Made by a program: the position numbers and the translations under genes. Positions 1 to 64,000 of a DNA stretch of 64,000 nt are shown piece by piece. The stretch's first letter is position 1; the number at the start of each line of letters is the position of its first letter. This DNA comes from Natrinema sp. CBA1119. GTDB taxonomy: Archaea > Halobacteriota > Halobacteria > Halobacteriales > Natrialbaceae. The stretch is from positions 434,001 through 498,000 of the forward strand of contig NZ_PDBS01000008.1 in NCBI RefSeq assembly GCF_002572525.1. The letters run 5' to 3'. The notes beneath the pieces are model-generated. The model saw only the letters and a program-made list of their open reading frames with translations, was not told the DNA's origin and did not search any database.

Positions 1-2
1 AA

Positions 3-122
3 GGCAAGCACAACACGGATATTCTGGGTTCGCACGGCTTCGAGGAGTTGGAGGGGGTGTCAGTATTAATCAGCGGTCAGAACCGAGCGCGACGTGGGAC
101 TAGTTTTCAGTCTACCAGATAA
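3..122 (+). CDS. C-terminal fragment of an unrecognised protein, cut by the window edge
   Basis: The frame starting at base 3 is open and stops with TAA at 120-122, giving 39 residues (GKHNTDILGSHGFEELEG...). It looks protein-like until about base 100, where the TnpB-type element begins, so the last few residues may be encoded by the element. The start lies outside the window. The family is not recognised. Confidence 0.35.
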   Translation, partial: GKHNTDILGSHGFEELEGVSVLISGQNRARRGTSFQSTR

Positions 123-129
123 CCTCTTC

Positions 130-260
130 ATGACATCCTCCCCGGCGTGAACGCCGGGGTTTCCTCGCGCTGGGAGTCTCGGCTATGCCGAGTTGCTTCG
201 AGAGAGCAAGCTCTCTCGTCATCACGAGACGACTTCGTCGTCTCGAACGACCACGGAGGC
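130..260 (-). ncRNA. Probable omegaRNA / right-end structured RNA of the TnpB element
   Basis: Read on the minus strand, the end of tnpB is followed by two hairpins (225-245 and 199-218) joined by the linker TGATGA, then a short AACTCGGCATAGCCGAG stem and a GC-rich terminal hairpin (139-164). In this family the transcript from the 3' end of tnpB and the right end forms the guide (omega) RNA. The assignment rests on position and structure; the guide boundary was not determined. Confidence 0.5.
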
Positions 261-1523
261 AACTTGCGGGTTCGTGTGCTCCTCGTTGGGACGGGGAGAG
301 CGTGGTGACTCCAGCCATTCGTGACTGTCCCACTTGAGGCACACAGGCCGTGCCATCGGCCGTGCTACGTCTGTTTCGTGCCGCTTCAGGAACGTCTCGC
401 TTGCCGAAAGGTCCGCGTGGCCCTCGAAGCCGCAGGTACAGGTCACCGTGTCCTGGTGCCGCGTCGTGTCCTCGGTCGAACCGCAGTTCGGACACGTTTG
501 CGAGGTCCATTCTTCCGTTCGAACCTCGACGGTGATACCGTACTCCTCGCCGGTGCAACTGAGTCGCTTGATGAACCGCCGGAACGCCCAGAAGTTGTGC
601 AACTTGGCGTTCGTCCGAACCGACCAGTGCGTCTCGAGTACGTCGGTGAGATCGCCGACATATACTGTCGAAACGCCCTCGTCGTACAGCCGTTCGATCA
701 CGTCGCGAGCGATCGCGTCCATTGCGTGGTTGCGCCGTCGCGTCCGGCGTCGATACAGTGAGTCGATTCGCTTCGAACTGTACTGGCCTTCCCGAAGCTT
801 CGACTGAAGTTCGGCAATCCGTTGCGTGGTCTTGCGGAACTGTTCGAACAGGTCGCGGCCTTCGTACAGGTACTGCTCGCCAGTCGAAACCGTACAAGCG
901 ACGATATTGTTTGCGCCGATGTCCAGAGCGGCGGTTTCGTCCGCCAGTGGGTGTGCCAGTCTAGAATTGTCGATTGTGACTGGCTGAAAGGCCCTGAACG
1001 TCTCGCTCACATCGTCGTAATACAGTTCCAACCGGCCCTGTTTGTCGTACTCCTTCCAGTTCGGATCGCCCTGAACCTCGAGCCGAAGCCGTTCTTGGTA
1101 TCCAAGACCGTACTCCTCTTTCAGGTCTTGGCCAACAAGAATTTCGAGCCGGGAGTGTTCGCCCCATTCGACCGAGTACGACGTATTGCGTATATACGTC
1201 CGCAGTTCGCGACCCTCGTCTTGGTTGCCCCAGAAGCCGGGCTTGCCGTTAGCTTCGCCCTTCTCTCGGAGTGCGAAGAACGAGCGCCACGCTTCGCGGT
1301 TCTTGCGCTCGATCTGTTGAACGGTCGACGCGCCAAGCATACCGCCGTACCGACCGCGGTACTCGTCGATTTCCCAAACGTCGCCGTCCGGGTCGTCGAA
1401 GTTGGTTCAGCGCTGATAATTGATCTCGTTCCAGAGAGCGGCTGAAGCGTCCAACAGTCGACGAAGCAACTCCCCGTCCTCGTCGGACTGGGGAACTACT
1501 TCGAACTCGTTGGTACGCTTCAT
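222..1523 (-). pseudogene. tnpB: RNA-guided endonuclease TnpB, interrupted by a stop codon
   Basis: The frame opens with ATG at 1523 ([18 protein letters not shown]...) and has the usual TnpB N-terminus ([10 protein letters not shown]), but codon 39 is TGA (1407-1409) inside an otherwise conserved segment. The frame resumes at once and runs 372 further residues from an internal Met at 1340. It shows the RuvC-like LDIGANNI motif, the zinc ribbon CPNCGS...CTCGF and the final GHADLSASE segment with the last catalytic acid. A CGA-to-TGA change would explain the stop. Re-initiation at 1340 would lose the N-terminal recognition segment, so the protein is probably inactive. Confidence 0.85.
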
Positions 1524-1579
1524 CGCTACTTCTGTGTACGAGCAAAACTAACATAAATCTACGGATTATCGTAGGTACT

Positions 1580-1720
1580 GTGTCGAACCACGTTAACATC
1601 GAAGTCCCTGACGACGAACAGTACGAGCGCATCAAACGTGTGAAAAACGAACACGGCCTGACATGGCGTGGGATGTTGATCCACGCCGCCGACGACTTGG
1701 AGACACCGGCCGAGGAGTAA
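1580..1720 (+). CDS. Small TnpB-associated protein
   Basis: A 46-residue frame with GTG start (MSNHVNIEVPDDEQYERIK...LIHAADDLETPAEE) lies divergent to tnpB, with 56 bases between starts. Small genes of this type are common beside haloarchaeal TnpB elements, but their function is unknown to me. The HVNIEVPDDEQYERIKRVK stretch could form a strand followed by a helix, as in ribbon-helix-helix repressors; this is only a suggestion. It is too short for most gene finders. Confidence 0.6.
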   Translation: MSNHVNIEVPDDEQYERIKRVKNEHGLTWRGMLIHAADDLETPAEE

Positions 1721-1763
1721 TCGGTGGTTTGCGTAGTCGAGTGGCGCGATTCACTCCCGTCCT

Positions 1764-1835
1764 CAGAACGCGAAGCGTTCTGATGTGCGAACGAGACGCT
1801 TCGCGTCTCGTCAACGCCGTAAACGGCGGGACTCT
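1764..1835 (+). ncRNA. Orphan double-hairpin, omegaRNA-like, no tnpB on this strand
   Basis: On the plus strand, hairpin 1764-1782 (CAGAACG...CGTTCTG) is followed by ATG-rich linker and hairpin 1792-1810 (CGAGACG...CGTCTCG), then a weaker GCCGTaaACGGC stem near 1817-1828. The order resembles the tnpB right end at 130-260, but no tnpB precedes it; only the 46-residue gene does. It may be a remnant of a second element or the other end of this one. Confidence 0.4.
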
Positions 1836-1917
1836 CTCGCTGAATTAGGTAGTCTAGGCGGGCTGGGGGTCAGTTTCTGATATCGCCACTCCAGACGATC
1901 CCGAAGATGGGCCTGAG

Positions 1918-2016
1918 ATGACCGAGTTCTATGAAAGCACCCGCACAGCGAACGACCGGTTCGGCAGTGAGGATATCGATGACTGGCTACCCCACGCTGT
2001 CGACAACGATACTTGA
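1918..2016 (+). CDS. Possible antitoxin remnant upstream of Doc
   Basis: A 32-residue frame (MTEFYESTRTANDRFGSEDI... ending in DNDT) lies 49 bases before the Doc start. The frame is open upstream to 1858 (...SDIATPDDPEDGPE) without a start codon, up to a TAG at 1855 next to the TnpB element. It therefore looks like the C-terminal part of a longer protein whose front was lost. Doc toxins normally follow a small antitoxin gene, which makes this the natural candidate; the sequence itself matches no antitoxin I can name. Confidence 0.4.
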   Translation: MTEFYESTRTANDRFGSEDIDDWLPHAVDNDT

Positions 2017-2065
2017 TCTCGACAGTTGAGAAACGGTTAACGGGTGGCATGAGAAAGTTGAGAAC

Positions 2066-2464
2066 GTGACTGATGACGTCGCGTATCCCTCTGTCGAACT
2101 CATCCTCGATCTCCACGAGCAGATCGTGGCAGAAGGCGACACCACTGAACCTGGAGTTCGATCAGAAGACGCGATTGCCTCCGCGCTGCAGTACATCTCG
2201 GAGGGGTTCTTCGGGGAGGTGCCCGCGACGATCCATGAAAAAGCGGTCCATCTGATGCGGTTGCTCGTTGCGGATCATCCATTTGTCGACGGGAACAAGC
2301 GAACGGCGCTCCGAACGGTGGTCGTCTTCTATATGCTGAACGAATACACATTTAACTACGGTGATGAAATTCGAGCCCTCTTGCACCGCTTCGCAACCGA
2401 CGAAGCCGCGGTCGACACGGACACTGCAGTCATCTACTTTCGGGCATGCGCTCGCCGCAACTGA
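2066..2464 (+). CDS. doc: Doc/Fic-family toxin
   Basis: The 132-residue product has the Fic-fold active-site motif HPFVDGNKRTA at residues 71-81 (His71, Asp75, Asn77, Arg79). Doc proteins are kinases that phosphorylate elongation factor Tu in bacteria, and are held in check by an antitoxin helix. Length and motif position fit Doc rather than longer Fic AMP-transferases. The start GTG/ATG region follows a short upstream frame that may be a damaged antitoxin. If that partner is really lost, the toxin must be silent, weakly active or controlled in trans. Confidence 0.85.
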   Translation: MTDDVAYPSVELILDLHEQIVAEGDTTEPGVRSEDAIASALQYISEGFFGEVPATIHEKAVHLMRLLVADHPFVDGNKRTALRTVVVFYMLNEYTFNYGDEIRALLHRFATDEAAVDTDTAVIYFRACARRN

Positions 2465-2497
2465 TAAAGGGACGCACCGACTACATTCAGTAGAAAG

Positions 2498-2668
2498 ATG
2501 GCGTCCAGCACCGATTCCTCGACGGCAGTCGACGACGAGGTCCGCCAGCTGTATGAGCGGTATCAGGCTGCCGAGAGCGACGCCGAACGTCACGAGATCG
2601 CCCTCGAGATGGGGAAGCTTGACGGACGCCGCCATGCGGAAATCTACGCAGCGCTCGAAGACGAGTGA
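2498..2668 (+). CDS. Small hypothetical protein
   Basis: A 56-residue acidic frame (MASSTDSSTAVDDEVRQLYE...AALEDE) starts 31 bases after doc in the same direction. It is rich in charged helical residues (VRQLYERYQAAESDAERHEIALEMGKLDG) and could form a helical hairpin. Family not recognised. The position after doc suggests co-transcription. Confidence 0.5.
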   Translation: MASSTDSSTAVDDEVRQLYERYQAAESDAERHEIALEMGKLDGRRHAEIYAALEDE

Positions 2669-2739
2669 GGGGCCTTCTTCTAGGCAACCATATTCGAAGT
2701 CAGTCAGGAGTGGCGACTAGCTGGTTTTCGATAGAGGGT

Positions 2740-3000
2740 TGTCGCCAGCTGGGCACAGTCACCCTCAAAATCCCAAGCGTCGAGTTCGCCAGCGAGATAC
2801 TATTTTCCCTGACGAGTGATGTCGTAAACGCCGTTGCCGAGATTGACCAGAAGGCCGTACTTGACGAGTGTCTTGCAGCGAGTAACCACCCGTTCTGGAG
2901 CCTCACCCAATCTCGTCGACACCATTGAGGCGCTCGAAGCGTGTGGCTGAACCGAGAGGAATAGCAGCTGTACGATGCTGTCGACATCCTAATCGACTAA
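2740..3000 (+). pseudogene. Decayed unrecognised gene
   Basis: Protein-like stretches follow each other in different frames: EFASEILFSLTSDVVNAVAE then NLVDTIEALEACG, then WLNREE, a TAG, and QLYDAVDILID. The pieces suggest a helical protein broken by at least two frameshifts and a stop. No family can be named. Confidence 0.3.
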
Positions 3001-3021
3001 GAGTCCTGTTCAACGGACGAG

Positions 3022-3130
3022 CAGTGAACCGCCTCGGGGTCAAGTGGTTCGAGAGAGCGACGCTCTCTCGTCATCCCGAGAACCTCCGATTCTCGGACGA
3101 CCCCGAGGCACTCGGCCTGCTCCGCCGGTA
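3022..3130 (-). ncRNA. Relic of a TnpB-element 3' end (double hairpin)
   Basis: Read on the minus strand, hairpin 3076-3096 (CCGAGAATC...GTTCTCGG) is joined by GATGA to hairpin 3050-3070 (CGAGAGAGCG...GCTCTCTCG). This is the same order and linker as the omegaRNA-like end at 130-260, but with a different first stem. No tnpB coding sequence adjoins it, so it is a solo remnant. Confidence 0.4.
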
Positions 3131-3131
3131 G

Positions 3132-4064
3132 ATGTGGCTGCTTCGTGAACGGGGTTCGACACGTGTCCGTGCAAGCTTTCGGGGTGTGTTGCCCGCTGTA
3201 GTGACACTCGTATTGTTCCTCGGTGGGAACGCATTACTCGGGTTGATCGTTCAGTCGGTCACAGAAGCAGGCTCCAGTACCGAGGTATTCCTGGTTTCTA
3301 TTGGGCAGATCATCTTGTATACCGCGCTGATTGGGGTGGCAGTCTGGTGTGCAGCAACACTCGAACACCGGGAGTATACGGACTTCGGGTTGACTGTCGA
3401 CGGGGAGTGGATGCAAGAGTTTGTTGTCGGGGTCGTGATTACGCTACTTGGGATCACGGTATCGTTGTGGTGGGCTGATGTCCGCGGAATCAGATCTGTT
3501 ACTCTCACAGCTGCTGGCATCACTGGACCTGAGAGGCCGCTTTTACTGGGTGCCGTGTTCGGACTATTCGTCTGCTATTTTTTGCTCGGGAATATTTACA
3601 AGGAAGTCATCTACCGGCGTATCATGCTCGGGAATTTTCTGGAGGGACTTACTGCACGCGGCGTGTCGCCGCGAGTGGCTGTTATCCTTGCCACCGCGGT
3701 CAGCCTGTTGCTGTTCGGCGTTTACCACATCCCGCTTCGCGGCAACATCGTGGTAGCACTTGACGCCGCTCTCACGGGGATTCCGTTCGCACTGGCCTAT
3801 CTCCTTACCGATCGGTTGGCTCTTCCTGCCGGGATTCATTTTGGCCGTATCCTGATCGAGTTCCTCCACGGGCGCGTGACGAGAGGGGAGTTCAACGTCT
3901 CTGCAGTCGTGGAGATTACACAGGATACACTGCTGGCGAACCTCGAGTTCAAACTGCTCCGTATCGGACTGATCTGCCTGTGTATCCTCACATGGGTCTA
4001 CCTGCACCACGGAGAAATCCAGATCGACAAGACGGGTCACCACCGGAACAGCGAGCACGCATAG
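3132..4064 (+). CDS. CPBP-family (CAAX-type) intramembrane protease
   Basis: A 310-residue membrane protein with about eight hydrophobic segments. The Abi/CPBP motifs are recognisable: KEVIYRRIM near residue 157 in place of the usual EExxxR, LLFGVYHIP (second motif His) and GIHFGRIL (third motif, where HxxxN/B is usual). The single Glu in motif 1 and Arg instead of Asn in motif 3 make it a divergent member whose activity is uncertain. Such proteins cleave prenylated or other membrane substrates, and some act in immunity to bacteriocins. It stands alone between a TnpB relic and a convergent exported protein gene. Confidence 0.7.
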   Translation: MWLLRERGSTRVRASFRGVLPAVVTLVLFLGGNALLGLIVQSVTEAGSSTEVFLVSIGQIILYTALIGVAVWCAATLEHREYTDFGLTVDGEWMQEFVVGVVITLLGITVSLWWADVRGIRSVTLTAAGITGPERPLLLGAVFGLFVCYFLLGNIYKEVIYRRIMLGNFLEGLTARGVSPRVAVILATAVSLLLFGVYHIPLRGNIVVALDAALTGIPFALAYLLTDRLALPAGIHFGRILIEFLHGRVTRGEFNVSAVVEITQDTLLANLEFKLLRIGLICLCILTWVYLHHGEIQIDKTGHHRNSEHA

Positions 4065-4134
4065 CGCAGAGTCTCATCTAGAGCCCCTCCCCAGCTAGCG
4101 ACATGGAGAGTTGTGCTCCAACAGCATCGAGTAC

Positions 4135-5445
4135 CTACGTTTCTGTCCCGGATACGTAGACGCCGCGTTCAGCTGTACTCTCACCGGTTTCCACGCGTAC
4201 CGGGAACTCATCGTCCTGCTTCACTGGATACGTCTCAAACTCGAGCGTGAACTGTTTCGTTTCACCGGCAGGAACCGTCACCGCCTGAGTGTCCACGGTC
4301 TCCGGGTTGTTACCGACCACGAGAGCGACCTCACGTGTCACCTCTGACGTGCCCGTATTCTCGAGTGCCGCGGTGACCTCCAAAACCTCACCACCGGTCA
4401 CCGGGCTGTTCGTCCCCTGAATCCTCACGGCAACGCTTCCCCCGTTCCCGCCATCATCGTCTGCGCCGAAGCCTTCGAACTGCCACGGAGTGACCGAGGT
4501 ATACATGTTATTCTCGTCGATCACCCATGTCTCAATCTGGCATGTATGACAGCCGCCGTCGACCTGGATCGCAGCGGTGTCACTAGATCCAGTAAGATCA
4601 GACACGCCAAGGATCACGTCCGACTGGGTCATCCACCAGACGACACGATCCAGTTCGGTGGCAGAACTCGAAACATCAAGTTCGAGCGGAGTCGTTTCGT
4701 CAGCGGCAAGCTCACGGGAGGATGGCCGCGTAGCATCGACGGTTGGCGATTCAAGTCCGTCCTCAGCTACCGTCACCTCCCAACGGGAGGCAGTATTCCC
4801 GCTATCCGCGGTTACAGCCGTATCCACGAGGTGTGTCCCTGTAGCGTCGAACGTATGCGTGAAGAGTTCTCGACCAACGTCGGTGAAATACGTTGCCGGC
4901 CACGGCCCGACTGGCGTCGTGACGTACTCGCCGTCAACATACCAGTGCGTGGAGCCTTGTTGCTGTACCAGTTCGGCATCAACCTCAAAGATGATCGTCG
5001 TCCCCGGTTGAACTGTTAGCTTCTGGCTGCGGTCAGGATACGTATACTGGGCATCACACGGGTCTACACCAGTGACAGTGACCGTTGTCTCGGCCATGCC
5101 GACCCCAGTCTCAAGCCGGACCGGGAACGTGTCATCGGTACGGACCGGATACGTCCGAAACTGCAGAAAATCAACGGTCCGTGTCTCGCCTGCCCCAACT
5201 GGAACTGTCCGCTCACCCACCACCACTGCGTCCTCACCCACGAGGAAGTCCAGTTCAACCTGTTCATCGGTAGATCCGCTATTCTCAAGCTCGGCGGCCA
5301 TCTCGAGGAGATTACCAGCCTCAATCGGAGCATTCGTCTCGGTGATGTCGATAGAGATGTGCCCGGTCGCCCTACCATTGGACGACACAAGTGGAAGTGT
5401 GCTGAGGCCCGTTCCAGCTCCAACTAGGTACTGCCGCCGGTTCAT
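4135..5445 (-). CDS. Tat-exported protein with repeated CARDB-like beta domains
   Basis: Start chosen at 5445 because it places MNRRQYLVGAG, a twin-arginine signal, at the N-terminus; six codons upstream another ATG exists. Two related all-beta domains frame the protein: residues about 30-120 (NAPIEAGNLLEMAAELENSGS...VPVGAGETRTVDF) and the last ~95 residues (NSPVTGGEVLEVTAALENTGT...VPAGETKQFTLEF). These resemble CARDB domains used in haloarchaeal surface proteins. The middle has PKD-like segments with STHWYVDGEYV and a CHTC pair. No anchor is visible at the C-terminus, so it is probably secreted or held by partners. Confidence 0.7.
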   Translation of the reverse strand: MNRRQYLVGAGTGLSTLPLVSSNGRATGHISIDITETNAPIEAGNLLEMAAELENSGSTDEQVELDFLVGEDAVVVGERTVPVGAGETRTVDFLQFRTYPVRTDDTFPVRLETGVGMAETTVTVTGVDPCDAQYTYPDRSQKLTVQPGTTIIFEVDAELVQQQGSTHWYVDGEYVTTPVGPWPATYFTDVGRELFTHTFDATGTHLVDTAVTADSGNTASRWEVTVAEDGLESPTVDATRPSSRELAADETTPLELDVSSSATELDRVVWWMTQSDVILGVSDLTGSSDTAAIQVDGGCHTCQIETWVIDENNMYTSVTPWQFEGFGADDDGGNGGSVAVRIQGTNSPVTGGEVLEVTAALENTGTSEVTREVALVVGNNPETVDTQAVTVPAGETKQFTLEFETYPVKQDDEFPVRVETGESTAERGVYVSGTET

Positions 5446-5463
5446 GTGTGTCCCCCATTTCAC

Positions 5464-5698
5464 CTATTGGCAAGAAGTTTACATAGGCATCAGCTCCGAT
5501 AAGTCTTCAAAACCAATACACAGAGCTCTATACCAAGCAGTTGTCGTCCGCTGATCGGTGCGTGAGCGGTACAAGAATATCCATCATAGCGACCATACAC
5601 AGAAATCATTCCCGTCTCGAACTTTCTATCACTGCAGACACTCGTTAATACCTCAAAAAATTTTGCGGCTATCCTTGCTACACATTCGCACAGGGAGA
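5464..5698. other. Gene-free stretch
   Basis: Short, AT-richer spacer between divergent genes. No gene, repeat or clear hairpin was recognised; it should hold the promoters of both neighbours. Confidence 0.4.
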
Positions 5699-6153
5699 AT
5701 GAACGGAATCATCCAGTTAGTCGGATGGTTACTGGTAGCGCTTATCTTCATCAGGAGCTTTCGTCTCTCCCGGTACCTGGCCCGATCCGACTCCGCCATC
5801 CTGTACCCCGGATTGATCGCGTCCACTATCACGGCCATCTTCGTCATCATCGTCGACGTCATCATCCTCATCACCGGCCTGCTGACCATCATCGCCCCCG
5901 TATTGCTGGTGGTACAGCGGCTGACCGGGTACGACACCTCTATCGATCTGTCCATGCCAACGTTCCGCGACCGCACCACCAGCGACGACACCGGCAGTGA
6001 CCACACCGCTGACCCGGACCGGCGGCCCGCCCTCAATATCGTCGGACGCCTCTGGGCCACATCGCATAACACGTGTACCGCCACGACCAGCAGGACCCGA
6101 CACAGATCGATATCGTCGAACTCGAGGACGACGACTACTGGGAAGATGACTAG
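5699..6153 (+). pseudogene. Small two-TM membrane protein, apparently frameshifted
   Basis: The frame starts at ATG 5699 with a hydrophobic N-terminus (MNGIIQLVGWLLVALIF) and a second long hydrophobic block (ASTITAIFVIIVDVIILITG to LLVVQ). Near 6040-6070 coding character moves to another frame, which ends HVYRHDQQDPTQIDIVELED DDYWEDD with TAG at 6151-6153. That tail is acidic and typical of haloarchaeal proteins, while the original frame becomes Ser/Thr/Arg-rich. A one-base indel, natural or from sequencing, is the simplest reading. The stop overlaps the start of the next gene. Confidence 0.5.
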
Positions 6154-6526
6154 TATATCCACAGCCCCGGCGCCCATCACGATCGACCGAGTGATCGAAC
6201 GACTCGAGACCGTAGACGCGGAACAGGAACATATCAAGGCACACTACGCGGAACACGAGGACAAAGACTTCTACGACCCGCTCGTTGATTATATGACGGA
6301 CCGGGTGATCGTCGGGATCGTTGAATGCGAGAACGAGGCGGAACGGACGAAACAGTTGGCCGGGGATACTGAGACGGCGTCCACTGCACCGGGTACGATC
6401 CGCGGTGGGCTGGCAGATGACTCGTATGCGGAAGCCGATGCAGAGGGCCGCGCCCTGCGCAACCTGATCCACACGGCCGAACCCGCGGACGCGGAAGAGG
6501 AGATCATACTCTGGTTCGGTGAATAG
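6146..6526 (+). CDS. Divergent nucleoside-diphosphate-kinase-like protein lacking the N-terminal strand
   Basis: The 126-residue product aligns by eye with the C-terminal three quarters of NDK: HYAEHEDKDFYDPLVDYM corresponds to the HYxEHxxKPFFxxLVxFI region, APGTIRG is kept, and LRNLIHTAEPADAEEEIILWF matches the RNxIHgSDs..AExEIxLWF end. His109 sits at the phosphohistidine position. The KPDG phosphate-binding segment at the N-terminus is absent. ATG overlaps the upstream stop by eight bases (ATGACTAG), indicating translational coupling. Enzyme activity is doubtful; a regulatory or degenerate role is possible. Confidence 0.6.
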   Translation: MTSISTAPAPITIDRVIERLETVDAEQEHIKAHYAEHEDKDFYDPLVDYMTDRVIVGIVECENEAERTKQLAGDTETASTAPGTIRGGLADDSYAEADAEGRALRNLIHTAEPADAEEEIILWFGE

Positions 6527-6675
6527 CGAGCAGCTATCTCATCTTTATCAGTGGTATTGAGCTGTGAAATCGTGGAGTACTGGAGTGCCGCTAGCCGATA
6601 GAATACACTGGTTCGCCCCCAGCACATGCCTGTCCAACGCCAAGCGTTTACCGGGACAGGGCTCTATACGAGTCC

Positions 6676-9600
6676 ATGGGATTCCCCGGTTCAACTCCAG
6701 AAGTCACTCGGGAGGAGGTGCGGGGTGTTTTTACGCAGTTCGATCAACCATCGACACCGATCACTGCCGATGACGTCGCCGACACCCTCGACTGTCCGCG
6801 GCAAACTGCACAGAATAGTTTAGAGGATCTCGCCGATAGCGGTGAACTTCAGACCAGACAGATCGACGATGGCACACGGGTCTGGTGGCGGCCCGAATCA
6901 AGGAACCTTCCTGCAGAGCCTGATAGAGAGGAGTTTGCTTCCTTTGTGAGTGCTGTCAAGGATTACGCGATTTTCATGCTTGATCCCGATGGTACCGTTG
7001 CCAGCTGGAACGAGGGCGCTGCACGGATCAAGGGGTATCAAGAGGACGAGATGGTTGGCGAACACTTCTCCACCTTCTATACGGATGCCGCTACCGCTGA
7101 CGGAGTACCTGAACAGAACCTCGAGGCAGCGGCGGAAGCAGGCCGTACCGAGGATGAAGGCTGGCGCGTCCGTAAGGACGGCACCCGGTTCTGGGCACAC
7201 GTCACCATCACTGCGATCCGTGACGACGACGGCACACTACGCGGATTCACGAAGGTCACGCGTGACATGACCGAGCGCCGCAAATACGAACAGCGGCTCC
7301 GGCAGGAACGCGATCTCACCGAGCAGATCCTCGAGACCGTCCCGGTCAGTATCTGCGTGGTGACCGGTGACGGTGAGTTCGTCCGCGCAAACCAGCGCAT
7401 GCTCGACCGGATCGGCAGTGATGACGAAGAACTCCCGGATTACAGCGTTGACTCGTGGGAGATCTACGACGCTGACGATGAGCCAATTCCGGTTGAGGAG
7501 TGGCCGTGGACACGGGTCATCGATACCGGCGACCCGGTCTACGATTACCGATGCCAGGTTGAACTCCCGGAGATCGGTCGGCGCTGGCTCTCGCTCAATG
7601 CCGTGCCACTCGACTCCGAGGAACAGGACGAACCGAGAGTTATCGTCTCTGTCGACGATATCACCGAGCAGAAAGAACGCGAACAGCAACTCCGCCGCCA
7701 ATACAACCAAACGGAACAACTGCTGCGGACGGCACCCGTTGCCATCGCCGTGCAGGACGCTGACGGCGAGACAGTGATGGCGAACCAGCGGGCACAGGAT
7801 GCTCTCGGCCTCACCGAACAGGAATTCATCGAGGAACCGGAAGACACCGAGGAATGGGACGTCTACGATGCGGATGGTGAACCGGTTGCCCCAGAGGAAA
7901 CGCCGTCTGCCCGTGTCCTCGCGACTGGAGAACCAGTGTTTGACGAAGAACTCACGATCGACCCGCCGGACAGCGACCCAATGCAGTTCCGGATCAATGC
8001 GGCACCGCTGTTCGGCCCTGATGGGGCGATCGACCGTGTTGTAACGGCCGGAGAAGACATTACTGAACTCAAAGAACGGGAAGAGCAACTCGAACAGCGG
8101 AAGACGGAACTTGAGACCGAGCTCAACGAAATTCTTGGGCGGATCTCAGACGCCTTCTACGCGATTGATGACGAGTGGCAGTTCACTCACCTCAATGAAC
8201 GGGCTGCCGACATCATGCAACAATCCAGGGAGGAGCTGCTTGGGCGAAACGTCTGGGACGTGTTCCCCGAGGCGACAGAGGGCGTGTACTGGGATGAATT
8301 CCAGACGGCAATGGAGACGCAGGAGCCAGTCAGCTTCAACGTGTACGGGGATGAATTGGACGCCTGGTTAGAGTTCAATGTCTATCCATCTGAGTCCGGT
8401 CTGTCGATCTACTTCCGCGATGTGACTGATCAGGTCGAATACGAGCGGGAACTGGCAAAGTATGAAACCATTGTCGAGACGATCAACGACGCGATCTACG
8501 TCCTCGATGACGAGCTGCGGTTCAGGATGGTCAACGAAGCGTATACAGAGCTAACTGGCTATAATCGTGATGAACTCATCGGTGAGCACGCATCACTGGT
8601 CGTTGACGAGGAGACGATCCAGCAGGGACGTGAGTTACGGGAAGGACTTGCAGAGGGCGATGTCACCGACCCGACGCTGGAGGGAACGATTGAGACTGCG
8701 AGCGGTCGCCACGTTCCGGTCGAAGGTTCCTTCACACCACTCTCACAGAATGGAGAGAACCAGCAGCGGATCGGCGTGTTACGCGATATTACGGAACGCA
8801 AGAAGAACCGGCGCAAACTCGAGGAGAGTGAACGCCGATACCGGACGCTTGTCGAGAACTTCCCGAACGGTGCCGTCGCGTTGTTCGACGACGATCTCCG
8901 GTATACGGCTGCTGGCGGCGAACTTATGGATGCAACCGGTGTGGATCCAGAGGAGCGGGTCGGCAATCGTGTCTCCGACCTCTATCCGGCCGACATTGTC
9001 GAGAAAGTCGAACCGTACTTCCACGATGCACTCGACGGTGAAGCGAACTCGTTCGAAATCGAGTATCACAACCGCCACCTGCTCGCCTATACGCTGCCAA
9101 TCCGGGACGCCGATGATGAAATCTATGCGGGGATGCTCGTCGTCCAAGATATCACGGAACTCAAAGAGACACAACGGCAGCTCGAAGAATCCAACGAGCG
9201 CCTCGAACAGTTCGCCTACGCCGCATCACACGACCTGCAGGAGCCGCTGCGGATGGTCACCAGTTACCTGCAACTCCTTGAAAATCGCTACGCTGACGAC
9301 CTTGACGAGAATGCGGAAGAGTTCATCGAGTTTGCCGTCGATGGTGCAGAGCGGATGAGTGAGATGATCGACGGCCTGCTCCAGTACTCACGGGTCGAAA
9401 CACAGGGTGACCCGTTCGAACCGATTAACCTCGATGATGTCCTTGAAGAGACGATCGAGAACCTCCAGATGACGATCGAGGAAAGCAACGCCGAGATCAC
9501 GGTGGATTCCCTGCCGGAGGTCCATGGCGATCATAGCCAGCTTCAGCAAGTCTTCCAGAATCTGGTCAGTAATGCGATCGAGTACAGTGGCGATGAGCCG

Positions 9601-9861
9601 CCGAAGATCCACATCGATGCCGAACAACACGGAGCAGAGTACGTGATCTCAGTTCTCGACGAGGGGATTGGGATCGACCCTGAGGATCAGGACCGAATTT
9701 TCCAAGTGTTCCAGCGGCTTCACAGCCGGGAGGAGCATCCGGGGACCGGGATCGGGCTTGCACTCTGTCAGCGGATCGTCGAACGCCACGGCGGCGAAAT
9801 CTGGGTCGACTCCGAACCCGGTGAGGGAACGACGTTCTCGTTCACCCTCCCTGCAGCGTGA
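6676..9861 (+). CDS. Multi-PAS sensor histidine kinase with N-terminal helix-turn-helix
   Basis: The 1061-residue protein is cytoplasmic; no membrane segment is seen. A winged-helix-like N-terminus (residues ~5-70, DVADTLDCPRQTAQNSLEDL) precedes six PAS units starting near 75, 210, 335, 470, 592 and 718, each ending in ITE/VTDxxE linkers. The HisKA box has AASHDLQEPLRMV near 850 with the phospho-accepting His, and the ATPase domain shows NLVSNAIEYSG (N box), DEGIGIDPEDQ (G1) and GTGIGLALC (G2). Sequence after the last PAS resembles phytochrome-type light or redox kinases of haloarchaea. No response regulator lies beside it, as is common in this group. Confidence 0.9.
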   Translation: MGFPGSTPEVTREEVRGVFTQFDQPSTPITADDVADTLDCPRQTAQNSLEDLADSGELQTRQIDDGTRVWWRPESRNLPAEPDREEFASFVSAVKDYAIFMLDPDGTVASWNEGAARIKGYQEDEMVGEHFSTFYTDAATADGVPEQNLEAAAEAGRTEDEGWRVRKDGTRFWAHVTITAIRDDDGTLRGFTKVTRDMTERRKYEQRLRQERDLTEQILETVPVSICVVTGDGEFVRANQRMLDRIGSDDEELPDYSVDSWEIYDADDEPIPVEEWPWTRVIDTGDPVYDYRCQVELPEIGRRWLSLNAVPLDSEEQDEPRVIVSVDDITEQKEREQQLRRQYNQTEQLLRTAPVAIAVQDADGETVMANQRAQDALGLTEQEFIEEPEDTEEWDVYDADGEPVAPEETPSARVLATGEPVFDEELTIDPPDSDPMQFRINAAPLFGPDGAIDRVVTAGEDITELKEREEQLEQRKTELETELNEILGRISDAFYAIDDEWQFTHLNERAADIMQQSREELLGRNVWDVFPEATEGVYWDEFQTAMETQEPVSFNVYGDELDAWLEFNVYPSESGLSIYFRDVTDQVEYERELAKYETIVETINDAIYVLDDELRFRMVNEAYTELTGYNRDELIGEHASLVVDEETIQQGRELREGLAEGDVTDPTLEGTIETASGRHVPVEGSFTPLSQNGENQQRIGVLRDITERKKNRRKLEESERRYRTLVENFPNGAVALFDDDLRYTAAGGELMDATGVDPEERVGNRVSDLYPADIVEKVEPYFHDALDGEANSFEIEYHNRHLLAYTLPIRDADDEIYAGMLVVQDITELKETQRQLEESNERLEQFAYAASHDLQEPLRMVTSYLQLLENRYADDLDENAEEFIEFAVDGAERMSEMIDGLLQYSRVETQGDPFEPINLDDVLEETIENLQMTIEESNAEITVDSLPEVHGDHSQLQQVFQNLVSNAIEYSGDEPPKIHIDAEQHGAEYVISVLDEGIGIDPEDQDRIFQVFQRLHSREEHPGTGIGLALCQRIVERHGGEIWVDSEPGEGTTFSFTLPAA

Positions 9862-9897
9862 TCCTGCTGGATTGAGAATATAGGCTGTGTACCCAGA

Positions 9898-10268
9898 ATG
9901 AGGCACCCGACTGAAACGCCTCGATTTGACAACCGACTTGACGCAATTACACGGCTACTCGGGGATGATTGTGTTCAGTCGATCCTCAAAGAGACTACCC
10001 AGAAACCCATGTCGGCAGCCGAACTCACCGAAACTTGTGAAGCCTCACTGGCGACCGTCTATCGCCGTCTCGACGAATTGACTGCCGTGAATTGCTCGTG
10101 GAACAAACTAGGCCAGATCCAGCGGGGCACCACCACACGGTCTACGTATCGAATCTGGATCGTGTGGTGATCGATTTCGCCGACGGTGAATTCGAGGTCA
10201 AGATCAGGAAACGGGAACGCGCCGCCGACCGATTCACGAACTTCATTGAGGGGCTCTACGATGAGTGA
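9898..10268 (+). pseudogene. HTH transcriptional regulator with a frameshift
   Basis: The N-terminal frame (LLGDDCVQSILKETTQKPMS...SLATVYRRLDEL) is a typical haloarchaeal ArsR-like winged helix. Near 10090-10100 coding switches frame to LLVEQTRPDPAGHHHTVYVS and continues to FTNFIEGLYDE with TGA at 10266-10268, the usual C-terminus of the family. A single missing base explains it. The intact gene would overlap the start of the next gene (ATG at 10261), the normal arrangement with its small membrane partner. Confidence 0.75.
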
Positions 10269-10577
10269 GACGATCTTTGCACAGACGAATGGGGAGTTTC
10301 CGTCGAACTCATCTTTCTGCTTTCAGATTACGTTACTGTCGCAATAGCACTCGTCATCGCGTACATCGCCTATCAAGGGTATAGTCGAAACGACAGCCGA
10401 CCGATGCTCCTCATCGCAACTGGATTCGTCCTCACCTTTGGAGGACCCGGACTGATCTTCATCGTCTCACTGGTCTTCCCCATACCGCCACTGGTCGTCG
10501 GCGGCGCGACACAGTTCGTCGAAATTTTCGGCATGGGGACGATTCTGTACGGATTCATCGCGCCGGCGATGGAATGA
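10261..10577 (+). pseudogene. Small membrane protein (DUF7521-like) with a frameshift
   Basis: ATG at 10261 opens MSETIFAQTNGEFPS and the frame then runs into TAG, while the shifted frame from about 10305 reads VELIFLLSDYVTVAIALVIA then three hydrophobic segments ending GFIAPAME with TGA at 10575. The regulator-membrane protein pair is common in haloarchaea. Both members carrying one-base shifts within 250 bases suggests either decay of the operon or local sequence error. Confidence 0.65.
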
Positions 10578-10830
10578 GGCTGGCGTATCTTGCAGACTAA
10601 TCCGGCCCGACTACCCTACTAGGTAGGTGCCCTGTATTGAACACGAGTTTCGCGAGCAGTTCCGAATCAAGAAGTCGTGCTCCGAGATACTGCTAATTAT
10701 ATACTATGAATTGACATTCGGTACACTCTGTCACCGTGTGAACAGTCACGAGTACAGTGCCGGCAGTCGGATCGGGGAATATAGTTAAGCCCGAGCATCT
10801 GGAACGGTCTGTTGACAGGTGATCTGACAG

Positions 10831-11109
10831 ATGTCCCTGGCCACTGATCCCCGTCCACCACTTCCCGACTGGGTGTTGGACGCATACACTATCCTCCGTG
10901 ATCACATCACCAAGCAGGAACACGGTGAAAGCCAGCGCCACGTCCTGGCGATCCCTCGTGACGAGGCGATCAAAGTGCTGCGATCCACTGACGAGATCAG
11001 GCTTGAACCGGGGGATGCTGACCATGCACTGACGCGGCTGCTCGAGCGTGGCTATCTCTACGAGGTTGACAGCGAACTCCGCGTCACCGAGCCACCTGAA
11101 GACATCTAA
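10831..11109 (+). CDS. Small hypothetical protein, possible winged helix
   Basis: A 92-residue acidic product with RPPLPDWVLDAYTILRDHIT, ...HVLAIPRDEAIKVLRSTDEI... and DHALTRLLERGYLYEVDSEL. The helix-helix-strand pattern at the end resembles the wing of an HTH domain. The family has no name I recognise. The gene is monocistronic. Confidence 0.6.
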   Translation: MSLATDPRPPLPDWVLDAYTILRDHITKQEHGESQRHVLAIPRDEAIKVLRSTDEIRLEPGDADHALTRLLERGYLYEVDSELRVTEPPEDI

Positions 11110-11216
11110 GTCCACGTCGTCCAGCATTAGTGACGTGTATATCGCCGGACGGCGAGGAGATGGACCAGCGAAACGCTTTTCGGCGTTACTGGTGAAACAG
11201 GCACGAGTGATTCAAT

Positions 11217-11399
11217 ATGGGGGGCTGGGAGCGACTGAAACGAGCGGTTTCGGCAGATGGGGAACCGAGGCGCTCAACGGAAACCGACTCCGCTGACGTG
11301 ATCTATGAGTGTCGGCACTGTGGAACGACTGTGGATCAGCGAACGGAGTACTGTCCGGCATGCGGTGTATCAGAAATTGCGACGTACGCGATCGAGTAA
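11217..11399 (+). CDS. Small zinc-ribbon protein
   Basis: Sixty residues ending in a rubredoxin-like zinc ribbon: CRHCG at residues 31-35 and CPAC at 47-50, followed by GVSEIATYAIE. Four cysteines are placed to bind one zinc. Such small CPxCG proteins are numerous in haloarchaea and mostly of unknown role. The N-terminus (MGGWERLKRAVSAD) is a short amphipathic helix. Confidence 0.65.
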   Translation: MGGWERLKRAVSADGEPRRSTETDSADVIYECRHCGTTVDQRTEYCPACGVSEIATYAIE

Positions 11400-11445
11400 C
11401 CGAAATACCGGGGTCAGCGTGATCTCCCAAGATCGAGGTGCTCTC

Positions 11446-12195
11446 CTATCGAAACATCCCCCGGACAGGTTCTTCCTGCTGGCCCTGCGCCTGCTGTAAT
11501 TGCTGTGCGACCTGCTGTTTCTGGCGCTGAATCTCCTCTGCTTTCTCCTGTAGCTCACTGGTGTCGATCTCGAACTCGACGAGCGGTTCAAGCGCGTTCT
11601 CGATCACGGACCGGGCCGCGGCCGGATCCGGGAGCCGTGGATCCGCCCGGACGAGCAGCAACGCTGCCGGAACACTCGCCAGATAGCACGCATTGATGAG
11701 GGCACCGGTCACACCACTCACAGCGCCGTCCTCCTCTGCGAGTGCGATATCCGCCTCCTCGAGTTCCGTCTTCCGGTCATTGGTCGTTGCCACACCGACG
11801 ACGTTGCCCTGCTGTTCCTCTGACTGGGCTGGTGCACCAGCAAGGAAGATCGCCCGGTTGAAATCCTCGACCAGTTCCTCTAGTACGCACTGGCTCAGAT
11901 CCAAGAATGCGTCTTCCGGGATCGGGACATCACTCTGCAGCGTCATAATGTCAGGATCCGAACCACCGTAGACGCGTACCGAATCCTGAACCAGACCGTC
12001 CGTAAACGATGCAACGGGTGGCAAGGTGTCGGACCGGATTGCACCATACTGCTCGAGGCCCAGCTGGTCGGTGATCTGATCGACGGCGATTGAAGCCACC
12101 AATCCGTGGCCTGGCAGTCCCTCGATCAGTGTCGGTGCCGCTGCATCGAGATCGGCTGACCGGTGAAACGTCACGTCAGGCGTCTCTGGAGTCAT
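11446..12195 (-). CDS. PAC2-family (proteasome assembly chaperone-like) protein
   Basis: The 249-residue product begins VTFHRSADLDAAAPTLIEGLPGHGLVASIAVDQITDQLGL, the conserved PAC2 N-terminus, and contains VRVYGGSDPDIMTLQSDVPI and GVTGALINACYLASVPAALL typical of archaeal members. The C-terminus is a long coiled coil rich in Gln/Glu (ELQEKAEEIQRQKQQVAQQL). Archaeal PAC2 proteins are thought to help proteasome assembly, but direct evidence is limited. The gene is complete and isolated. Confidence 0.85.
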   Translation of the reverse strand: MTPETPDVTFHRSADLDAAAPTLIEGLPGHGLVASIAVDQITDQLGLEQYGAIRSDTLPPVASFTDGLVQDSVRVYGGSDPDIMTLQSDVPIPEDAFLDLSQCVLEELVEDFNRAIFLAGAPAQSEEQQGNVVGVATTNDRKTELEEADIALAEEDGAVSGVTGALINACYLASVPAALLLVRADPRLPDPAAARSVIENALEPLVEFEIDTSELQEKAEEIQRQKQQVAQQLQQAQGQQEEPVRGMFR

Positions 12196-12239
12196 GCCCG
12201 GCGACCTACACCGACCAGTCAGATATGCGTACGGGGCAC

Positions 12240-12746
12240 CAGTAGATTCGTGTCAGCCACTCAGCCTTCTGTATAGCACTACTCACCCTGATTCTTCTGT
12301 GTAAAGTAGTCTTCCTGTGTCTCACTCCGTGGCGAATCTGATCTACGGGATCCACAGGAAAACGCCTACTCGTCCAGAAACTCCGCGTAGAAGTACTCGT
12401 CCTGCGTCTCGCCCTCTAGCGGCTCCAGCACGTCCGGTTCAAAACGTGTACGTGAATACGTGCGAGAGGAATCTCGAAGGACAAATTCACAGCGTATCTC
12501 AGATTCTTCCAACTTCGCCGGAGAATCCTACGCAAACCGGGACGAGAAGCCTTGAAAGAAATTATTCAAACTGCCCTCTCACTAACCAACAACGCCCTTC
12601 ACAAGAGCGTCGGAGAATGAAAAACAGTCTTCGAATTTATTTCCCACTACTAAAACCAGGGAATAGGTCTTATTCAGGCAATTATTCTGAAACAGTGGGA
12701 GAGTTTTAATCACCTGAATTTATGTGTTTATCCGTCACATACCAGG
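12240..12746. other. Decayed region with short C-terminal gene fragments
   Basis: No intact gene. On the minus strand a tail FEPDVLEPLEGETQDEYF ending AEFLDE stops at 12366-12368, and a related tail SETQEDYFTQKNQGE ends near 12287. They look like two diverged copies of the same C-terminus and imply a lost or duplicated gene. From 12480 the sequence is AT-rich with no coding signal. Confidence 0.35.
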
Positions 12747-12965
12747 ATGATGTCCGCGAGTAAACACCAACTAGCAATATCGGACAGTTCCCTGTTACCA
12801 CAGGCTAAACGTGGAAATTTAGCCATCCCCATGTCGGAAATGACGGCAGTAACCTGCCTCCAGGCCCTGTCAAGTCTACCTAGGTATACGCTTCGACCAT
12901 TCATAATGACAATTAGAGCAAAGGGTTCTGTTCAAAGTACGGAGGAAGAATATGCCAGTCAATAA
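12747..12965 (+). CDS. Diverged paralogue of the HTH protein at 18839-19057
   Basis: This 72-residue product has exactly the same length and the same ends (MMSxSxx... and ...VQSTEEEYASQ) as the protein at 18839-19057, but the middle is strongly changed (LQALSSLPRYTLRPFIMTI against LQELLGLSKLTLFAVLESL). It may no longer fold as a DNA-binding helix-turn-helix. Its stop overlaps the ATG of the next gene inside TATGCCAGTCAATAA, as in the other copy. The region is AT-richer than its surroundings. Confidence 0.5.
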   Translation: MMSASKHQLAISDSSLLPQAKRGNLAIPMSEMTAVTCLQALSSLPRYTLRPFIMTIRAKGSVQSTEEEYASQ

Positions 12966-13521
12966 GCCACTAACGACTCCTGCTATCGCGATCGATACAG
13001 CAGAGTCTATTCAGATCGACTGCTATGTCCGGTCCACTGTCCCGGCACCTCTTATCAAGACAATCAATACAATTATTGACCGGTTGCTGTATCTATGTGA
13101 GAACGGAAGTATTGCTGACTGCCATGTCACTTGTTGGCCGCCAGAAACGGTCAATACGAATGTACCAACGCGTGATGAACTCATAGCTCAATTCGAAAGC
13201 TGGGCTGAGCAGCACGAGTGTTCGCTAAAACCAGCATTTCACCGAAAACAAATCACCCCCTCATTGCCTGGACTCAACGACCCCTGTGAGCGCGTTCGAG
13301 TGCCAGTTGTAGCGCTCGCCCTCTACGAGGCCGATACTGATGGAGAAGCCGACTCGAAGACACTCCAAGGTGTCATTCCATACACGGAAGAGACCTCTGA
13401 AGGTGGTAAGCGGACACACACCGTTGAAGAGTTGCTCTCTACAGTTGAACGAGCAGAGGACGGGAATAAAGCGCACGACTGCCAAGATGAACAGTGGTCA
13501 CTCGTGGAAGGAGAGCAATGA
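12952..13521 (+). CDS. Conserved haloarchaeal protein, paralogue of 18256-18852
   Basis: The 189-residue product shares IDCYVRSTVPAP, CWPPE, FESWAEQHECSLKPAFHRKQ, ERVRVPVVALALYE and LQGVIPYTEE with the protein at 18256-18852. Both follow a 72-residue HTH-like gene with an overlapping start. The VRVPVVALALY stretch suggests a beta-rich core. No catalytic motif is visible and the function is unknown. Confidence 0.65.
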   Translation: MPVNKPLTTPAIAIDTAESIQIDCYVRSTVPAPLIKTINTIIDRLLYLCENGSIADCHVTCWPPETVNTNVPTRDELIAQFESWAEQHECSLKPAFHRKQITPSLPGLNDPCERVRVPVVALALYEADTDGEADSKTLQGVIPYTEETSEGGKRTHTVEELLSTVERAEDGNKAHDCQDEQWSLVEGEQ

Positions 13522-13633
13522 TGGGGTTGCGTGGCTTGCCATCATACAAATCACTGTGCGTATCCGCTCTAGCGATAAACACCACCGATGACAAAATCCT
13601 CCACATCAATGGCGCTATCTCCCCCTCGAACAT

Positions 13634-14026
13634 ATGACAGATGATGATTGTGATCGGACGTCCATATCAGAGGTATCCATCAAGTCAACCGTCCATACTA
13701 AATACCTGTCAGAGACGGTGATTCTTGAAGCAATCGCCCACCATCAACGACGTGAAATCCTGCGGTTTCTCATGGACAGTTGCGACGCTACAACGACCAT
13801 TGATGACCTTGTAGAACACCTTAGAAGTCGAGAAACCGAGCAGATAGGGAATCACCCGGGGTGTTCCTCGGCCGAGATCAAAATCTCTCTCCATCATATT
13901 CATTTGCCAAAGTTGGAAGAGGTGGGTCTTATTGAGTATGACCAGCGGTCCGAGGAACTGCGGTACCGGCGTCATGCTGTCCTTGAGGATATCCTTACCA
14001 GTCTCCCAATTGAAGAAAACAGATAG
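13634..14026 (+). CDS. DUF7344-type winged-helix protein
   Basis: A 130-residue product with ILEAIAHHQRREILRFLMDS, a central acidic linker, and ISLHHIHLPKLEEVGLIEYD followed by QRSEELRYRR. This is the haloarchaeal DUF7344 pattern, in which the HHxHLPxLxexGliEYD helix and wing form the conserved end. The same family occurs at 56636-56995. These proteins often sit near HalOD1 genes and are presumed regulators. It is followed by 160 bases without a gene and then an IS5 element. Confidence 0.75.
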   Translation: MTDDDCDRTSISEVSIKSTVHTKYLSETVILEAIAHHQRREILRFLMDSCDATTTIDDLVEHLRSRETEQIGNHPGCSSAEIKISLHHIHLPKLEEVGLIEYDQRSEELRYRRHAVLEDILTSLPIEENR

Positions 14027-14191
14027 GTATTGGTCATTTTCCACCTGCAACTCATTAGCACTCGAGTTCATATCAGTAGTTGGTAATACAGTTTCTTTAT
14101 TCAGGGTATGGTGTGAAAATCGCGGTAAGTACAGGAGAGACAGTTACCGAAGCGGCACCTAATCTGTCCAGTTACTGTTAAAAGTGCCGTG

Positions 14192-15202
14192 CTGAATACA
14201 GAGGGTGGGCCTTGTTTAGATGCTCTAACTTTAGCAGTGTAGAGTCGATCGAACTCGTATCGCTGTGCTAGTATCTCGGAGGAAATACCAAATCTACTAG
14301 GAAGGGAAGCGGGACGAGCTCGTTGTGCACACGAAGACCTCCCGCTTCACAGAGATGGTTGTGTCGCTCGCTCAAAAAGCCGTCGTTGGTCCGCCAGCTC
14401 CGGCGTACCGACCGGGAGAGGAAGGCTACGCTGACTGGGTGATTCTCGCCGTTCAGGGATTGAAAGAGTATCTCGGCCATCCGTACCGGAAGCTGATGGA
14501 TGTCCTCCGCGAGATGCCAAGAGTGACGAAATCACTCAGTTTGACGCCTGAAACGGTGCCATACTTCTCGACGGTGTGTACGCGAAAGCAGGCGATTCCG
14601 ATGAAGCGGTGGCGAGCGATCCTCGATCAGTCCGTCGAACTGTATGATCTCGGTGATGTGCAGGCGATCGACGCAACCGGTGTCGATCACGTCCAGGCCA
14701 GCCAGCACTACGCAAAACGGACGGACTACACGTTCGAGGCGGTGAAGACGACGCTGCTCATCGATTGTGAAACCAGTGCGATTCTCGATATACACTGTTC
14801 GATAAAACAACCGCACGATACGCAAGTTGGCTGGCAGGTGTTAGTGCGGAATCTCGACGATTTGGCGGCTGTCGCTGCCGATAAGGGCTACGACTGGGAG
14901 GAACTTCGTACGAGGTTGCGTGCAGAAAGTATCACGCCGCTGATTCCGCAGCGAGATCCTGGGATGCGGGGGTGGACGAGAAACTTGCTCATCAAGGATC
15001 GGGCGTATCACCAGGGCTCGAACGCTGAATCAGCGTTTTTCGGGCTCCGCCGCAGATACGGCGATACGCTCTGGTCGAGAACCTGGTTCGGACAGTTCTA
15101 TGAACTTGTCATGAAATCCGCCGTCCGCAACATCGAACGCGCCATCGAGGACTCACACCCGTGAAATCGCGCGTTCAAACAAGGCCCAGAGGGTGTATTC
15201 AT
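14192..15202 (+). mobile_element. IS5-family element, copy A
   Basis: Imperfect terminal repeats: left CTGAATACA..GGGCCTTGTTTAGA (14192-14220) and right, read inversely, GATGAATACA..TGGGCCTTGTTTGAA (15174-15202). It carries one transposase gene. A target duplication was not identified. Confidence 0.75.
14325..15164 (+). CDS. IS5-family transposase (DDE)
   Basis: The 279-residue enzyme has the three acidic positions in VQAIDATGVD, ADKGYDWEEL and SNAESAFFGLRRRYG, typical of haloarchaeal IS5 transposases. It cuts and joins the ends of its element. It is full length. Its last 100 residues are nearly the same as the fragment at 55806-56109, showing that related copies moved within this genome. 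The spacing of these residues follows the haloarchaeal pattern. Confidence 0.9.
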   Translation: MHTKTSRFTEMVVSLAQKAVVGPPAPAYRPGEEGYADWVILAVQGLKEYLGHPYRKLMDVLREMPRVTKSLSLTPETVPYFSTVCTRKQAIPMKRWRAILDQSVELYDLGDVQAIDATGVDHVQASQHYAKRTDYTFEAVKTTLLIDCETSAILDIHCSIKQPHDTQVGWQVLVRNLDDLAAVAADKGYDWEELRTRLRAESITPLIPQRDPGMRGWTRNLLIKDRAYHQGSNAESAFFGLRRRYGDTLWSRTWFGQFYELVMKSAVRNIERAIEDSHP

Positions 15203-15293
15203 CAATGCAGCCGCTCAAGAACGAGCCGTTAAATAGATTGTGCAAATCTAACGCTGGCAATTCTATCAGCTATCGGTGATATCGGCAGAGCCA

Positions 15294-16262
15294 TGCTGAA
15301 TACACCGCGCGGGCCGTGTTTAGACGCCGCTCAGTTGACGCCTCGACCAGGATTATGTGGAGTTGAGCGAGGAAGCGGCGAGTATGCCGTCTCAACTCGC
15401 CCGCTTTACCGACCGATGCGTCGATTTGTCCCAGAACGCTGTCATCAGCAAGCCAGCGCCGGCGATCAAGAAGGGTGACGGCGGCTACGCTGACTGGGTG
15501 ATTGTCTCGATCCATTGTCTCAGAGAGTATCTGAACCAGCCCTACCGCCGATTACTCGATATCTTGTACGAGATCCCCGGAATCGCAGCTAATCTCGGAC
15601 ATTCTGTGGATCAGCTACCGGATTTCACCACCGTCTGTACGCGGAAACAAGATCTCAAAATGCGGATCTGGCGGGTGTTACTGCGGCTGTCTGTCTCACT
15701 GCACGACCTCGGCGACGTTCAGGCGATCGACGCGACCGGCTTCAAACGCCATCAAGCCAGCCGCCACTATGTCCTCCGCGTCGGCTACAACTTTGACGAT
15801 ATTAAGACGACAGCGCTCGTAGATTGCGATACCAGCGTCATCCTCGATATCCATTGCTCGATGAAACTGCCGCACGATACACAAGTTGGACGACAGGTAC
15901 TGACGAGAAACCTGGCACAGCTAAACACGATCACTGCTGACAAAAGTTACGACTGGGACGCGCTGCGGCACGAACTCAGGGATGCTGGCATCCGTCCGGT
16001 GATTAAACATCGAGAGTTCTACGCACTTGACAAAGCGCACAACGCTCGCCACAACGAGAACGTCTATCACCGCCGCTCGATCGTCGAAGCGATCTTCTTC
16101 GCGCTGAAGCATCGGTTCGGCGAAACGTTGCGGGCCAGATCGTGGTTTGGTCAGTTCAGAAAGCTCGTCCTAAAGGCTGCCGTCAGAAACATCGAGCAAG
16201 CCGTGAAGCTCTGATACCACTGATCTCACACGTCTAAACAAGCCCCACCGCGCGGATTCAGC
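15294..16262 (+). mobile_element. IS5-family element, copy B
   Basis: Ends are TGCTGAATACACCGCGCGGG...GTGTTTAGACG (15294-15324) and, inversely, TGCTGAATCCGCGCGGTGGGG...TTGTTTAGACG (16231-16262). It sits only 92 bases after copy A and is related but not a recent duplicate. Confidence 0.75.
15384..16214 (+). CDS. IS5-family transposase (DDE)
   Basis: Start at 15384 (MPSQLARFTDRCVDLSQ) matches the N-terminus of relatives; an upstream ATG at 15357 is also in frame. The acidic triad lies in VQAIDATGFK, ADKSYDWDAL and RSIVEAIFFALKHRFG. The protein is about half identical to copy A by eye and seems intact. Both genes point the same way. Residues HREFYALDKAHNARHNEN before the last acid are shared with copy C at 24560-25387, so B lies nearer to C than to A in this part. 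Confidence 0.9.
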   Translation: MPSQLARFTDRCVDLSQNAVISKPAPAIKKGDGGYADWVIVSIHCLREYLNQPYRRLLDILYEIPGIAANLGHSVDQLPDFTTVCTRKQDLKMRIWRVLLRLSVSLHDLGDVQAIDATGFKRHQASRHYVLRVGYNFDDIKTTALVDCDTSVILDIHCSMKLPHDTQVGRQVLTRNLAQLNTITADKSYDWDALRHELRDAGIRPVIKHREFYALDKAHNARHNENVYHRRSIVEAIFFALKHRFGETLRARSWFGQFRKLVLKAAVRNIEQAVKL

Positions 16263-16374
16263 AGTCACTGACGCCTTCAATTGGGGAGGGAGTATCGGTA
16301 CAGATAATTCAACCAATTGATAAAATATCGATACAAACCAGCAGAAATTCAGTCCAAGGGTGGCGTCCGATGCA

Positions 16375-16694
16375 TTAGTTCTCGACAACCGTTATCGTTC
16401 TGCTATTATTGACTGTTACCTCATATTCACAGTATGTGAACGTGACCGTCGTGAGCTGTGTCCCAGCGGTTTCTGACAGGAAGAACGAATCTAAGGCGTC
16501 AGGATCGATCGCTTCGTAGAGCGGGTCGAGCGCCTCAGTACCCTCTTCCTCAGCCACCGATCCAGAGACAGACGAGCGGTCCGATACCGCGCAATAGCAT
16601 CGATTACTGCAAGACTGGCCGGTTGATCTGCTGAGACGGAAGTCATGTACAGTGGAGAGACTGCGGCTTTGTGACTGTTGTCTGCTTCACTCAT
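16375..16694 (-). pseudogene. HalOD1 output-domain protein with a frameshift
   Basis: The first frame (from 16694) reads SVSADQPASLAVIDAIARYR, the start of a HalOD1 domain. After about 16560 the domain continues in another frame as LDPLYEAIDPDALDSFF, then VTFTYCEYEVTVNNSRTITV and stops at 16375. HalOD1 domains are small haloarchaeal signalling output modules. One base lost near 16555-16600 explains the break. Other HalOD1 genes in the window (54101, 56374) are intact. Confidence 0.65.
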
Positions 16695-16737
16695 GGGTAA
16701 CTACGTTTCCCACCACATGAATCCTGCTGGGGTGACT

Positions 16738-17430
16738 GGCGCTGTTCAGATAAGGTCTGAAAAGCGAGGCGGTCAGAATTCTAGACGTCCATGCCCGAAT
16801 TTAGCCACCCCAACGGCTCTAGTAACGGCGTTCAATTAGATTTTGTGGAGCGAGAAGCGACACCGCGCGAGCTGATGCAATTGAGTATCTAGCTCCATTT
16901 ACCGAGCTTGTCACTTTCAGATACTGTTTCTGTCTTAGAGAGATTCGGTGTCGAACGGGCGAGATTGACGATCCATAATTGGGTACAGAAAGACATCTAC
17001 AGCCGACAACGGGAAGCTAGCCAGATCACGTTGTGCTCGACGAAACTGTGATCAAACCTGATAATCAGCGCTACTGGCTGTATGCTGCTGTCGATCCCGA
17101 AACGAACGAATTTCTCCATGTCAAGCTCTACCCAACGCGTACAACCGCACTTACTGAGATGTTTCTGAGTGAACTGAGAGAGAAACACGATGTCCAAGAT
17201 GCCGTGTTTCTCGTTGATTCAGCTCCGTGGCTTAAAGCTGCACTCTATCACCTTGGGCTCCGATTTCGATATGAGAAACATGGAAACCGGAATGCCGTCG
17301 AACGTCTATTCAAAGAGATAAAAACGACGTACTACTCAGCTCGGAAACTACTTTAGAAACGCCGATCCAGCAACCGCTGAAACATGGTTGCAGAGCTACG
17401 CATACTGCTGGAATCAGCTAATCTGAATAA
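16738..17430 (+). mobile_element. IS6-family remnant, copy 1
   Basis: The left end GGCGCTGTTCAGATAAGG (16738) resembles other IS6 ends in this window (20279, 44175). The transposase inside is broken (next entry). No matching right terminal repeat was found before the PhaB-like gene. Confidence 0.55.
16793..17426 (+). pseudogene. IS6-family transposase, broken
   Basis: It begins MPEFSHPNGSSNGVQLDFVE, stops at TAG after ELMQLSI, and then shows LSDTVSVLERFGVERARLTI, HNWVQKDIYSRQ, a frameshift, VLDETVIKPDNQRYWLYAAV with the first catalytic Asp, FLVDSAPWLKAAL and NRNAVERLFKEIK. After a second frameshift it ends LQSYAYCWNQLI. At least one stop and two frameshifts make it inactive. Confidence 0.75.
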
Positions 17431-17458
17431 TGCCGAAGAGCGGATTAGATGCTGTTAC

Positions 17459-18259
17459 TTACAGATCAAGTCCGCCGTTGATGTCGATAACCTCACCGGT
17501 AATATAGCCCGATTCCTCACTGGCAAGGTAGCGAACAAGCCCTGCAATCTCGCTCACGTCGGCGAACCGCTCAAGCGGGATATCCGCACGGAGATCGTTC
17601 TGAATCTCGTCCGGAATCGCCTCCACCATCTCCGTCAATGTGAAGCCGGGCGCGATACAGTTCGCCGTTGCGCCCACATCCGCCAACTCGAGCGCAAGCG
17701 ACCGGGTGAAGCCGAACAGACCACTTTTCGCCGCCGCATAGTTCGCCTGGCCGACGTTCCCCTGCTTCCCGATCACGCTCGAGATGCTGATAACCCGTCC
17801 ATCGTCGACAGTTTGGAAATCATCGTAGAACGCCTTGGTGCAATTGAACGACCCGTGGAGAGAGACATCGATCACACGGTGCCAGTCCTCATGACTCATA
17901 TTGGCGAGCGTACAATCGGCTGTAATCCCGGCGTTGTTGATGAGGACGTCGATCGACCCAAACGAGTCGGAAACTGCCTCGCGCATCGCGTCGACTTCGT
18001 CACGGTTCGTGACGTCGGCCTGAATCGGATGGGCCGTTCCCTCGGTATCGGCTTCCGTGATCACGTCAGCGATCTCGTGGGCGGCAGCCTCCGACGACCG
18101 ATAGTTCACGATGACAGTCGCACCGTGACGGCCTAGTTCACGGACGATCCCGCGACCAATACCACACGAGCCGCCGGTAACGAGACACGTCCGGCCTGCA
18201 AGTAGTTGGCGAGACGGCTGTTCCAGTTCGGGTGGCCGCTCTTTCTGTTTGACACTCAT
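17459..18259 (-). CDS. phaB: Short-chain dehydrogenase, PhaB/FabG-like acetoacetyl-CoA reductase
   Basis: The 266-residue product has the NADP-binding TGGSCGIGRG, NNAGIT, the catalytic Ser in ISISSVIGKQGN and YAAAK, and ends YITGEVIDINGGLDL, all classic for the SDR family. In haloarchaea close relatives reduce acetoacetyl-CoA to 3-hydroxybutyryl-CoA for polyhydroxyalkanoate synthesis; FabG-type activity is the alternative. It overlaps the upstream 18256-18852 gene by four bases (ATGA), forming a three-gene operon with the HTH gene. No PHA synthase lies in the window, so the symbol is tentative. Confidence 0.75.
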   Translation of the reverse strand: MSVKQKERPPELEQPSRQLLAGRTCLVTGGSCGIGRGIVRELGRHGATVIVNYRSSEAAAHEIADVITEADTEGTAHPIQADVTNRDEVDAMREAVSDSFGSIDVLINNAGITADCTLANMSHEDWHRVIDVSLHGSFNCTKAFYDDFQTVDDGRVISISSVIGKQGNVGQANYAAAKSGLFGFTRSLALELADVGATANCIAPGFTLTEMVEAIPDEIQNDLRADIPLERFADVSEIAGLVRYLASEESGYITGEVIDINGGLDL

Positions 18260-18852
18260 TGTTGTCGCTCCAGCAGGGGCTGCTGATCGTCCTGGGAATC
18301 ATACGTAACAATTTCTCCCGTATCCGTGCCGACTGCAGTAAGCCACTCGTCGACGGTGTATGTCCGCGCGGTGTCTGTCCGTGGCTGGTCCGTATAGGGG
18401 ACAACTCCCTGGAGGGACGCTCTCTCCTGATCTGCCGTAGAGGACTCGTCCTCGTAGAGTGCCAGCGCCACGATCGGAACCCGAACGCGTTCACGCGGTT
18501 CGTCGGCGCTGATGCCGAGTGGTGACGAGGGAACCTCCTGTCGCCGGAATGCTGGCTCGAGCGTCACACCGTGCTGGTCAGCCCAGCGTTCGAACTCGGC
18601 CACGAGATCGTGTCGCGTCGGTTCATGTGTGTCGTCCGTCTCACTGACCGCATGCTGTTCCGGCGGCCATGAGTGGAGTTGATACGCGCTAATATGCCCG
18701 TGGTCACAGAGCTGTTGCAGCCGGTTGTCGATCGTGGTGATCGTTTCGCCAGTCGGTCCCGAAATGGTCGACCGCACGTAACAGTCAACCCGCAGATCGG
18801 TCGCTGTCTCGGTCGGGACGATCGGGGACGCTGAAACGTTATTGGCTGGCAT
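18256..18852 (-). CDS. Conserved haloarchaeal protein in the phaB operon
   Basis: Start set at 18852 (MPANNVSASPIV), which overlaps the stop of the upstream HTH gene inside TATGCCAGCCAATAA, exactly as in the paralogue pair at 12952. The 198-residue product shares VDCYVRSTIS, SWPPE, FERWADQHGVTLEPAFRRQE, ERVRVPIVALALYE and LQGVVPYTDQ with that paralogue. It has no recognised domain. Coupling to a PhaB-like reductase suggests a role in PHA granule or acyl-CoA metabolism; this is inference. Confidence 0.75.
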   Translation of the reverse strand: MPANNVSASPIVPTETATDLRVDCYVRSTISGPTGETITTIDNRLQQLCDHGHISAYQLHSWPPEQHAVSETDDTHEPTRHDLVAEFERWADQHGVTLEPAFRRQEVPSSPLGISADEPRERVRVPIVALALYEDESSTADQERASLQGVVPYTDQPRTDTARTYTVDEWLTAVGTDTGEIVTYDSQDDQQPLLERQQ

Positions 18853-19057
18853 AGCCATCCTCCGTCCGCTGGACGAGATCCTTTGTAAGAAGCGACTCAA
18901 GCACGGCGAACAGTGTGAGCTTGGATAGTCCGAGCAGTTCCTGGAGATCGGTCACTGTCGCATCCTCAGTCACGAGGAGGGACAGATAGACAAGTTTTGC
19001 CTGTGGTGATGTAAGATCTCCTGGAATCGCGGTCAGCTGCTGACTCGTGGACATCAC
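18839..19057 (-). CDS. Small HTH (winged-helix-like) regulator
   Basis: The 72-residue protein reads LTSPQAKLVYLSLLVTED, then VTDLQELLGLSKLTLFAVLE and ends KDLVQRTEDGYASQ. The middle fits a helix-turn-helix and the end a short wing. It is the first gene of the operon with the 198-residue protein and the reductase, so it probably controls that operon. Its copy at 12747 is strongly diverged. Confidence 0.7.
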   Translation of the reverse strand: MMSTSQQLTAIPGDLTSPQAKLVYLSLLVTEDATVTDLQELLGLSKLTLFAVLESLLTKDLVQRTEDGYASQ

Positions 19058-19585
19058 CCGCTACTCCCACAGCCCGACGTATAAAGACAGACTGAGACAC
19101 ATGCACATGCAGGGCAGAAAATCAAGGGAAAGAACAGCCATAGTAAAGTGGTATTACCGGTGAATAATTAGCAGACAAGCAACAGCGGATAGATCACTGG
19201 AAGCAGAACCGTGACTGGAACGGAGATGATGTCCACGAGTGACCGCTGCGTAGCGGCCAGCCGTGTGCGGGACATCCAGATACCGGATCTGGATTAACCG
19301 CATCTCACTCCATATCACTAGAGGACAAAGCTGTATGGCCAACATAGTTGGGTAGATGCCGAGAGCGACTGATTACACGGAGTTGAACAGAAGAGGAAAT
19401 CACCCGGCACTTACTCAGGACTCCTCTATCGGTGGCTGATGTCAGAAGAAGTTGTCAGGTAATATCATGTATCCGTATTCTGTAGGGACTCGACATGATG
19501 AAAATGAGTTGTCACCATCTCTGCTGGACCACCCTTGAAGCGGGTGAGCCGTCCATATACGGCGATGTATTTCAGGGTGGTTTCG
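19058..19585. other. Gene-free stretch
   Basis: About 530 bases between divergent genes. No coding frame with haloarchaeal character, repeat or IS end was recognised. It should contain promoters of both neighbours. Confidence 0.4.
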
Positions 19586-20296
19586 ATGACTGATCCCGAT
19601 AGCGGCCGAATCGGGATATTTGTCGGTATCCTGCTGGTTGCTGCCGCAGCGCTTGTTCTCATTGCAGCCAGTTTGGACATGAACCCGATCACGCTTGCAC
19701 CGGCCTACATGTTCTCGCCGATGGTCGCTGGCCTCGCAGTCTGCCTGTCCCAGGGTATCCCACTGGCAGATGCCGGACTGCAACGTGGCCGACTCCGATG
19801 GCTTGCTGCGGCCGCCGTGGTTGCACTCCCACTCATCGGACTGACCCTCGCGTTCGCACTCGCAATTCCCGGGATAGGCTTTGATCCAACTGCCGACCCG
19901 ATCCCAGGAGTTGCACTGCCGCCAGGCCTCCTCGGCGTAGCAGTAACGGTCGGACTTGCGCTCGTTCTCGGGGCGACGGTCAACGCAATCTTTGCGTTTG
20001 GCGAAGAGTTCGGCTGGCGCGGGTATCTCTTGTGGGAACTCGCGCCCTGGGGCTTCTGGAAGGCGTCGTTCGCGATTGGTGCCTTATGGGGGATCTGGCA
20101 TACACCCGTGATCGTTGCCGGGTACAACTACCCCTCCTTCCCCTATATCGGTGTGATTGCCATGACAATCGCCTGTCTTTCCTTCTCACCGGTCTACACC
20201 TACATTGTCCTCCGTGCGAGGTCCGTGCTTGCCGCAGCGATTCTTCATGGTGTATTTAACGGGTCGGCCGGTCTCGTCGGGTACTGTTCAGATTAG
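19586..20296 (+). CDS. CPBP-family intramembrane protease, C-terminus replaced by IS6 sequence
   Basis: Start at 19586 (MTDPDSGRIGIFVGILL) is preferred over upstream ATGs. The protein has about seven hydrophobic segments and all three CPBP motifs: GEEFGWRGYLL (Glu-Glu..Arg), GALWGIWHTP (His) and HGVFNGSAG (His..Asn). Unlike the protein at 3132, the catalytic set is complete. The natural end is lost: after GSAGLVG the last residues YCSD come from the terminal repeat of an IS6 relic. Loss of only a few residues or one helix may leave activity. Confidence 0.75.
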   Translation: MTDPDSGRIGIFVGILLVAAAALVLIAASLDMNPITLAPAYMFSPMVAGLAVCLSQGIPLADAGLQRGRLRWLAAAAVVALPLIGLTLAFALAIPGIGFDPTADPIPGVALPPGLLGVAVTVGLALVLGATVNAIFAFGEEFGWRGYLLWELAPWGFWKASFAIGALWGIWHTPVIVAGYNYPSFPYIGVIAMTIACLSFSPVYTYIVLRARSVLAAAILHGVFNGSAGLVGYCSD

Positions 20297-20362
20297 AGTT
20301 TGAAGAAGCGAGGCGGTGAAATTCGTGGTGCCTATGCCAGAATTCAGCCGCCTCACGCTACC
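20279..20362 (+). mobile_element. IS6-family left-end relic
   Basis: The end GGTACTGTTCAGATTAGAG is followed by GCGAGGCGGTGAAATTC and the transposase start MPEFSRLTL, after which the IS630 element begins. It is the 5' tip of the same IS6 type as the copy at 16738 and truncates the CPBP gene. Confidence 0.6.
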
Positions 20363-20409
20363 TATAGTAACCGTTAGAACTTTCCACCCAAGGAATGTTG
20401 CGTAGACTA

Positions 20410-20934
20410 ATGGACCATCTCGACGAGATCTCCGTCGAAGAACTCCAAGAGGCTCTCAACAACGTTGAGGGAAACAAGCCGACACAGCGGTTATTAGCAG
20501 CAATTGCGTACAAAAACGGTGTTACGCAGACCGAACTAGCAGAGTGGCACAATACCGGCCGACGAACAATCTACAGTTGGCTCAAGCGACTCGACACCGA
20601 CGAGTCGCTTGAGCAGGCTGTAACTGATGCTCATCGGTCTGGGAGAAAACGAAAACTCTCAGAAGAAGAGCAAATAAAATTCAAAGAAACTGTCCACGAA
20701 CCACCAGAGAATGTTGGAGTTGACGCGCCGGCGTGGACGCCGGCGCTCGTCCAGCAGTATCTTGACGAGACCTACAATGTTGAATACTCACTTCCGAGCT
20801 GTCGGCGGTTACTCAAAGAAGCAGGATTGAGCTATCAAAAACCACGCCGCACAGCCGCCGGATCAGAGACTGACGAGCAAGAAACGTTCCGCGAAGAACT
20901 CAAAAAAAGCGGCGGGAGATGGACGCCACAGTAG
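20410..20934 (+). CDS. IS630 transposase, first frame (DNA-binding part)
   Basis: Start at 20410 (MDHLDEISVEELQEAL). The product contains an HTH (TQTELAEWHNTGRRTIYSWLKRL) and the linker region of IS630 transposases (APAWTPALVQQYLDETY). It ends after ELKKSGGRWTPQ. The second frame starts within it at 20919, and the A-rich heptamer near 20908 (CAAAAAAAG) offers a slippage site for making the fused transposase. The N-terminal half binds the terminal repeats. Confidence 0.85.
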   Translation: MDHLDEISVEELQEALNNVEGNKPTQRLLAAIAYKNGVTQTELAEWHNTGRRTIYSWLKRLDTDESLEQAVTDAHRSGRKRKLSEEEQIKFKETVHEPPENVGVDAPAWTPALVQQYLDETYNVEYSLPSCRRLLKEAGLSYQKPRRTAAGSETDEQETFREELKKSGGRWTPQ

Positions 20935-21410
20935 TCTGTATCGACCAGACCAAGAAATCCGTGCAAGTTGAGCCGCGTGCCGCGTGGTTTCCTCGCGACA
21001 CGCGGCCGGCAGTTGAACTCTCTGGACAACGCGATTGGACATGTTTACTCGGCGCAATCACCGAAGACGGTGATCGCTTTTTCTCTCGATTCGAGGAGTA
21101 CGTGACCGCCGAACACGCGAAACATTTCATTCTCGCATTATGCAAAGAGTTCGAAGATGATTTGATCATTGTGTTAGATGGAGCACCGTACTTTCAGGCT
21201 TCGGCCGTCACGGACCTAGCGGCCCGTGACGACCTCGCCTTCGTCACGTTACCGGCATACTCTCCTGAGTTCAATCCAGTCGAAGAGTGCTGGCGACAGC
21301 TACAAACGGCTCTCAGCAATCGGTTTTTCGACTCACTTGGTGAGTTAACAACGGCGATCGATACCGCACTTGACCAGCTCTCTGTACCACAAGTGAGCAA
21401 TTATTTCTAA
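20919..21410 (+). CDS. IS630 transposase, second frame (DDE catalytic part)
   Basis: The 163-residue product begins MDATVVCIDQTKKSV, with the first catalytic Asp in CIDQ, then IIVLDGAPYFQASA (second Asp) and LPAYSPEFNPVEECWRQL (final acid of the DDE set). It lacks a DNA-binding domain and overlaps the upstream frame by 16 bases. It is probably produced as a fusion by ribosomal frameshifting at the upstream A tract. All residues for strand transfer are present. Confidence 0.85.
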   Translation: MDATVVCIDQTKKSVQVEPRAAWFPRDTRPAVELSGQRDWTCLLGAITEDGDRFFSRFEEYVTAEHAKHFILALCKEFEDDLIIVLDGAPYFQASAVTDLAARDDLAFVTLPAYSPEFNPVEECWRQLQTALSNRFFDSLGELTTAIDTALDQLSVPQVSNYF

Positions 21411-21420
21411 CTTCCACTAT

Positions 21421-23328
21421 AGTCCTGAGGCTTTCACCAACTCGGCCCCCTACTACTGGGTCAATCAGGGCCACGAGGAAACCGAGGGTGAATACCCTCG
21501 AGCCCCGACCAGAGAGCTGTTCCAGTATGACCTCCCCAAGCTGGAGGTTGGTGATAGGGTCTTCAGCTACAACAACGGACAGATACTCGGATATCACACG
21601 GTGGCAAAGCCTGCTCAGGTCGTCCAAGTCCCCGTTGAGGAGCTAGACGATCCTGATTCCGAAACAGGGACTGAACCCAGATACCGCGTTGAGACGTCCT
21701 TTACTTATTTCGATGAACCACTGGCATTCGTCGAAGTATTCGAGACGCTGCTTAAATATAAATTGGATAACTATTACCCGGTAAACCCTGGCGGAATCAA
21801 TCAGCAGTACCTGTTTAATCTCAGTGAGGAGGCAGGCAAGTACCTACTCAACAAGGCTGATGGTGAAATAGCCTACGAGAGCCTGCAAGCGGCTGAATCA
21901 GACCTCATCGAAAGACTCGAAGAGTACATAAATCCGGCTGACGGCTTGCGGGGAGCGCTGGCCAAAGCGACAATCGAGAACTGGACAGAGGCGCTCCGCC
22001 GTAATGACCTCGTCGCCAAAGCAGTTCGCCGTGGTGACTACGAACATCTGGACGAGATCAAGTCAATTTACGAGTCCTTCGAGGACTCGCTTGAGGAGCG
22101 AGCAGTGCATCTGAATGTAGGCTCGCTGGACCAGTGTTCGCCGGCGCAGGTGCTGTTTATTGTTCTCGTCAGGGAACCACAGCGGGATGCTGACGTCGGC
22201 CAGCCAAACCTAGACCACGACAAACTTCCCGAGATTTTGGAGGGAACCTACCAAGACGAGAGGTCCCTAGCTACGCCACACACGGTTCCTGATACTGCGT
22301 CTGAACTCGAGCGTCAGGTCCGGGCCAAACACCAGTTAGTGTTCCACGGCCCACCGGGCACCTCGAAGACCTTCACGGTCCAACAGTTCGCTCGCTGGTG
22401 GCTCCACGAGACGACGGTTGAACCCAATAAAGAGCAACTACGGACGGTTACGTTCCATCCTTCCTTTACCTATGAGGACTTCATCGAGGGGCTGACCGCA
22501 ACAGAGGGCGAGAACGGAGCTGGCCAATATACCGTCGACGAAGGGGTTTTCCAAGAATTCGCTACTCGCGCCAAGGACGCCTACGAGGATGCAGATTCGC
22601 TCGATGACGCTCCCAATTACGTACTGATAATCGATGAGATTAACCGTGGGAATCTGTCCCAAATCTTCGGGGAGACGATTACTTTGCTAGAGAATGATAA
22701 GCGGCTGGACGCCAAGAACGAAACCAGCGTCACCTTGCCCCATTCGGGTGAGGATTTCTATGTACCGCCGAACCTCTATGTAATCGGAACCATGAACACG
22801 GCTGGCCGCTCGATTGCACTCGTGGATGCCGCCTTGCGGCGTCGGTTTCGGTTCATTCATTTCGGACCCGACTTGGAGCTGGTCTGCGAACAATACGGGT
22901 TTGGGAATGGGGACTTAGACGGTGCCAAGGATGTCGCGGTAAACGGAGCCGACCAAGCCGACCGGCTGCTGGCAATGTCGGTCTGTGCTGTCGATGTGTT
23001 GAATGCCGAAATTCGGGAGGCACATGACCTAGGTCGTGGCAAACAGCTAGGCCACACACCCCTACTAGGTATTATTGCCGAGACTACCGAAGGGCGTGAA
23101 CAGGCTATCATCGACACCTGGCGCTACGAATTAATGCCACTGCTTGAAGAGTACTATTTCGGGCAGTTCAAGCGCATGAACGACGAACTATTCGACGGGC
23201 ACGGTGACAACCTCTTCGACTTGGCTACTCAGGAAATTCGGGACTTTACAGCTGATGATCTGAAAGAGACGTGTCGAGCGGTCGTTGATGATTTGGCCGA
23301 GGTCGAGGATGATGCTGATGAGGAGTGA
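21421..23328 (+). pseudogene. mcrB: EVE-domain McrB-like GTPase of a McrBC restriction system, front removed
   Basis: The open frame begins at the IS630 edge: SPEAFTNSAPYYWVNQGHEE...LEVGDRVFSYNNGQILGYHTVA is an EVE-like modified-base reader domain. A long helical linker and an AAA+ domain follow: Walker A GPPGTSKTF near base 22350, Walker B VLIIDEINRGN near 22620, and IGTMNTAGRSIALVDAALRRRF. In McrB the signature is MNTAD; here Gly replaces the Asp. The native start and promoter are missing; a GTG at 21601 could start a 575-residue protein without the EVE part. With McrC it would cut DNA carrying modified bases. Confidence 0.8.
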
Positions 23329-24483
23329 TCTAGACGCCACGAACTGGCACGTCTACGGGAACAACGCTCAGATTGGACCCAGATGAGCAGAACTACACAC
23401 CGTGGGTTACAGGGGGTCGAGGTCGATCATCGGATCCGCGAGTACGAGACCACGGATCCGATTGATCGTGAGGACTTTCCTGACCGAGCCCGCCAAGTCG
23501 TTGAGAACCAAATCAATGCAGGGACTGAGGATGACAATGGAGAGCGATCAGGCGGCAAGCGCCTGAAAATCGAATAGCTTGAATCCGAGCAGGTAAAACT
23601 CCATGCGACGAGCTTTGTCGGATTGGTCACCTTGCCCGGTGGGCTGACGATCGAAATTCTCCCGAAGGTCAAAGGGACGGACCTGCTGGCGATGCTGCAG
23701 TTCTCTCAAGGAATTGGAGCTGAGACAACCGACGAGGAGACTCAGTTCGAACATGGTGAGGAGTTCATTCAGGCCTTGGCGACGCTGTTCGAGTCCGAGC
23801 TGAATCAGGTGTTGACGCGAGGCTTACACACTTCCTATCGTCGTACTCAAGGGTCGGAAGAACACATTCGTGGTCGGATAGATGTCCAGCGTCAGTTACA
23901 ACGTCATGGTCCTCAGCCGACCCAGTTCGAGTGTACCTACGATGAGTTGACGCAGGATACCGTATTGAACCAAGCCGTACTGTATGCAACGGACGTGCTG
24001 TTGCGCTTAGTCGGGCGTCGACAGATTGGTCAGGCCTTAGAGCGGCACAAGCAGGAACTCCAGCGTCGCGTGGAATTACGACCGGTCCGTCTCGTGGAAC
24101 TGGACGCCGTCGAGTTCTCCCGACTATCCGAGTACTACGAAGACCTCTATCGGCTAACTAGACTGGTTCTCAGCGGACTCTATATCGACGAGTTGCAGGC
24201 GGGGGGACGTGCGTCGTCGTCACTGCTTGTGAATATGAATAACATCTTCGAGAGCGTCGTGGTCGAGGCAGTCGGACAAATATACGCGCGGACAGCCGTT
24301 GAGGTGTTACCCCAGGCTCGGCGCCGAGAGTTGTTCTATAGTGGGTCACGGTCGGTTCCGGTTAAGCCGGATATCGCTGTCATCGACGGCGGGGAAACGG
24401 TATTCGTCGGGGATGCGAAATGGAAGGTTGATCAAAAGAGAAATCGAAACCCCTCAAGTGGAGACCTAAGTCAGATGACTGGG

Positions 24484-25419
24484 CTCTGGTGAATCGTTGG
24501 ACGGCGTCGGTTTCGACCGTCAGAACTAGGAGTATGAAGCGGGAAACCGCCGATGCTCTATGTCGAAAATCTCCCGCTTCACGAGCAAAGTCGTTCAGTT
24601 AGCTAAAAATGCTGTTGGTGAGCGAGGCGAAGTCGCCGCCCCCGAAGGGGGTGGCGGCTTCGCCGAGTATGCGGTAGTGTCGCTGCACTGTCTGCGGGTT
24701 TACCTGGAAAAATCCTACCGAGAAGCACTCGATTTGCTGAGCGAGATGCCACAAATACTCGGGGAGATCGGCCTTGAACCGACCGATCTCCCCGATCACT
24801 CGACGCTAGTCAAGTGGTTTGATAGGATTAAGACCGCACTCTGGCGAGTGCTGCTGCGCCTCTCGGCGCAGCTGCACGGCCAGAGCGGTCACGCCGCCAT
24901 TGACGCGACGTTTTTCGACCGCGAAAACGCTAGCAAACACTACTGCCGTCGGACGAATTACCGGGTTCAGACGCTCAAAGCGACAGCTCTCGTCGACACA
25001 GAAAGCCAAGCAATTCTGGACGTTCACTGTACGACCGAGAAACGCCACGACACACAGCTCGGCTGGCAGGTCGCCCGCCGCAACGCGGGCGACCTCGCCA
25101 GCCTCGCTGCCGACAAAGGCTACGACTGGATGGATTTACGCGAAAAACTCCGCGAAGACGGCGTGAGACCGCTGATCAAACATCGTGAGTTTCGGCCCAT
25201 CGATCACGCGCATAACGCGCGGATCGATGGGCCTCGATACCGCCAACGAGCGATGTGTGAGACCGTCTTTTCAACGATCAAGCGCACGCTCGGCGACGCC
25301 GTGCGTGCGCGAACTTGGTACGGTGAATTTCGTGAACTCGTTTTGATGTGTGTGGTTCACAACACCAAGCGATCTCTAAAACAGTGAAATCAAGCTACGT
25401 CTGGCGATTCACCACGGCC
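24484..25419 (+). mobile_element. IS5-family element, copy C, inserted in mcrC
   Basis: Ends are CTCTGGTGAATCG..GGAC and, inversely, GCCGTGGTGAATCG..AGAC. The 10-base direct repeat GATGACTGGG flanks it (24474-24483 and 25420-25429), a clear target duplication. It is complete, with one transposase gene. Confidence 0.9.
24560..25387 (+). CDS. IS5-family transposase (DDE)
   Basis: The 275-residue enzyme has HAAIDATFFDRE, AADKGYDWMDL and AMCETVFSTIKRTLG for the catalytic acids. It is more distant from copies A and B than they are from each other; the ends also differ, so it belongs to another subgroup. The intact frame and perfect target repeat suggest a recent insertion. It starts MSKISRFTSKVVQLAKNAVG and ends NTKRSLKQ, the usual length of its group. 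The repeated arms GAAGTCGCCGCCC and GGGGGTGGCGGCTTC near 24640 may form a hairpin inside the gene. Confidence 0.9.
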   Translation: MSKISRFTSKVVQLAKNAVGERGEVAAPEGGGGFAEYAVVSLHCLRVYLEKSYREALDLLSEMPQILGEIGLEPTDLPDHSTLVKWFDRIKTALWRVLLRLSAQLHGQSGHAAIDATFFDRENASKHYCRRTNYRVQTLKATALVDTESQAILDVHCTTEKRHDTQLGWQVARRNAGDLASLAADKGYDWMDLREKLREDGVRPLIKHREFRPIDHAHNARIDGPRYRQRAMCETVFSTIKRTLGDAVRARTWYGEFRELVLMCVVHNTKRSLKQ

Positions 25420-25624
25420 GATGACTGGGTATCAGGTGGCGTACGATGGGCCAGGGTGCTTGTTTTATCCTGAGCAAGATGGACGAGTACAATCGGTGTA
25501 TGAATCGGACCTCGAAAATGACCTCCACGTCGTGGAAGTCCCTACTCAGTCGACCCCGGAGTACGATTATTCGAGTCGGGTAATAGACAAGATACGTTCA
25601 GAAGTGCCACCAATATCTGAGTGA

Positions 25625-26750
25625 ATAGTATCATGATACGATGAGAGATAACAGTATGATCGAAGATGGCTGAAATCGGATTGGTGAGCTGTACGAAGAC
25701 GAAGCTCGGTGTCCGTCTCTGATCGGCGTTCTCAAGGTTACTGAAACTGATCAACTGTTGATAGGACTACGACCCAGGGAACGACCGGATCGACTTCTAC
25801 GAGGTACTCGCCGAAATAGTCACGTTGGAGAGGTCGAACGATGTGCGGTCCAGTCGACGATTTCAAAGGAGATGCACGGACCCATTCGGATTGGAAGAGA
25901 CGATCGAGACTGACTCGAGAACTGATTCAAGGCAGATCGATGAGGAACCGTCGACGGTGAATCCTCCGTCCTCGAGTACGGATGATACGCCAGACACAAA
26001 CCGTCAGATGACTAAGCGAACTCTAGAGAAAGCGCCGATGAACCGATATTGTCCGCGGAAACGAAGCCGGCGTTCGACCATAGTGGGGGCAAACAGAAGC
26101 CGCGTTACGCTCGCACCCAAACGGTAAACGAGTTTAGAAATAAAGTTCGGACGATGATCGTCCCGAAACTTGCTGAGGCTGATCCAACTTCCCGAATACT
26201 CTGTTTCGGAACATCTGAATCCGAACTGAGAGGGCCATACCCCTGGAAGAGGACAGTCCGAAACTACCGTCCAGTCGCTGCCTCCTTTACATCCCTATGT
26301 CCGTATAGTATGGCGGAGAATCGCAAATTCGAGCAACAGCGAAGGATCGTCCCAGTTCTCTCGAAAAGAGGGTCGGATGCAAAATCGGGATCGGGAAGCC
26401 TGCTGTGAGAGCAACGACCGCGTTTTTGTGGGAGTCTCTTTCAGTACCGCTGAATGCGTCGTCATCATCGAACAGACTTCCGCTAACTCATAATTCTTGC
26501 TCGAAATCGCTGAAATAGCGCCAAATATATTTCGACTGATTCGAAAACCGAGGCTGCCATCGTTCAGAAATAAGCCAGTACTACGCTCTCATCGAATCTG
26601 TTGTATACTTTCTATTCGGTGGCGTGGGGGATTTGACCGTGTTCTGATCCAGTTGTTCGAATTGGTGGTCGCGTTCGGTCGTTTGCGGTATTCTCCTGAC
26701 ACTCGAATTTTCATTCGGTAGAGCCGAAAGACTCCTATACTATCCACGGA
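25625..26750. other. Decayed spacer before the IclR cluster
   Basis: A short frame at 25666-25722 (MAEIGLVSCTKTKL...) is the start of a DUF6884-like protein and ends early. The piece DYDPGNDRIDFYEVLAEI near 25766-25820 reads protein-like but has no start. The rest has only frames without family features. No terminal repeats were found. The 3' end probably holds the iclR promoter. Confidence 0.35.
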
Positions 26751-27515
26751 ATGGTTTCCATGATGACGAACACATCAAACCGGTCGGTCGAACGGGCGTT
26801 CAAGATCGTCGACGAACTTGCGGAGAACGGATCCGGGGGTGTTTCGGATCTCGCCGGACGGCTCGATATGCCCGTCAGTACCGTTCATAACTATCTCCAA
26901 GCGCTTGTTGCGACGGGATACATCACAGTCGAAGAGAAAGAGTACTCGACTACAACCCGGTTTCTCGAGGTGGGCAACCAACAGCGCCACCGACTAGAGA
27001 TATTCAAAGTCGTCAGCGACAAACTCCAGGATATAGCGGCGGAGACCGGCGAGCACGTCACGTTGATGATCGAAGAAAACGATCAGTGCGTAATCGTCGC
27101 GGTGCAAGAAGGGCCCGACGCCGTCAATCTGTTCGCGTATCCCGGTGCACGAATGCCACTTCACGCAGCAGCTCCCGGGAAAGCGATCCTCGCGCACATG
27201 CCGGAGGACCGCGTACAGGAGATCATCGACCGGCAGGGACTCATCGAGATGACAAACCGAACCATCACGGATCCCGACGTTCTCTTCGAACAACTCGAGC
27301 GGATCAGGGACCAGGGGTACGCCATCGACGAGGGCGAACGCATCGCGGGAATGGTCTGTATCTCCGCTCCGGTGCTCGACAAGAGCGATCACATCCGCGG
27401 CGCGATCTGCGTCTGTGGCCCGCAAAGCCGAATCGACGAGGAACGACGCGAGGAAATCGCGGATATCGTCAAACGGTCGGCGAATGTGACGCAGGTCAAC
27501 CTCGACTACGTGTGA
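26751..27515 (+). CDS. IclR-family transcriptional regulator
   Basis: The 254-residue protein has an N-terminal HTH (SVERAFKIVDELAENGSGGV...MPVSTVHNYLQALVATGYI) and a C-terminal effector domain with HAAAPGKAILAHMPED, RIRDQGYAIDEGERIAGMVC and ISAPV, all typical of IclR. It probably senses an acid or acyl-CoA and controls the adjacent catabolic genes. Starts at 26751 and 26763 are both possible. It is the only regulator of the 27-40 kb cluster and converges with the LLM oxidoreductase gene. Confidence 0.9.
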   Translation: MVSMMTNTSNRSVERAFKIVDELAENGSGGVSDLAGRLDMPVSTVHNYLQALVATGYITVEEKEYSTTTRFLEVGNQQRHRLEIFKVVSDKLQDIAAETGEHVTLMIEENDQCVIVAVQEGPDAVNLFAYPGARMPLHAAAPGKAILAHMPEDRVQEIIDRQGLIEMTNRTITDPDVLFEQLERIRDQGYAIDEGERIAGMVCISAPVLDKSDHIRGAICVCGPQSRIDEERREEIADIVKRSANVTQVNLDYV

Positions 27516-27542
27516 CCGACGTTCGACGTGTTGAGGCGTGCA

Positions 27543-28526
27543 TCAGGCGTCGGAAACGGCTGCCAACGCCTCGATAGTCTCTTCGGCTATTCCGTCGGCG
27601 GCCTGCTCCGGAATCGTCACGAGCGGCCGATCGATGACCGTTTCGCTCACGATTTCGTGAAGCCGATCGCGAGCTTCCGACGGCGTCCCGGCCACACCGA
27701 GGTCGTGGACCATTTCGTCCGTGACCAGGGTTGCCGCGTCTTCCCGGTCGCCCGCCCGCCAGGCCTCGGCAACGCGATCGACCTGCTCCGGGAACTCGGT
27801 GGCGATCGCGTTCCGATATCCGTCGGCACTACCCGCGTAATACGCGATGTGACCGCGTACGGCGTCGTAGGCCTCGTCGCGATCTTCGCTCACGGCTGCC
27901 GGCACGTACGGAGCGATCGTGATTTTGTCGGGGTCGCGGTCGCGTTCTCGAGCACTCGTTGCAACGACCTCGAACGCGTCGTTCAACCCAGAAAATGGGA
28001 TGTTGTGCGGCATCCAGCCGTCACAGAGCCGGCCGACGACGCGCCGGTTCGCCGGCCCGAGCGCCGCGTGGTAGACCGAAACGTCCCTGTCCAGTGGCGG
28101 AACGCTTGAGACGCTGACTCGTTCCCCTTCGTAAGTGACCGGTTCGTCGTCGCCCAGAATGCGTTGAATCACTTCGATAGTTTCGTGGGACCGACGGACC
28201 GGTCGGTCGAACGGCATTCCGTGGACGTTCTCGACGGCGGTCGGTGTACTCGTCCCGACCCCGAGGGACGCACGACCGTTGGAAACTCGATCGAGGGTCG
28301 CGGCGGTCATCGCGAGGACGGCGGGCGTTCTCGAAAAGACGTTGACGATGGCGGTTCCGAGCTCGACTTCATCGGTCTTCGCGGCGATTTCGCTGAGTTT
28401 TACGACCGAGCTCGAGCCCCATAGCTCCCCCATCCAGACGGAGTCGTATCCCCGTTTTTCCGCGCTGATCGCGAGGTCGGTTGGATCGTGCGTTCCGGTC
28501 CGCGGAATGACTACTCCGAGATGCAT
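27543..28526 (-). CDS. LLM-class F420/flavin-dependent oxidoreductase
   Basis: The 327-residue TIM-barrel protein starts MHLGVVIPRTGTHDPTDLAI and has GYDSVWMGE, ELGTAIVNVFSRTPAVLAMT, GRASLGVGTSTPTAVE and HDLGVAGTPSEARDRLHEI. These are marks of the luciferase-like superfamily, closest in style to archaeal F420-dependent enzymes such as methylene-H4MPT reductase relatives. Substrate unknown. Within an acyl-CoA cluster it might oxidise or desaturate an acyl intermediate; this is inference. Confidence 0.85.
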   Translation of the reverse strand: MHLGVVIPRTGTHDPTDLAISAEKRGYDSVWMGELWGSSSVVKLSEIAAKTDEVELGTAIVNVFSRTPAVLAMTAATLDRVSNGRASLGVGTSTPTAVENVHGMPFDRPVRRSHETIEVIQRILGDDEPVTYEGERVSVSSVPPLDRDVSVYHAALGPANRRVVGRLCDGWMPHNIPFSGLNDAFEVVATSARERDRDPDKITIAPYVPAAVSEDRDEAYDAVRGHIAYYAGSADGYRNAIATEFPEQVDRVAEAWRAGDREDAATLVTDEMVHDLGVAGTPSEARDRLHEIVSETVIDRPLVTIPEQAADGIAEETIEALAAVSDA

Positions 28527-28642
28527 GCCGCTCGATTGGACGTATACTGTGATAAATTACCGTGGTTACTGTCCACGGCTGGCGGGTCCGGTCGCGATCC
28601 GACCGGTGGCATCGATCGGTGCTTACCGGGGGCTGGGCAACG

Positions 28643-29431
28643 CTACCGGCCGACGAAGTCGGGATCGTCGTCGCCGAAGAACGCGTCGAGCCCGCGCTCG
28701 TAGTCTTCCGTTCGCGTTGCACCTGCGATACCGTCCGTCTCCGCCGCGAGCTGTCGCTCGAGCGAGCGATCGTAGCTGTCGGTCAGCAGTCGGGTCGTCG
28801 TCCCGAACGCGCGAGTCGGCCCGGCTGCCAGTTCGGCGGCGACTGTGGCCAACCGGTCATCGAAGTCGTCAGTGGGAACGACCTCGTTGGCCAGTCCCAA
28901 CTCGCGGGCTTCGTCGGGGTCGATTGGCTCGTCCCGGAGGACGATCTCCTTGGCGGTCCGGAGGCCGACCAGTCGCGGCAGGAAGAACGTTGCACCGCCG
29001 TCACCGGTCAGCCCGATCCCCGGATACGCAAATTTGAGCGTCGCGTCCTCGCCGAGGACGAGCAGGTCCGGAAACAGCGCGAGGCTAAACCCGATTCCGG
29101 CTGCGATACCGTTGACGCCGCCGACAACCGGCGTTTCCGCCCGATGGAACTGGACGATCGCTTCGTGGGCCCGTCCGGCCAACTCCCGGATGTGGGCCGC
29201 ATCGGAGCCGTCCCCGGATAGGGCACTGAGATCGGCACCGGACCCGAAGAAATCGCCCGCGTGCGTGAGCACGATACAGCGAGTATCCGGATTTTCACCG
29301 AGGGTCGTCGCCACCGACACCAGTTCGTTCGCCATTTCGAGGGTGAGTGCGTTTCGACCGGCCGCGCTATCGAGTGTGACCGTTGCAACGCCGTCGTCGT
29401 GATCGACCGAGAGGTTATCGTACGCAACCAT
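28643..29431 (-). CDS. Enoyl-CoA hydratase/isomerase family protein
   Basis: Start at 29431 (MVAYDNLSVDHDDGVATVTL) is chosen; an upstream ATG at 29542 lies in MITE sequence. The 262-residue crotonase fold shows RNALTLEMANEL, GDFFGSGADLSAL (oxyanion hole) and VGGVNGIAAGIGFSLALFPD, then FAYPGIGLTGDGGATFFLPR. It would hydrate crotonyl-CoA or a similar enoyl-CoA in the cluster. Of the two catalytic Glu of classic hydratases, the first position is Tyr/Pro-rich (YPGIGL) and the second Asp (TGDGG), so isomerase or other activity is also possible. Confidence 0.85.
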   Translation of the reverse strand: MVAYDNLSVDHDDGVATVTLDSAAGRNALTLEMANELVSVATTLGENPDTRCIVLTHAGDFFGSGADLSALSGDGSDAAHIRELAGRAHEAIVQFHRAETPVVGGVNGIAAGIGFSLALFPDLLVLGEDATLKFAYPGIGLTGDGGATFFLPRLVGLRTAKEIVLRDEPIDPDEARELGLANEVVPTDDFDDRLATVAAELAAGPTRAFGTTTRLLTDSYDRSLERQLAAETDGIAGATRTEDYERGLDAFFGDDDPDFVGR

Positions 29432-29520
29432 CGGAGACGAGTTTGGAGCGGTCCCGCTTAACGGTTCGTGCTTCGTCGCTCCGGGTGCCGACGAATCCCC
29501 GTTCAGCCTCGAGTCCCAAC

Positions 29521-29604
29521 TATAGTAGCCACCGAAAGTCAATGCACATCTGATCGCACGACGTCTGTGCGATTAGTGTGTGAATAGTTTCAGTTATTAC
29601 TATA
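29521..29604. mobile_element. 84-bp palindromic MITE, copy 1
   Basis: Starts TATAGTAGCC and ends TTACTATA, with arms that pair over most of its length. A second copy of the same size is at 50486-50569. TA edges and TATAGT ends resemble the IS630 element at 20363, which could mobilise it. It provides the last codons and stop of the CoA-transferase gene. Confidence 0.8.
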
Positions 29605-31158
29605 AAGCACGTCGGTCAGATCAAACCGTTCGTCGACGAACAGTCGCGAATCCATCTCGTCGAGGTCGTCAGCCACGAGCGGCTCGAATCCCATCTCGTC
29701 GATGACGTCGGTTTCCACGTCGATACCCGGTGCGACCTCCGTGAGCTCGAGTCCGGCCTCGGTGAGTTCGAAGACGGCACGCTCGGTTACGTAGACGATC
29801 GGCTGCTCGATATCGGCGGCGTACTCGCCGCTGAAGGTGATCTGTTCGACCGAGTCGATGAACTTGGGACTCGTCCCCTCGCGTTCGATCGAGAGCGCTC
29901 CGCTTCCGGTCTCGATCTCGAGTCCATTGGTAGTCAGCGTGCCACAGAACACGACTTTCTCGGCGTTCTGGGTGATGTTGATGAACCCGCCACAACCGGG
30001 GAGCTGTGACCCGAACTGGCTGACGTTAATGTTGCCCGCGGCGTCCGCCTGTGCCATTCCCAGAAAGCCCATGTCGAGACCGCCGCCGTCGTAGAAGTCG
30101 AACTGTTGTGGCGAGGACACGAGCGCGTGATGGTTGCTCGCGGTCCCGAAGCTGATCCCGCCGGAGGCGGCGCCGCCGACCGGCCCCGACTCGACGGTCT
30201 GCGTGATCTCGTCGTCGATTCCGCCTTCGGCCGCAACGACTGGCACGAGTTCCGGGACGCCCACGCCGAGGTTGATGACCGAATTCGGCTCGAGTTCCAT
30301 CGCAGCGCGACGAGCGATAATCGTCCGGACGTCGAGCGGAATACCGTCACTCCCGTCGTCGGTCGGCCGTTTTATTTCGCCGCTGTAGGCGGGATTGTAG
30401 TCCTCCGCGTACGTCTGCTGGTGGTGGCTCGGCGGTGCCTCAACCACGGTGTCGATCAGGACGCCGGGGACTGTGACGTCGCGAGCGGTGAGCGTTCCCG
30501 ACTCCGTGATTCGCTCGACCTGTGCGATCACCGTGCCACCGGAGTTGTGTGCAGCCTGAGCCATCGCCAACGTGTTCGAATCGAGCGCCTCTCGCTCCGT
30601 GGTTATGTTGCCGTCTTCGTCGGCCGTCGTCCCCCGGATAATAGCGACGTCGATCGGGACCGAGCGATAGTAGAGGTACTCCTCGCCGTCAAAGGTCACG
30701 AGTTCGACGATGTCATCTTCGGTGACATCGTTTGCCTTCGCGCCGTCTTGGCGCGGATCCACAAACGTTCCCAGGCCGACGTGGGTGATCGTACCGGGCT
30801 TCCCCGCGGCAGTATCGCGAAGCATGTGATCCATCACGCCGAACGGCAGGTTGTATGCCTCGATCTCGTTTGAGACGATTTTCTCCATCAGATCGGGCGT
30901 AAAGCCCCAGTGGCTCGCGATAGTGCGCTCGAGCATGCCGTCCTGAACGAGATGCGAGAGCCCACGGCCCTGTTGGTCACCCTCCGCAGCGGGATGATAG
31001 AGAGTGAGATCGCGGGGTGTACCGGTTTCAGCGTATCGCTCACCCAGCGCCTCGAGGACGTACTCGGGAATGCCGACGGCGACGAAGCCGCCGATTCCGA
31101 TCGTATCGCCGTCGTCGATGCACTCAATAGCAGCCTCTCTGGACTGGCGGACTGTCAT
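29590..31158 (-). CDS. Acyl-CoA:acetate/propionate CoA-transferase
   Basis: The 522-residue protein is a fused two-domain family I CoA-transferase. The N-terminal domain has TIGIGGFVAVGIPEYVLEAL, and the C-terminal domain has INLGVGVPELVPVV and the catalytic Glu323 in TVESGPVGGAASGG. It would move CoA between acyl-CoA and a free acid, activating a short-chain acid without ATP. The last five residues (LYSNN) and stop are supplied by the MITE, so the native end is slightly changed. A TATA-like CTAAAAATA lies 23-32 bases before the ATG. Confidence 0.85.
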   Translation of the reverse strand: MTVRQSREAAIECIDDGDTIGIGGFVAVGIPEYVLEALGERYAETGTPRDLTLYHPAAEGDQQGRGLSHLVQDGMLERTIASHWGFTPDLMEKIVSNEIEAYNLPFGVMDHMLRDTAAGKPGTITHVGLGTFVDPRQDGAKANDVTEDDIVELVTFDGEEYLYYRSVPIDVAIIRGTTADEDGNITTEREALDSNTLAMAQAAHNSGGTVIAQVERITESGTLTARDVTVPGVLIDTVVEAPPSHHQQTYAEDYNPAYSGEIKRPTDDGSDGIPLDVRTIIARRAAMELEPNSVINLGVGVPELVPVVAAEGGIDDEITQTVESGPVGGAASGGISFGTASNHHALVSSPQQFDFYDGGGLDMGFLGMAQADAAGNINVSQFGSQLPGCGGFINITQNAEKVVFCGTLTTNGLEIETGSGALSIEREGTSPKFIDSVEQITFSGEYAADIEQPIVYVTERAVFELTEAGLELTEVAPGIDVETDVIDEMGFEPLVADDLDEMDSRLFVDERFDLTDVLYSNN

Positions 31159-31180
31159 ACGTATGCCTCGAGAGACGCGC

Positions 31181-31191
31181 TATTTTTAGTT
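31181..31191 (-). promoter_or_regulatory. TATA-like element of the CoA-transferase gene
   Basis: ACTAAAAATA on the minus strand is centred about 27 bases before the ATG at 31158, the usual distance for a leaderless haloarchaeal transcript. Confidence 0.4.
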
Positions 31192-31304
31192 ACCTATCTT
31201 CGAGTGGCTGTTTGCCGCGTCGACCGAGCGGCCGAATTCGGATCGCCTGTCGGAACAAACGATGGAATCGTACGCTTTACTATCCCGCTCACGAATCACC
31301 GCGT

Positions 31305-32429
31305 ATGGAGCCGACAAACGAGCAGCAGCTGATACAGGAGACAGTCCGAGAATTCGTCGAGGAGGAAGTCGTCGATGCGGTCGACGAGTACGACGAGGCG
31401 CAGACGTTTCCGGAAGACGTCTGGGACGGGCTCGCCGAGCTCGATCTAACCGGGCTGACGGTCCCGGAAGAGTACGGCGGGTTCGATGCCGACGAAGTGA
31501 CCTACAGCATCGTCAACGAGGAAGTAGCGCGCGGACATCTGGCAGTCGCAACGGCGCTGTCGGTTCACTGTCTGGCGACGTCGTGTATCCGCCAGTTCGG
31601 CACCGACGAGCACAGAGAGCAGTGGCTGCCGGAGATGGTCGACGGCCGGCCGGTCGGAGCGTTCGCGCTCTCGGAGCCGGACGCCGGGTCGAACCCGGCG
31701 GAGATGAGCACCGAGGCTCGTCTCGAGGACGGTGAGTACGTGATCAACGGGAAGAAACAGTGGATCACGAACGGAAAGCGTGCGGGCGTCGTCGTTCTGT
31801 TCGCGAAAACCGATCGCGACGATCCGGACAGCGTGACGCAGTTCTTGGTTCCCAAAGACACGCCGGGACTGGAAGTCGGCAAGAAAGAGGACAAACTCGG
31901 ACTGCGCGCGAGCGATACGACGACGTTGCTCTTCGATGACGCGCGAATTCCAGAGGAGAACCGCTTGACTGAGGTCGGTGAAGGGCTGAAAGCCGCGTTT
32001 TCGATCCTGACCGGCGGTCGGATCGCAATCGCCAGCCAGGCTGTCGGAGTCGCCCAGGCAGCCCTCGACGCTGCCGTGAGTTACGCCAACGAACGCGAGC
32101 AGTTCGGGGAGCCGATCATCAACCACCAGGCGATCGCACACAAGCTCGCGGATATGCAGACGGATGTCCAGGCCGCACGCCTGCTGACGCGCGACGCCGC
32201 CCGGAAGAACGACGACGGTCTCGACGCGCAAGCGGCGAGCATGGCGAAGTACTTCGCGAGCGAAACGGCCGTTGACGTCGCGAACGAAGCGGTCCAGGTT
32301 CACGGCGGCTACGGGTACACCAAGGACTTCGATGTCGAACGCTACTACCGGGACGCCAAGATCACCACGATCTACGAAGGGACCTCGGAAATACAGAAAG
32401 AGGTTATCTCACGGCACCTGACGGAGTGA
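31305..32429 (+). CDS. Acyl-CoA dehydrogenase
   Basis: Start at 31305 (MEPTNEQQLIQETVREFVEE). The 374-residue protein has FALSEPDAGSNPAEM, the FAD-binding KKQWITNGKRAGV, and ends with QVHGGYGYTKDFDVERYYRD and IYEGTSEIQKEVISRHL, where the Glu in YEGTSE is the catalytic base of short/medium-chain enzymes. It would oxidise butyryl-CoA or isobutyryl-CoA to the 2-enoyl-CoA. No electron-transfer flavoprotein genes lie in the window. It diverges from the CoA-transferase and converges with the 3-hydroxyacyl-CoA dehydrogenase. Confidence 0.95.
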   Translation: MEPTNEQQLIQETVREFVEEEVVDAVDEYDEAQTFPEDVWDGLAELDLTGLTVPEEYGGFDADEVTYSIVNEEVARGHLAVATALSVHCLATSCIRQFGTDEHREQWLPEMVDGRPVGAFALSEPDAGSNPAEMSTEARLEDGEYVINGKKQWITNGKRAGVVVLFAKTDRDDPDSVTQFLVPKDTPGLEVGKKEDKLGLRASDTTTLLFDDARIPEENRLTEVGEGLKAAFSILTGGRIAIASQAVGVAQAALDAAVSYANEREQFGEPIINHQAIAHKLADMQTDVQAARLLTRDAARKNDDGLDAQAASMAKYFASETAVDVANEAVQVHGGYGYTKDFDVERYYRDAKITTIYEGTSEIQKEVISRHLTE

Positions 32430-32430
32430 C

Positions 32431-33294
32431 TTACTCGTACTCATAGAACCCGTTGCCCGTCTTTTTCCCGAGGTCACCCGCCTCGACCTTTCGCTTGAGG
32501 AGGTAGGCGGGTTTGTACCGATCGCCCAGTTCCTCGTGGAGCGTCTCGGAGGCGTGAAGGCAGACGTCGAGTCCGATATGGTCGGCCAGCGTCAGTGGCC
32601 CCATCGGGACGTTCGTCCCGAGTTCCATCCCCGTATCGATGTCCTCCTTCGTGGCGACATCTTCGTCGTAGGCCCGGATCCCCTCGTTGATCCAGGGCAT
32701 CAGGATGCGATTTGTGACGAACCCCGGCTTGTCGTCGGATTCCCACGTCGTCTTCTCGAGGTCTTCGGCGAAGGTATGAGCCAGTTCGGTAACATCGTCA
32801 GCCGTCTTCTCGCCGACCACGATCTCGACGCCCTCCATGATCGGAACCGGGTTCATGAAGTGCAACCCGACCACGCGCTCGGGGTGTTCGAGGTCGGACG
32901 CGATCGAGGTGATCGAGAGCGTGCTCGTGTTCGTCGCGAGGACGGCGTCGTCGCGACAGACCGAATCGAGGTCAGCGAAGATGTCGCGTTTGACCGCGAG
33001 ATCCTCGAGGGCCGCCTCGATGACGATATCACAATCCGCGAGATCCTCGAGGACAGTCGTGCCGGTGATTCGGTCACGGATGTCGTCGGCTTCATCCTCG
33101 GTCAAGCGGTCTCTGGAGACGAGCCGACCGAGGCTCTCCTCGATCGTCTCGAAGCCGCTTTCGACGTACTCCTGTTCGATGTCGCGCATCACGACATCGT
33201 AGTCCGCAGCTGCGGTAACCTGTGCGATGCCACTGCCCATCGTGCCCGCGCCGACGACGCCGACACGGTCGATCGTCTCTACGTGCAAAGCCAT
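32431..33294 (-). CDS. 3-hydroxyacyl-CoA (3-hydroxybutyryl-CoA) dehydrogenase
   Basis: Start at 33294 (MALHVETIDRVGVVG). The 287-residue protein has the NAD-binding GVVGAGTMGSGIAQ, ATNTSTLSIT, and GLHFMNPVPIMEGVEIV with the catalytic His, then NRILMPWINEGIRAYDEDVA. Length and absence of a hydratase domain fit stand-alone 3-hydroxybutyryl-CoA dehydrogenases. It would make acetoacetyl-CoA for the thiolase encoded next. Its stop lies one base from that of the acyl-CoA dehydrogenase gene. Confidence 0.95.
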   Translation of the reverse strand: MALHVETIDRVGVVGAGTMGSGIAQVTAAADYDVVMRDIEQEYVESGFETIEESLGRLVSRDRLTEDEADDIRDRITGTTVLEDLADCDIVIEAALEDLAVKRDIFADLDSVCRDDAVLATNTSTLSITSIASDLEHPERVVGLHFMNPVPIMEGVEIVVGEKTADDVTELAHTFAEDLEKTTWESDDKPGFVTNRILMPWINEGIRAYDEDVATKEDIDTGMELGTNVPMGPLTLADHIGLDVCLHASETLHEELGDRYKPAYLLKRKVEAGDLGKKTGNGFYEYE

Positions 33295-33425
33295 CACTCG
33301 TTGGTGGTCGGACGGTCGTAGTAAATGTCCCGACTCGCGTCGGTGTCGGCGACGCCGACCGCCTGTTGCTGGTCACCGTTCGACACAGCTATACCGGACG
33401 AGTCAGTACGTACGCGTGGTAGCTA

Positions 33426-34598
33426 ATGTCGCAGGTACGCCTCGCAGGAACAGGCATGACTTCGTTTGGATCGCATCCCGATCGGACGGGCAGGGACATG
33501 TTCGCGAGCGCCGGGCTCGAGGCCCTCGAAGACGCCGGCGTTCCGGCTGCGGACGTCGACGAACTCTTCTACGGCAACTTCGTCGGCACCCTCTCGGAAC
33601 GACAGGGCCACCAGGGCCCGCTCATGGCGGAGGCCCTCGGAACGACCGTTCCGTCACGCCGCATCGAAAGCGCGTGTGCCTCGAGCGGGCTCGCGGTCCA
33701 CGACGCCGTTCGGGCGATCGGAAGCGGCGACGCCGATGTCGTCGTCGCCGGCGGAATGGAGCGGATGACGAACATGGGAACAGCCGGTGCGACCGACGGG
33801 CTGGCCAGGGCGGCCGACGACCTCTACGAGGTCCGGTCCGGCGTCACCTTCCCGGGAGCGTACGCGCTGATGGCGCGAGCGTACTTCGACGAGTACGGCG
33901 GTACGCACGAGGACCTCGCCCATATCGCGGTTAAAAACCACGAGAACGCGCTCGTCAACGATCACGCCCACCTCCAGCAGGATATTACGGTCGCGGAGGC
34001 GCTCGAAGCGCCCGAGATTGCGGCCCCGTTCGGCCTGTACGACGCCTGTCCGATCAGCGACGGTGCAGCCGCACTCGTGTTGACGTCCCCGGCGTACGCT
34101 GCGGAGCACGACCTCGAAGCCAGCGTCTCGATCACCGGCGCTGGACACGGCGGAGATACGATGGCGCTTCACGATCGGCCGACGCTCTCGCGGACACCCG
34201 CTACTCGGGAGGCCGCCGAGGCGGCTTACGACGAGGCCAGTATCGATCCGAATGATGTCGCCATCGCCGAAGTCCACGACTGCTTTACGATCGCGGAGGT
34301 CTTCGCCCTCGAGGCGCTTGGGATGTATAGGTACGGCGAGGCGATCGGAGCGGCTCGCCGCGGCGAGACGCGCCGTGACGGGGGACTGCCGGTAAATCTC
34401 TCCGGCGGGCTGAAAGCGAAGGGGCACCCCGTCGGTGCGACCGGGGCCGCACAGGTAGCTGCTGTGGCCACGCTGCTCGACGGAACCCATCCGCGCGCCG
34501 AGGCTGTCGCCGACGACGCGACGATCGGCGTCGCCCAGAACGCCGGCGGCACGGTTGCCAGTGCGACCGTTCACGTCTTGGAGGTGATGGGAGAATGA
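33426..34598 (+). CDS. Thiolase (acetyl-CoA acetyltransferase, SCP2-type)
   Basis: The 390-residue protein has the nucleophilic Cys in ESACASSGLAVHDAV, VAGGMERMTNM, EVHDCFTIAEVFALE with the active His and LSGGLKAKGHPVGATGAAQ. This HDCFT form is typical of archaeal thiolases that work with a DUF35 partner, which is encoded directly downstream with a four-base overlap. It would split acetoacetyl-CoA, or a 2-methyl derivative, with CoA. It diverges from the dehydrogenase gene with 131 bases between starts. Confidence 0.95.
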   Translation: MSQVRLAGTGMTSFGSHPDRTGRDMFASAGLEALEDAGVPAADVDELFYGNFVGTLSERQGHQGPLMAEALGTTVPSRRIESACASSGLAVHDAVRAIGSGDADVVVAGGMERMTNMGTAGATDGLARAADDLYEVRSGVTFPGAYALMARAYFDEYGGTHEDLAHIAVKNHENALVNDHAHLQQDITVAEALEAPEIAAPFGLYDACPISDGAAALVLTSPAYAAEHDLEASVSITGAGHGGDTMALHDRPTLSRTPATREAAEAAYDEASIDPNDVAIAEVHDCFTIAEVFALEALGMYRYGEAIGAARRGETRRDGGLPVNLSGGLKAKGHPVGATGAAQVAAVATLLDGTHPRAEAVADDATIGVAQNAGGTVASATVHVLEVMGE

Positions 34599-34981
34599 CT
34601 GATGCCACCAACGATGGGTACGACGAGTTCCTCGAGGCGCTCGCGGACGGGGAGGGATACTTCTACGCTTGCTCGAATGAGCACGGCCTGCTTCCGCCGC
34701 GGCAGGCCTGTCCGCACTGCGGCGACCGTGAGTTAGCACGCCGAGAACTGCCACAGACGGGAGAGATCGTTACCCACACGACGGTCTCCGTTCCGACGCC
34801 ACAGTTCGACGACGATGCCCCCTACGTCACTGCTATCGTCGACTTCGGACAGGTACGGCTCACGGGGATCGTCCGCGGAGTCGACCGTGACGACGTCGCG
34901 ATCGAACAGCGGGTCACTGCAACCGTCGAACCGAGCGAGACAACGGCCGATCGGACGATCACGTTCCGTCCAGCGCAGTAA
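34595..34981 (+). CDS. Zn-ribbon OB-fold protein (DUF35), thiolase partner
   Basis: The 128-residue protein has a rubredoxin-like zinc site, CSNEHGLLPPRQACPHCG, followed by an OB fold (GEIVTHTTVSVPTPQFDDDA...VRLTGIVRG). The first ligand is a single Cys where C-x2-C is usual, so the zinc site may be incomplete. In archaeal thiolase/HMG-CoA synthase complexes DUF35 proteins bridge the enzymes and help bind CoA. ATGA overlap with the thiolase stop indicates coupling. Confidence 0.85.
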   Translation: MTDATNDGYDEFLEALADGEGYFYACSNEHGLLPPRQACPHCGDRELARRELPQTGEIVTHTTVSVPTPQFDDDAPYVTAIVDFGQVRLTGIVRGVDRDDVAIEQRVTATVEPSETTADRTITFRPAQ

Positions 34982-34991
34982 TACGAATCGA

Positions 34992-35414
34992 ATGGCCCAC
35001 ACTACCGACATCACCGTCGAATGGGGAGATACCGACGCTGGCGGGCTGATCTACTATCCGCGATTCTTCCACTTCGTGGTCGTCGGGCTGAACGACTACT
35101 TCACTCCGGCCGTCGACGGCGGCCATCCGATGGAGGCCTACCGATCGGACGGGTATCTCCTTCCCGCAGTCGAGGCGTCGGCATCGTTTCACTCGCCGCT
35201 TCGAGCCGGCGACGGCGCGACTATCGAGACGACCATCGTCCGAATCGGCGACACCTCGCTCACGGTGGCGTTTTCGGTAACGCACCGCTCGAGCGGCGAA
35301 GAGGCCGCCGACGGCGAGGTGTCGTTCGTCTTCGTCGATTCCGATTTCGAGCCGGCGTCGTTGCCCGAGTCGTTTCACGACTGCGTCTGTAACCGCGGCG
35401 ACGCGACTGAGTGA
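34992..35414 (+). CDS. 4HBT-type acyl-CoA thioesterase
   Basis: Start at 34992, ten bases after the DUF35 gene. The 140-residue hotdog protein reads VEWGDTDAGGLIYYPRFFHF, with the catalytic Asp in DTDAGG, typical of 4-hydroxybenzoyl-CoA thioesterase relatives, then SASFHSPLRAGDGATIETTI. It would hydrolyse an acyl-CoA to free acid, perhaps to recover CoA from dead-end products. It is the third gene of the thiolase operon. Confidence 0.85.
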   Translation: MAHTTDITVEWGDTDAGGLIYYPRFFHFVVVGLNDYFTPAVDGGHPMEAYRSDGYLLPAVEASASFHSPLRAGDGATIETTIVRIGDTSLTVAFSVTHRSSGEEAADGEVSFVFVDSDFEPASLPESFHDCVCNRGDATE

Positions 35415-35513
35415 GCCGGCCTCGAAAATTGACGAACACTCTATCCCTGGAACGGGTGTCGAATACTGCAGCAGAGAATCAGTGGCTCACTCGAGTGAGC
35501 CCTCGCGATCCGA

Positions 35514-37151
35514 TTACAGGTTGTGTTTTTCCTGTTCTTGTTCCCGGAGTTCGACGCGGCGGATCTTCCCGCTCGAGGTCTTCGGGAGTTCGTCCGTGAA
35601 CTCGATCCGGCGGGGATACTTGTAGGGAGCCGTCTCCTCTTTCATGAACGCCTGGATCTCGTCTTTCAGCTCGTCGCTGCTCTCGTAGTCCTCGGAGAGG
35701 ATCACGTAGGCCTTGACGACGTTGCCGCGTTCTTCGTGTGGGCTGTCGACCACGGCGGCTTCGGCGACGGCATCGTGGCTAACAAGCGCGTCCTCGACCT
35801 CGAACGGACCGATACGGTAGCCAGAGGAGATAATGATATCGTCGGCTCGCCCCTCGAAGAAGAAGTATCCGTCCTCGTCGGCAGAGGCGAGGTCACCGGT
35901 ACGATAGTAGTCCCCGGAAAGCTTCTGCTCGTCGAGTTCCGGCTTCTCGTAGTAGCCGTCGAAGATCGCCGGCGAATCGACCGGGACGGCAATCTCACCG
36001 ATTTCACCGGTTTCGACCTCTTCTTCGTCGTCGACGTCGATTATCGTCGCGCCGACGCCCGGCGTCGGCTTGCCCATACTCCCGGATTTGATATCGATAC
36101 CGGGGTAGTTCGTCACGAGCGCGACGGTTTCGGTCTGGCCGTAGCCGTCGCGCGGAGTGACGCCCCATGCGTCCCGGATACGCTCGATCGGTTCGCGGTT
36201 GAGCGGTTCGCCCGCCGAGAGCGTGTCGTTCAGCTGGACGTCGTACGCCTCGAGGTCGGCGTTCGCGAACATCCGGTACTGGGTCGGGACGGAACAGAGC
36301 TTGGTAACGCTCTCTTCCTCGAGGATCTCGAGGAACGTTTCGGGCTCGAACGCCCCGTCGTAGATGAGCTGGGTCGCACCGGTCGTCAGGCCGACACCGA
36401 CCGGGCTCCAGAACCACTTCGCCCAGCCGGTCCCGGTCGTCGCCCACAGCAGTTCGTCCTCGAGGTCGGTCTCCTCGTCGACACCCCACCAGTACGGAGC
36501 GTTGATGCGATTGAAGCAGTACTGCCAGCGGTGTTTGTGTAAGACCGGCTTCGGCTGACCGGTCGTCCCGCTGGTATAGTTGATCGTCATCGGATCGTCA
36601 GCCGTCAGCTCCGGGCCGTCGTAGTCGGCCGATTCATCAGCCATAACATCCGTGGCGGTCGTCCAATTCTCGCCGTGTAGATCCGCCTCGGTGCCATCGA
36701 GAACGATTACGCGCTCGAGGGGCGTCTCGTCGAGGATCGGCTCGACCATGTCAGTCAGCGACTCGTGGACGACGATGCTCGTTGCATTACAGTCGTTCGC
36801 CCGGAATTCGATATCTTTCGAGCGAAGCATCGACGAGCAGGGGACCAACAGCGAACCGGTCGCCAGCGCACCGAGCTGCACGGCAAAGGCGTCGGGATGA
36901 CGGGGGAAGAGGTGCATGATCCGGTCGCCTTTGCCGACACCGCTCGCCTCGAGCCCGTTCGCGAACCGATTCGTGTCGTCCCGGATGTCGGCGTACGTCC
37001 GTTCCTCGCGATCGCCGTCCTCGTTCAGAAACCGAACGGCGACTCGATCGCCGAACTCCTCGGCGTGGTCGGCGACGACCGACGTGATCGTGTACGAGTC
37101 CGGGATGGTCCACTCGAAGCTCTCCACTTCTGCGTCGTAATTTACACCCAT
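35514..37151 (-). CDS. AMP-forming acyl-CoA synthetase
   Basis: The 545-residue ligase has the P-loop TINYTSGTTGQPKPVLH, GYGQTE (A5 motif), YYRTGDLASADEDGYFFFEGR, DDIIISSGYRIGPFEVE and PKTSSGKIRRVELRE with the adenylation Lys. The family converts short or medium fatty acids to acyl-CoA with ATP. Here isobutyrate or another short branched acid is the likely substrate, by context. It converges with the thioesterase gene and diverges from the mutase gene. Confidence 0.9.
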   Translation of the reverse strand: MGVNYDAEVESFEWTIPDSYTITSVVADHAEEFGDRVAVRFLNEDGDREERTYADIRDDTNRFANGLEASGVGKGDRIMHLFPRHPDAFAVQLGALATGSLLVPCSSMLRSKDIEFRANDCNATSIVVHESLTDMVEPILDETPLERVIVLDGTEADLHGENWTTATDVMADESADYDGPELTADDPMTINYTSGTTGQPKPVLHKHRWQYCFNRINAPYWWGVDEETDLEDELLWATTGTGWAKWFWSPVGVGLTTGATQLIYDGAFEPETFLEILEEESVTKLCSVPTQYRMFANADLEAYDVQLNDTLSAGEPLNREPIERIRDAWGVTPRDGYGQTETVALVTNYPGIDIKSGSMGKPTPGVGATIIDVDDEEEVETGEIGEIAVPVDSPAIFDGYYEKPELDEQKLSGDYYRTGDLASADEDGYFFFEGRADDIIISSGYRIGPFEVEDALVSHDAVAEAAVVDSPHEERGNVVKAYVILSEDYESSDELKDEIQAFMKEETAPYKYPRRIEFTDELPKTSSGKIRRVELREQEQEKHNL

Positions 37152-37431
37152 ACTCGGCTAATCATAGCTCGCCGGCTTGAATCTTTTGTTGTTCGTGGCA
37201 TTCCGTATCATAGAACGTGGAACTGGTCCGTGCTGAGAGTGACCCCTGGGTTGACAGTCAGACTGAGGCGAAATGCGACACTGTCCCTCCTGGCCGTAGC
37301 GTGCCGTCTCGAGACAGGTGACCGCTCGCTCGAGGGTTGCCGTCACGGGCGTCTCCGGAGACGTACCATCAAGTCCAGCGGCGATTGGTAGACCCTGTTG
37401 TGACCGGTCAGACACTAGACTAGGGCAAGAC

Positions 37432-37460
37432 TTTAGAATAGTTGTCTGTATACAGTAGAC
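37432..37460 (+). promoter_or_regulatory. TATA box with overlapping-start palindrome before the mutase gene
   Basis: TTTAGAATA (37432-37440) is 26 bases before the mutase ATG, so the transcript is probably leaderless. Between them lies GTC-TGTATACA-GTAGAC (37444-37460), a perfect eight-base palindrome with GTC/GAC flanks. A protein bound there would block initiation; IclR at 26751 is a candidate. Confidence 0.4.
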
Positions 37461-37461
37461 A

Positions 37462-39159
37462 ATGTTCGACGAGCAAGAACTGGCGGATATTTCCCAGCAA
37501 CGGGAGTCGTGGGAGGAAGATACGCTCGAACCGTTTCTGGAACGTGGCGAACGTAAAGAGCGGTTTGCGACGGTTTCAAACCACGAGATCGATCGCCTCT
37601 ACACGGCGAACGACATCGCCGATCTCGATTTCGACGAGGACCTCGGCTTCCCCGGCGAGCCGCCGTACACTCGGGGACCGTATCCGACCATGTACCGCGG
37701 ACGCACGTGGACAATGCGACAGTTCGCGGGTTTCGGGACCGCCGAGGAGACCAACGAGCGGTTTCACTACCTCATCGACGAGGGGCAAACGGGGCTCTCG
37801 ACTGCCTTCGACATGCCGTCGCTAATGGGTCTCGACTCGGACCATCCGATGAGCGAAGGCGAGGTCGGCAAGGAAGGTGTCGCCGTCGATACCCTTCGTG
37901 ACATGGAAATCCTCTTCGACGGGATCGACATTAGCGACGTGTCGACCTCGTTCACGATCAACCCTTCGGCGGCTGTCATCTATGCGATGTACATTGCACT
38001 GGCCGACCAGCAGGGCATCCCCCGTGACGAAGTCAAGGGGACCCTTCAGAACGACATGCTCAAAGAGTTCATCGCCCAAAAGGAGTGGGTTATCCCCCCC
38101 GATCCCTCCCTCAAAATCGTCACGGACACGATCGAGTTCGCCGTCGACGAAACGCCGAATTTTCACCCGATTTCCATCTCCGGCTATCACATCCGTGAAG
38201 CCGGATCGACCGCCGCTCAGGAGGCCGCGTTCACGCTCGCAGACGGGTTCGCATACGTGGAGGACTGCCTCGAACGCGGGCTCGAGGTCGACGAGTTCGC
38301 GCCGCTACTCTCGTTTTTCTTCAACTCCCACAACTCCATATTCGAAGAGATCGCAAAATTTCGGGCCTCACGTCGCATCTATGCCCGCATAATGGACGAA
38401 CGGTATGACGCAGAACAACCTGAATCGAAACGGCTGAAATTCCACACACAGACGGCGGGCCAATCGCTGACCGCCCAGCAGCCCCTGAACAATATCGTCC
38501 GCGTCACCATTCAGGCGCTGGGCGGCGTCCTCGGCGGAACCCAGTCGCTGCACACCAACAGCTTCGATGAGGCACTGGCGCTTCCGAGCGAGAAGGCGGT
38601 CCGCGTCGCCCTGCGGACACAGCAGATCATCGCCGACGAATCCGGCGCAGCCGACATCGTCGATCCGATGGGCGGCAGTTTCGCGATCGAGAAACTCACA
38701 AACGAGATGGAAGCCGAAATACTGTCGTACATCGAGGAGATCGAGGAAATCGGCAACGGCTCGATCCGTGACGGAGTCCTCGCCGGCATCGACCAGGGGT
38801 ACTTCCAGCGCGAGATCGGTGAGGCGAGTTACGAGTACCAACAGCGCGTCGAACACGGCGAGGAAGTCGTCGTCGGCGTCAACAAGTTCACCATCGAGGA
38901 GGACACCTCGCCGGATACCCTCCAGATCGACGAAACGACTCGTGAGCGTCAACTCGATCGGCTCGAGCGTGTCAAAGACGAACGCAACAACGAGGAAGTC
39001 GACGCGACGCTGTCGGCGCTGTCTGACGCCATCGAAAACCAGGAAAACGTCATGCCGTACATCGTTGACGCGGTAAAAGCGTACGTCTCGATGGGCGAAA
39101 TCATGCAGGTGTTCGAGGATCACCACGGTGCATATCAGGAGGAACTCTCACCCGTCTGA
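37462..39159 (+). CDS. icmA: B12-dependent acyl-CoA mutase large subunit, isobutyryl-CoA mutase-like
   Basis: The 565-residue TIM-barrel subunit has [51 protein letters not shown] and [20 protein letters not shown]. The equivalents of methylmalonyl-CoA mutase Tyr89, Arg207 and His244 are Phe88, Gln206 (FIAQKEW) and His243. Phe and Gln are the residues known from isobutyryl-CoA mutase; Ala115 argues against 2-hydroxyisobutyryl-CoA mutase, which has Asp. Length (565) and a separate small subunit also fit IcmA/IcmB. The usual haloarchaeal annotation would be McmA, so the gene symbol is a prediction from residues. Confidence 0.75.
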
Positions 39160-39741
39160 GTGAGGCGACTCCGCTCATTCGTCGATCCCTTCTGTGTACG
39201 ACTCCTGTTCGAGACGGTGCACTTCTGATAGGTGTCTCCACCGATCGGTATCTCGTCGACCTCGACTTTCTTGTAGTCACACACTTGCTAACCCCTTCTT
39301 GGAACAATCCCCGATTTAAGATGCCGAGACAATCGTGGATCGCTGACTCCTGTGCTACGTTTGGCTCTGGTGAATCACTAGACTGTATCGACTTCAGGGG
39401 TATAGACCCGACGACTTGAGGGGCTACTCTGGGGCAATTTGGTCACAATCCCAAGGAATCCGTGATAGCGGAGTGATTGGACTCTACCACAGGCACGCTA
39501 AAACCACTCAACCTAACGCCGTATGGCGATTCACCAAAGCCCTACGTTTTGAATTGCATCGATATTGTCGACGGCCGCTTCGTGGACCGTCATATACTAC
39601 CACAGAGAGTAGCGGAAGTAACCATCTTCACCAGCTCTGGAAACGGTACCGTCGAGACGATACAAATTCACTTTTGAAAATCTACTGCGTTTCATCCGGC
39701 ATTCCGATAGTATCATACGGTAATACGTAAAACACAGACCT
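39160..39741. other. Spacer splitting the mutase subunit genes
   Basis: Within the mutase gene pair lie 580 bases. A lone IS5 end (CTCTGGTGAATCACTAGAC, 39365-39383) matches the tip of copy C. A protein-like tail at 39477-39677 (LTPYGDSPKPYVLNCIDIVD...) has only a TTG start and follows a TGA, so it is a C-terminal fragment of an unknown protein. Insertion and loss of foreign DNA probably separated the two subunit genes. Confidence 0.45.
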
Positions 39742-40155
39742 ATGAGTGCTGGCAGCGATCAGCAAAGTATTCGGTGTATGGTTGCAAAAGTCGGGCTCGA
39801 CGGTCACGACCGCGGAGCTCACGTTATTGCACGCGCCTTTCGTGACGCCGGGTTCGAAGTCATCTACTCCGGACTGCACAAAGCACCCGAAGAGATCGTC
39901 CAGGCTGCCGTCCAAGAAGACGTCGATATCCTCGGAGTCTCCATTCTCTCGGGCGCTCACGACACGCTCGTTCCAAAGATCATGGACGGCCTCGAGGAGT
40001 ACGGGGCAATGGAGAACACGCTCGTCCTCGTCGGCGGCGTGATCCCCGAAGAGGATCGCGCCGCACTCGAGGCAGCGGGCATTTCGGCAATCTTCGGCCC
40101 CGGGACATCGGTCGAGGAGACGATCGAGTTCGTTCGCGAGAACACATCTGAGTGA
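39742..40155 (+). CDS. icmB: B12-dependent mutase small subunit (cobalamin-binding)
   Basis: The 137-residue Rossmann-like protein has the cobalamin motif LDGHDRG (His22 is the lower axial ligand), SILSGAH and VLVGGVIPEED. Size fits the small subunits of isobutyryl-CoA or methylmalonyl-CoA mutases. It pairs with the large subunit encoded 580 bases upstream. Its stop overlaps the start of the MeaB-like gene (TGATG), the normal arrangement for the chaperone operon. Which mutase it serves follows from the large subunit. Confidence 0.85.
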   Translation: MSAGSDQQSIRCMVAKVGLDGHDRGAHVIARAFRDAGFEVIYSGLHKAPEEIVQAAVQEDVDILGVSILSGAHDTLVPKIMDGLEEYGAMENTLVLVGGVIPEEDRAALEAAGISAIFGPGTSVEETIEFVRENTSE

Positions 40156-40300
40156 TGAGTACCGACGAGGCTCTGCTCGCAGGCGAACATCGCGCCGGCT
40201 CGAGTCATTTCGAATATCAAGAACCGCTCGCTGGGCTACCGGAAGCTCATCTCAGAGCTATCTGCCCACATGGACGGCGTCGTCTCGAGGTCTCACTGAT
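40155..40300 (+). pseudogene. meaB: MeaB/ArgK-type mutase chaperone, 5' remnant
   Basis: The first residues MSTDEALLAGEHRA are typical of MeaB. After about 40195 the frame shifts and continues ARVISNIKNRSLGYRKLISE, again MeaB-like, then stops near 40297 before any GTP-binding motif. MeaB GTPases load and protect the B12 mutase. The gene is frameshifted and cut; the cut is next to IS6 remnants. Confidence 0.75.
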
Positions 40301-40344
40301 AAAAATCGTCATAATGGGGGAGAGAACAGAATTGTTCTTCCAAT

Positions 40345-40560
40345 ACAATTAGTATGGACTCGAAGCAATTCCTGATGTCGCAGTCTTTGGACCACGTGGT
40401 ACCGATCCACCCGCTGCGTTTGTGCGTGAATTAGCCGAGAAACACGATCTCTCCGAAGCCGAGTTTCTCGTCGGTGGCTATAGGTATCTGACTGCCCTCT
40501 TTCGGCTAGGGGTGAGCGGTTGACCTAACTATAACGAACGAAACCTGAATGAAAAGTGGT
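40345..40560 (+). mobile_element. IS6-family transposase relic
   Basis: Pieces GLEAIPDVAVFGPRGTDPPA, FVRELAEKHDLSEAEFLVGG and NYNERNLNEKWF match the middle of the transposase at 40635, with stops between. Only this internal part survives. It adjoins the meaB remnant. Confidence 0.6.
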
Positions 40561-41297
40561 TTTAAACTTCCAAAGGCACTGTCTAGTTGAGTCAGTTTGA
40601 GAAGTGAGCAGGTCGTTGAGTTTCTTGTCCAAAGATGCTCGCAGACCTGCTCAGTGAGAGCTATGCGGCGGATTTAGAAGAATCTTGGGAGAACGAGCGG
40701 ACGGCGACGCCCGTCAGGGCGTTCGCCGTCCGCCTCCACGAAACTGGTTGTTCTCTTCGGGAGACAACAACAATTTTAGCCGAATTAGGCGTTGAACGCT
40801 CGTATGGAGCGGTCTGGAATTGGGTACATCGGCTGGCTGACAGCGGTTGCGACCCGCCGACGGCGAAGCCGTCAAGGGTCGCGGTTGACGAGACTGCTGT
40901 CAAAATCAATGGCGAGTGGTCTTGGTTGTACGCTGCAATAGACATCGAGACAAAGTTGATTCTCGACGTCGCACTGTTTGGTCGGCACGGCACCGATCCG
41001 GCGGCTGCGTTTCTGCATCAACTCAAGGAGAAACACGATCTTTCGGAGGCTACGTTTCTCGTCGATCAATTCGGCTATCGGACTGCCCTCTCTCGGTTAG
41101 GACTGAGCGGTCAGGTCAACTATACCGAGCGAAACCTGATCGAAAACTGTCCTGTTTCGACTTGATAAGACTACTGAGCGATCGACGACACGAGAGGCTG
41201 TGATTCATCAGATCACGAAGCGGTCAATGCTGAAGGAACCTGCTGCAAATGTACTCAACCAGCCGTAATTCTCTAGATTCAGTTCCAATTATGCGTG

Positions 41298-41337
41298 ACT
41301 CTCCCCCTCTGGAGAGTGCCGCCGCTCCTGCGGCGGC
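41298..41337 (-). terminator. Two adjacent hairpins after the IS4 transposase
   Basis: ACTCTCC...GGAGAGT (41298-41317) and GCCGCCG...CGGCGGC (41318-41337) lie 24-63 bases past the stop of the transposase on the minus strand. They may end transcription or block read-through within the IS. Confidence 0.35.
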
Positions 41338-41360
41338 GCTCTCATGGAGTCTTGAGTGAG

Positions 41361-42575
41361 TCACCCGTACACGGGAAGCGACTGATTCCAGCGTGTACGG
41401 ATGAGACGGATCGCTTCCGGCACGCCACCCCGAAGGGGGTGGCAGTGCCGGAACCATTCGATCAGGACGTAACCAATCAATGTACAGAACAGCTCGAACA
41501 ACACACCGTTCACCGATTGTGAGTGGAAATTCTCGATGTTCGTATACTGCTTCAACTCTCGGAACAGAATCTCGATCAATGTCCGAAGTGTGTAGATATT
41601 CATCACATCTATGGGATCGTAATTTGCAGAAGATAGCGTTGTTAGATACGCTATCTCCTCTCCGTCCACGTCCTCAAACAGGATCCGTCGAAACGTTTCG
41701 CCGGTCTCGGCGAGTTCAATCAGTTCGTCACGTACGTGGCGCGTTCCTGCTTCGTCAGTGATGTCGATGTCCTGGATTTCCTCCAGGACATCGACCCGAG
41801 AATCTGATTGCAATAAACACACGAAGTCCTTTTCCCGCTCTTTCAACGCACAGAAGCGGTCATAATCAAGATAGCCACGATCGAACACGTGAATCGGCGA
41901 GTCGAGGTCTGCGAAGACCTCGACGTCGTCTTGGAGATGATCGAACTGGGTTGGTTCACGTGTCTCACCCGCTGTGACGGACACGCCAAGAGGCTGCTTG
42001 GCGTGTCCGTCCACACGTGCAGCAAGATTGAGTTTGAGACCCCAGTTACCTGGGTTGATCTCGTCAATGACTTCGTCATCATCAAATTCACTCGGAATAG
42101 TAACTGATCTAGTGAGAGCTAGATTTGTTCCATCGAGAGCGACGACTGCTCGATCGAGCCGTTCCAACCGCTTACGCTGGACATTACGTTGGTGATACAG
42201 CTGCGATGAATGGAGTAGCCCAAAGAGGACACGAACGACCGCGCGATAGTCGCGGTCGTTCGTATGCCGGGAGAACGTCGACGCAGCCATTTCTTCCAGT
42301 TGATTATGCGTGGCCGTCTTCTCGGCCAGTTCAGCGAGTGAATCAGACGGGTGAATCCCTTCGAAGACACCGATCTTGAGATGATTCTCAAAGTCGTGCT
42401 TGGCAGTGTACTTGCCGATCTTGAACTGGTCGGCGATGAACTCGCTGTCGACTTCGTCGAGCAACGAGTAAAATTTACTTGCGGTCGTTGGTGACTGACT
42501 GTACTCCTCGGATCGGGTCTGACGCGAAGAACGCTGTGTCTGAGAATGAACTGCTTCTGTCATCGTCTCGCTCAA
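41361..42575 (-). CDS. IS4-family transposase, ISH8-type
   Basis: The 404-residue protein has LDRAVVALDGTNLALTRS (first Asp), SPIHVFDRGYLDYDRFCALK (second Asp) and YTLRTLIEILFRELKQYTNI (Glu), the DDE set with the YREK-like segment of IS4. It appears complete and carries no frameshift. The basic N-terminal part (MTEAVHSQTQRSSRQTRSEE) is variable. Because its host IS6 is interrupted at the insertion point, this is the later of the two events. Confidence 0.9.
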   Translation of the reverse strand: MSETMTEAVHSQTQRSSRQTRSEEYSQSPTTASKFYSLLDEVDSEFIADQFKIGKYTAKHDFENHLKIGVFEGIHPSDSLAELAEKTATHNQLEEMAASTFSRHTNDRDYRAVVRVLFGLLHSSQLYHQRNVQRKRLERLDRAVVALDGTNLALTRSVTIPSEFDDDEVIDEINPGNWGLKLNLAARVDGHAKQPLGVSVTAGETREPTQFDHLQDDVEVFADLDSPIHVFDRGYLDYDRFCALKEREKDFVCLLQSDSRVDVLEEIQDIDITDEAGTRHVRDELIELAETGETFRRILFEDVDGEEIAYLTTLSSANYDPIDVMNIYTLRTLIEILFRELKQYTNIENFHSQSVNGVLFELFCTLIGYVLIEWFRHCHPLRGGVPEAIRLIRTRWNQSLPVYG

Positions 42576-42800
42576 TCTAACGGGCTGAGATCGGATTTAA
42601 GTACTCGAAATGGCACAGATCGAAAAGTGGTTTCACACCCTCAAAATTCGGATCGACCGCTTCCATAACTCATGGGTGGGCAATCGATCGAGCGTCCGCG
42701 AGTGTCTTGAACAATTTATGCACTACTATAACCGCCAGAGACCGCACCAAGCTCTTGATGGAAAGACGCCAATTGAGGAGGTGCAGAACTAGACAGTGCC

Positions 42801-43367
42801 ATCGCATCCAAAGTACCAAATTCGTTTGTCGTTCACGGTCACTTGTCGAATGAGGACACGATAACACAAATCGCTAACTTCCGGGGCAGAGACTCTGGTG
42901 CACTCGTGGCACCGATGCTCTTAGACGAGGGAATCGATGTTCCAGATGCTGATGTCGGTATCAACGTTGCCGGAACGAAATCACGCCTCCAACTCGTACA
43001 GCGAATGGGGAGAATTCTCCGACCAGGTGGGAAAATTCGACCGGTTTTCCATCATTTCGCTCATCCTGCAGAGATTGATTTGTATTACTCACTTGGTCCG
43101 ATCGAACCGACCGTAACGCAATCGGTCACACCACAAATCACGGAACGGCTACCAAGACGCATCGGACCAATACAACTCAGTCAGGCACTCAGTATGATCT
43201 CTCCTGACCAAGCCCAGCAACTCCTTAGAGGCGAGAGTATAATTGAAGAGCTACGTACGTATTCAGATAACCGATGGTGGCTAAGTTTCCTTGCCGATGA
43301 CTACCCTGACGAATTTGAGTCTTGGCTCCAGAAACGTGCACATGAACATTCATCAGCAGAAACATAA
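42801..43367 (+). pseudogene. C-terminal fragment of a superfamily 2 helicase
   Basis: Coding begins exactly at the IS6 edge (IASKVPNSFVVHGHLSNEDT) and includes motif V (LVAPMLLDEGIDVPDADVGI) and motif VI (QLVQRMGRILRP). The last 100 residues (SQALSMISPDQAQQLLRGES...) are helical. The Walker motifs and first RecA domain are missing. Helicases with this tail occur in haloarchaeal defence and restriction loci, but the exact system cannot be named from the fragment. Confidence 0.75.
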
Positions 43368-43466
43368 ATTCGATCAATAGAGACTCCACTAGGTAGTGAT
43401 ACTGAATGAAAATTCGTTTCCCTTCTTTATATCCTATGCTTTTAGGTATGCCAGAGTTCGGATCAC

Positions 43467-43724
43467 TTGAGTCGCAAGAGGGATGATACCGATGCGTACT
43501 GGCAGTTAGAAGAGGACCGCAACGAAATTGATCAGCAATTCGACCAGGATGTTGTCTGGGATGAACCCAAGGAAACACGTTTCGGGAAGAAACGAAGCCG
43601 AATCTGGATCGCGAAACACGGTGATGTTAGTGACGAGGAACAGTGGGGTACGTATCTTGACTGGATGATTGAGAACTGTGAACAATTCAATGACGTGTTC
43701 TATGACCGACTACAGCAACTGTAG
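43467..43724 (+). pseudogene. DUF4268-like C-terminal fragment
   Basis: The reading EDRNEIDQQFDQDVVWDEPK, RFGKKRSRIWIAKHGDVSDE and YLDWMIENCEQFNDVFYDRL matches the end of DUF4268 proteins, which are nuclease-like and often belong to restriction or phage-defence loci. The N-terminal domain is absent and coding upstream is out of frame. With the helicase fragment it suggests a destroyed defence locus. Confidence 0.55.
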
Positions 43725-43788
43725 ACATAGCGGGATGCCAGTTAATTGGATGCGATATACAGTCTCAGTAGCGTCTTCTGTCCCCGTG

Positions 43789-43918
43789 CTACTCTAATTT
43801 AATTGATTGAAATCCACACGTCGGGGCCTGACATACCAAATTCCCGGTTGACGGCTCTCGTTCGAGTCGGCTGCCACATGTAGGGCAGCGTCGCCCTGCT
43901 GTATCAGAACTATCTGAC
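43789..43918 (-). pseudogene. Zinc-ribbon C-terminal fragment
   Basis: On the minus strand SDSSDTAGRRCPTCGSRLE, then NLVCQAPTCGFQSIKLE, stops at 43789-43791. The CPTCG and CxxxxCG pairs form a zinc ribbon. The front is replaced by an IS6 relic. Whole protein unknown. Confidence 0.45.
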
Positions 43919-44175
43919 GGAGAATTCCGGGAGGTTATGAACAGTCGATCGGGCCCGTTCAACACCGAGTATATCGAAAATTAGAACAGTATTTGAAAGC
44001 GGAAGTCCAGCAAGATGGAACTGAATACTGAACTTCATCAACAGTCGCGGTGTTGCCTCGCGCTCCACAAAATCCAAGTCAATCTGGCCGATACTAGAAC
44101 TGAGGCGCGAGTTTTCGGCCATAGAACACTTTGAAAACGCTACGCCTCACTCCTTCAACCGTATCTGAACACCAC
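43919..44175 (-). mobile_element. IS6-family left-end relic
   Basis: On the minus strand the end GGTGTTCAGATACGG (near 44175) is followed by the transposase N-terminus (LDFVEREATPRLLMKFSIQF...LGVERARSTVHN) from 44122 to about 43920. It is the same subgroup as the copies at 16738 and 20279 and is truncated after about 65 codons. Confidence 0.65.
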
Positions 44176-44233
44176 CACAGATCTGATCTAAAACGAAACA
44201 CATGCACACTAGTAGAGCCAGACATCCTTACTT

Positions 44234-45619
44234 CTACGCTACCGGGTCAACGATGCGTTCGAGGGGAAACAACTGCAGATCGTCGCGGTTAGCTGCCGCG
44301 TCACGAACAGATTGCGTGAATCCGTTCCGCGCGAACATCGCATACTCGTGCTCTACCTCGCCACCATCAGGCGACCATCGAATCTCATCTGTGTGGTCTT
44401 CAAGCGAAGCAAGCGCACTGTAATCGAGTGGCGCGGACGTGAACTTGCACTCACCCGTTACCATCGTCCTATCTGCATCGAACCCAACCACATCCACCTC
44501 GTACTCATTGTACCACCAGCGGCCGATATCGGTGAACATCAGATCGGAATAGAGATCAGGGAGGATGTCCCGACAGCGATTTTCAAACTCCTGGCTTACG
44601 AAGTCCGCCAGTTCCGGTTCGATGACCGTCTTGTAGGCATCGGTACCCAACCGCTCGTAGCGGTCTTCATTCCCATAGACGAACCGAAACCAAAACTTGA
44701 ACAACGGATCGAGAATCCGATACCGCCCTCGGCGTGACTTCGTCTTGTCCTCCGTCACCGGGACTTCGCGTTCAACTAGTCGCAACCGCTCCAGTTTCTG
44801 CGTGTACGTCGAAATCTGTTTGCCATCGATCCCGACTGTTTGTGCGATCTCGTTTGACGTGGTGTTCCCGGCGGCAATCGCTTTCAGGATGGCAAAGTAT
44901 CGATTCGGCTCCGTCAACTCAGTTCGGAGCACGTATTCTGGTTCGTCATGCAGAAATCCCTGCCGTGACAGCAGCGACTGCTGGATGACTGTCCCGAGGT
45001 CACCATCTAGATCGATACCGTCCAAATAGTATGGCGTCCCGCCAAACACACCCCACGCGAACAGCAGTTGTTCGGGGGTATAGTTCTCGGGAAAGAACGT
45101 CCGTACGGCAGCAAAGTCAAGTTGGCGAAGATCGATCTTCTCGGTGAATCGACCATACAACGGACTGTTCCCGAGGAGTGTCGCCTCCTCTATCATACTG
45201 ATCGAGGATCCAACAAGTACGAGCGTCACACCCGTGTCACGCAACTCCTGATCCCAGAGTCGTTGGATAACCGACGGGAGGCTCTCGTCGGCGTCAATTA
45301 GATAAGGGAATTCGTCCAGCACGATGACTGCATCCTGATCAGCAAGATACCCGAGTAGTGATTCCCATTCGCTCTCGATCCGATCGATCCCCGGAAGCGA
45401 CTCAGCCGCTACGTCCACGAACGCGTCCAGTTGGATCTGTCGGGTTGTTTCAGTTGCCTGGTACAGAACGGCGTCATCGCGGTTTGTTAGTGACTCTCGG
45501 ACGAGTTCAGTCTTCCCGAGACGGCGACGTCCAAAAATCACAACCATATCAGCGTCATCCGACTCATAGCAATCTCGAAGCCGACTGAGTTCATCCTCCC
45601 GATCCACGAATCGATCCAT
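44234..45619 (-). CDS. Archaeal ATPase (AAA, PF01637 type) with DUF234-like nuclease domain
   Basis: Start set at 45619 (MDRFVDREDELSRL), the typical family start. The 461-residue protein has Walker A FGRRRLGKTELV, Walker B AVIVLDEFPYL, an Arg-sensor-like region (VLVGSSISMIEEATLLGNSP), a winged-helix (TSNEIAQTVGIDGKQISTYT) and a C-terminal DUF234 domain with DPLFKFWFRFVY and VDVVGFDADRTMVTGECKF, which holds a possible nuclease-like D..E-x-K. These ATPases are widespread in archaea and of unclear role. The gene is complete amid IS remains. Confidence 0.85.
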   Translation of the reverse strand: MDRFVDREDELSRLRDCYESDDADMVVIFGRRRLGKTELVRESLTNRDDAVLYQATETTRQIQLDAFVDVAAESLPGIDRIESEWESLLGYLADQDAVIVLDEFPYLIDADESLPSVIQRLWDQELRDTGVTLVLVGSSISMIEEATLLGNSPLYGRFTEKIDLRQLDFAAVRTFFPENYTPEQLLFAWGVFGGTPYYLDGIDLDGDLGTVIQQSLLSRQGFLHDEPEYVLRTELTEPNRYFAILKAIAAGNTTSNEIAQTVGIDGKQISTYTQKLERLRLVEREVPVTEDKTKSRRGRYRILDPLFKFWFRFVYGNEDRYERLGTDAYKTVIEPELADFVSQEFENRCRDILPDLYSDLMFTDIGRWWYNEYEVDVVGFDADRTMVTGECKFTSAPLDYSALASLEDHTDEIRWSPDGGEVEHEYAMFARNGFTQSVRDAAANRDDLQLFPLERIVDPVA

Positions 45620-45655
45620 ATCATCTAACCGGCGTCCAGCCAAATAAGACTCTCG

Positions 45656-45716
45656 AATAGACTAATCATGAATAGGCTAATCGAGAATAGGCTAATTGAA
45701 GATGGACTAACCGAAG
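45656..45716. repeat. Four degenerate ~15-bp tandem repeats upstream of the ATPase gene
   Basis: Units AATAGACTAATCATG, AATAGGCTAATCGAG, AATAGGCTAATTGAAG and ATGGACTAACCGAAG follow each other without gaps. They lie 37-97 bases before the ATPase start. Spacing of about 1.5 helical turns suits co-operative protein binding. Confidence 0.6.
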
Positions 45717-46120
45717 CTTGTTCTCCAGACAGAATACGGTGACAGAGGAAACAGCCCTCTATCGTCGCTGGCGACTGTGAGGACGACCGATATCTCGGTA
45801 CCGACCGACAAGCGGCCGAGGACTACGACGTGTTTGAGGACGAGCGAACTTTGGATGAAAAAGTGGTATCCTATTGGAGCTCAGTCTGCGGAACCGCGAG
45901 AACCGTCAGCGATCACTCTGTCGTCGACACACGGGATAGACCTCACCGCCGCGCCGTGCCGGTGAATGCGGCGTCCGGATCAACACGGACTGAGCCCACT
46001 GGGGGTCCACTCGCGCGAGCACGAACAGGCGTCGAGTCGAGCACCTCCTTGCACGGTCATGACAGAGACTACTTCTCAGCACCGCCAAATGGCATCAAAA
46101 AGGCAATTGACAGCTGCTGC
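45717..46120. other. Stretch without a supported gene
   Basis: A plus-strand reading DDRYLGTDRQAAEDYDVFED runs on into DERTLDEKVVSYW (about 45780-45880) is protein-like but has no start, and the frame then loses character. No repeat or IS end seen. Confidence 0.3.
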
Positions 46121-46427
46121 CTATCTCTCTTCCGCGAGGTAATTGCGGATGCGCCGCCCCTGGGGATAGGTGAACGTGACCATTCCGTAGAGGACCGATG
46201 GGGTCGAGAGCAGTTCCGTCGAGGCGAACTGCTGCATCCGCGAGTCCTCAAGGAAATCGATACGATCGATCTCGGCCTCATAAAGTTCGCTGACGAACGG
46301 GATCGGGAACTCAAGGAGTTCGCTAATCTGGGCGCGCCCGCCGGATGGCTCTGGGATCTGCTTTTTAGCGTGGATTTTTGGAGGATTGGTGAGCGGCGCG
46401 AGCGAACCGACGAGAAAAAGGTACTTC
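46121..46427 (-). pseudogene. C-terminal part of an unrecognised protein
   Basis: On the minus strand the frame (…LVGSLAPLTNPPKIHAKKQ, then ISELLEFPIPFVSELYEAEI and LLSTPSVLYGMVTFTYPQGR, ending RNYLAEER) is open for about 100 codons before a stop at 46121 but has no ATG or clear GTG. It looks like the tail of a longer gene whose front was lost upstream. The overlapping plus-strand frame lacks coding features. Confidence 0.4.
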
Positions 46428-46578
46428 TACGTCAGCACAGAGCCCTTACTCGGTCACGGACTCTCAATTAGAAGGGCGGAAACACAAGTCAAACGTCAGA
46501 CACCACTGAGATGCGGTACCTTTAGGTTATCAATCCGACAATATTCGGTTCAACAGCTCCGTACGGAATTTTCCACAT

Positions 46579-47502
46579 ATGCCCCCTACGATCGTCCTCA
46601 TTGTGATCGCTGTCCTCGTTGGGATTGCACTCGTCTATGGGTATCGGACGCTCACCGCGCTGCTGGTTCTGCGATCGCTATCGTCGGGTGACGTAGATAG
46701 GTCACCAGCGATCGTTGATGGAGAGCCGATCGCGCTCACTGGCGAACTCGTGGTCGAAGAGCCAGTCAAGTCGGGCGACGCAGCCGTCGAAGACACAGAC
46801 CGATCCGTCGGCGCGTATCTCTGGCGAGCCCGGCATCCAGACAACACCAACAGCGACCTCACGATCGACGAGTGGGGATGGGAGCGCCAACACTGGCACA
46901 CGTTCGCCTCCGGTATCGAGTGGGGTCGGTTCGGCGTCGCTGCTGACGGACAGACGGTTTACATCGACCCATCGTGGCTTCAGGAAACGACTGGAAGCGA
47001 ACCACTGGAGGACCTCACCATCGGCGGCATCACGAATACCGAACGGTTCTCAACCTACCTTTGGGACCGATGGTATACCTACCTTCGGGACCACACAGAA
47101 CACCGCTCTCTCCGCCGGTTCGTTGGCCACGTACAGCGGCACAACGACGACGTAGATCTGGATCGCTATCTGCTGGAAGCGCGTCCACTGCTTGAGGGAA
47201 CGTCAGTGAGTATCAGCGGAGAACTACACGTTTATCAGGGCGAACCAGTCCTTCGCGGAACCGACGACATACCAATTCTTCTCTCCGACGAGGGTTTCGA
47301 TGGGCACCGACGCTGGCTCCGGCAGCAAGCCCTCCGAAAAGGGGTCGTTGCCGTGGGGGTGCTGGCCGTCGCTATCAGCTTGTGGTTCGAATTCTACGTT
47401 CCACTTGCTGTGCTGATCGTCGGCTACCTCATCTACGTCGGGTACCACTTTATCAAAGACGTTAACATCTTCCTGGAATTTCTGGAACGGTTGCGGAACT
47501 GA
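46579..47502 (+). CDS. Membrane-anchored haloarchaeal protein
   Basis: The 307-residue product has an N-terminal TM helix (IVLIVIAVLVGIALVYGY), a large soluble middle and a C-terminal pair of hydrophobic segments (GVVAVGVLAVAISLWFEFYV and PLAVLIVGYLIYVGY). The middle opens with a beta-rich part (GEPIALTGELVVEEPVKSGD...AYLWRARHP) that recalls the Mulan/GIDE-type domain fold; this is a weak resemblance. Complete gene of unknown function. Confidence 0.6.
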   Translation: MPPTIVLIVIAVLVGIALVYGYRTLTALLVLRSLSSGDVDRSPAIVDGEPIALTGELVVEEPVKSGDAAVEDTDRSVGAYLWRARHPDNTNSDLTIDEWGWERQHWHTFASGIEWGRFGVAADGQTVYIDPSWLQETTGSEPLEDLTIGGITNTERFSTYLWDRWYTYLRDHTEHRSLRRFVGHVQRHNDDVDLDRYLLEARPLLEGTSVSISGELHVYQGEPVLRGTDDIPILLSDEGFDGHRRWLRQQALRKGVVAVGVLAVAISLWFEFYVPLAVLIVGYLIYVGYHFIKDVNIFLEFLERLRN

Positions 47503-47586
47503 CCACGTAAACTACCCCCACCCTACTCCCTCGGTGCATACGCGGCTCAGTCTTGAGGGCGGAGCTTTGATGTGGACTCCCGGCAA

Positions 47587-47970
47587 TCAGTCTCCGACAA
47601 CAGGCCGGTGACTCTTGCCATTCAACGTCCCACCATTTATACGCACGTCTACTGGTGTCGAAGGAAATCGGAGATTTCCTGACCATTGGAAAACTTCGTT
47701 TTCCAAGACGACTCTGCTCCCCGACGTGAGCGAGGAACGGAATCTGTGGTGTCGTTTCCGGGCGTATCGAAGCCCGATATTCTTCGCTGCATTGACTTCG
47801 TAGCTGCACTTTTGGCAATGGAAGTGTTGATACGAGCCCAAACAGTATCGCCCACTTCGTGAGTTCGGCGGCTGGGGAATCCGCTAGACACCCGGGAAGC
47901 TCGCATACAACGCCAGTGGCAATCAAGGGGTTTTGATCGAACGGACGAATGGACGGACAGTACTCGTCGG
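47587..47970 (-). pseudogene. tnpB: TnpB C-terminal relic with embedded double hairpin
   Basis: On the minus strand HFHCQKCSYEVNAAKNIGLR is the TnpB zinc ribbon and final catalytic stretch, and VDVRINGGTLNGKSH the usual tail. Between them two hairpins are inserted: 47686-47706 (TTGGAAAACG...TTTTCCAA) and 47663-47679 (GGAAATC...GATTTCC), joined by TGGTCA. This follows the hairpin-linker-hairpin order of the other TnpB ends. The N-terminal two thirds are missing. Confidence 0.65.
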
Positions 47971-48022
47971 ATCACAATACCCTGAAAAGTTCGTTCGGGC
48001 TATTGATGAGGCAGCACAGTAG
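47890..48022 (+). pseudogene. C-terminal fragment of a PH-domain-like membrane protein
   Basis: The frame LAYNASGNQGVLIERTNGRT, then VLVGSQYPEKFVRAIDEAAQ, ends at TAG 48020-48022. It matches the end of bacterial PH-like proteins (DUF with GxxxGSqxPexfvxaI). The front is replaced by the TnpB relic. Confidence 0.45.
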
Positions 48023-48097
48023 CAGTCCCGGATTTGCGTTTTGACCGTAACGAGAGTGAGGACAAAACGTTGTTCGAGGTGAATGTTGAGTAGTTCT

Positions 48098-48125
48098 CTG
48101 GGTCTTGTTTAGACGCCTCGCAGCG
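48098..48125. mobile_element. Solo IS5 end
   Basis: TGGGTCTTGTTTAGACGCCTC resembles the terminal repeats of IS5 copies A and B (GGGCCTTGTTTAGATGC, GGCCGTGTTTAGACGCC). No transposase adjoins it. Confidence 0.45.
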
Positions 48126-48139
48126 ATCGTCAAGTTGAT

Positions 48140-49282
48140 TCAGTCGAACCGATTGAGTTGAAACTTCTCGATAGGGTGATCAGTCTCGCCATCGACAGCG
48201 AGGTCGGCTAGAATCGACCCGATGACGCTCGAAAACTTGAAGCCGTGCCCGGAGAACCCCGCACCAACGGCCACCTGCGGATGCTCCGGAAGCGTATCGA
48301 TGATGAAGTGTTCGTCGGGCGAGTTCGTGAACATACAGGTAGCCAGCCCCATCGTCGAACCGGCGGCCTCAGGGAAGTAGGACTCGGTGAACTCTCGAAG
48401 GAGCCGCTCGTCATCTGGCTCCGGTTCCTGATTCCAGTCGTCGGGGTCGATCTGTTCGTCCCTGTGGTGATATCTGCCGAGCTTAAATCCGGGAACTCTG
48501 TAGACGGGGAGACCGTAGAATCGACCTTCGGGCACGCTGAGATTCCAGACTGGGAACGAACCCGGCTGGAATAGTTCCGGTCTCTCCGGCTGAAACCATG
48601 CCAGAACCTGGCGCTCGGGTTGGGCGAGCCCCTGGAGTGCATCAGTGAGCTTCTGGTTCCAAGCGCCTGCGGCAAGTACGAGTGCGTCTGCCTGATAGGT
48701 ACCGTGAACCGTCTCAACCGTGACGCCACCCGCTGCCGTCTCTTCCCAGTTTTCGACGGGTTCGCGGGCGCGAACCGTCGCACCTGCTTCTTGTGCAGCT
48801 TCGACGTGTCCGACGATGGCTTCTTCGGGGACGATGAACCCGCCGTCGGGTTGATACACGGCCCGGTAGTCCTCAGGGAGTTGGTATCCCGGGAACCGTT
48901 CTGCGAGTTCGGCTCCGTCGAGTATTTCGTACGGGATGTCATGCTCCTCGCAGGACGACTTCGACCCAGCGAACACCGGATCATCTGGTGGTCCAGCGTC
49001 GATGGAACCGGTGCGATGGATGATATCTCGCTCAGTCTCGTCAGCGAGTTGGTCCCACAGATCATATGCGCGCTCGATGAGCGGGACGTACGATGGGTCC
49101 TCGTAGTAGGCTCGCCTGATGAGCCGGGTATATCCGTGAGAGGACCCCTTCGTGTGGGGGATATCGTACCGCTCGAGGCCGAGGACATCTAGCCCTCGAT
49201 GCGCGAGATGATAGGTAGTCGCGCTCCCCATACCACCGACTCCGACGACGATAATATCGTGTTCTGAGTCAATAGATGGCAT
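48140..49282 (-). CDS. solA: Sarcosine oxidase / N-methyltryptophan oxidase family flavoenzyme
   Basis: The 380-residue FAD enzyme has the dinucleotide motif IIVVGVGGMGSATTYHLAHR, KGSSHGYTRLIRRAYYEDP typical of monomeric sarcosine oxidase, and TCMFTNSPDEHFIIDTLPEH, in which Cys316 matches the Cys that carries FAD covalently in MSOX (Cys315). It ends GHGFKFSSVIGSILADLAVD. It would oxidise an N-methyl amino acid with release of formaldehyde and peroxide. Exact substrate unknown. The gene is complete and alone. Confidence 0.85.
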   Translation of the reverse strand: MPSIDSEHDIIVVGVGGMGSATTYHLAHRGLDVLGLERYDIPHTKGSSHGYTRLIRRAYYEDPSYVPLIERAYDLWDQLADETERDIIHRTGSIDAGPPDDPVFAGSKSSCEEHDIPYEILDGAELAERFPGYQLPEDYRAVYQPDGGFIVPEEAIVGHVEAAQEAGATVRAREPVENWEETAAGGVTVETVHGTYQADALVLAAGAWNQKLTDALQGLAQPERQVLAWFQPERPELFQPGSFPVWNLSVPEGRFYGLPVYRVPGFKLGRYHHRDEQIDPDDWNQEPEPDDERLLREFTESYFPEAAGSTMGLATCMFTNSPDEHFIIDTLPEHPQVAVGAGFSGHGFKFSSVIGSILADLAVDGETDHPIEKFQLNRFD

Positions 49283-49859
49283 GTTCTCCCTTCGGACGAT
49301 CTGTTCTTAATGGTTCGGAAGTGAACAGAGAGCCGATGAATGTCCGAAATGGGCCCTTACGTACGGATATCTATATATGAAACTGGAACCAAGCCAATCC
49401 GGAATCAACTACCAACTTCATGTACATGAAAGAGAACTTTCGCGACGGGTAACCGTCCTAACTGGATTTTGACACTAACGAGACGGTTGTGCTAAATATA
49501 GTCTCTGTATTCAGCAGGCTATTTTTAATATATTATATAGTTAGATACCTGCTCCGCTACCGCCTTCGTCTGTACTTACCACGAGTGCTACGTCCGAGCG
49601 TCTGAGCAGGGTTGGACAGACGATCTCGAGTCAACAATACGTACAGGGAAGGACGCACGCTCAGTAAAGTAGAATAACGTACGACCATTCTATTGACCGA
49701 TTTCTACCGTGTGATCGTGGCTGAGGGATCTCATCATCTATCCACTTGGAAATGCTGAGGAGACGCCTCGACATTTTGGGGCTCATTCACAACTCTATGT
49801 CAACCCAACCACTTTTTGTATGATACCTGTGATTGTCTCGGCGTGAGGAGTGATACTGT
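49283..49859. other. Gene-free stretch
   Basis: About 575 bases. It is AT-rich around 49510-49550 (TATTTTTAATATATTATATAG), which could be part of a promoter or a decayed end. No gene or repeat recognised. Confidence 0.4.
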
Positions 49860-50459
49860 ATGTCACTGACCGGGGCACAACGACCAGCGAATCGACGCGA
49901 ACGGTACCGCTTGATGGCTGATGCCGCTACTCGACCGTTTGCGGTCGGTTCCGTCACCGTTCCCTTGGTACTCCCCGTTTTGGGCTATCTCTCCGCTGAT
50001 GTCCGAATTATGTTTACCGTCCACCTCTTCCTTGGTGCGTTCTGGTTCGGTACTGCGGTGCTCGGCGCAGTCGTCCTCGGCCCTGTAATGGGGAGTCTCT
50101 CTGAGGACGCGAATGCCGAGTTCGCCGAAGGATTCGTCCCGAAGATGAACCTTCTTATGGAACCAGTTTCAGTCGGCGTTATCGGCTCTGGAATCGGCCT
50201 TGCCAGCATGATGGGACTCTGGGCATCCCCGACACCGTCACTGTGGGCGGCGCTTGCCCTCGCTATCGCGCTGCTCGTCCTTGGATTTGGCCCACTTCAC
50301 CAATTTACAGCCGGTATGTTCGACGAAATTGACGCCGAAGAGACCGACCACGAGCGACTCTCCTCTTTAAATAAGAAGTACGGCATGCTGAGTCTAGTTG
50401 AGCTCCTCCTCATGGTCGCCATTGTCGCTACCATGTCTGGCCTTCGCTGGGGCTTGTGA
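49860..50459 (+). CDS. Membrane protein with four to five TM segments
   Basis: The 199-residue product has hydrophobic blocks FAVGSVTVPLVLPVLGYLSA, IMFTVHLFLGAFWFGTAVLG, VGVIGSGIGLASMMGLW, LALAIALLVLGF and LSLVELLLMVAIVATMSGL. HLFLGAFWFGT recalls CopD/DUF2269 proteins. A later start at 49915 (MADAATRPFAVG) is possible. Function unknown; it is followed at once by a MITE. Confidence 0.65.
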   Translation: MSLTGAQRPANRRERYRLMADAATRPFAVGSVTVPLVLPVLGYLSADVRIMFTVHLFLGAFWFGTAVLGAVVLGPVMGSLSEDANAEFAEGFVPKMNLLMEPVSVGVIGSGIGLASMMGLWASPTPSLWAALALAIALLVLGFGPLHQFTAGMFDEIDAEETDHERLSSLNKKYGMLSLVELLLMVAIVATMSGLRWGL

Positions 50460-50485
50460 ATTACCCTACCCTACTCGCTCACAGC

Positions 50486-50569
50486 TATAGTAGCCACTGC
50501 AAGTCAATGCACACCTGATTGCACGACAGCTGTGCGATCAGTGTGTAAATAGTTGCAGTTGTTACTATA
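50486..50569. mobile_element. 84-bp palindromic MITE, copy 2
   Basis: TATAGTAGCCACTGCAAGTC at the left pairs with the inverse of the right end (TATAGTAACAACTGCAACTA). Overall about 85% identical to copy 1 at 29521, same length, TA at each edge. Confidence 0.8.
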
Positions 50570-50614
50570 ACAGTATATTGGGGTGCGGGCCGCTTGAAAA
50601 GTCGATTGAAATCG

Positions 50615-50810
50615 TCGGTTGTCGCATTCATCCCCCGGGTACAGTGACCCGGGGAATTCTGCTTGTACCGTGTAAGCGTGGGTGCGGGAACATTTGACTC
50701 GTTCTTGGAGAAGGTCACTACTGACCGTTATGGACCGTGCCATTCCGAGTGAGAGCGTCTCCATTCCTCGATTAGGATCGCTGCTCCGTCGCTGAGAGGC
50801 GCCCAACGGT
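50615..50810 (-). mobile_element. Relic of a TnpB-element right end
   Basis: On the minus strand GCAGAATTCCCCGGGTCAC followed by TGTACCCGGGGGATGAATG matches the terminal hairpin-GGATG end of the element at 125-165. The preceding 150 bases may be the decayed tnpB tail, but no zinc ribbon remains. Confidence 0.45.
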
Positions 50811-50839
50811 ATATGTGGGTGGCTCAGAATGGGTGTGGT

Positions 50840-51634
50840 ATGGGAACGTATGACTGTCTCGAGTACGCTATAGACGAGGGCGTGGCCCGAATCGCACTGG
50901 ATCGACCCGAGGCCCTCAACGCATTGAATCCGCCGTTACTGCGCGAACTTGAGGACGGGATCGAACGCGCTGAGGGCGCCGATGAGGTTCGAGTCGTCGT
51001 CCTGAGCGGCAACGGTCGAGCCTTTTCGTCGGGCTACGACATCAGCGAGGCCGAGACCGACAAATCGACCGACGACCACATCCTCGACCAGCGGACTCAC
51101 CTCGAGGCGATCTTTTCGTCGCGGCTTCCAGTCATCGCGGCGGTCGACGGGCCCGCAGTCGCCGGTGGGTGCAACCTCGCAATCTGTTGTGATCTTACCT
51201 TCGCGACGGCGCCCTCCGAATTCGGCTATCCAGACATGCACTTCGGCGAACCCCCGCCGAAGTTCGTGTTACCGTTCGTAACGAACTCCCTGAAAGACGC
51301 CCGGGAACTGCTCTATTCGGGGAAGACCGTCGACGCAGCGACCGCCGCCGAGATGGGACTCGTCAATCGAGTCGTCCCCGAGGGCGAACTGGACGCAACC
51401 GTCGAGACGGAAGTGGCTGCGATCAAAAAGACCCCGAGTACGGCCGTTGCGATCGCGAAAGACATGCTCAACGATGTACAGGAGACCCAGGGATTCAGAC
51501 GATACGGCCGCGTCGACGAGTACGTGGGCGCCCTCACCATGGAATCTTCGTCGCCGGAACGGTTTCGCGAAATCCGAGACGAGGAGGGGTTGCAGGCCGC
51601 CCTCGAGTGGATGCACGAAACCGACAAAGCCTGA
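50840..51634 (+). CDS. Enoyl-CoA hydratase/isomerase
   Basis: Start at 50840 (MGTYDCLEYAIDEGVARIAL). The 264-residue crotonase has RPEALNALNPPLLRELEDG, GNGRAFSSGYDISE (oxyanion hole), DGPAVAGGCNLAICCDLTFA and PDMHFGEPPPKFVLPF where the first catalytic Glu would be GEPP. It is a distinct member from the one at 28643. No other acyl-CoA genes adjoin it, so its pathway is open; it could serve the 27-40 kb cluster in trans. Confidence 0.85.
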   Translation: MGTYDCLEYAIDEGVARIALDRPEALNALNPPLLRELEDGIERAEGADEVRVVVLSGNGRAFSSGYDISEAETDKSTDDHILDQRTHLEAIFSSRLPVIAAVDGPAVAGGCNLAICCDLTFATAPSEFGYPDMHFGEPPPKFVLPFVTNSLKDARELLYSGKTVDAATAAEMGLVNRVVPEGELDATVETEVAAIKKTPSTAVAIAKDMLNDVQETQGFRRYGRVDEYVGALTMESSSPERFREIRDEEGLQAALEWMHETDKA

Positions 51635-51922
51635 GCAAAGGGTCCGCTCATCTCTCAGTATTCTTCTAAACCCGAGTCATAGCTCTCGCTGAGCAGGTCT
51701 GTGGGCATCCTCACTAATTTACTCAACGACCTACTCGTTTCTCAAACTGGCTCTACTCGACAGTGCCCTCCAACTCTATCGGTAGCTGGTCGATAGACGG
51801 CGACCCACGGCGTGACATCATCTCCCTGTACTGACCGTTGATGGGGGCAATCCTACCACCACCGGAGGGTTTCAACAGAGCCAGATTACCACGTATGGCT
51901 ACAACAGGGACTACCGTTCGAA
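51635..51922. other. Gene-free stretch
   Basis: Roughly 290 bases between convergent genes; nothing recognised apart from ordinary sequence. Confidence 0.4.
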
Positions 51923-52216
51923 TTATTCGTCTGCCGATACTGCTTCGCCGTCTTCCATCTGCCATTCGAGTTCGACTTCGAACTCGGCCTCGTCGTCGGT
52001 GGTCTCGTACTCGACTTCCAGTTCGAAGCGCTCTGGTACCGCCACCGTGAAGCCGTTCTCTCCTTCAATGTCTATCGTCCCGTTCTCGACACCGGCAGCG
52101 ACTTCTCGTAGAATCTCCGCGCCGTCTGCCCGATCCATCACTCGCTCCCCTTCGCGTTCCGTCTCATCATCTGCCAATTCCGCTTCAGTCTCGGCTTCTT
52201 GTTCGTCGTCCGCCAT
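51923..52216 (-). CDS. Amphi-Trp domain protein
   Basis: Start at 52216 (MADDEQEAETEAELADDETE). After an acidic lead the 97-residue protein has ILREVAAGVENGTIDIEGEN and VAVPERFELEVEYETTDDEA, then FEVELEWQ, the amphi-Trp pattern of alternating residues ending in a Glu-x-x-x-Trp. These small haloarchaeal proteins have unknown function and are usually single genes. Confidence 0.75.
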   Translation of the reverse strand: MADDEQEAETEAELADDETEREGERVMDRADGAEILREVAAGVENGTIDIEGENGFTVAVPERFELEVEYETTDDEAEFEVELEWQMEDGEAVSADE

Positions 52217-52344
52217 ACCGATCCTACGACGGCTACAAATAAAATATACTGGGCTACACTTCAGACTGAGTTGATCGGCGGTCGCACCGCGTCTATCGAG
52301 ACGCGACCGGGGAGATCCGTTGCAAGACTGAACGCGAGTTCCAT

Positions 52345-52525
52345 TACCATCTCTGAATAGTTCTGTGACGGTTCCACCGATAACGAACCCGCTCAGCATA
52401 TCGAGGCTTCCGAACACGTTGAAGCCACCCATCGCAGCGCCCCGTTCTGTCGCTGGCACGATGTCGGTGACGAGAGGCATCGTCGTCGGATACGGTACTC
52501 CAGCAAGAACTTTGACCCAGATCCC
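52345..52525 (-). pseudogene. MFS transporter fragment
   Basis: On the minus strand IWVKVLAGVPYPTTMPLVTD, VPATERGAAMGGFNVFGSLD and LSGFVIGGTVTEL read like the middle of a major facilitator protein (the TDIVPATERGAAMG loop between helices). About 60 residues remain and coding is lost on both sides. Confidence 0.5.
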
Positions 52526-52570
52526 GCTCTAGGTTAGAAAACGCATGACGCTCAAGGAGTCGCGGGGAAT

Positions 52571-52635
52571 AGAACGGACGCGGGTGGAAGGCGTCTATGG
52601 CGTTGGGGAGTAGATGGCCGATACTGTGTTCTAGC
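52571..52635 (+). pseudogene. Helix-hairpin-helix module relic 1
   Basis: ERTRVEGVYGVGE, a TAG, then MADTVF: the second half of the HhH module found intact at 59072. Strongly decayed. Confidence 0.4.
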
Positions 52636-52790
52636 GAATTCAGTAGTTCTCCCACATCGTATAGAGTGCTGAAAATATAAGGAAATAATACATTCAAGTG
52701 GAAGAGTATTTCAGTCCGTCATTTGTCGCCATGACTGTGGCTGACAAACACTCACTGTCAGACGGAAATGGGGAAAGCGAATCGCAAACA

Positions 52791-53516
52791 ATGCTTAACT
52801 CGAATCGCCGCCGATTCCTTGCTGCACTCGGTGTCGGTGGCATGGCGGCAACCGCCGGATGTGCTGGCTCGGGTGGCAATGGCGACGATGGGAACGGAAA
52901 CGGCAACGGAAATGGAAACGGAACTGGGGACAATTCAGAGATGACTATTAACGCACGCTTTGGAGCGACGGTAACTGCCGACGAATCAGCATCGATTGAC
53001 GCCGACCACACTGTTGATCTGCTGCTCCAACCACGGGAGAGCGCCCCGATGCCAGAGTTCTATTTCAAACCGACGGGGCTGTACATCGAACCTGGCGACA
53101 CGGTCAAGTTTAACATGTCGACACCACATCACAACGTCAACGCCTATCACCCAGCATTCGGGTACAACCAGCGGGTTCCTGACGAGACGCCTGCCTACTC
53201 GTCGCCGATTCTGTCAGGCGGCGATGCGTGGTACTACACATTCGAGCAAGAGGGCGTCCACGATATCATGTGTGCGCCACATGAACTGTTCGGAATGGTT
53301 GGCCGGATCGTTGTCGGATCGGCGAGTGGTCCTGGTGCAAATCCCGTCGGCGAGGCACCCGGGAACGAACAGTCACGTCCACCGGAGTACACCGCCGGTT
53401 CCGTGCTTGGCGATCCCGCGCTCGAGGCGGAGGCGGTTGTCGAAGCAGAGACTGTCGCCTGGAGCGATATTGCCGCCGAAAACAAACAGCCGATGCTAAG
53501 GCCGGTCGAGGAATAG
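52791..53516 (+). CDS. Halocyanin-like blue copper lipoprotein (Tat-exported)
   Basis: Start at 52791 (MLNSNRRRFLAALGVGGMAA) gives a normal Tat signal followed by a lipobox TAGC; an upstream ATG at 52731 would add 20 residues. After a Gly/Asn-rich linker the cupredoxin domain has the copper ligands His in TPHHNVNAYH, and Cys-His-Met in CAPHELFGM near residues 192-200. It is probably lipid-anchored outside the cell and carries electrons or copper. The length is typical of haloarchaeal plastocyanin-domain proteins with a long C-terminal tail. Confidence 0.85.
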   Translation: MLNSNRRRFLAALGVGGMAATAGCAGSGGNGDDGNGNGNGNGNGTGDNSEMTINARFGATVTADESASIDADHTVDLLLQPRESAPMPEFYFKPTGLYIEPGDTVKFNMSTPHHNVNAYHPAFGYNQRVPDETPAYSSPILSGGDAWYYTFEQEGVHDIMCAPHELFGMVGRIVVGSASGPGANPVGEAPGNEQSRPPEYTAGSVLGDPALEAEAVVEAETVAWSDIAAENKQPMLRPVEE

Positions 53517-53558
53517 AGCTACTGATAATACGATCCATTTCTTTCACAGGTAGTTTGA

Positions 53559-53723
53559 CACCTCATCGAGGATATCAACGGCGTCGGGCCGGCGACCTCC
53601 AAGGCGATCACCCGAGAGTTCGACAGTCTGGACGACCTTCGCGAGAGCGAGCGGGCCCGATTGGAAAGTGTGTGTGGGGTTGGGGACGAGACGGCTGAGA
53701 CTATTTTGGATCGAGTGCAGTAA
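53559..53723 (+). pseudogene. Helix-hairpin-helix module, copy 2
   Basis: Open frame of 54 codons without ATG: HLIEDINGVGPATSKAITRE then FDSLDDLRESERARLESVCG and VGDETAETILDRVQ. Two HhH motifs (INGVGPATS and VCGVGDETA) form the (HhH)2 fold that binds DNA backbone. A TGA precedes it, so it may be the tail of a lost gene. See copies at 52571, 55744, 58444, 58682 and 59072. Confidence 0.5.
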
Positions 53724-53826
53724 ACGACATCTGGTGGCATGAGAGGCATTCCATTGTTATGTTGTCTCCCACACAGCTTTTGTTGATCCAGACCGTTATA
53801 GTCAACCATACTACAATTTAGAGAAG

Positions 53827-54048
53827 ATGAAATCTGATCCACCAAACCAAGACGAGATCGAGGTTTCGCTTGAAGACGATACGGAACTGGAACTCACAGC
53901 GGTCGAGATTGATTCAGAGGGATTCCCGCTCGAGTTTTCGGTCGACGGTGTGATTCGGGAGGTCGATTCTGGCATCTTAGAGGACCTGCAAGGGAATGAT
54001 CTCAAGCCAGTTGCTGTTCGCTTCCAACTTCTTAGTACAGACGAGTAA
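53827..54048 (+). CDS. Small acidic hypothetical protein
   Basis: A 73-residue product (MKSDPPNQDEIEVSLEDDTE...LEFSVDGVIREVDSGILEDL...VAVRFQLLSTDE) with an all-beta look. It may be a small partner of the HalOD1 gene 52 bases downstream. Family not recognised. It begins nine bases after a run of ordinary spacer that follows HhH copy 2. Confidence 0.55.
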   Translation: MKSDPPNQDEIEVSLEDDTELELTAVEIDSEGFPLEFSVDGVIREVDSGILEDLQGNDLKPVAVRFQLLSTDE

Positions 54049-54100
54049 CTGCTTTCCAAATAATAGACTTATTAGTAGACGCGCACTGGTAGCCCTTTGC

Positions 54101-54415
54101 ATGGGTACAATCGAGGAATACCGCCCCCTAATTACAGACGGTGGCACTAATTTTCAAACGAACTATTGTGATGAGAGGCCTGTTCAAGCAATTGCACGGG
54201 CGCTTTCCGCGGTTGAGAACACCCCAGCCGAGGATATGCCCCCGTTCTATCAGTATGCAGATCCCGATGCTATGAACCGACTAATGGAGACAGCTCGCGA
54301 TTCCAATCAGGATATTACCGTAGAAATGGCTATCGAAGACTACAATATCACAGTCGATAGCGACGGGACGATATCGATTAGCGATCTCGGCGGTTGTTCT
54401 GAGGACTCTGAATAG
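54101..54415 (+). CDS. HalOD1 output-domain protein
   Basis: Start at 54101 (MGTIEEYRPLITDGGTNF). The 104-residue product contains the HalOD1 domain: PVQAIARALSAVENTPAEDM, FYQYADPDAMNRLMETA and ITVEMAIEDYNITVDSDGTI. HalOD1 modules act as haloarchaeal signalling outputs, often after receiver domains; this is a stand-alone form. It forms a possible pair with the 73-residue gene before it. Confidence 0.7.
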   Translation: MGTIEEYRPLITDGGTNFQTNYCDERPVQAIARALSAVENTPAEDMPPFYQYADPDAMNRLMETARDSNQDITVEMAIEDYNITVDSDGTISISDLGGCSEDSE

Positions 54416-55300
54416 GCGAGAGTTAGTCGGATAGGGTACTACATATGGGTAGCTACTGCTGTCACAACAAAACGGTTCTCGGGCGGGCCTAGACAGGTTA
54501 GTTACCCATCGGTTCAACGTTCTCGAGCCCCACTTTCTTCACTTGCCATCATTCCCCTCCGAACGGACCTGAAGCCGAACATCGAAACTCGTCGGGCCTC
54601 GATCTGTCGCCAGGAGTTCGACCATGAGCCTATCCCCGTCGCGGCGATACAGTGTCTTTGCTAATTCGAGTGTGTCGCCCGACGCGTACAGAGTAGAGGG
54701 CAAATTGCGATTCGAACCGCTCGAGATGTCTGACGAGGCGGTGCCGTGTGACGACCGTGACTTGTGGATTGAAGTACGTATAATCGGGGGAGCAGTCCCC
54801 GGTAAAGGGGACTGAGATGGCGACAACTGTCCTCGAGTGGTGAGGAACCGATCGCTGGATTCCCTCTTGGACTTTTCACGATCGCAGTGAATGGGACAAA
54901 CGCAGACCGAGATAGGTGCGCTTGTCCCTGGCCCGAACAGGCAATCGGAAGGTCACGTTCAGGGGTTCAGTGCGAACACTCACCATTACTGGCGAGCGCC
55001 GAGTCGGTCACGGCATGATCTGCCCGTAAAGTCCCAGTTATCGGTTGTTCGGGCAGATCGTGTGATACTATACCGAGGAATCGGATAATGCTTGGCCTGT
55101 CGAATACAGGGAAGGGTAAGACCGTTGACTCCCTGTTCTACGCCACCGTAGGGACACTCGTCTACTACACTCATGACCGCCTCTCTGCCTCGGAGGACCC
55201 CGTTACCGAGGCGAAGTATCTCTTCTCGGGACTACTACTTCTGCAGGCCAGATTACCATTGGCCGTCACGTATATACTTCGCCCACACAGAAAATCTATA
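54416..55300. other. Stretch with one weak frame
   Basis: A minus-strand frame (54539-54826) ends SGDTLELAKTLYRRDGDRLM then VELLATDRGPTSFDVRLQVR and SEGNDGK, which is protein-like, but its first half is Ser/Pro-rich and atypical; it may be the tail of a damaged gene. From 54830 to the Usp gene no support for a gene was found, although a plus frame is open from 55088. Confidence 0.35.
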
Positions 55301-55711
55301 ATGTCGGATACAACAACCATTTTGGCACCCATTCGCTATCCACTCACAAAAACAAGTATTCAAACGCTCTCGTTTGCAAACGATCTTTTTGCGTCAACCG
55401 ACAATGGGGAGATCTATGTATTGCATGTAAATATCTTCCAAAATGGGGACAAGACCCGTAAGGGCGAAATTCAACAGGCGATTTCTCCGCTCTTTGAGGA
55501 ATGCACCCCTATCGTAGTCACTCGAAATGGATTTCTCGTTGAAGAGATTATCTCAACCGAGGCAAGCGAGCTTAGTGCAGATATTATTGTTGTCGGCAAA
55601 AATCGAACACCGAAATGGCGACGGTTTATCAGTAAAATCATGGGAAACGAACCTGCGGTGGAATCCCATCTCCGAGAGCAGACTAATGCAACGGTCGAAG
55701 TTGTTGGATGA
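55301..55711 (+). CDS. Universal stress protein (UspA) family
   Basis: Start at 55301 (MSDTTTILAPIRYPLTKTSI). The 136-residue product has TILAPIRYPLTKTSIQTLSF, IYVLHVNI, ELSADIIVVGKNRTPKWRRF and EQTNATVEVVG. The GxxGxx(S/T) ATP-binding loop of classic UspA is changed to GKNRTPKWRR, so nucleotide binding is uncertain. In haloarchaea Usp genes are many and regulate stress responses or transport. Its end is followed by an HhH/IS5 chimera. Confidence 0.8.
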   Translation: MSDTTTILAPIRYPLTKTSIQTLSFANDLFASTDNGEIYVLHVNIFQNGDKTRKGEIQQAISPLFEECTPIVVTRNGFLVEEIISTEASELSADIIVVGKNRTPKWRRFISKIMGNEPAVESHLREQTNATVEVVG

Positions 55712-55734
55712 CTCCTTCATCTTGACACTCTTCT

Positions 55735-56145
55735 GTGTTATACATTGACGCCGTCGGGCCGAAGACCTCGACGGCGATCGCCCGGGAGTTCGAGAGTCTG
55801 GACGAGTTGTCGACTGTCGCTGCCGATAAGGGCTACGACTGGGAGGAACTTCGCACGAGGTTGCGTGCAGAAAGTATCACGCCGCTGATTCCGCAGCGAG
55901 ATCCTGGGATGCGGGGGTGGGCGAGAAATTTGCTCATCAAGGATCGGGCGTATCACCAGCGCTCGAACGCTGAATCGGTGTTTTTCGGACTCCGGCGCAG
56001 ATACGGCGATACGCTCTGGTCGAGAACCTGGTTCGGGCAATTCCGTGAACTTGTCATGAAATCCGCGGTCCGCAACATCGAACGCGCCATCGAGGACTCA
56101 CACCCGTGAAATCATGCGTTCAAACAAGGTCCAGAGGATGAGTTC
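55735..56145 (+). mobile_element. HhH module fused to a 3' fragment of IS5
   Basis: A frame from GTG 55735 reads YIDAVGPKTSTAIAREFESL (HhH copy 3) and then, from about 55806, STVAADKGYDWEELRTRLRA and the remaining transposase up to IERAIEDSHP. The second part is nearly the same as the end of IS5 copy A. The junction lies at CTGGACGAGTTG, similar to the CTCGACGATTTG of the IS. After the stop the IS end GCGTTCAAACAAGG is kept to about 56145. Confidence 0.65.
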
Positions 56146-56373
56146 AGCACGACAACTTCGTTTGATCTTATTGCGGAACAGTTTGACCAAGTCAAATCGT
56201 CGACGGTAGTAGGCTGGGACCGCGACGCCTTGTCCGAGCGTTACTCGAGCTCATCTTCGTCATCGGTAAAAATATAGTGCCCACCAATGTTGGCTGAACA
56301 GTTATTCCTCATCGTCTCCCTCCGAAGGGTAGGATCAGAAATCCACCGAGCGGATCAATACTCAAGGGAGACT

Positions 56374-56634
56374 ATGACTAAGAACGGAAATGGGAGAATT
56401 CACCGATTTGACTCCATAGCGGACGAGACACCAACAGAGGCAGTGATCCGCAGCCACGCGTCTCTTCGAAACAAGCGACCGATAGATCTCTCTCCATTAG
56501 CTGACGCGATTCCGTGTAACGCACTTAATGCGCTCGTCAATACTGGAGATGAGGTCACGGTCACGTTTACCTATGAGGGGACACAGACTACCGTCCACGG
56601 CGATGGGGAGATCGTCATTCAGGAGCCGGCGTAG
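56374..56634 (+). CDS. HalOD1 output-domain protein
   Basis: Start at 56374 (MTKNGNGRIHRFDSIADETP). The 86-residue product reads PTEAVIRSHASLRNKRPIDL, SPLADAIPCNALNALVNTGD and VTVTFTYEGTQTTVHGDGEI, a HalOD1 domain. Its stop lies one base before the stop of the convergent DUF7344 gene, a common pairing. Its target is unknown. An upstream in-frame ATG at 56287 would add 29 residues with no haloarchaeal pattern and is not preferred. The stop is at 56632-56634. Confidence 0.7.
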   Translation: MTKNGNGRIHRFDSIADETPTEAVIRSHASLRNKRPIDLSPLADAIPCNALNALVNTGDEVTVTFTYEGTQTTVHGDGEIVIQEPA

Positions 56635-56635
56635 C

Positions 56636-56995
56636 TCAATCGGGGAGGTCTCGGTCTGCACAGTGCTCAAGACAGAGGTCAACAAGTTTCGGCGGATCGC
56701 TAAAGACGAGCTGCTCGGATCGATCATCGTACTCGATGAGAGACATCTCCTCCAAGGCCGGGAGATGGTTATGAGATAATCGTAGCTCCCATCTCTCAAC
56801 TGCGTCATCCGTGACAGCAGATGGAGGGTTCTCTTCTTTCCACGCTATGACCTGCTTGGCAGTGTCTGTGACCGAGGCCTGTTCGACGTCACGCAGATGA
56901 TAGAGCACGTATCGCCGGTGAGTGTCGGCGATCGCAGTCAAGATTTCATCAATTCGGCGACTGCCATCGGATGCGGTGTGCGATGAGTCCTCCAT
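56636..56995 (-). CDS. DUF7344-type winged-helix regulator
   Basis: Start at 56995 (MEDSSHTASDGSRRIDEIL) is chosen over ATG at 57049. The 119-residue product has ILTAIADTHRRYVLYHLRDV and VERWELRLSHNHLPALEEMS, LIEYDDRSEQLVF, the DUF7344 pattern also present at 13634. It converges with a HalOD1 gene and diverges from a response-regulator gene 241 bases away. Confidence 0.75.
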   Translation of the reverse strand: MEDSSHTASDGSRRIDEILTAIADTHRRYVLYHLRDVEQASVTDTAKQVIAWKEENPPSAVTDDAVERWELRLSHNHLPALEEMSLIEYDDRSEQLVFSDPPKLVDLCLEHCADRDLPD

Positions 56996-57236
56996 AAGCA
57001 GACTAATATTCAGTGCGCCAATAAGAGTGTGGCATTCACTATCTAACAAAGTGTATCGTTCGAAGTAATCGTACTCGAGCTTCGTTTGTTCCGAGTGATC
57101 TGTACTGAATCAACTGATCAGTAGGTCTGCGTACTGAACGATAATAGGAAACAATAGTCGATGTTGAAGGCTCGAGATTATACCTATTAGCCACCTCACC
57201 AAATCTCTTATATCGAGTTACCCAATCCATCACACC

Positions 57237-57677
57237 ATGGGAAACGGGTCATCAGAGGCGGTGATACTGCTAGTAGAAGACAACCCTGGCGACGTTCGCC
57301 TCATCGAAGAAGCCTTCTCAGACGGCAACATCGAAAACACACTCAACGCCGTCACTGATGGCCAGTCAGCACTCGACTTCATCTATCAACGTGGAGAGTA
57401 CGAGGACGCTCCTCGACCGGACATTGTATTACTCGATCTAAATCTGCCGAAGGTGGACGGTGAAGATGTTCTACACGAAATCAAACACCACTCCGAGTTG
57501 GGCCATGTCCCAGTAGTCGTCTTGACCGGGATGAAGGAAGATCTGATCGAGTCCCGTGACCTCGATCACGATGCAGACGAAGATGCTGTCCTCAAAAAGC
57601 CAGTTGACCCTGGCAAGTTCGTTGAGATAATTCGGTCGTTCGAGCAGTTTCAGTTAGCAGTTATGCGAGTGGACTGA
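57237..57677 (+). CDS. Response regulator, single receiver domain
   Basis: The 146-residue CheY-like receiver has ILLVEDNPGDVRLIEEAFSD, VLLDLNLPKVDGEDVL with phospho-accepting Asp67, VVVLTGMKEDLIES and VLKKPVDPGKFVEIIRSF with the conserved Lys. The NPGDVRLIEEAF form is the Rcp1 type that pairs with phytochrome-like or PAS kinases. It is a possible target of the PAS kinase at 6676, but no proof exists. Confidence 0.9.
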   Translation: MGNGSSEAVILLVEDNPGDVRLIEEAFSDGNIENTLNAVTDGQSALDFIYQRGEYEDAPRPDIVLLDLNLPKVDGEDVLHEIKHHSELGHVPVVVLTGMKEDLIESRDLDHDADEDAVLKKPVDPGKFVEIIRSFEQFQLAVMRVD

Positions 57678-57795
57678 CGAGCACACCTTCTGCGGTAAGT
57701 CCTTCATCTGTACTTTTTCGAGGAAAACGACGACAGTAAGACCATCTGCGAAGCGTGCCGGGACGAGCGTATACAAGACACGGAGACTGGTCGAA

Positions 57796-57996
57796 ATGAG
57801 TAGCGACGGTACTGAGCGAATGTCGCATGAACCGTGTACCTGCTCTCCAAAGGTCGAGAGCGCAGTCTACTGTCCCTACTGCGGAAAAGAGACATACGGT
57901 GACGACCACCGCGTAGACGACGAACTCCCCGAAGTATTCTGCGAGAACTCGATCATGAGCACCCCTCGCTACTGCATGGGTGCGGGGTTTCTGTAG
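57796..57996 (+). CDS. Small cysteine-rich (zinc) protein
   Basis: A 66-residue product with CTCSP, VYCPYCGKETYGDDH and VFCENS...YCMGAGFL. The CPYCGKE pair with CTC can bind zinc. A start at 57820 (MSHEPCTCS) would also fit. Family not recognised. Confidence 0.5.
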   Translation: MSSDGTERMSHEPCTCSPKVESAVYCPYCGKETYGDDHRVDDELPEVFCENSIMSTPRYCMGAGFL

Positions 57997-58161
57997 CCGA
58001 GTACGATTGGAACGACCGACAACAAGACACGAGCACTGGCAGCTAAGAAATAGTCAAGTATCTAGTAGTCGGGCGGCTTGTCCGGTTATTATCATATTGA
58101 AACTTAAAGATAACAACTATGATTGGTGTTCATTTCCCAGAACGATCCATGAAGAACAATG

Positions 58162-58377
58162 TTAGCTCAGAGAGCAGCAAGCGGCTAGTTCGGCCACGAG
58201 CAACACCGCACCTGCCACTATGATCCACAGCTTCGGTCGAAGCAGTACACGTTTCGCCCACCGGTACCCATGCCGCCAGCGCGAGCGTGACGGCGTGTCG
58301 GGACGAACCCACTCGTCAGTGCCGGGATTCGACACATACAGGACAGGGGGCGACGGTTCGTCGTCCACATCAGTCAT
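58162..58377 (-). CDS. Small single-TM protein
   Basis: Start at 58377 (MTDVDDEPSPPVLYVSNPGT). Of 71 residues the last 20 are hydrophobic (LWIIVAGAVLLVAELAACC) and a basic stretch (SRWRHGYRWAKRVLLRPK) precedes, so it is a tail-anchored or single-pass protein. Function unknown. Confidence 0.55.
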   Translation of the reverse strand: MTDVDDEPSPPVLYVSNPGTDEWVRPDTPSRSRWRHGYRWAKRVLLRPKLWIIVAGAVLLVAELAACCSLS

Positions 58378-58443
58378 ACCTGTGACACTACAGGGTCGCT
58401 CTTGAACGTGATGCCAGCAGCAGCCGTCTATTGGACCCAATAG

Positions 58444-58506
58444 CGGTTGGATGGCGTCTCTGGCGTTGGCAAGCAAACGGATGAGGCTGTACTCGAGGGG
58501 GAGTAA
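58444..58506 (+). pseudogene. Helix-hairpin-helix module relic 4
   Basis: RLDGVSGVGKQTDEAVLEGE with TAA corresponds to the last third of the HhH module (ESVYGVGDETANAVLERV). Only this part is left. Confidence 0.4.
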
Positions 58507-58507
58507 G

Positions 58508-58663
58508 CTAGCGAATCGGAATCAACGACGGGATATCATCACGACAGTCCCCACAGACACAGACGATATCGTAGACGCTCGATTCGTGGGCCCATTCGAG
58601 GTTTTCAGTTGCGCCACAGACGTGGCAGGCGTCGGTTGGCACGGCGCGGGTCTCTATTAGCAC
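58508..58663 (-). CDS. Small zinc-ribbon protein
   Basis: With GTG start at 58663 the 51-residue product reads VLIETRAVPTDACHVCGATE and YDIVCVCGDCRDDIPSLIPIR. CHVC and CxCGDC give four zinc ligands. A longer frame upstream from ATG 58804 passes through the HhH relic on the other strand and is unlikely. Confidence 0.5.
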   Translation of the reverse strand: MLIETRAVPTDACHVCGATENLEWAHESSVYDIVCVCGDCRDDIPSLIPIR

Positions 58664-58681
58664 GAACGGCTTAGTTCTTTC

Positions 58682-58771
58682 AGGGGTGGTCGGGAGAGCG
58701 AGCGGGAGCGGCTGGAGAGTGTGTACGGCGTCGGTGAGGTGATAGCTGGGGCGGTTCTTACGCGGATTTGA
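58682..58771 (+). pseudogene. Helix-hairpin-helix module relic 5
   Basis: RGGRESERERLESVYGVGEV then IAGAVLTRI and TGA. It matches the second half of copies at 53559 and 59072. Confidence 0.45.
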
Positions 58772-58779
58772 AACCGGAA

Positions 58780-59028
58780 TTAGACCGAGACTCGATTCGA
58801 ACACGCTGGACAGGTCATCAATCCATTTTTGATAAGCATGTATGAGCCATCACAGCGAGGGCACGGACTACCAAGTTCCATCTTCGACTCATGGAGTACT
58901 CCGCGAAGTGTATTTAGCATTCGGCGCTGGTCAGCCTCCACCTCTACCAGTTGATAGTATAATTGTTCGACTTCCGCAGCCCTCGCTCGGCTACGGATTA
59001 CTTTCTCTCCCCGCCTCTGTTGTAGCAT
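58780..59028 (-). CDS. Small coiled-coil zinc-ribbon protein
   Basis: Start at 59028 (MLQQRRGEKVIRSRARAAEV). The 82-residue product has a helical first half and ends with PCPRCDGSYMLIKNGLMTCP, ACSNRVSV, a complete zinc ribbon (CPRC...CPAC). It may bind nucleic acid or another protein. It lies divergent from HhH copy 6. No other family feature is seen. Confidence 0.6.
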   Translation of the reverse strand: MLQQRRGEKVIRSRARAAEVEQLYYQLVEVEADQRRMLNTLRGVLHESKMELGSPCPRCDGSYMLIKNGLMTCPACSNRVSV

Positions 59029-59071
59029 AGAGTGTGGTACGCCTTGCACGGAGAAAAAGCAGACGTTCAGT

Positions 59072-59233
59072 ATGGCATTCTTCTGGCCGGCAGTCGGGCC
59101 GACAACCTTGAAGGCGATCGTCCGCGAGTTCGACAGTCTGGACGAGCTTCGGAGGAGCGAGCAGGCGCGACTGGAGGACGTGTATGGGGTTGGGGACGAG
59201 ACGGCCAACGCAGTACTCGAACGAGTACGTTGA
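59072..59233 (+). CDS. Helix-hairpin-helix module, copy 6, with its own ATG
   Basis: The 53-residue frame reads MAFFWPAVGPTTLKAIVREF, then DSLDELRRSEQARLEDVYGV and GDETANAVLERVR. It is the only copy with an ATG in frame and no defect. Two HhH motifs give a DNA-binding (HhH)2 domain like those closing XPF/Hef, UvrC or ligase proteins. It may be expressed, or be the tail of a lost gene whose ATG arose by chance. Confidence 0.5.
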   Translation: MAFFWPAVGPTTLKAIVREFDSLDELRRSEQARLEDVYGVGDETANAVLERVR

Positions 59234-59306
59234 ACAGTTCCGTTACCAAGGCATTGCATACGCTGCACCCTAGATTCATTATATCAGACTGTTCTTGTAG
59301 AGACGA

Positions 59307-59735
59307 ATGGCCGACTGTGATTTCCCGAACTGTCCTGGGGATAACAGCATAGAGAATTCTTGCTCTTACCGTGGGTACAGCTACTGTTCTGAACATCGAC
59401 TTCCAGAAAATCACGACTGTCTTTCGCTATCTAAGTCGAACACACTCGGACCAGATTTTAGTGGCGATATTGATTCCTCAGAAACCATACCAGACAAGGT
59501 GCCGGTAAGTGAACCGGCAGAGAAATCAGAATGTGATCGCTGTTCGAACTACACTACCCCTGACCATGGTCTCTGCCTCGATTGCCGGCGAAAAGAACAG
59601 ACAATTTCCTCACGAAGCCCTGGCGTAAGTGGAGACGGTTCGCTCGAATCAAACGGAAGGCAGGTGAGACAGGAAGAAGAGCAAGATGATTCAGGCGGGC
59701 TATTCTCGAGGATCAAGGCGCTGCTTCACCGTTGA
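59307..59735 (+). CDS. AN1-type zinc-finger protein
   Basis: The 142-residue product opens with the AN1 finger: CDFPNCPGDNSIENSCSYRG, YSYCSEHRLPENHDC. A second cysteine group (CDRCSNYTTPDHGLCLDCRR) lies in the middle, and the rest is acidic and Gln/Glu rich, ending in LFSRIKALLHR. Archaeal AN1 proteins often link to membranes or ubiquitin-like systems, but this protein has no TM. Function unknown. Confidence 0.75.
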   Translation: MADCDFPNCPGDNSIENSCSYRGYSYCSEHRLPENHDCLSLSKSNTLGPDFSGDIDSSETIPDKVPVSEPAEKSECDRCSNYTTPDHGLCLDCRRKEQTISSRSPGVSGDGSLESNGRQVRQEEEQDDSGGLFSRIKALLHR

Positions 59736-59752
59736 CGGCCTCGTAGGCCGGA

Positions 59753-59935
59753 TTAAGCAAGACGTCGAATAATCTCGAGTACACACAACAGGGAGAGAAC
59801 TATAGCTAACCCAACCCCAAAGTCACCGATCCCGCCACCGGCCAGATGAATTATGATGGCGACTCCGGCGAACACTCCGAAGGCCAGAAATGCGGCTGTC
59901 GCGATGTTTTCGGCTCCTTTCGGTAAGAAGTTCAT
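59753..59935 (-). CDS. Small membrane protein
   Basis: The 60-residue product MNFLPKGAENIATAAFLAFG has two hydrophobic segments (ATAAFLAFGVFAGVAIIIHL and GVGLAIVLSLLCVLEII). No family is recognised. Confidence 0.55.
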   Translation of the reverse strand: MNFLPKGAENIATAAFLAFGVFAGVAIIIHLAGGGIGDFGVGLAIVLSLLCVLEIIRRLA

Positions 59936-59982
59936 TCGTTTTCGAGATCTGCATATTGATAGTTGAAGGTGTCGGGGTCAGG

Positions 59983-60648
59983 TCACAGCCCGTCAGGGTG
60001 GATCGGTACTGGCCCTTCTGGTTCTTCAAGCCGGTGGAATAGATACACGTAGCGTTCTACTCCACGGTCGCCGTGGTCTGTTGCGTGCTGATACGGAATC
60101 ACAATGAGCGTATCTGTCCCTCAGTACTGACTCGCCGTGTACCACTTTTTTGCAGCGATGCGGCCCACTTCGACGTAGGTGTTGCAATCATCACAGTCGC
60201 ACGCAACGTCGGCTATTCCCGCATCATATCCGACCTCGAATCGGGGCGGGTCGTACACCCACTCGCGGTTGTATTCGGACGTTCCATCGTAGAACAGGTT
60301 ATCTAACCGCGAGAAAGCGTGCCCACATCGGTCTAAAAACTCTGCGGCGAGAACCTTGAGCGAGATGTGTTGCGTTGATTCGGAACCGCCTTGCGGCAGA
60401 TCGTGGTCCCACCGCCAGATCCGCGGAATGTAGGTTCGGTAGGTGGCTCGAAATGCAACCCATTCTTCGGACTCGAATGCACCCTCGAGCTTCGAGACGT
60501 ACCGATGATCGGTGATCTCTGCCCGGTGGCCGCCATGAGAGTGGAATGCATCGCCAGCATCGGCAGGATCGACGCGGTCGACACTGACGATTTTGGATTC
60601 AACCGGGTCATCGGGCTCATGCCGCGCCTTCCGTTCGCGTCTATTCAC
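59983..60648 (-). pseudogene. Recombinase-linked protein with an internal stop
   Basis: From ATG 60648 the frame gives 175 residues (MNRRERKARHEPDDPVESKI...AAKKWYTASQY) to TGA at 60121-60123, and then continues in frame with good haloarchaeal character (GTDTLIVIPYQHATDHGDRG, VYLFHRLEEPEGPVPIHPDG) to a second TGA at 59983. A single change (for example TGG or CGA to TGA) explains it. It contains CDCDDCNTYVEVGRIA, a possible metal site. The gene overlaps the recombinase by eight bases, so the two are coupled. Confidence 0.65.
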
Positions 60649-61810
60649 CGCTCCCGTCCTCGAGAATATCGCCGACCTGTTTCGCGGTCTCGCTGGTTTT
60701 CACGTCCTGGTAGGACTGTTCGGTCACGTCGGGCGACCCGTGGCGCAACGATTTCTGTGCGATTGTCGTGTGGCCTTTTCGTATCAATTCGTGTCCGAGT
60801 CCCCGTCTCGCGCCGTGCGGTTTTAGATACACGTTCTCGTCGGAGTCGTACTCGATACACTCATACAGCGGCGCGAGGTCCGCTGAAATCCGTTGCAGGA
60901 CAGACCGCGCCCCGTTCGTCGAGATCGCCGGGGGCAGCACCTCGTGCTCGCGGAGCAGCTCGTCGATCAACGCTCGCTTGAGCATCGTATCGACGCGTGC
61001 TTTCGAGAACTCCGACTCGAGCGCCTTTCGCTTCGACGGGTAGTGATTCGTCGGAAAGACCGGCCACTCGTCGGTCGGCGGGTCGGCGACGGTGTAGTAT
61101 TTCTCGAGTTTCGACGCTGCCCGATCGGGGAGTTGTACGTCTTGGAACGGGTCGGGATGGGTTCGTTTGACCTTTCCTCGCACCGTGAGCGTGTTCCCCT
61201 CGAGATTCACGTCGGCCCACGTAATCCCGTTTCGCCGGTCGTCACGCGGTTTCGAGAACAGTTCGGCCCCACGCGCCCCAGTCAGACCGAGCACGGCGAC
61301 CAGCGCCCGGAGACGGTACCGTTCGAGGCGGATCGACGGCGGGGCTTGGGGCAACTCGAGGGCGCTGTCGACCTGCCGATCGAAGTGTCGAATCAGCGTT
61401 TCGCGTTGGTCGGCGGTCCAGAATTGACGGTCGACCTGCGAGTCGATCCCCGGCAAGAACTCGTCCACGTCGTTTTGCTTCGCCGGGTTCGTGTCCAGTT
61501 TCCCCTCGCGGACACAAAAGGACAGGAACGCACGCACATACGCGTAGTATCGGTGGGCCGTCCGTCCCGATAGCTCGCGGTCGTCGCTTTCGGTCTCGTC
61601 GGAGAGGTACTCGCCGTAGCGGCGGCAGCAGTCGCGGTCGAGATCGTCGTAGGACTCGACGCCACGCTCCGCGAGAAATTCGCCGAGGACGTGGTCGACG
61701 GTCGCCCGTGATCCTTCGCCGAGCGTTTTCAGGTACGACTGCATTGCGTCTTTGACCGGGTTTCCCCTACCCTTCGAGCGGTCAGGAACCCGCTGCTCGC
61801 TGGAATCCAT
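60641..61810 (-). CDS. Tyrosine recombinase (XerC/D-like integrase)
   Basis: The 389-residue protein has an N-terminal SAM-like core-binding domain (residues ~20-110) and the catalytic set Arg180 (TGARGAELF), His332 and Arg335 (PHGARRGLGHEL), His357 (RHGSPDV) and Tyr367 (TEQSYQDV). Haloarchaeal enzymes of this type integrate viruses or plasmids, or resolve chromosomes. No attachment site or tRNA was found next to it, so the element's limits are unknown. Its partner gene downstream overlaps it. Confidence 0.9.
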   Translation of the reverse strand: MDSSEQRVPDRSKGRGNPVKDAMQSYLKTLGEGSRATVDHVLGEFLAERGVESYDDLDRDCCRRYGEYLSDETESDDRELSGRTAHRYYAYVRAFLSFCVREGKLDTNPAKQNDVDEFLPGIDSQVDRQFWTADQRETLIRHFDRQVDSALELPQAPPSIRLERYRLRALVAVLGLTGARGAELFSKPRDDRRNGITWADVNLEGNTLTVRGKVKRTHPDPFQDVQLPDRAASKLEKYYTVADPPTDEWPVFPTNHYPSKRKALESEFSKARVDTMLKRALIDELLREHEVLPPAISTNGARSVLQRISADLAPLYECIEYDSDENVYLKPHGARRGLGHELIRKGHTTIAQKSLRHGSPDVTEQSYQDVKTSETAKQVGDILEDGSGE

Positions 61811-62104
61811 CTGTTCGGATGTCTGTACAGTAGCGCCCCTAGTAAAGTTACTGTGTCAAACTCGTCTTTGACACAGTGGTATGCTACGAGAGAGAACAGG
61901 CGTTTCGGGCCGTCTCGAGTACAATAGCAGTCAATACGGCACCTCATAAATTGCATGATGATATACCAATCTGCGGCCTAGAGAACGGAGCGGTAGTCGA
62001 TAATGCAATGGACGGGGACGGTCAAGGAGTGGACGGCAGAATGTTCGGATCCAGAAGATGTGCAGTGAAAATTGCATGTGGATTAGAGATGACCGGTTAC
62101 CAGC
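61811..62104. other. Gene-free stretch
   Basis: About 290 bases between the recombinase start and the CHRD gene end. No direct repeat of the recombinase ends, tRNA or coding frame was recognised. Confidence 0.4.
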
Positions 62105-62737
62105 TCACCCGGTCATGTTCTCTTCCGTAGTGGGCTGTGTCTCCTCTTCCTGTGTCGGCTGTTGTCCGAGCCCAAGACTCTCAACTACTGCCATCGCGGG
62201 AGCAATCTGGCCACGAATCTCGCCCGCTGGATTCTGCTCAGTGTGGAGATTAACATAGGCGTTGCCGGTAGCCATCGCTTCCAGAAGCGTCTCGATCGAC
62301 TCACCTTCGAGCGGTCCCGTCAAGTTCTCACTTGTAATAGTCCCGTCAGCGACGGCGCCGTCATGTCGCCCTTCTATCAGCCTCGGTTCCTGTGCTTCAG
62401 GACCCGGGTATAGCCATGCAACGACCGGACCGTTCTCGTCGATACTTCCCTGATGAATATGAGCCTGCGTGAGGTTTTCGATCGCCTGAACAATAAGCCC
62501 GTAATGAACTGCGCTCCTGTCCTCGGTGACAGCAAATGCTGCTGCGCCCTGGGCCACTGTCTCGACTGGCGGAACCTGCTGTCCACCTGTTGGTATTGCG
62601 ACATACATCCCGATGTCTTGCTGTTCGCCCTGGTCGTTCCCTGCCCTATCTTGATCACTCCTTGCGGCCGCAGTGCCAAACTGACTTCCGAGTAGTGCAC
62701 CTGCGGTGAGCTTGAGTGCATTGCGTCTCTCAATCAT
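62105..62737 (-). CDS. Tat-exported CHRD-domain protein
   Basis: The 210-residue product begins MIERRNALKLTAGALLGSQF, a Tat signal with RRNALKL. The CHRD domain follows: QVPPVETVAQGAAAFAVTED, VHYGLIVQAIENLTQAHIHQ, AYVNLHTEQNPAGEIRGQI. CHRD domains are found in chordin and in many bacterial exported proteins; their role in haloarchaea is unknown. The C-terminus is Gln/Glu/Thr rich. No lipobox Cys is present, so the mature protein may be soluble. Confidence 0.85.
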   Translation of the reverse strand: MIERRNALKLTAGALLGSQFGTAAARSDQDRAGNDQGEQQDIGMYVAIPTGGQQVPPVETVAQGAAAFAVTEDRSAVHYGLIVQAIENLTQAHIHQGSIDENGPVVAWLYPGPEAQEPRLIEGRHDGAVADGTITSENLTGPLEGESIETLLEAMATGNAYVNLHTEQNPAGEIRGQIAPAMAVVESLGLGQQPTQEEETQPTTEENMTG

Positions 62738-63103
62738 GGTTTTCTCCTCCGTCTGGAGTATGGCGGTGTAATCGCCACAGATGACAACAGAGGATTATAA
62801 TTTTAGTTATTAACATGCTATGGCGTCTGTTTCAGACGTTAATACAGGCTGTTATTCTTCTACTCGGTATTACCGGAGAGCCACCGCAGTTTACGGTAAT
62901 ACAGCAGAACGTTGCGTAGCGAAACTGTCGCAAGTATTCCTCCTACGAAGATAATCTACCGATAGAATACGAGAATCTATTCGTCTTCGGTCTGGTGTTG
63001 GCAGTAGACTTATCGCCTATTGAGGATGTGATATAGTAACGGAAAGGCTGCAGAGTAGTCGCTGTGAACGGATATACAAACGTTCGGAGTTCCAAGCGGT
63101 TGG
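62738..63103. other. Gene-free stretch
   Basis: About 365 bases, AT-rich near 62800-62870. It should hold the promoter of the CHRD gene. No gene recognised. Confidence 0.4.
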
Positions 63104-63118
63104 GTAGCTTATTTAAAT
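63104..63118 (+). promoter_or_regulatory. TATA box before the DUF2080-like gene
   Basis: TTATTTAAAT near 63108-63117 is about 26 bases before an ATG at 63140, as for a leaderless transcript. That ATG is out of frame with the DUF2080-like protein. Confidence 0.45.
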
Positions 63119-63155
63119 CCTCTTACATAGTATGTACTCATGACGGTAGAAATGG

Positions 63156-63587
63156 GTGGAGACCCGGGACGCAGACCAGTGCGGGAACAGCGCGCACATC
63201 CTGTTGCCGAAACGCTTCCGCGGCAAACAGTTCCGGGCAGAACTGGTGGCCGAGACGGAGCAGTGGAAAGAAGCACGCGAAGCCAAACAGTGTGGTAACA
63301 GCGCCCACATCCTCCTGTCCAAATGCTTCCGTGGAAAGACGTTTCGCGTAGAATTAGTTGATAAAGGCGATACCTGGTGGCGCGAGTCCCGACTCGGGCC
63401 GAAGAAAGGCGACTGTCGGGTCGCGCATATCGACGCCGTCGATCCGTCCGACGAATCGGCGCTCGAGCCCTACCGGGAACTGTCGGGCTTCGCGACGGTC
63501 GGCGACTGGCAGGCGGCGATCGCGGAGTTGAATGGCGCGATGGATAGCGGGCACCTGTATCGGGTGACGACCGAGGGAGAGGCGTAA
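63156..63587 (+). CDS. DUF2080-like protein with two tandem copies of the motif
   Basis: With GTG start at 63156 the product is 143 residues. The motif CGNSAHILLPKRFRGKQFRAEL is followed after about 20 residues by CGNSAHILLSKCFRGKTFRVELV, two copies of the short domain named after transposon-encoded DUF2080 proteins, which normally have one. The C-terminal 80 residues (WWRESRLGPKKGDCRVAHID...) are different and suggest a second domain. The TATA-proximal ATG at 63140 opens another frame, so a frameshift near 63155 is possible. Confidence 0.6.
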   Translation: METRDADQCGNSAHILLPKRFRGKQFRAELVAETEQWKEAREAKQCGNSAHILLSKCFRGKTFRVELVDKGDTWWRESRLGPKKGDCRVAHIDAVDPSDESALEPYRELSGFATVGDWQAAIAELNGAMDSGHLYRVTTEGEA

Positions 63588-63591
63588 GACT

Positions 63592-63915
63592 ATGGCCGAA
63601 CAGGTCTCTGGCGAACCGCAGGCCGAATCCGATAATACAGGTGGTGAAGGTGCAAGCTATGGGGTGTTCAAATTCCTCAGCCTGTTCGGATTCATCATGG
63701 GATACTTCATCGTTTCCGGGTCGGTCGCCACTCTCATCTACCTCGACTGGATTGGGCTGGCCCCCGCGATCGCCGATGCCACTGAACCGCTACCAAATGC
63801 CGCAAACGGGATAATTGGTGTCTTCGCGGTGTTCGTCAATACTGTTCTACTGGCCCTGTTAATGAAGAACAGTCAGTCCGTCGTGGAATTAAGCGAAGAA
63901 CACGGCAGGTTCTAG
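63592..63915 (+). CDS. Small two-TM membrane protein
   Basis: The 107-residue product starts five bases after the DUF2080-like gene, so they are probably co-transcribed. Hydrophobic segments: VFKFLSLFGFIMGYFIVSGS with VATLIYL, and ANGIIGVFAVFVNTVLLALL. The ends are acidic. Function unknown. Confidence 0.6.
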   Translation: MAEQVSGEPQAESDNTGGEGASYGVFKFLSLFGFIMGYFIVSGSVATLIYLDWIGLAPAIADATEPLPNAANGIIGVFAVFVNTVLLALLMKNSQSVVELSEEHGRF

Positions 63916-63928
63916 CCCGACTCTTTTC

Positions 63929-64000
63929 TCACACGCTATCCCGCTGCCCAAGCGCATCCTCAATTTCGAGCCCGTGACTCGCAACGATATCATGGAGGAA
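63929..64000 (-). CDS. C-terminal end of a gene running out of the window
   Basis: On the minus strand the frame FLHDIVASHGLEIEDALGQR DSV ends with TGA at 63929-63931. The upstream part lies beyond base 64000. Family unknown. Confidence 0.4.
   Translation of the reverse strand, partial: FLHDIVASHGLEIEDALGQRDSV

Follow-up and report, generated by a model that had tools for sequence, protein, structure and literature searches.

A two-gene winged-helix and HTH_63 module beside extra PHA monomer-supply genes in haloarchaea: a candidate coupled regulator with decayed but open upstream frames

The 64,000-nucleotide stretch of Natrinema sp. CBA1119 analysed here (the window; contig NZ_PDBS01000008.1, positions 434,001 to 498,000) carries two gene pairs in which a short ORF overlaps the gene of a protein of about 190 amino acids, and one of these pairs runs on into a reductase gene of PHA type. 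This raises the questions of what the 190-aa proteins are, how the two pairs are related, what links them to PHA and why the first pair retains an open upstream frame whose product is hardly recognisable as a DNA-binding protein. The original prediction described two real pairs with the same gene order and overlapping stop and start codons, and its coordinates are right. Both overlaps measure 14 nt, between the HTH_63 ATG at 12952 and the wHTH TAA at 12963-12965 in copy A, and between the ATG at 18852 and the TAA at 18841-18839 in copy B. The equal lengths that it reported apply to the wHTH ORFs and not to the second genes. IS5 and IS6 copies do lie between the pairs, and the second pair indeed forms one operon with the PhaB-like gene, the HTH_63 stop and the reductase start sharing the sequence ATGA. 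The string TATGCCAGYCAATAA occurs twice in the window (two copies in none of 100 shuffles) and has no further copy in the 5.06-Mb genome.

Table 1 Features of the two copies and of the DNA between them (positions in the window).
Feature	Position	Strand	Remark
TATA-like TTTATG, copy A	12719..12724	+	28 nt 5' of the copy A start codon
Decayed wHTH ORF, copy A	12747..12965	+	72 codons, open, recognition core gone
GGAGG (SD-like) for copy A HTH_63	12941..12945	+	inside the wHTH ORF
HTH_63 gene, copy A	12952..13521	+	189 aa
DUF7344 gene after copy A	13634..14026	+	in L008 a 43% relative stands after the reductase
Two IS5-like DDE transposase ORFs between the copies	14325-15164, 15357-16214	+	DDE_Tnp_1
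IS6-like transposase fragment between the copies	17033..17356	+	107 aa, DDE_Tnp_IS240
PhaB-like short-chain reductase	17459..18259	-	266 aa, third gene of operon B
HTH_63 gene, copy B	18256..18852	-	198 aa, 4-nt overlap with the reductase
Intact TrmB/MarR-type wHTH gene, copy B	18839..19057	-	72 aa, GTG start, second codon ATG
GGAGG (SD-like) for copy B HTH_63	18859..18863	-	inside the wHTH ORF
TATA box TTTATA, operon B	19080..19085	-	28 nt 5' of the start codon

The 190-aa family, left unexplained by the original prediction, has a name in Pfam: both proteins match nearly the full HTH_63 profile (PF20575) with 118.7 and 133.9 bits against a cut-off of 23.9, and neither this name nor the accession was found in the literature searched. 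The 72-aa protein of copy B matches TrmB (PF01978; 30.9 bits, cut-off 25.6), whereas the copy A ORF matches no Pfam family above cut-off, PF01978 included. The copy B chain corresponds to the DNA-binding part only of TrmB/MarR-type regulators; its HTH_63 neighbour may fill the effector role. This 72-aa partner sets the subfamily apart, as none stands beside 32 other HTH_63 loci. A predicted HTH_63 model, built on an alignment of three sequences, reached a mean pLDDT of 51 and gave the order E-H-E-H-E-E-H with no clear HTH, and a comparison of HTH_63 with PDB sequences returned nothing significant.

The first HTH had been taken as diverged beyond recognition. This holds for Pfam, but a profile of related wHTHs finds the copy A ORF with 42 bits (E 2e-12), and the two ORFs align in register without indels, so that a frameshift as the cause of the odd copy A sequence is ruled out. 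The HTH_63 proteins are 42% identical (E 1e-52); the original prediction had named unrelated copies as an outcome that would refute it. A fresh duplication did not survive: on the tree, copy B belongs to a supported clade of five rows from which copy A is absent, and copy A has a relative of its own in Natrinema sp. SYSU A 869 (G405), 86% identical over 139 aa. A recent local duplication is therefore ruled out, and copy A is an old paralogue.

The overlap is a constant of the module, being exactly 14 nt in 64 of 66 census rows, and 59 of 64 rows have an SD-like GGAG, GAGG or AGGA motif. Of 40 non-redundant promoters, 36 have TTTA[TA] at -34 to -28, that of copy A being one of the 36, compared with a mean of 2.5 and a maximum of 8 in shuffles counted over the wider range -36 to -18; with the TATA box at this distance from the start codon, about 28-34 nt, the mRNA may well be leaderless. 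Upstream of the TATA box, 17-bp dyads occur in 15 of the 40 promoters (3.6 +/- 1.8 in mononucleotide shuffles), yet they have no letters in common, and a shared operator sequence was consequently set aside. In Haloferax volcanii, nine of nine tested overlapping pairs were strictly coupled according to the accessible part of the report (PMC6728339). Like the termination-reinitiation pairs treated in the accessible parts of that report and of a second one (PMC10666635), the module has an overlap and an SD-like site inside the upstream ORF. It differs from them in that its overlap is 14 nt, theirs being commonly 4 or 1 nt, and in that several lineages seem able to do without its upstream protein.

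The census found at least 65 subfamily members in 52 of the 125 family genomes, totals that are lower bounds, with the reductase search scoring at most 20 candidates per genome. Directly downstream of 38 of the 65 members lies a PhaB-like reductase, a BktB-type thiolase or both. The original prediction made its reading depend on the family keeping company with phaB. HTH_63 at large mostly does without it, since only 5 of the 32 loci outside the subfamily stand beside such a reductase or thiolase (6 counting one MaoC neighbour), whereas within 1.5 kb of the subfamily members a reductase is present at 28 of 64 and a reductase or thiolase at 38 of 64 (a control that left out L070_3748 and L117_7754). 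Seen from the enzyme, among the matches listed 29 reductases have E<1e-110 (at least 69% identical), and 26 of these have the module. In Natrinema sp. SYSU A 869 the genes wHTH, HTH_63, fabG, thiolase and OB follow one another, and in G306 the module and its reductase, the sole match of that genome at E <= 1e-80 among those listed, adjoin maoC-phaR-phaP-phaE-phaC, the one locus of this kind. PhaC-model matches were obtained in all 52 module genomes versus 53 of the 73 others, and among the matches listed the subfamily is found in none of the 20 genomes without a PhaC match. Haloferax volcanii, used as a control, has no PhaC match, and HTH_63 at large is also present there.

Among haloarchaeal PhaB/FabG1 enzymes the module reductase is closest to the phaC-linked class. 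For 37 of the best 40 matches to this next class, phaC is found 0.4-1.1 kb upstream, which makes the module reductase a PhaB paralogue. It does not reach the cut-offs of the NCBIfam PhaB model (NF042966; 184.2 bits, cut-off 436) or of AcAcCoA_reduct (TIGR01829; 251.7 bits, cut-off 302.1), and we predict that it is an extra PhaB-type acetoacetyl-CoA reductase. At least three adjacent reductases are broken or cut down (L070, L071 and L117). In relatives' loci the thiolase adjoins an OB-fold subunit (24.4 bits, under the Pfam cut-off of 27.1), an arrangement that recalls the two-subunit beta-ketothiolase of thiolase and OB-fold subunit described for haloarchaea in the available part of PMC7137286. 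A neighbouring pair on H. mediterranei pHME505 shares 81% (thiolase) and 60% (OB subunit) identity with these two proteins and is probably bktB (HFX_6004/6003), judging from the gene order beside orc1/cdc6. The thiolase is weakened as a PHA marker by its presence in 120 of 125 genomes, PhaC-less genomes included, and is thus not PHA-specific. Compared with PhaB/FabG1 and two-subunit BktB/PhaA, the genes here are extra copies with their own regulator pair.

Two other functions were weighed against these data. HTH_63 could be an accessory protein of the reductase or thiolase and not the partner of a regulator, given that overlapping pairs are often subunits of one complex in H. volcanii (8.1-fold enrichment, in the accessible part of PMC10666635), that distant HTH_63 proteins, in another family, stand tail to tail with thiolase-OB genes and that the low-quality model has an alpha/beta order with no obvious HTH. 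We consider this unlikely, as HTH_63 is still kept in the 27 of 65 members that have neither enzyme as a neighbour and the Pfam label of the family is a helix-turn-helix domain. A small overlapping two-gene unit adjoining IS elements might also be a toxin-antitoxin or defence module of a plasmid, lying near phaB by chance. No PADLOC model, these being defence models only, matches the HTH_63 proteins or the reductase, the weak PADLOC matches of the wHTH and DUF7344 are taken as general winged-helix similarity, the four proteins compared have no PHROG, and no viral-contig relative turned up; a defence or viral origin was rejected on these searches. The Natrinema members moreover share one common set of flanking genes in 17 of the 19 rows listed, and the module keeps company with metabolic enzymes, which leaves this explanation with very little probability.

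On balance we lean slightly towards the module being a local regulator of PHA monomer supply that is split over two translationally coupled genes, with the copy A wHTH kept as a translated leader. The 72-aa winged-helix protein would be the DNA reader and its HTH_63 partner a sensor or co-factor, both made from one mRNA with its 5' end at the first start codon or beside it. After ending the wHTH ORF, ribosomes would restart at the HTH_63 ATG 11 nt before the stop, aided by the GGAGG inside that ORF, and next on the reductase via the ATGA overlap. Copy B, which shares an operon with its extra reductase, would be the functional version. Copy A has no enzyme neighbour, has lost the fold-forming part of its wHTH and has a seemingly constrained HTH_63; there the dead frame would stay open as a translated leader for HTH_63. 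Directly observed are the homology, the operon anatomy, the conserved 14-nt overlap, the enzyme neighbours and the contrast between a neutral wHTH and a constrained HTH_63; a regulatory role of the cassette, with its direction and ligand, and the coupling of the two genes are what we infer.

In the literature searched, the haloarchaeal PHA regulators described are PhaR, an AbrB-type protein in phaRP of Haloferax mediterranei (PMC9049629), and PspR, a PEP-synthase-like repressor of the same organism whose loss raises bktB and phaB mRNA (PMC10948481). Both are, like the module, tied to PHA genes, but in the accessible parts of these sources neither is described as a wHTH or HTH_63 protein, and the module's neighbours are extra monomer-supply genes. 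The literature searched showed no dedicated regulator with its gene beside phaB or thiolase genes. That PspR, on the available text, already affects bktB, phaB1 and phaB2 mRNA counts against our reading (PMC10948481). Monomer supply sets the yield and composition of haloarchaeal bioplastic, and local control of the extra phaB and thiolase copies by such a regulator would, if real, be a new handle on it.

The wHTH core is lost at ten loci, copy A included, corresponding to six changes on the tree (the decay table and the tree left out L070_3748 and both L117 rows). The motif KLVYL..LQ.LLGLSKLTL is gone or the ORF has been reduced by about half (L076, shortened in frame to 40 codons, and L081, probably to 36), and profile scores fall to between -2 and 53 bits versus 103-132 for intact wHTHs. 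All ten nevertheless keep an open overlapping frame, the exact 14-nt overlap and an HTH_63 of 186-202 aa. In four pairs within three decayed lineages the wHTH is neutral and HTH_63 constrained: dN/dS is 0.90 versus 0.29 for copy A and its Natrinema relative, and 0.85 versus 0.33, 1.31 versus 0.47 and 0.92 versus 0.20 for the others, while the wHTH ranges from 0.09 to 0.39 in 14 pairs without a decayed copy. The copy A constraint is partly history, because in the partner HTH_63 is frameshifted. A dN/dS near 1 taken alone does not tell relaxed from diversifying selection, and the divergent wHTHs might be functional, fast-evolving or re-targeted DNA-binding proteins, whose frames would likewise be open; with the core or half of the ORF lost and such low profile scores, we find this improbable.

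It is possible, though on the whole doubtful, that the decayed ORFs are no more than young pseudogenes, with frames that, being short or G+C-rich, are open by chance and with HTH_63 started from its own SD; an SD-like motif is indeed present in most rows. In simulated drift the chance of staying stop-free is 0.33-0.60 per lineage at the mildest setting, in which half of the differences are applied, and 0.16-0.45 if all are, so that no single lineage proves retention. The joint stop-only chance of the four lineages with a near-full-length ORF (copy A, L093, L112 and L120) is 0.05 (half), 0.02 (three quarters) or 0.008 (all); L081, simulated as a 67-codon frame, was left out of this product because its likelier start gives 36 codons. 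All six net indel differences read off alignments or ORF lengths keep the frame (two in L118, two in the L120 group and the shrinkages of L076 and L081), and the copy A relative with a frameshifted HTH_63 is also the one with an early wHTH stop, both of which speak against mere youth. In L120 and L123, on the other hand, the frame is open far upstream too, and L117 fits ill: its wHTH is 5'-cut to 48 open codons, the only possible start being a TTG 26 codons from the stop, and stands ahead of an HTH_63 frame that is open and rearranged to 313 aa. A comparison of the two ends of the copy A ORF with its middle showed no significant excess of conservation at the ends (7/66 versus 30/153, p 0.12).

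The stop-codon simulations thus back the translated leader only modestly. We tentatively extend it, with somewhat less than even confidence, to all six lineages, in which a transcription-factor gene would have become a protein-free translational leader that keeps its start, frame, SD-like site and 14-nt overlap because, as we propose, on a leaderless mRNA these are the ribosome's route to the downstream partner. If true, this would be a testable reason for an open, protein-dead ORF that bears on the annotation of overlapping small genes, and a general way for dead genes heading haloarchaeal operons to look alive. An enzyme neighbour is missing at 9 of 10 decayed versus 17 of 53 intact loci (Fisher p 0.0009), but the tree holds too few independent pairs to tie decay to the missing neighbour.

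Both gene pairs of the original prediction are present as described, each consisting of a 72-codon winged-helix (wHTH) gene followed by a gene of about 190 codons (Table). The predicted exact match in length holds for the first genes only, since the second encode proteins of 189 and 198 aa, which are 42% identical and both belong to Pfam HTH_63. As predicted, each pair has an overlapping stop and start, here by 14 nt; the surrounding string, TATGCCAGYCAATAA, has two occurrences in the window (0 in shuffles) and two in the whole 5.06-Mb genome. The first protein of copy B is a TrmB/MarR-type winged helix. That of copy A, thought to have diverged beyond recognition, indeed matches no Pfam family but is detected by a profile from related wHTHs (E 2e-12). 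Copy B also overlaps the short-chain reductase by 4 nt, supporting the proposed shared operon. In Natrinema salsiterrestre (L008) a 43% relative of the DUF7344 gene downstream of copy A comes after the reductase, and copy A may accordingly have been such an operon before its reductase was lost.

Coordinates of the module copies and neighbouring features
Feature	Sequence	Position	Strand	Content
Copy A	window	12747-13521	+	decayed wHTH ORF, HTH_63 gene
DUF7344 gene	window	13634-14026		downstream of copy A
Operon B	window	17459-19057	-	wHTH-HTH_63-reductase
Reductase	window	17459-18259	-	PhaB-like, third gene of operon B
Copy B	window	18256-19057	-	intact wHTH, HTH_63 gene
L069	contig C8 (the window's own)	about 69.5-71 kb		second intact-looking wHTH-HTH_63-reductase operon on the replicon
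L070	plasmid of Natrinema sp. SYSU A 869	7752-8455		broken reductase adjoining a copy B relative
L150	genome of another family	4935-9661		57% reductase, 528-aa protein, thiolase, OB-fold subunit in a row; distant HTH_63 tail to tail

The module is real and conserved. HTH_63 occurs in 218 of the 392 Halobacteriales genomes, and the copy B protein used as query against 125 Natrialbaceae genomes found matches in 89, with a bimodal score distribution. A threshold of >100 bits against this protein defined a subfamily of 65 members in 52 genomes, whose neighbourhoods were examined over at most 15 kb per locus (L117, a rearranged locus, counted once). Directly downstream on the same strand we found the reductase in 26 members, a thiolase, whether or not accompanied by its OB-fold subunit, in 10, all three (reductase, thiolase and OB subunit) together in 2, and no reductase or thiolase in 27. 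At least 3 of the 26 reductases are broken or truncated (L070, L071 and L117); the plasmid of L070 also bears a complete wHTH-HTH_63-reductase-thiolase-OB operon. In one Natrinema clade of the tree (19 rows) the reductase is present in 6 and absent from 13, and flanking gene clusters common to 17 of the 19 rows, those shown, indicate that it was gained or lost at one place. Downstream of four enzyme-less members (L112, L118, L127 and L129) comes a protein of about 1200 aa, in all four from a single protein cluster, that by eye looks subtilase-like.

The genome of the window holds five HTH_63 genes, three of them in the subfamily and all three on contig C8. Synonymous divergence between the third, L069, and copy B falls from 0.84 in the wHTH to 0.35 in HTH_63 and 0.23 in the reductase, a gradient suggestive of gene conversion, or of recombination with the reductase as its anchor.

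A genomic link between the module and PHA monomer supply is well supported. Among the matches listed at E < 1e-110 (at least 69% identical), 26 of 29 reductases adjoin the module, the exceptions lying on contigs G205:C3, G203:C128 and G389:C1. A reductase of the module class without the module, on plasmid 2 of Natronococcus occultus (L138), lies two genes ahead of a gas vesicle gene cluster. The next reductase class, about 60% identical, is located 374-1063 nt downstream of a phaC match in 37 of the best 40 matches, and so is that of the window's own genome. In one genome (G306) module and reductase adjoin maoC-phaR-phaP-phaE-phaC (PhaP named by position only), and among the matches listed this reductase is that genome's only one at E <= 1e-80. 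A PhaC-model match was found in 52/52 module genomes versus 53/73 others (Fisher p 8e-6, relatedness ignored); the curated cut-off was reached by 103 of the 105 genomes with a match, the split match of module genome G402 falling below it. The copy B reductase does not reach the cut-offs of the NCBIfam PhaB models, so its identity as PhaB is drawn from context; PMC7137286 describes FabG-like haloarchaeal proteins acting as PhaB (FabG1, Haloarcula hispanica). The module-adjacent thiolase of some relatives shares 81% identity with a thiolase on H. mediterranei pHME505, which neighbours an OB-fold relative near orc1/cdc6 and which, from PMC8387396, we infer to be BktB (HFX_6004/6003). This thiolase type is ubiquitous (120/125 family genomes); module-linked thiolases are extra copies. 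Outside the subfamily, 6 of 32 HTH_63 loci (the 30 best-scoring of the order-wide search plus two of the own genome) adjoin PHA-type genes. All six belong to a single genus in a different family; four have thiolase-OB tail to tail, one has a 57% reductase and one has MaoC. All eight genomes examined of this genus have a PhaC match. The 528-aa protein of L150 was taken by eye for an acyl-CoA carboxylase.

A regulatory role is proposed for the module: the wHTH would bind the shared promoter, HTH_63 would modulate this action, and together they might make the expression of the additional copy (reductase or thiolase) follow carbon status. The structure model of HTH_63 has a low mean pLDDT of 51.

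In 64 of 66 census rows the wHTH stop codon follows the first base of the HTH_63 start codon by exactly 11 nt, which makes the overlap 14 nt. The exceptions are the second fragment of L117 and the frameshifted relative of copy A in Natrinema sp. SYSU A 869. An intact wHTH is present in 53 rows: 52 score 103-132 bits against the profile, and the other is L073, in which one additional stop 3 nt earlier concealed the frame from the automatic count. The wHTH has decayed in ten loci (copy A, L093, L112, L118, L081, L076, L120, L122, L123 and L124), for which the tree requires six changes. An adjoining enzyme gene is missing from 9/10 decayed versus 17/53 intact loci; without one, the wHTH may tend to decay while HTH_63 would retain function, perhaps with a wHTH in trans. 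All ten decayed loci encode an HTH_63 protein of 186-202 aa and keep the upstream frame open into the overlap. Even the shrunken ORFs of L076 (40 codons) and L081 (probably 36) are in frame, with a TATA-like box still upstream. L117 fits poorly, its wHTH lacking the 5' half and its open HTH_63 frame being rearranged to 313 aa.

Nei-Gojobori dN/dS for wHTH and HTH_63 respectively was 0.90 and 0.29 (copy A versus its SYSU A 869 relative), 0.85 and 0.33 (L112/L118), 1.31 and 0.47 (L122/L124) and 0.92 and 0.20 (L120/L124), the last two pairs sharing one of three lineages. The 14 pairs without a decayed copy gave 0.09-0.39 and 0.24-0.58, and the mixed pair, copy A versus copy B, 0.41 and 0.32. Under simulated neutral drift a frame stays stop-free with a probability per lineage of 0.33-0.60 (half of the observed differences) or 0.16-0.45 (all), and multiplying across the four lineages whose ORF is still nearly full length gives 0.05 to 0.008. 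All six net indel differences in decayed wHTHs, taken from alignments and ORF lengths, preserve the frame. These odds and in-frame indels are suggestive, not proof, that decayed frames are kept open. Upstream frames that are dead as protein yet open are an unexpected and testable pattern.

The dead frame would be needed as translated leader if the mRNA is leaderless, since ribosomes may then come to the second gene via the first. PMC4983044 gives 72% of H. volcanii protein-coding transcripts as leaderless; in PMC6728339 a premature upstream stop abolished downstream translation in 9/9 overlapping pairs of this species, and PMC10666635 has coupling almost abolished at distances of about 20 nt. 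A narrow literature search found no earlier report, by title, of a decayed gene retained for coupling. Of 40 non-redundant promoters, 36, that of copy A among them, carry TTTA[TA] at -34 to -28 of the wHTH start (shuffle control, scanned more broadly from -36 to -18: mean 2.5, maximum 8). The HTH_63 start is preceded within 18 nt by GGAG, GAGG or AGGA in 59 of 64 rows.
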